Source of the DNA: Tannerella sp.
GTDB taxonomy: Bacteria > Bacteroidota > Bacteroidia > Bacteroidales > Tannerellaceae
Direction of reading: 5' to 3'
Assembly (NCBI GenBank): GCA_031288935.1
Contig: JAITQL010000049.1
Location: forward strand, 1 to 11,464
Length of the DNA: 11,464 bases
Shown here: positions 1 to 11,464 of the stretch, piece by piece
How the letters are laid out: every line of letters starts with the position of its first letter
Position numbering within the stretch: the first letter of the stretch is position 1
Position numbers and translations under genes: made by a program
The notes under the pieces: model-generated
Seen by the model: the letters and a program-made list of their open reading frames with translations, nothing else
What the model was told of the DNA's origin: nothing
Databases searched by the model: none

Positions 1-1
1 A

Positions 2-81
2 AAAACAAGTTGAGAAGACTCATCATTTTTGATGGTGGGGCGAAAACAAATTGAGAAGACTCTCCGTTTTGACGGTAGGGC
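2..81. repeat. Two tandem copies of a ~40-base hairpin-bearing repeat, cut by the window edge
   Basis: Copy 1 (2-41) and copy 2 (43-81) share the block TTGAGAAGACTC (10-21 and 51-62), a following T-run, the word TTTGAYGG, and a GGGC ending. Each copy contains a small hairpin. In copy 1 it is CATCA (21-25) with TGATG (30-34) around a TTTT loop. In copy 2 it is CCGT (64-67) with ACGG (72-75) around TTTG. The stem sequences differ but pairing is kept, which suggests structure matters. The next bases (82-86) begin like another unit and then diverge, so this appears to be the right end of an array that may extend left of base 1. No convincing gene covers it. Function is not known. Confidence 0.7.
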
Positions 82-86
82 AAAAA

Positions 87-112
87 CTTTTCCGTTCGCT
101 TTTCCGGAAAAG
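87..112. repeat. AT-flanked palindrome between repeat array and tRNA terminator
   Basis: CTTTTCCGGAAAAG (99-112) is a perfect 14-base palindrome. CTTTTCCG also occurs at 87-94, so the right half can pair with either left copy. It lies just beyond the tRNA terminator, on the side of the repeat array. It could be part of a second or alternative terminator, or a leftover of the repeat family. What is seen is only the symmetry. Confidence 0.4.
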
Positions 113-138
113 AAAAAAGCATCCCGGAGGATGCTTTT
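113..138 (-). terminator. Rho-independent terminator of the tRNA-fMet gene
   Basis: GCATCC (119-124) pairs with GGATGC (129-134) around a four-base loop, and the stem extends through AAAA/TTTT (115-118 with 135-138). Read on the minus strand, the stem is followed by a U run (complement of 113-118). It starts 6 bases after the tRNA 3' end, as expected for a single-gene tRNA transcript. Confidence 0.85.
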
Positions 139-143
139 CCCTG

Positions 144-215
<72 letters not shown>

Positions 216-231
216 ATTTTGTTTTGCGGGA

Positions 232-263
232 CAAAGGTAGGAAAAATCCCCAAATAAACCAAA
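232..263 (-). promoter_or_regulatory. Bacteroidetes-type promoter for tRNA-fMet
   Basis: On the minus strand TTTG (260-263) is followed after 20 bases by TACCTTTG (232-239), matching the Bacteroidetes TTTG-N19/20-TAnnTTTG consensus. The -7 element ends 16 bases before the first base of the mature tRNA, leaving room for a short 5' leader. Confidence 0.75.
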
Positions 264-287
264 TTATCCTAAGATTTTTCTCGCAAG

Positions 288-319
288 ATTGGTATATCGG
301 AGATATTTAACTACTTTTG
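288..319 (+). promoter_or_regulatory. Promoter for the tetR-fabH-fabG operon
   Basis: ATTG (288-291) and TACTTTTG (312-319) are separated by 20 bases, a good match to the Bacteroidetes -33/-7 consensus. The start codon at 351 leaves a leader of about 25 bases. AGGAAA at 344-349 sits directly in front of the ATG, too close for a normal Shine-Dalgarno, which is common in this phylum. Confidence 0.7.
294..306. promoter_or_regulatory. Candidate operator inside the tetR promoter
   Basis: ATATC-GGA-GATAT is a perfect 5-base inverted repeat with a 3-base centre. It lies between the -33 and -7 elements of the TetR-type gene's promoter, so a protein bound here would block RNA polymerase. TetR family repressors commonly bind such dyads near their own promoters; that this regulator binds here is inference. 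The dyad is short and AT-rich, so chance is possible. Confidence 0.45.
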
Positions 320-350
320 CGCACAGATTTGATTAAAGTGTGCAGGAAAT

Positions 351-947
351 ATGTCGATAACAGTATCTAAGACACGTGATATTTTGGTGGATGTAGCCAG
401 ACAGCTCTTCGCCCGCATGGGCGTAGACCATACCACCATGAATGATATTGCCCGGGCTTCGCAGAAGGGCAGACGCACGCTCTATACGTATTTCAAAAGT
501 AAAGACGATCTTTTTTTGGCAGTGGTCGAATCGGAACTGGACAAGCTCAACCAGAGTTTGCGTGATATTGCCGCAAAAGCATTGCGGGCAGACGAAAAGC
601 TCATTACATTCATATATACGCGACTGGATGCCGTAAAAGCCATCGTATTCCGGAACGGAACGCTCCGGGCAAGGTTTTTCAGGGACATCTGGCGGGTAGA
701 AAAGGCAAGAAAAAAATTTGACTGTCAGGAAATCGAAATCCTCAAAAAGATTTTGGAGGACGGCATACAGGAGGGTACGTTCAGGATACCGGATACGGGC
801 ATCACGGCCTTGATTCTCCATCATGCACTCAAAGGACTTGAGGTTCCTTATATTCGCGGATTCATGGGCAGTTCGGAGGCCGATCTGGCCGATCATAAAA
901 AGAATGTGGTGAATCTGATTTTTAACGGTATTAAAATAATGAAATGA
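351..947 (+). CDS. TetR/AcrR-family transcriptional regulator
   Basis: This 198-residue protein has the length and build of TetR-family repressors, which bind DNA as dimers and release it on binding a small ligand. The N-terminal helix-turn-helix is clear: residues 10-24 form helix 1, and 27-56 hold the pattern HTTMNDIA...GRRTLYTYFKSKDDLF, with the YxYFxxKddL signature of helices 3-4. The C-terminal two thirds are helical and diverged, as usual for the ligand-binding domain. Its stop codon overlaps the start of the ketoacyl synthase gene (ATGA at 944-947), so the two are probably translationally coupled. The operon context suggests control of fatty-acid synthesis, perhaps sensing an acyl-CoA or acyl-ACP, but the ligand cannot be read from the sequence. 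The dyad at 294-306 is the obvious candidate site for autoregulation. Confidence 0.9.
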   Translation: MSITVSKTRDILVDVARQLFARMGVDHTTMNDIARASQKGRRTLYTYFKSKDDLFLAVVESELDKLNQSLRDIAAKALRADEKLITFIYTRLDAVKAIVFRNGTLRARFFRDIWRVEKARKKFDCQEIEILKKILEDGIQEGTFRIPDTGITALILHHALKGLEVPYIRGFMGSSEADLADHKKNVVNLIFNGIKIMK

Positions 948-1894
948 TGTATATCAATGCGACAGGATATTATGTTCCGAAGGAACGGGTCTCCAACGAC
1001 TATTTTTTGAAGATTAACGGATTAACCGATCAGTGGATCGCACAGCGTACAGGTATTGTCACCCGCTCAAGAGCCAAACCCGAAGAAAACATCAATACAA
1101 TGGGAATCGAAGCCATTCGTCATGCTCTCCCTTCTCTCCCTTACGATATAAAAGAAGTTGACTTGATTATTTCAGCCTCCTATTCGCCTTACGATACGGT
1201 AGGGACGGCAGCGCACGTAGCCCAGCGAACGTTTGGCATCGAAGACGCAAAGGCTTTTTCCCTGTCTTCCGCCTGTTCCTCGTTCGTGAACGCACTCGAA
1301 GTCATCGAAGGGTACTTTGCGGCGGGAAAATCCCGGAAGGCGCTGATCGTCTGCGGCGACAAGAACTGGGCGTATATCAATGAAGAGGATCCCAAGAGCG
1401 GCCACCTGTGGGGAGACGCATCGGTCGCCTTTTTTATCTCGAAGGAACAGGTTACGGAAAAAGATGCCCGCATACTGGAAATCTTTACGCAGGGACTGGG
1501 CTGTCTGGGAAAAGGGCCGGAAAGCGTCCAGCTGCGTCCGCGCGACGGCGGCATCCGGATGCCCGAAGGAAAAGACGTGTTCGTACAGGCCTGTACGCTG
1601 ATGCCCCAAAACGCACTCCGGTTGCTGGAAAACAATGGTTATACGTGGGACGATCTGTCTTATTTCATCGCCCACCAGGCCAATCTGCGGATTATGAAAA
1701 ATATTGCGGAACAGATTCGGATACCGGATGAAAAGATGCTGTACAACATCGACGAACTGGGAAATACCGGCTCGGCAAGTTGTGCACTGGTATATGCTCA
1801 AAACACAGACCGGTTTAAAGCGAACGATCTGGTTTGCCTGACCGTCTTTGGCGGAGGCTATTCGGCCGGCGCCTGCCTGATCAGGTGTAATTGA
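944..1894 (+). CDS. fabH: 3-oxoacyl-ACP synthase III (FabH-type, KAS III)
   Basis: KAS III enzymes condense an acyl-CoA starter (usually acetyl-CoA) with malonyl-ACP to begin fatty-acid synthesis in the cytoplasm. The 316-residue length is typical. The catalytic triad is present: Cys111 in SSACSSF, His244 in IAHQANLRIM and Asn274 in GNTGSAS, at nearly the same positions as in E. coli FabH. WIAQRTGI near residue 31 and GGGYSAGA near 303 are also conserved. The start could be either of two adjacent ATGs (944 or 947); 944 overlaps the upstream stop. The pairing with a TetR regulator and FabG suggests a dedicated, regulated initiation module, possibly a second KAS III with a distinct starter specificity. 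A role in making another acyl product (for example a pigment or quinolone-like compound) cannot be excluded, but no such genes are nearby. Confidence 0.88.
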   Translation: MMYINATGYYVPKERVSNDYFLKINGLTDQWIAQRTGIVTRSRAKPEENINTMGIEAIRHALPSLPYDIKEVDLIISASYSPYDTVGTAAHVAQRTFGIEDAKAFSLSSACSSFVNALEVIEGYFAAGKSRKALIVCGDKNWAYINEEDPKSGHLWGDASVAFFISKEQVTEKDARILEIFTQGLGCLGKGPESVQLRPRDGGIRMPEGKDVFVQACTLMPQNALRLLENNGYTWDDLSYFIAHQANLRIMKNIAEQIRIPDEKMLYNIDELGNTGSASCALVYAQNTDRFKANDLVCLTVFGGGYSAGACLIRCN

Positions 1895-1930
1895 AACATT
1901 GAATTTTTAAATTATTAAATAACTATACGT

Positions 1931-2677
1931 ATGAAACTTTTGGAAGAAAAAACAGCGCTCGTCACCGGCGCAGCGCGTGGAATCGGGAAGGCGATCGCCT
2001 TGAAATTTGCAGCCGAAGGCGCTAATGTGGCTTTCACGGATCTGGTGATCGACGAAAACGGTCAAGCCACTGAAAAGGAAATTGAAGCGCTGGGCGTGAA
2101 GGCGAAAGGATATGCCTCCAACGCCGCCAATTTTGAAGATGCGCACAAGACCGTGGATGAAGTGAACAGGGAATTTGGACGCATAGACATCCTGGTAAAT
2201 AACGCCGGCATTACCCGCGACGGCCTGATGATGCGCATGAACGAGCAGCAATGGGATCTGGTGATTAACGTCAACCTGAAATCGGCTTTCAACCTCATCC
2301 ATGCCATTACGCCGGTCATGATGCGGCAAAAGGGTGGAAGTATCATCAACATGGCTTCGGTTGTGGGGATTTCGGGGAACGCCGGACAGGCAAACTATTC
2401 CGCCTCCAAGGCCGGGATGATCGGTCTGGCCAAGTCGGTAGCCAAGGAACTGGGTTCGCGGGGCATCCGCGCCAATGCCATTGCGCCGGGCTTCATTATC
2501 ACGGACATGACGGCCGCCCTGTCGGAAGAAGTCCGGCAGGAATGGGCGAAACAAATCCCCCTGCGTCGTGGAGGAACGCCGGAAGACGTCGCCAATGTCG
2601 CCGTTTTCCTTGCCTCCGACCTTTCGGCCTATGTGACGGGGCAGGTGATTCCGGTTTGTGGCGGAATGAATATGTAG
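1931..2677 (+). CDS. fabG: 3-oxoacyl-ACP reductase (FabG-type short-chain dehydrogenase)
   Basis: FabG reduces 3-oxoacyl-ACP to 3-hydroxyacyl-ACP with NADPH, the step after condensation. The 248-residue protein shows the classical SDR features in order. These are the dinucleotide motif TGAARGIG (12-19), NNAG (90-93), and the catalytic tetrad Asn115, Ser143, Tyr156 and Lys160 in YSASK. The PG motif comes in APGFIITDM, and the C-terminal GQVIPVCGG is the dimer-interface and substrate-loop end typical of FabG. It follows fabH after 36 AT-rich bases with no promoter seen, so co-transcription from the tetR promoter is likely. A strong terminator follows 13 bases downstream. SDR proteins with other substrates can look similar, but the overall match and the fabH neighbour favour FabG. 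Confidence 0.92.
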   Translation: MKLLEEKTALVTGAARGIGKAIALKFAAEGANVAFTDLVIDENGQATEKEIEALGVKAKGYASNAANFEDAHKTVDEVNREFGRIDILVNNAGITRDGLMMRMNEQQWDLVINVNLKSAFNLIHAITPVMMRQKGGSIINMASVVGISGNAGQANYSASKAGMIGLAKSVAKELGSRGIRANAIAPGFIITDMTAALSEEVRQEWAKQIPLRRGGTPEDVANVAVFLASDLSAYVTGQVIPVCGGMNM

Positions 2678-2690
2678 AAATGCAGGATTT

Positions 2691-2725
2691 TCGGGTTTTA
2701 TGATCATAAAACCCGATTTTTTTTA
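2691..2725 (+). terminator. Rho-independent terminator of the tetR-fabH-fabG operon
   Basis: A perfect 12-base-pair stem (2691-2702 with 2705-2716; arm TCGGGTTTTATG) with a minimal central loop is followed by eight T and then ATT. The stem is GC-rich only at its base. The minus strand lacks a T run after the hairpin, so it acts in the plus direction. It ends only about 14 bases before the next gene. Confidence 0.9.
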
Positions 2726-2739
2726 TTGACTCTCCAACT

Positions 2740-3429
2740 ATGGAAATTATTTACGAAGACAATCATCTGATGGCGGTCAACAAGAACTGCCACGAAATAG
2801 TACAGGGCGACAAAACAGGAGATATTCCGCTTATGGATATGCTGAAATCCTGTTTAAAAGAGAAATATGACAAACCGGGAAATGTCTTTGTCGGCCTCAT
2901 TCACCGTTTGGACCGTCCTGTAACAGGGGTCGTTTTCTTCGCCAAAACGAGTAAGGCGCTCTACCGGATGAATGAAAAATTCCGGTTGGGCGAGGTGAAA
3001 AAAAAGTACTGGGCAATCGTCAAGCACCGCCCGCCGGCTCCGGAAGGAGAATTAGTGCACTGGATAGTTCGCGATGAAGCGAAAAACAAAAGTTTCGCGT
3101 ATGATGTCGAAACGCCGAATGCAAAAAAAGCCATCCTCCGGTACCGGCTGGCAGCCGCTTCGGAACACTATTACCTGCTGGAAATCGACCTGAAGACCGG
3201 TCGCCATCACCAGATACGCTGTCAACTGGCCAAGATCGGATGCCCCATCAAGGGCGACCTGAAATACGGTTCGGAACGCTCCAATCCGGATGGCGGCATC
3301 AGTCTGCATGCGCGCAGCATTTCGTTTATTCATCCTGTCAGCCGGCAGCCCGTTACCGTGGATGCCGCCCTCCCGGAAGACAACTTGTGGAAGTCGCTCA
3401 CGGAATCCATATCAAGTTCCGAGAAATAG
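2740..3429 (+). CDS. RluA-family RNA pseudouridine synthase
   Basis: Enzymes of this family isomerise specific uridines in rRNA or tRNA to pseudouridine. The signature HRLDRPVTG (residues 55-63) carries the catalytic aspartate, Asp58. The N-terminal strand IIYEDNHLMAVNK and the C-terminal TGRHHQIRCQLA..GCPIKGDLKYG are the other conserved blocks. At 229 residues with no N-terminal S4 domain it resembles the short RluA and TruC groups more than RluC/RluD; HRLDR followed by P is TruC-like. The target uridine cannot be assigned. It starts 14 bases after the fabG terminator and no promoter is visible in that gap, so its transcription may depend on readthrough or a promoter overlapping the terminator. 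Tail residues after about 218 are Ser-rich and unconserved. Confidence 0.9.
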   Translation: MEIIYEDNHLMAVNKNCHEIVQGDKTGDIPLMDMLKSCLKEKYDKPGNVFVGLIHRLDRPVTGVVFFAKTSKALYRMNEKFRLGEVKKKYWAIVKHRPPAPEGELVHWIVRDEAKNKSFAYDVETPNAKKAILRYRLAAASEHYYLLEIDLKTGRHHQIRCQLAKIGCPIKGDLKYGSERSNPDGGISLHARSISFIHPVSRQPVTVDAALPEDNLWKSLTESISSSEK

Positions 3430-3485
3430 AAAGCAATTTACACTCGTCATTTAAAGGCTTTCAACCTTATGGATAGCCCTGTGGT

Positions 3486-3516
3486 TTTGCTGTTCCGAAT
3501 GTTAGCCGTATCTTTA
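3486..3516 (+). promoter_or_regulatory. Promoter for the NlpC/P60 gene
   Basis: TTTG (3486-3489), a 19-base spacer, then TATCTTTA (3509-3516) match the Bacteroidetes consensus apart from the last base. The gene's ATG at 3539 lies about 22 bases downstream, giving a very short leader. Confidence 0.6.
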
Positions 3517-3538
3517 TCGCGTCTAAAGAAACTTGTGT

Positions 3539-4087
3539 ATGAATGGTTTGAAAAGAAATGCCCTGTTGACGGGGTTATTGTTTTTGATGGCAGGCGTCTG
3601 TCTGTCGTGTGCCGCACGCAGGCAGGGCAGTTCGGCGTCGGCGGGGGTCTACTCGGCAAAACAGGCGGCGAAGCTCTCGGTCAGACTGGGCGTGCGGGTG
3701 ACGAGGGGAGATAACCTGGCGCTGTACAACACGGTGGCCGGCTGGATCGGCACGCCGTACCGGTGGGGACAGAGTTCGCGGAAGGGGACGGACTGTTCGG
3801 GATTTGTTTCCGTTGTTTACAGGGAGGTTTACGGGAAGACGCTGGCGCGTTCTTCGGCTGCGATGCTGCGGCAGAACTGCCGGCGGGTGCGGAAGAAACG
3901 GAAACTGAGAGAGGGCGATCTGGTGTTCTTTCATACGGGAAAGGACAAACGCAAGGTGTCTCACGTGGGCGTTTACCTGAAGGATGGAAAGTTTATCCAT
4001 GCGAGCACGTCCAGGGGGGTGACTGTCAGCGGCCTGGAAGAGCCGTATTATGCGCAGCGCTGGATTTCGGGGGGTGTCGTGAAGTAG
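3539..4087 (+). CDS. NlpC/P60-family cell-wall peptidase, probable lipoprotein
   Basis: NlpC/P60 enzymes are cysteine endopeptidases that cut peptidoglycan stem peptides. From the ATG at 3539 the product is 182 residues; an upstream TTG at 3533 is in frame but unlikely. The N-terminus is a signal sequence: basic MNGLKRN, a hydrophobic run LLTGLLFLMAGVCL, then Ser-Cys at 23-24, a plausible though not ideal lipobox (LSC). A Ser/Ala-rich linker follows. The catalytic domain begins near 58, with Cys86 in TDCSGF, His142 in VSHVGVYL and His154 in FIHAS as the Cys-His-His triad. YRWGQ (74-78) is the usual lead-in strand. Domain size is that of Spr/MepS-type single-domain enzymes. It has its own promoter and stands alone between housekeeping genes. 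Activity and outer- or inner-membrane placement are inferred. Confidence 0.9.
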   Translation: MNGLKRNALLTGLLFLMAGVCLSCAARRQGSSASAGVYSAKQAAKLSVRLGVRVTRGDNLALYNTVAGWIGTPYRWGQSSRKGTDCSGFVSVVYREVYGKTLARSSAAMLRQNCRRVRKKRKLREGDLVFFHTGKDKRKVSHVGVYLKDGKFIHASTSRGVTVSGLEEPYYAQRWISGGVVK

Positions 4088-4127
4088 TTTTTCACGTTGC
4101 ACGGACGGTTTTTAACCAAAGTGTGCG

Positions 4128-4135
4128 TATCTTTG
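4128..4135 (+). promoter_or_regulatory. -7 element of the serS promoter
   Basis: TATCTTTG followed by CGCTC is a perfect Bacteroidetes -7 element 26 bases before the serS ATG. No TTTG is seen at the expected -33 spacing. The leader TTTTGAAACAAAACAATC is A-rich and lacks a Shine-Dalgarno, as is common in this phylum. Confidence 0.65.
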
Positions 4136-4161
4136 CGCTCTAATTTTGAAACAAAACAATC

Positions 4162-5433
4162 ATGTTGACATTAAAAGTTATTACGGAGAATCGGGACAAA
4201 GTAGTCCGCGAGCTGGCCAAAAAGTATTTCGAAGCAGGCGAGATCGTGGACAGGATCATTGCGCTGGATGTTGTCCGCCGCACGTCGCAGACGGCGCTGG
4301 ACGCGAACCTGACGGAGCAGAACCGTCTCTCGAAGTCCATTGGCGGATGGATGAAGGAGGGGCGGAAGGCCGAGGCGGAGGCTGCCAGGGCACGGGTGGC
4401 CGGGATCAAGGAGGAAAGCAAGTCGCTGGAAACGGCCAAGTCCAATGCCGAAAAAGAGATACAGGAACTGCTGATGCAGGTGCCCAACCTGCCGCACGCT
4501 TCGGTGCCGGAGGGGAAGGGTGCGGAGGAGAACGTGTGCGAGGAAACGGGGGGCGTTGTTCCCATACTGCCGGCTGGCGCGCTGCCGCACTGGGAACTGG
4601 CGAAGCGGTATGACCTGATTGATTTCGAGGCGGGCGTGAAGATCACCGGCGCGGGGTTTCCGGTGTACAAGGGGTACGGGGCGCGGCTGCAGCGGGCGCT
4701 GATCAATTTCTTTCTGGATCGGGCGCGCGAGGCGGGTTACGTGGAAGTGGAACCGCCCTATCTTGTGAATGTCGATTCCGGATACGGAACGGGAAACTTG
4801 CCGGACAAGGAGGGTCAGATGTATCATGCCGGTCTGGACAACCTGTACCTGATTCCTACGGCGGAAGTGCCGGTGACCAACCTGTATCGCGACGTGATTC
4901 TGAACGAATCGGAACTGCCGGTGAAACATGTGGCCTATTCGGCCTGTTTCCGGCGCGAGGCGGGTTCGTACGGAAAGGACGTGCGCGGGCTGAACCGCCT
5001 GCACCAGTTTAACAAGGTGGAGATCGTGTGTATCGACACGCCGGAACGTTCCGGTGAGACGCTCTGCGCGATGGTCGGCTACGTACAGTCGCTGGTCGAG
5101 CAGCTGGCCTTGCCCTGGCGACGCCTGCGGCTGTGCGGGGGCGACATGAGCTTTACGTCGGCGCTGACGTTCGACTTCGAGGTTTTCTCGGCCGCACAGC
5201 AGCGATGGCTGGAAGTCAGTTCGGTGTCCAACTTTGAAAGTTACCAGACAAACCGCCTGAAGTGCCGTTACCGGGACGAAAACAGGAAGACGCAGCTGTG
5301 TCACACCCTGAACGGCAGCGCCCTGGCCTTGCCCCGTATCGTAGCCGCGCTGCTGGAAAACAATCAGACGGAGGACGGTATTCTCATCCCCCCGGCGCTG
5401 ATCCCCTATACCGGATTCACGGCTATACGGTGA
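4162..5433 (+). CDS. serS: Seryl-tRNA synthetase
   Basis: SerRS charges tRNA-Ser with serine in the cytoplasm through seryl-adenylate. The 423-residue length is typical. Residues 1-105 are the N-terminal arm, with the Glu/Lys/Ala-rich antiparallel coiled coil (about 30-105) that contacts the tRNA long variable arm. The class II catalytic core follows: TAEVP (233-237) for serine recognition, motif 2 around FRREAGSYGKDVRGLNR (263-279), and motif 3 NGSALALPRIVAALLE (384-399) with the conserved arginine. The stretch CGGDMSF..FEVFSAAQQRWLEVSS is the Bacteroidetes flavour of the family's serine-binding region. It appears to lead a run with glmM (42-base gap) and a TrmH-type gene (33-base gap). Codon third positions are strongly G/C, more so than in the tetR end of the window. 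Confidence 0.97.
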   Translation: MLTLKVITENRDKVVRELAKKYFEAGEIVDRIIALDVVRRTSQTALDANLTEQNRLSKSIGGWMKEGRKAEAEAARARVAGIKEESKSLETAKSNAEKEIQELLMQVPNLPHASVPEGKGAEENVCEETGGVVPILPAGALPHWELAKRYDLIDFEAGVKITGAGFPVYKGYGARLQRALINFFLDRAREAGYVEVEPPYLVNVDSGYGTGNLPDKEGQMYHAGLDNLYLIPTAEVPVTNLYRDVILNESELPVKHVAYSACFRREAGSYGKDVRGLNRLHQFNKVEIVCIDTPERSGETLCAMVGYVQSLVEQLALPWRRLRLCGGDMSFTSALTFDFEVFSAAQQRWLEVSSVSNFESYQTNRLKCRYRDENRKTQLCHTLNGSALALPRIVAALLENNQTEDGILIPPALIPYTGFTAIR

Positions 5434-5436
5434 GAC

Positions 5437-5450
5437 ATTCAAAATTCAAA
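5437..5450 (+). repeat. ATTCAAA tandem pair in the serS-glmM spacer
   Basis: ATTCAAA occurs at 5437-5443 and again at 5444-5450 (period 7), followed by AT-rich near-copies up to the glmM start. The same word recurs in other spacers of this window (6880-6900, 7452-7482, 9941-9970). Confidence 0.6.
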
Positions 5451-5475
5451 GATCATATCATAATTCTTAATTCAG

Positions 5476-6873
5476 ATGACGCTTATCAAGTCAATTTCAG
5501 GTATCCGGGGAACGATTGGCGGCAAACCGGACGAGGGGCTGAATCCCTTAGCCATCGTAAAATATACGGCCGGATATGCGGCCTTCATTCATCGCCATGC
5601 TGCGACGGAAAGTCGCCGGATCGTAGTTGTTGGACGCGACGCACGCCTATCGGGCGAGATGGTGAAATCCCTCGTGACGGGTACGCTGACCGGCATGGGG
5701 TTTGATGTCGTCGACATCGGCATGGCCACCACGCCGACGACCGAACTGGCCGTTGTGATGGAACACGCCTCCGGGGGCATCGTCATCACGGCCAGCCATA
5801 ACCCGAAGCAGTGGAATGCGCTGAAGCTGCTCAACGCGCAGGGGGAGTTCCTGAACGAACGGGAAGGAAGCGAAGTGCTGGCGCTGGCCGAGGAGGAGGA
5901 CTTCACGTTCGCAGGCATAGACACGCTGGGGAAGGTGATTGCGGACAGCCGTTACAAGGAACGCCACATTGAAAGCATACTGAAACTGGAACAGGTAGAT
6001 GCGGCCGCCATCCGCAAGGCCAATCTGCGTGTAGCGATAGACTGTGTCAATTCGGTCGGAGGCATGGTCATCCCAGACCTGCTCTATGCGCTGGGCATAC
6101 GGGAAATCTTCAAGCTGCACTGCAATCCTCACGGGAATTTTTCGCACAATCCCGAGCCGTTGCCGGAAAATCTGACCGAAATCGCCAGCCTGATGACGCA
6201 GGCCAGGGCAGACGTCGGTTTTGTAGTCGACCCGGATGTGGATCGCCTGGCGATCGTCTGCGAAAACGGACAGTTCTTCGGCGAAGAATATACGCTGGTA
6301 GCCGTCAGCGATTACATCCTCTCCCGTACGCCCGGCGCGACGGTGAGCAACCTCAGTTCGAGCCGCGCACTGCGCGACGTGACGCAGCGTTACGGCTGCA
6401 CCTGTTACGCGGCGGCTGTGGGAGAAGTCAATGTGGTGGCCAAAATGAAGGAAACGGGCGCTGTGATCGGCGGCGAGGGCAATGGCGGCGTGATCTTTCC
6501 GGCCAGCCACTACGGCCGCGATGCGCTTGTGGGCATCGCCCTGTTCCTGACGCATCTGGTAAAAAGCAACCTCCGCGTCAGCGAGCTGCGCGCTTTGTAT
6601 CCATCCTGTTTCATGTCGAAACGGAAAGTGGAGCTTGCGCCGGCAATGGATGTGGACGCCCTGCTGGAACAGGTAAGGAACCGCTTTGCCGGATATGACG
6701 TAACGGACATCGACGGCGTCAGGATCGACTTTCCCGACAGGTGGGTGCACTTGAGGAAAAGCAATACCGAACCGATCGTCCGCATATACGCCGAAGCGCC
6801 GACGCAGGCGGAGGCAGACGCACTGGGCGGCGAGCTGTTTCAGCTTGTCGAGACCTTCGCCGGTCTGCGCTGA
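5476..6873 (+). CDS. glmM: Phosphoglucosamine mutase-type phosphohexomutase
   Basis: This alpha-D-phosphohexomutase interconverts a hexose 6- and 1-phosphate through a phosphoserine. All four active-site loops are visible: TASHNP (105-110) with phospho-Ser107, metal-binding DPDVDR (252-257), sugar-binding GGEGNGG (332-338), and phosphate-binding RKSNTEPIVRIYAE (427-440). The length is 465 residues. GlmM converts glucosamine-6-phosphate to glucosamine-1-phosphate for UDP-GlcNAc, peptidoglycan and lipid A. The GEGNGG loop and SNTEP ending are the form found in Bacteroidetes and archaeal GlmM-like proteins, not the E. coli GlmM form (GEQSGH). Phosphoglucomutase or phosphomannomutase activity cannot be ruled out from sequence. 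The gene probably follows serS in one transcript. Confidence 0.85.
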   Translation: MTLIKSISGIRGTIGGKPDEGLNPLAIVKYTAGYAAFIHRHAATESRRIVVVGRDARLSGEMVKSLVTGTLTGMGFDVVDIGMATTPTTELAVVMEHASGGIVITASHNPKQWNALKLLNAQGEFLNEREGSEVLALAEEEDFTFAGIDTLGKVIADSRYKERHIESILKLEQVDAAAIRKANLRVAIDCVNSVGGMVIPDLLYALGIREIFKLHCNPHGNFSHNPEPLPENLTEIASLMTQARADVGFVVDPDVDRLAIVCENGQFFGEEYTLVAVSDYILSRTPGATVSNLSSSRALRDVTQRYGCTCYAAAVGEVNVVAKMKETGAVIGGEGNGGVIFPASHYGRDALVGIALFLTHLVKSNLRVSELRALYPSCFMSKRKVELAPAMDVDALLEQVRNRFAGYDVTDIDGVRIDFPDRWVHLRKSNTEPIVRIYAEAPTQAEADALGGELFQLVETFAGLR

Positions 6874-6879
6874 AAACGT

Positions 6880-6900
6880 TTGAATCTTGAATCTTGAATT
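6880..6900 (-). repeat. Three tandem TTGAAT[C/T] heptamers in the glmM-trmH spacer
   Basis: TTGAATC (6880-6886), TTGAATC (6887-6893) and TTGAATT (6894-6900) repeat with period 7. They are the reverse complement of the ATTCAAA/GATTCAA words in the other spacers. They end just before the methyltransferase start and occupy most of the 33-base gap. Confidence 0.65.
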
Positions 6901-6906
6901 GTCTCC

Positions 6907-7434
6907 ATGCGCAAGTTAAAAATCACCGAATTAAACCGGCTGTCTCCGGACGAGTATCAGGAAAGCGTCAAGACGCCCTTTGTCGTTGTGCTTGACCAGG
7001 TACGGAGCCTGAACAATGTCGGTTCGGTTTTTCGTACGGCCGATGCCTTCCGTGCACAGGCCGTGTACCTGTGCGGAATTACGGCGACGCCTCCCCATCC
7101 CGAAATTCACAAGACGGCGCTGGGCGCAGAGGAAACGGTAGCATGGCACGCTTGCAGCGACACGCTGGATGCGGTGCGGAAACTGAAACGGGAAGGGTAT
7201 GCGCTGTACGCCGTGGAACAGGCCGCGGGCAGTATTTCTCTCGACAGGCTGGCGCCGGACAGGAGCAGACCCTGCGCGCTGATACTGGGACACGAGGTGA
7301 AAGGCGTGCAGCAGGCGGTGATAGACCTGTGCGACTGCTGCATCGAAATCCCGCAGATCGGCACGAAACATTCGCTGAACGTATCCGTAGCCGGAGGCAT
7401 CGTGATGTGGGAGTTTTTCAGGCAATTGAGATAG
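6907..7434 (+). CDS. TrmH/SpoU-family RNA 2'-O-methyltransferase
   Basis: SPOUT enzymes of this group methylate ribose 2'-OH groups in tRNA or rRNA with S-adenosylmethionine, using a C-terminal trefoil knot. The three motifs are all present. Motif 1 is SLNNVGSVFRTADAF (34-48) with the conserved Asn and Arg43; motif 2 is ILGHEVKGV (126-134); motif 3 is IEIPQIGTKHSLNVSVA (146-162), which forms the knot and cofactor site. At 175 residues it is a minimal catalytic domain without the N-terminal substrate-binding domain of RlmB, closest in size to short TrmH/TrmL-like members. The specific nucleotide target is unknown. It is the last gene of the serS-glmM run and is convergent with the DUF4294 gene. 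Confidence 0.9.
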   Translation: MRKLKITELNRLSPDEYQESVKTPFVVVLDQVRSLNNVGSVFRTADAFRAQAVYLCGITATPPHPEIHKTALGAEETVAWHACSDTLDAVRKLKREGYALYAVEQAAGSISLDRLAPDRSRPCALILGHEVKGVQQAVIDLCDCCIEIPQIGTKHSLNVSVAGGIVMWEFFRQLR

Positions 7435-7451
7435 GGTGGGGGCATGTGCAG

Positions 7452-7482
7452 ATTCAAAGATTCAAAAATTCAAAAATTCAAA
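7452..7482 (+). repeat. Four ATTCAAA copies with exact 8-base period
   Basis: ATTCAAA begins at 7452, 7460, 7468 and 7476, each separated by one purine. The array starts 17 bases after the methyltransferase stop. It is the longest example of the spacer repeat family in this window. It forms no hairpin and no obvious promoter. Confidence 0.75.
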
Positions 7483-7527
7483 GTCCGACCGTGTAATCTT
7501 CCCCTCACCGTTAAAGAGCGTAAATCT

Positions 7528-7618
7528 GTTTACCGTATTGCCTGATTTGTTTACCCTGTTATTTCATCGGTTTACCTTATTGTCCGGTTTATTTACGATC
7601 TCAGCGGAAAAATCTACG
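7528..7618. repeat. Five-unit 21-base phased array (GTTTACC/ATTTACG)
   Basis: The spacer 7435-7665 between convergent genes holds an array with core words at 7528 (GTTTACC), 7549 (GTTTACC), 7570 (GTTTACC), 7591 (ATTTACG) and 7612 (ATCTACG). Every start is exactly 21 bases after the last. The remaining 14 bases of each unit are variable but pyrimidine-leaning on the plus strand; units 4 and 5 share ACGATC plus a GCG. The period equals two helical turns or seven codons. Read in one frame it gives degenerate heptads beginning LFT, but no gene with a credible start or context is seen. It may be a protein-binding array, iteron-like DNA, or a decayed coding repeat; none is proven. Confidence 0.7.
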
Positions 7619-7620
7619 AT

Positions 7621-7656
7621 CCCTGCGCCGTAGGGGTAGTAAATAATTGCGCAGGG
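7621..7656. terminator. Inverted repeat between convergent genes, possible terminator or stabilising hairpin
   Basis: CCCTGCGC (7621-7628) pairs perfectly with GCGCAGGG (7649-7656) across a 20-base loop. It lies 9 bases after the DUF4294 stop on the minus strand and beyond the 21-base array on the plus strand. No long T run follows on either strand, so intrinsic termination is uncertain. Confidence 0.4.
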
Positions 7657-7665
7657 GAGGGGGCG

Positions 7666-8292
7666 TCAAATCTGCCCGTGCTCGACGAGCAGGACGATGC
7701 GTTCGGTCATGGCGTCTTTGCCTTTCGGGTCGTATTCGCTTTTCAGACTGGCGCCGAAAAGCCCGGCAAACATGTTCCAGAATCCGGCGCGAAAACGCCC
7801 CAGATAGGCCGTCAGCAGGTGGTAGCTTGTCTGGTTGCATTCGCGGTCTACGAGCTTGATGAGCAGCTTTCCCTGCGAAAGGGTCAGTTTCTTGAGTTCC
7901 GGCTTGTATTCCCTGAAGAGTTCCTTTTCCATCCGTTTCAGGTGGTCTTCGCGCGCCCGGTCGTCGGGGAGGGTTTCGATGTATTCGTAGGTTTCAATCA
8001 GCATGGCATAGACCATTTTTGCGTAGGGAAGCGTCCTTTTTACGTCGCGCACCAGTTTCGTGTACTGCCGGCGTTCCTTTTCGCTTTTGAACCCGAGTTC
8101 GGGAAAAACGATTACTTCCTGGAGCTGAACCACTGCCACCGTGTCGCTTCCGTCCAGGTATCCGGCGTGATACCCTTCGGGAATCCGCATCTTCATGCCG
8201 GGTTTTTGCGTCTGCGTTTCCGTCTGCGCAAATCCGTACAGACCCGTGCAAAAGCAAATCAGGCAGGCGGAGAGGATGCGACCGGTGTTCAT
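7666..8292 (-). CDS. DUF4294-type exported protein of unknown function
   Basis: The 208-residue protein starts with a signal peptide, MNTGRILSACLICFCTGLYG, ending FAQ (cleavage likely near residue 23). The mature part has a short beta-like stretch (about 50-66) and then a highly charged helical region with YTKLVRDVKRTLPYAKMVYA (about 81-100), ETYEYIETLPD and LIKLVDRECNQTSYHLLTAY. I recognise this pattern from memory as the Bacteroidetes-specific DUF4294 family, for which no function is established. No catalytic motif is evident; Lys, Glu and Tyr dominate. It begins 3 bases after the cyclophilin stop, so the two are almost certainly co-transcribed and perhaps coupled. The signal peptides of both end TGL(Y/H)GFAQ. 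A periplasmic role with the cyclophilin is inference. Confidence 0.8.
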   Translation of the reverse strand: MNTGRILSACLICFCTGLYGFAQTETQTQKPGMKMRIPEGYHAGYLDGSDTVAVVQLQEVIVFPELGFKSEKERRQYTKLVRDVKRTLPYAKMVYAMLIETYEYIETLPDDRAREDHLKRMEKELFREYKPELKKLTLSQGKLLIKLVDRECNQTSYHLLTAYLGRFRAGFWNMFAGLFGASLKSEYDPKGKDAMTERIVLLVEHGQI

Positions 8293-8295
8293 GAC

Positions 8296-8967
8296 TTATT
8301 TTTTAACGATTTTCATCGACTTGATTTTGACGTTCTTCAGCGGTCGGTCGTTCTCGTCCACGCGCACAAGCTGAATTTTATCCACCACCTTTATTCCCTT
8401 GATCACTTCTCCGAATACGGTGTAGGCGTTGTCCAGATGCGGCGCGCCGCCGTCAATCATGTAGGCCTGGCGCTGTTCCGCCGTCAGCCGGATGTGCTTT
8501 TCCTGTTCCATCTTGTCCAGTTCCCTTTCCGTGTAGTGCTTTCCGGTGACGATGTAAAACTGGGAGGCGGAGGAGGCTCTCTCCGGGTTGACCTCGTCGC
8601 CCGTACGCGCTGCGCAGAGCTGGCCGTGCCGGTGAAAGTACTTCGGATAGACGATTTCGGACGGAACGGTGTAGTCCAGGTCTCCGTCGCCCAGTTTCTG
8701 ACCCTCCGGGGAGTCTTTCGACGTCACGTCGCCCGCCTGTATCATGAACTGCTTGATGACCCTGTGGAACAGCAGTCCGTTGTATTGCCCCGCCTTCACC
8801 AGCTTGATGAAATTGTCGCGGTGCAGGGGCGTTTCGCTGTACAGTTTTACCTTGATTTTTCCCATGTCGGTATCAATCAGCACGACCGGGTTCGTTTCCT
8901 GCGCGAATCCGTGCAGGCCGGTCAGAAACAGGAGGCATGCAAGTCCTGTGAGCACGTTTTTTTTCAT
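8296..8967 (-). CDS. Secreted cyclophilin-type peptidylprolyl cis-trans isomerase
   Basis: Cyclophilins catalyse proline isomerisation and assist protein folding. Residues 1-23 form a signal peptide ending GFAQ, placing the enzyme in the periplasm or at the envelope. The mature domain begins VVLIDTDMGKIKVKLY and has FHRVIKQFMIQAGD (67-80) with the catalytic Arg69, the hydrophobic Phe74 and Gln77. RASSASQFYIVTG (130-142) and TVFGEVIKGIKVVDKI near 183-198 complete the fold. About 25 charged residues (144-170) are inserted between the QFYIVTG strand and the HLDNAYTVFG segment, a feature I associate with Bacteroidetes cyclophilins. 223 residues total. It is the middle gene of a minus-strand run, 33 bases after the nucleotidyltransferase gene and 3 bases before the DUF4294 gene. 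Confidence 0.93.
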   Translation of the reverse strand: MKKNVLTGLACLLFLTGLHGFAQETNPVVLIDTDMGKIKVKLYSETPLHRDNFIKLVKAGQYNGLLFHRVIKQFMIQAGDVTSKDSPEGQKLGDGDLDYTVPSEIVYPKYFHRHGQLCAARTGDEVNPERASSASQFYIVTGKHYTERELDKMEQEKHIRLTAEQRQAYMIDGGAPHLDNAYTVFGEVIKGIKVVDKIQLVRVDENDRPLKNVKIKSMKIVKK

Positions 8968-9000
8968 TTTGAAGCGTTTTAAATCGGTGTATTTTTTGAA

Positions 9001-9903
9001 TCAGAACAGTTTTTCGGGATATTCGCCGGCGTCGATCAGCGCCCGGATCTTGTCGACCACGCCCTGGCGGTCGTCCAGATAGGTGACGCCAAACCATTTT
9101 GAGGCCGTATCCAGCACTTCCACGCGCGCCGTGTGTTTGGTTACCAGATCGTTTACCATCAGGGGAATGAAATACTCGTTTTTCAGGTTATCCGCGCCGT
9201 TGCGTAAAAATTCCTTGAAATATTCCCCGGAATGGGCAAAATAGTCTGGCGTGAAGCCCCACATGTTCATGGAAACGGGCGTGTTTTCAGCCAGAATGAC
9301 AGTCTGTCCGTTTTCGTCCGTGAACTGAATCCGGCCCTCAATCCGTTTGATGGCGGTACGTTCGACGACGGAAGTCAAAAACCCGTCGCTGCCGGTTTCG
9401 CAAACGCCCCTTGCCACGGAGCCGCTTTCGCTCAGTGTGTTGCCGACCCGAAAACCGACCATGCAATATTCATTTTCCCTGCCCTCGAGCCGGATCAGCG
9501 CCCTGCAAAGGACTTCATAACTGTCGCGTCCGTAGAAATCGTCGGCATTGATCACGGCGAAGGGTTCCCGGATCACGTCCTTCCCCATCAGCACCGCGTG
9601 ATTGGTACCCCACGGCTTTGTCCGTTCCGGCGGACAGGCAAATCCTTCGGGCACTTTGTCCAGCGATTGAAAAACCGCCTCGGCGGGAATGTGATTTTCG
9701 TACTTGCGTAAAATCTTTTCGCGGAAGTCGGCTTCAAAATCCTTCCGGATCACAAACACCACCTTGCCGAATCCGCTCCGAATGGCGTCATAAATGGAAT
9801 AATCCATGATCGTTTCGCCGTGAGGCCCCAGCCCGTCCAGCTGTTTCAGTCCGCCGTAACGGCTTCCCATGCCGGCAGCCAATACAAATAATACAGGTTT
9901 CAT
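9001..9903 (-). CDS. Sugar-phosphate nucleotidyltransferase-like protein
   Basis: The 300-residue protein has the GT-A-like nucleotidyltransferase fold signature. The nucleotide-binding loop is LAAGMGSRYGGLKQLDGLGP (8-27), a variant of the G-x-G-(T/S)-R-x(n)-K-Q motif, with Lys20 as the likely catalytic lysine. PWGTNHAVLMG (97-107) and NADDFYGRDSY (119-129), with the metal-binding aspartates, follow; NMWGFTPDYF closes the substrate pocket. Such enzymes make NDP-sugars from NTP and a sugar 1-phosphate. The nucleotide and sugar cannot be assigned; the GGLKQ variant sets it apart from GalU and RmlA. The full domain fills the protein, with no added acyltransferase or kinase domain. It appears to lead the transcript continuing into the cyclophilin and DUF4294 genes, though those have no clear functional tie to it. 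Confidence 0.85.
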   Translation of the reverse strand: MKPVLFVLAAGMGSRYGGLKQLDGLGPHGETIMDYSIYDAIRSGFGKVVFVIRKDFEADFREKILRKYENHIPAEAVFQSLDKVPEGFACPPERTKPWGTNHAVLMGKDVIREPFAVINADDFYGRDSYEVLCRALIRLEGRENEYCMVGFRVGNTLSESGSVARGVCETGSDGFLTSVVERTAIKRIEGRIQFTDENGQTVILAENTPVSMNMWGFTPDYFAHSGEYFKEFLRNGADNLKNEYFIPLMVNDLVTKHTARVEVLDTASKWFGVTYLDDRQGVVDKIRALIDAGEYPEKLF

Positions 9904-9928
9904 CTTTCTTTCCGTTTAATTTTCGCCG

Positions 9929-9936
9929 CAAAGATA
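9929..9936 (-). promoter_or_regulatory. -7 element for the nucleotidyltransferase-cyclophilin-DUF4294 run
   Basis: On the minus strand TATCTTTG followed by CGGCG is a perfect Bacteroidetes -7 element 25 bases before the ATG. TTTG words upstream sit at spacings of about 15 and 23 bases, not at the ideal 19-20, because the -33 region is made of the ATTCAAA repeat. Confidence 0.65.
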
Positions 9937-9940
9937 CGAA

Positions 9941-9977
9941 ATTCAAAGATTCAAAAATACAAAATTCAAGATTCGGG
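9941..9977 (+). repeat. ATTCAAA-type tandem repeat overlapping a promoter -33 region
   Basis: ATTCAAA (9941), ATTCAAA (9949), ATACAAA (9957), ATTCAAG (9964) and ATTCGGG (9971) occur with spacing 8, 8, 7, 7. It is another member of the spacer repeat family. Here it lies directly upstream of a minus-strand -7 element, where it could supply TTTG words on that strand. Confidence 0.65.
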
Positions 9978-10044
9978 GATTTGCAGTCCGCCGGATCATC
10001 TTCAGGCCAGACTTCATGAGCAATCGGACAAACTTTCAATTCCT

Positions 10045-10052
10045 CCGGCCGG
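10045..10052. promoter_or_regulatory. CCGGCCGG palindrome upstream of the hemerythrin promoter
   Basis: CCGGCCGG lies where the -33 element would be expected, 19-26 bases upstream of the -7 element at 10072. CAATC (10021-10025) and GATTG (10053-10057) form a wider pair nearby. No TTTG is present at the right spacing. It may be an activator site; eight-base GC palindromes can also arise by chance. Confidence 0.3.
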
Positions 10053-10071
10053 GATTGTCGTAAAAAGAAAC

Positions 10072-10098
10072 TACCTTTGCGCCGCTCAACAAAAGGAG
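10072..10098 (+). promoter_or_regulatory. -7 element and strong ribosome binding site of the hemerythrin-luxR operon
   Basis: TACCTTTG (10072-10079) is a perfect Bacteroidetes -7 element. AAGGAG (10093-10098) lies 7 bases before the ATG at 10106, a strong Shine-Dalgarno that is unusual beside the other genes here and fixes the start. The missing -33 word suggests dependence on an activator. Confidence 0.65.
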
Positions 10099-10105
10099 AC
10101 CGCAT

Positions 10106-10795
10106 ATGTATTATTTGGGACAGTATAAGGCTACGGACAGGATGAGTGACCTGATTTGCGAAAACTACGCAATGCTGCTTGTCATGAGCCGGTTTGGTAT
10201 CGCGCTGGGTTTTGGCGAACAGACGATCGGCGAGGTGTGCCGCAAAAACGACGTGGACGAAAAGACGTTTCTGACAGTGGTGAACATGCTGATCAACGAG
10301 GACCGGCCGGACGGGGACGACCGGTCGATCTCCGTCAAGTCGCTGGTCGCGTACCTGCGCAACTCGCACCTGTACTTTCTGGATTTCCGCCTGCCGGCCA
10401 TCCGCGTCAAGCTGATGGAGGCGGTCGATGCCGGACACAACGACGCGGGGCGGGCGATCATGCGATACTACGACGAATACGTATCCGAGGTGCGCCGCCA
10501 CATGCACTACGAGGAGGAGACGGTGTTTCCGTATGTCGACCTGCTGCTCAACGCGCAGAAACGCCACTACCGCATCGACATCTTCAGCCGGCAGCATGAC
10601 CGCGTGGAGGAGCGTCTGTCGGAACTGAAGGACATCATCATCAAATACTTTCCGGCGAAGAGCAGCAACGAACTGAACAGCGTACTGTTCGACATCTTCG
10701 TTTGCACGCAGGATCTGGCGACGCACAACCGGCTGGAAAACGACCTGTTTGTACCCGTAATCAAGGCGCTCGAACAAAAAACGGATGCCCGATGA
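10106..10795 (+). CDS. Hemerythrin-domain protein with ScdA-like N-terminus (RIC/YtfE-related)
   Basis: The 229-residue protein has an N-terminal helical domain (about 11-65) resembling the ScdA_N domain of the RIC/YtfE/ScdA iron-cluster repair proteins. The usual FCCGG cysteines are replaced by ALGFGE (33-38); Cys45 in IGEVCRKN remains. The C-terminal part is a four-helix hemerythrin domain. His88 is in YLRNSHLYFLDFRLP, His132 and His134 are in RRHMHYEEETVFPY with Glu138, His164 is in SRQHDRVEERL with Glu168, and His207 is in ATHNRLENDLF with Glu211. These repeated HxxxE pairs are the expected ligands of a non-haem diiron site. Known relatives bind O2 or NO, or deliver iron to damaged clusters. 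The overlap with a LuxR-type regulator gene suggests it senses or buffers such a signal for that regulator. Direct function is not established. Confidence 0.85.
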   Translation: MYYLGQYKATDRMSDLICENYAMLLVMSRFGIALGFGEQTIGEVCRKNDVDEKTFLTVVNMLINEDRPDGDDRSISVKSLVAYLRNSHLYFLDFRLPAIRVKLMEAVDAGHNDAGRAIMRYYDEYVSEVRRHMHYEEETVFPYVDLLLNAQKRHYRIDIFSRQHDRVEERLSELKDIIIKYFPAKSSNELNSVLFDIFVCTQDLATHNRLENDLFVPVIKALEQKTDAR

Positions 10796-11397
10796 GCAAC
10801 CTGCGAACGAAGATAGCCATCGCCGATCCCTCGCTGATTGTCCGCAGCGGCCTGATTGCCGTACTGAAGCGGCTTCCCGTCTTGAACGTCAACCTCTTTG
10901 AAATTGCCGATCCGTCGCACCTGACCGTCGAGCTGTGCAAGTGGAAACCCGACATGCTGATCGTCAATCCGCTCTTCCCGTACGGCCTCTCCCTGCAAAA
11001 CCTGAAAAATGAAACGGGGTGCAAAGACATGAAATACGTCGCCCTGCAAAACACGCTCATGGATCCGTCCGTACTGAAAGCCTACGACGAAACGATTTCC
11101 ATCTACGACACGGCGGAACAGATCCGGGACAAACTCGCCTCCCTGTGCAGCTCCACCCTCGAACCGGCGGAAAACGGCAAGCAGGAACTCAGCCTTCGCG
11201 AGAAGGAAATCATTGTCTGCGTCGTCAAGGGCATGACCAACAAGCAGACGGCGGAATATCTCTGCCTCTCCACGCACACGGTCATCACGCACCGGCGCAA
11301 CATCGCCAACAAGCTGAAGATACACAGTCCGGCCGGTCTGACAATCTATGCCATTGTCAACAAGCTGGTCGAGCTGAACGAGGTGAAAGACCTCTGA
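10792..11397 (+). CDS. LuxR-type regulator with degenerate receiver domain
   Basis: The start is ATG 10792, overlapping the hemerythrin stop as ATGA; the reading frame is open upstream to 10702 but that would overlap the neighbour by 94 bases. The product is 201 residues. Residues 5-120 align in pattern with a response-regulator receiver (KIAIADPSLIVRSGLIAVL, then KPDMLIVNPLFP). The phospho-acceptor position is Asn59, only one acidic residue (Asp12) remains of the usual pair, and the conserved Thr/Ser and Lys of strands 4 and 5 are not evident. Phosphorylation is therefore unlikely. Residues 133-195 are a canonical LuxR/NarL helix-turn-helix: LSLREKEI, VVKGMTNKQTAEYL, LSTHTVITHRRNIANKL. The N-terminal domain may instead respond to the hemerythrin partner or another ligand. 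Confidence 0.88.
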   Translation: MSNLRTKIAIADPSLIVRSGLIAVLKRLPVLNVNLFEIADPSHLTVELCKWKPDMLIVNPLFPYGLSLQNLKNETGCKDMKYVALQNTLMDPSVLKAYDETISIYDTAEQIRDKLASLCSSTLEPAENGKQELSLREKEIIVCVVKGMTNKQTAEYLCLSTHTVITHRRNIANKLKIHSPAGLTIYAIVNKLVELNEVKDL

Positions 11398-11439
11398 CCC
11401 GCCCTTCCCCCTCCCCGGCATCCGGGAATCCTGCTGGAA

Positions 11440-11464
11440 AATGAACCGTTCATTGAGTTCAATG
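11440..11464. promoter_or_regulatory. Overlapping dyads at window end, candidate operator
   Basis: AATGAAC-C-GTTCATT (11440-11454) is a perfect 7-base inverted repeat, and CATTGA-GT-TCAATG (11451-11464) is a second that overlaps it. Their centres lie about 10.5 bases apart, one helical turn, and GTTCA recurs at 11448 and 11457. This is typical of operators for TetR-like dimers bound in pairs. The gene it would control lies beyond the window. Confidence 0.5.

Follow-up and report, generated by a model that had tools for sequence, protein, structure and literature searches.

The system treated here is closest to two described ones, PG1236-CdhR (PG1237) in Porphyromonas gingivalis and BT0519-BT0520 in Bacteroides thetaiotaomicron. 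They form the same operon, in which a hemerythrin-domain protein is encoded together with a DNA-binding protein resembling a response regulator, and are fused in Prevotella intermedia (PMC10434189). According to the available parts of that 2023 study, both pairs were up-regulated under iron limitation (6.9-7.3-fold and 16-20-fold). The mechanism of the CdhR operon was called unclear there, iron binding by CdhR was yet to be shown and knowledge of iron-response mechanisms in Bacteroidales was described as scarce. CdhR was reported to be an activator of hmu, and cdhR to be down under microaerophilic conditions (PMC10101095). The available text of PMC10434189 and PMC10101095 holds no operator, no sensor role of the hemerythrin and no remark on a missing phospho-Asp. 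A literature search, which covered few subscription journals, likewise yielded, in the available text, neither an operator for the pair nor a paper in which the hemerythrin serves as sensor of CdhR.

The window (the whole stretch of DNA analyzed, 11,464 nucleotides) ends in a pair of the same order, with a LuxR/NarL-type gene immediately behind a hemerythrin gene. It is likened to the CdhR module by gene order and description; iron-limitation induction and hmu activation were published for the relatives. The pair and its iron response are already in print and are not new. By computation we established the anatomy and conservation of the pair, its fusions, a dyad with its promoter geometry, the tie of this dyad to hemerythrin genomes and the linkage to feoAB. 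What this analysis adds is the NarL-like dyad at an activator-like distance from the -7 box, enriched only in hemerythrin genomes. We consider it probable that the pair is a kinase-free iron-starvation switch of the CdhR type, in which a hemerythrin iron sensor works with a NarL-type activator on these dyads.

The gene pair and its two proteins

As read from the sequence, two + strand genes close the window and share an ATGA; the pair and its overlap are as the initial annotation had placed them, at 10106-10795 and 10792-11397. We take TAnnTTTG to be the Bacteroidales -7 box consensus, and hence TACCTTTG to be the candidate -7 box of the pair. The features are as follows:

10072..10079, + strand: TACCTTTG, putative -7 box of the pair (Bacteroidales type, TAnnTTTG); TA(T/C)CTTTG is aligned upstream in most close relatives
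10106..10795, + strand: hemerythrin-domain protein, 229 aa, proposed sensor (PF01814, E 5.9e-13; four-helix bundle model; YtfE/RIC fold matches)
10367..10738, + strand: whole span of the six predicted diiron ligand codons (YtfE equivalents, invariant in 40/40 aligned sequences)
10367-10369, 10499-10501 and 10511-10513, + strand: ligand codons H88, H132 and E136 (alignment with YtfE ligands)
10595-10597, 10724-10726 and 10736-10738, + strand: ligand codons H164, H207 and E211 (alignment with YtfE ligands)
10792..10795, + strand: ATGA stop/start overlap (sequence)
10792..11397, + strand: 201-aa regulator of NarL/LuxR type; pseudo-receiver at residues 6-120, GerE HTH at residues 132-187 (GerE, E 2.1e-14; (beta-alpha)5 model; receiver matches)
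10966..10968, + strand: Asn59 codon, phospho-acceptor position (sequence; directly after strand 3 in the model)

Elsewhere in the window, positions 351-2677 hold a row of genes encoding a TetR-type regulator, a ketoacyl-ACP synthase III-like protein and a short-chain reductase, and a DUF4294 protein (7666-8292, - strand; E 2.1e-61) adjoins a cyclophilin-type isomerase.

The hemerythrin-like protein is distant kin of RIC/YtfE. It matched TIGR03652 (NCBIfam) with an E of 4.2e-16 and 59.4 bits, the cut-off being 204.7, and it matched YtfE in the PDB with an E of about 1e-3. The model (mean pLDDT 85.0) combines a helical N-terminal part with a bundle of four helices (77-107, 113-148, 157-181, 188-228). 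All eight Foldseek matches of this model at E <= 0.001 were YtfE, and S. aureus RIC/ScdA was among the next ranks. The iron ligands of YtfE are H84, H204, H129, H160, E133 and E208 (PMC9268430). H88, H132, E136, H164, H207 and E211 are the equivalents of YtfE H84, H129, E133, H160, H204 and E208, so that the bundle carries the six diiron ligands of a RIC. The diiron His/Glu pattern read earlier from the letters holds for these six residues, which are identical in 40/40 aligned sequences, while H134, also named there, varies. The DfCCgG motif in the N-terminal domain, given as typical of most bacterial RICs (PMC9268430), is absent from the window hemerythrin, whose translation reads LGFGEQT at that place and contains no CC anywhere. 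Filing the protein as a RIC was rejected because the CC motif is missing and the score lies far under the TIGR03652 cut-off.

The N-terminal domain of the regulator has a receiver fold according to the (beta-alpha)5 model and receiver matches. With this fold and the GerE HTH the protein displays two features of the NarL/FixJ family; the third, a phospho-acceptor Asp with an acidic pair, is replaced by Asn59 and Pro13. Asn59 is found in the window and most relatives, Asp at this position occurs in 8/45 close and 3/41 wider regulators, and residue 13 is acidic in none of the aligned regulators. Sequence and model thus bear out the earlier description of a LuxR HTH fused to a receiver-like domain with Asn59 for the phospho-Asp.

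Conservation, fusions and a metal-less branch

The main sample comprised 61 genomes, the window's own and 60 relatives of its genus and order. Hemerythrin matches were detected in 54/61 and regulator matches in 59/61, many of the latter to the HTH only. There were 88 hemerythrin matches in total: 59 had a LuxR-type match on the same strand <=400 nt downstream, 16 shared one open frame with an HTH and for 13 no partner was found. At E <= 3.7e-19, which leaves out the 11 weakest of the 88 (10 without a partner and one fusion), 74/77 matches had a LuxR protein as their partner, either paired or fused. The three exceptions were G055:C133, where the regulator lies upstream, and G052 and G045, where the best regulator match is on another contig. 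In an even sample of the order, 107/148 genomes had a hemerythrin match. The initial annotation had named confinement to close relatives as an outcome that would speak against its reading; the pair is conserved beyond them and its order is nearly always fixed. Five Bacteroides and one Parabacteroides, named relatives that stand in for the B. thetaiotaomicron and P. gingivalis genomes, have hemerythrins 49-57% identical to that of the window. Parabacteroides goldsteinii (L299, G064:C84:149907-153313) carries two metal-type hemerythrin genes about 2 kb apart on the same strand, and a third, 26%-identical one elsewhere.

For the alignments, 57 hemerythrins and 41 regulators (window included) were taken from chosen loci, a subset of the 88 matches. 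The six ligand positions read HHEHHE in 38 of the 57 hemerythrins and NRDEHR or similar in 19. The latter form one clade (local support 0.999, midpoint rooting) of 15 fusions and four separate genes, L081-L099 (e.g., L082:853-1731 and L096:803-1501), in which five of six ligands are lost (N-R-D-E/D-H-R). Metal-type and metal-less hemerythrins occur together in G029, G031 and G022. The metal-less pair L096 comes after a xylose-isomerase-like TIM-barrel gene. A GGAAG-N3-CTTCC repeat before metal-less genes was dropped as an operator because, by eye, it is located within the upstream coding frame.

Receiver-less fusions occur in both the metal-type and the metal-less branch. In the fused L073 (318 aa), the hemerythrin spans residues 82-220 and GerE 250-305. 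In the fused L082 and L088, GerE lies directly behind the bundle; their metal-less bundles are weak or absent in Pfam and clear by phmmer. The bundle and GerE are so close in these fusions that no space is left for a receiver. Since the metal-type L073 is fused as well, fusion arose at least two times. These natural fusions support the functional link between the two proteins that had been proposed from the window alone, and we argue from them that the hemerythrin is the input domain for the HTH. The metal-less sister clade provides a natural control for the role of the metal.

A candidate operator dyad and the genes behind it

NarL sites have a 7-2-7 arrangement, which the candidate dyad resembles. 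TMCCYA-N4-TRGGKA dyads (<=3 mismatches to TACCTA-N4-TAGGTA) were found before 18/57 hemerythrin genes, compared with a mean of 8.7 in shuffled sequence. The strict dyad ATMCCYA-N4-TRGGKAT (ATMCCYANNNNTRGGKAT) occurred 70 times in the 61 genomes versus nine for the reversed control, and nine times in 5/6 of the named genomes versus two for the control. In the five named Bacteroides, a profile dyad lies 61-71 nt before the hemerythrin gene with scores of 16.1 to 23.9; the operator profile was trained on strict-pattern sites, so the scores carry no independent weight.

The 172 oriented dyad matches, in which each site is counted in both directions and many loci are related, were followed within <=100 nt by 84 TAnnTTTG boxes. 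For 41 of these boxes the start lies 20-22 nt beyond the 20-bp dyad, and for six it lies 31 nt beyond, one helical turn further; shuffled sequence gave 10.75 boxes in all. Spacing that is fixed and in helical phase, directly upstream of the -7 box, would be what an activator needs, and this promoter position leads us to argue that activation occurs in the low-iron state. No dyad preceded the window's own pair or the pairs of 8/10 nearest relatives, and autoregulation of the pair is thus not universal. An imperfect inverted repeat at 10038-10057 was rejected as operator of the window's pair, its spacing being wrong and its score no better than that of shuffled sequence. At the threshold used, no dyad was detected before the two metal-type hemerythrin genes of P. 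goldsteinii.

The 56 regions fetched hold 59 strict sites, a few of them inside open frames. The downstream genes, assigned only in part, include 12 in a FeoAB cluster (representative: FeoA, FeoB_N, Gate, FeoB_C), 12 in a TonB-receptor-like cluster (representative: Plug) and one ferric-reductase-like gene. The window's own genome carries a dyad before FeoAB, the 13th such, at G000:C198:2999-3016 with the box at 31 nt, and P. goldsteinii has one before FeoAB too. The feoAB genes lie beside the pair in 12/35 loci, divergent in nine and in line in three, many loci extending just 1.5 kb; they also adjoin it, in line, in the Fur-less G161 (L312). B. faecis has a further dyad about 10.8 kb upstream of its pair, where a TetR gene and then an ABC transporter follow. 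The order and content of these genes suggest that they correspond to the BT0507-09 region of B. thetaiotaomicron, reported to be induced 51- to 675-fold by iron limitation (PMC10434189). Two families without a Pfam match were seen behind dyads, each in three genomes: a secreted-looking family of about 440 aa directly behind them (L147:2753-4090, L172, L181) and a 244-aa family 53-59 nt behind (L184:2606-3337, L162, L185).

These targets bear on the signal. The initial annotation had taken redox or NO as the main signal, with a diiron centre that senses O2 or NO and controls stress defence. Hemerythrin and RIC/YtfE relatives are described as reacting with O2 and NO, and the reported decrease of cdhR under microaerophilic conditions (PMC10101095) would fit. 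However, the dyad targets are iron-uptake genes, and in relatives the operon was reported to answer to iron limitation (PMC10434189); together with the feoAB neighbourhood, this points to iron starvation. Because targets and published induction concern iron, we lowered the redox/NO reading to a rival, which we regard as unlikely. O2 or NO may possibly act as a modifier of the iron centre.

The dyad could instead belong to Fur or another regulator, the pair being merely one iron-regulated target, as B. fragilis feoAB was reported to be Fur-dependent (PMC6460266) and the window's own pair is without a dyad. Across the 148 genomes, 84 dyads were found in the 107 with hemerythrin and nine in the 41 without (control 24 and 7). 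At least one dyad was present in 52/107 hemerythrin-positive versus 8/41 negative genomes (Fisher p 9e-4), and 55 of the 107 had no strict site. Fur-family genes were detected in 135/148 genomes. The nine genomes with hemerythrin and no Fur match held 10 dyads, and the 37 with Fur and no hemerythrin held nine (p 0.0013); the control pattern gave two and six, respectively. In the Fur-less G137, FeoAB is preceded by a dyad with the box 21 nt away, and the pair of this genome keeps all six ligands. In the Fur-less G125, one of four sites has its box at 20-22 nt and none lies before feoAB.

The half-site letters also differ between regulator types of the same genus. An A at position 3 occurred in 30/40 half-sites with the window-type regulator (20 sites of 10 genomes) versus 6/54 with the other type (27 sites of 13 genomes); the p of 2e-10 is too small because the genomes are related. 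This test leaves out G002 (both types), G008 (only the metal-less type found), hemerythrin-less genomes and other genera. A single recognition-helix residue behind the change, sought by eye, is not claimed because of exceptions such as L056. Three genomes of the same genus, G010 (90% complete), G015 (99%) and G032 (60%), contain one dyad each (L314, G010:C120; L313, G015:C157; L176, G032:C104), before FeoAB in G010 and G032; the dyads of L313 and L314 also have a well-placed -7 box. None of the three genomes yielded a hemerythrin match or a regulator match of full length; dyads without a detected pair could be explained by pair loss, assembly gaps or another binder. Such sites favour a binder other than the paired regulator, but the dyads track hemerythrin and not Fur, their spacing is activator-like, their symmetry is NarL-like and their half-sites vary with regulator type. 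Taken together, control of the dyad by Fur or another protein is rather improbable.

The proposed switch and its relation to known systems

The iron links of the pair lead us to argue that the input of the proposed switch is iron supply, and a diiron site would be a natural occupancy sensor. When iron is plentiful, the hemerythrin-like protein would hold its diiron centre. Loss of this iron, possibly helped by O2 or NO, would change the interaction of the hemerythrin with its partner, and the regulator, its receiver being without the usual phospho-Asp, would then act as a NarL-type activator. Its binding sites would be the ATMCCYA-N4-TRGGKAT dyads, whose centres lie about 31 or 41 nt before the start of the -7 box, and binding would turn on feoAB and TonB-dependent receptors, in many relatives along with the regulator's own operon. 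We infer that this regulator is the dyad binder and contacts the hemerythrin, that the signal is iron occupancy, and which way the control runs.

The hemerythrin might also be an iron store or repair protein that is only co-expressed with the regulator and does not interact with it. RIC proteins are described as donating iron (PMC9268430), and contact between hemerythrin and regulator is a matter of deduction; we hold this explanation to be very unlikely, as fusions with the HTH arose at least two times and the metal-less branch retains its link to the HTH. Least probable is that a kinase elsewhere phosphorylates the regulator, in an ordinary phosphorelay or otherwise. In favour speak the full receiver fold, the mention of CdhR in the available parts of P. 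gingivalis tyrosine kinase papers and Asp59 in 8/45 close regulators (3/41 wider); because of the 8/45 we weighed this reading slightly up. Against it stand Asn59 in the window and most relatives, the never acidic residue 13 and the fused forms without a receiver.

FBXL5 is a eukaryotic hemerythrin iron sensor whose output is protein degradation, not transcription. The kinase-free iron switch proposed here could be its transcriptional counterpart: the chances seem to us evenly balanced that Bacteroidales use, beside or instead of Fur, a hemerythrin iron sensor and a phosphorylation-free NarL-type activator, with an operator specific to them and a regulon of feoAB, TonB receptors and, often, the pair itself, and that the sister branch with N-R-D-(E/D)-H-R works without metal. 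If true, a hemerythrin-to-transcription route would be added to the known uses of the fold. Bacteroidales dominate the human gut, and the dyad, the target promoters and the sensor candidate make the question of their iron response directly testable.

RitR of Streptococcus pneumoniae, with Asn at the phospho-site, senses redox as an orphan regulator and belongs to a different DNA-binding class. Like the window regulator, it is described as evolved from a two-component response regulator and as concerned with iron and redox (PMC5965902), whereas in the window system the HTH is of NarL type and the regulator has a hemerythrin as its partner. SsoR of Shewanella oneidensis is reported as an atypical, phosphorylation-independent response regulator in iron homeostasis, as proposed here, but no hemerythrin partner gene is named for it in the available part of PMC12442407. 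The iron-centre repair proteins RIC/YtfE/ScdA share the fold and the six diiron ligands with the window hemerythrin, which differs in lacking DfCCgG, in scoring far below the family cut-off and in being tied to a transcription regulator. In Bhr-DGC of Vibrio cholerae, a hemerythrin fold likewise serves as signal input, and the output is cyclic-di-GMP, not transcription (PMC10101095).
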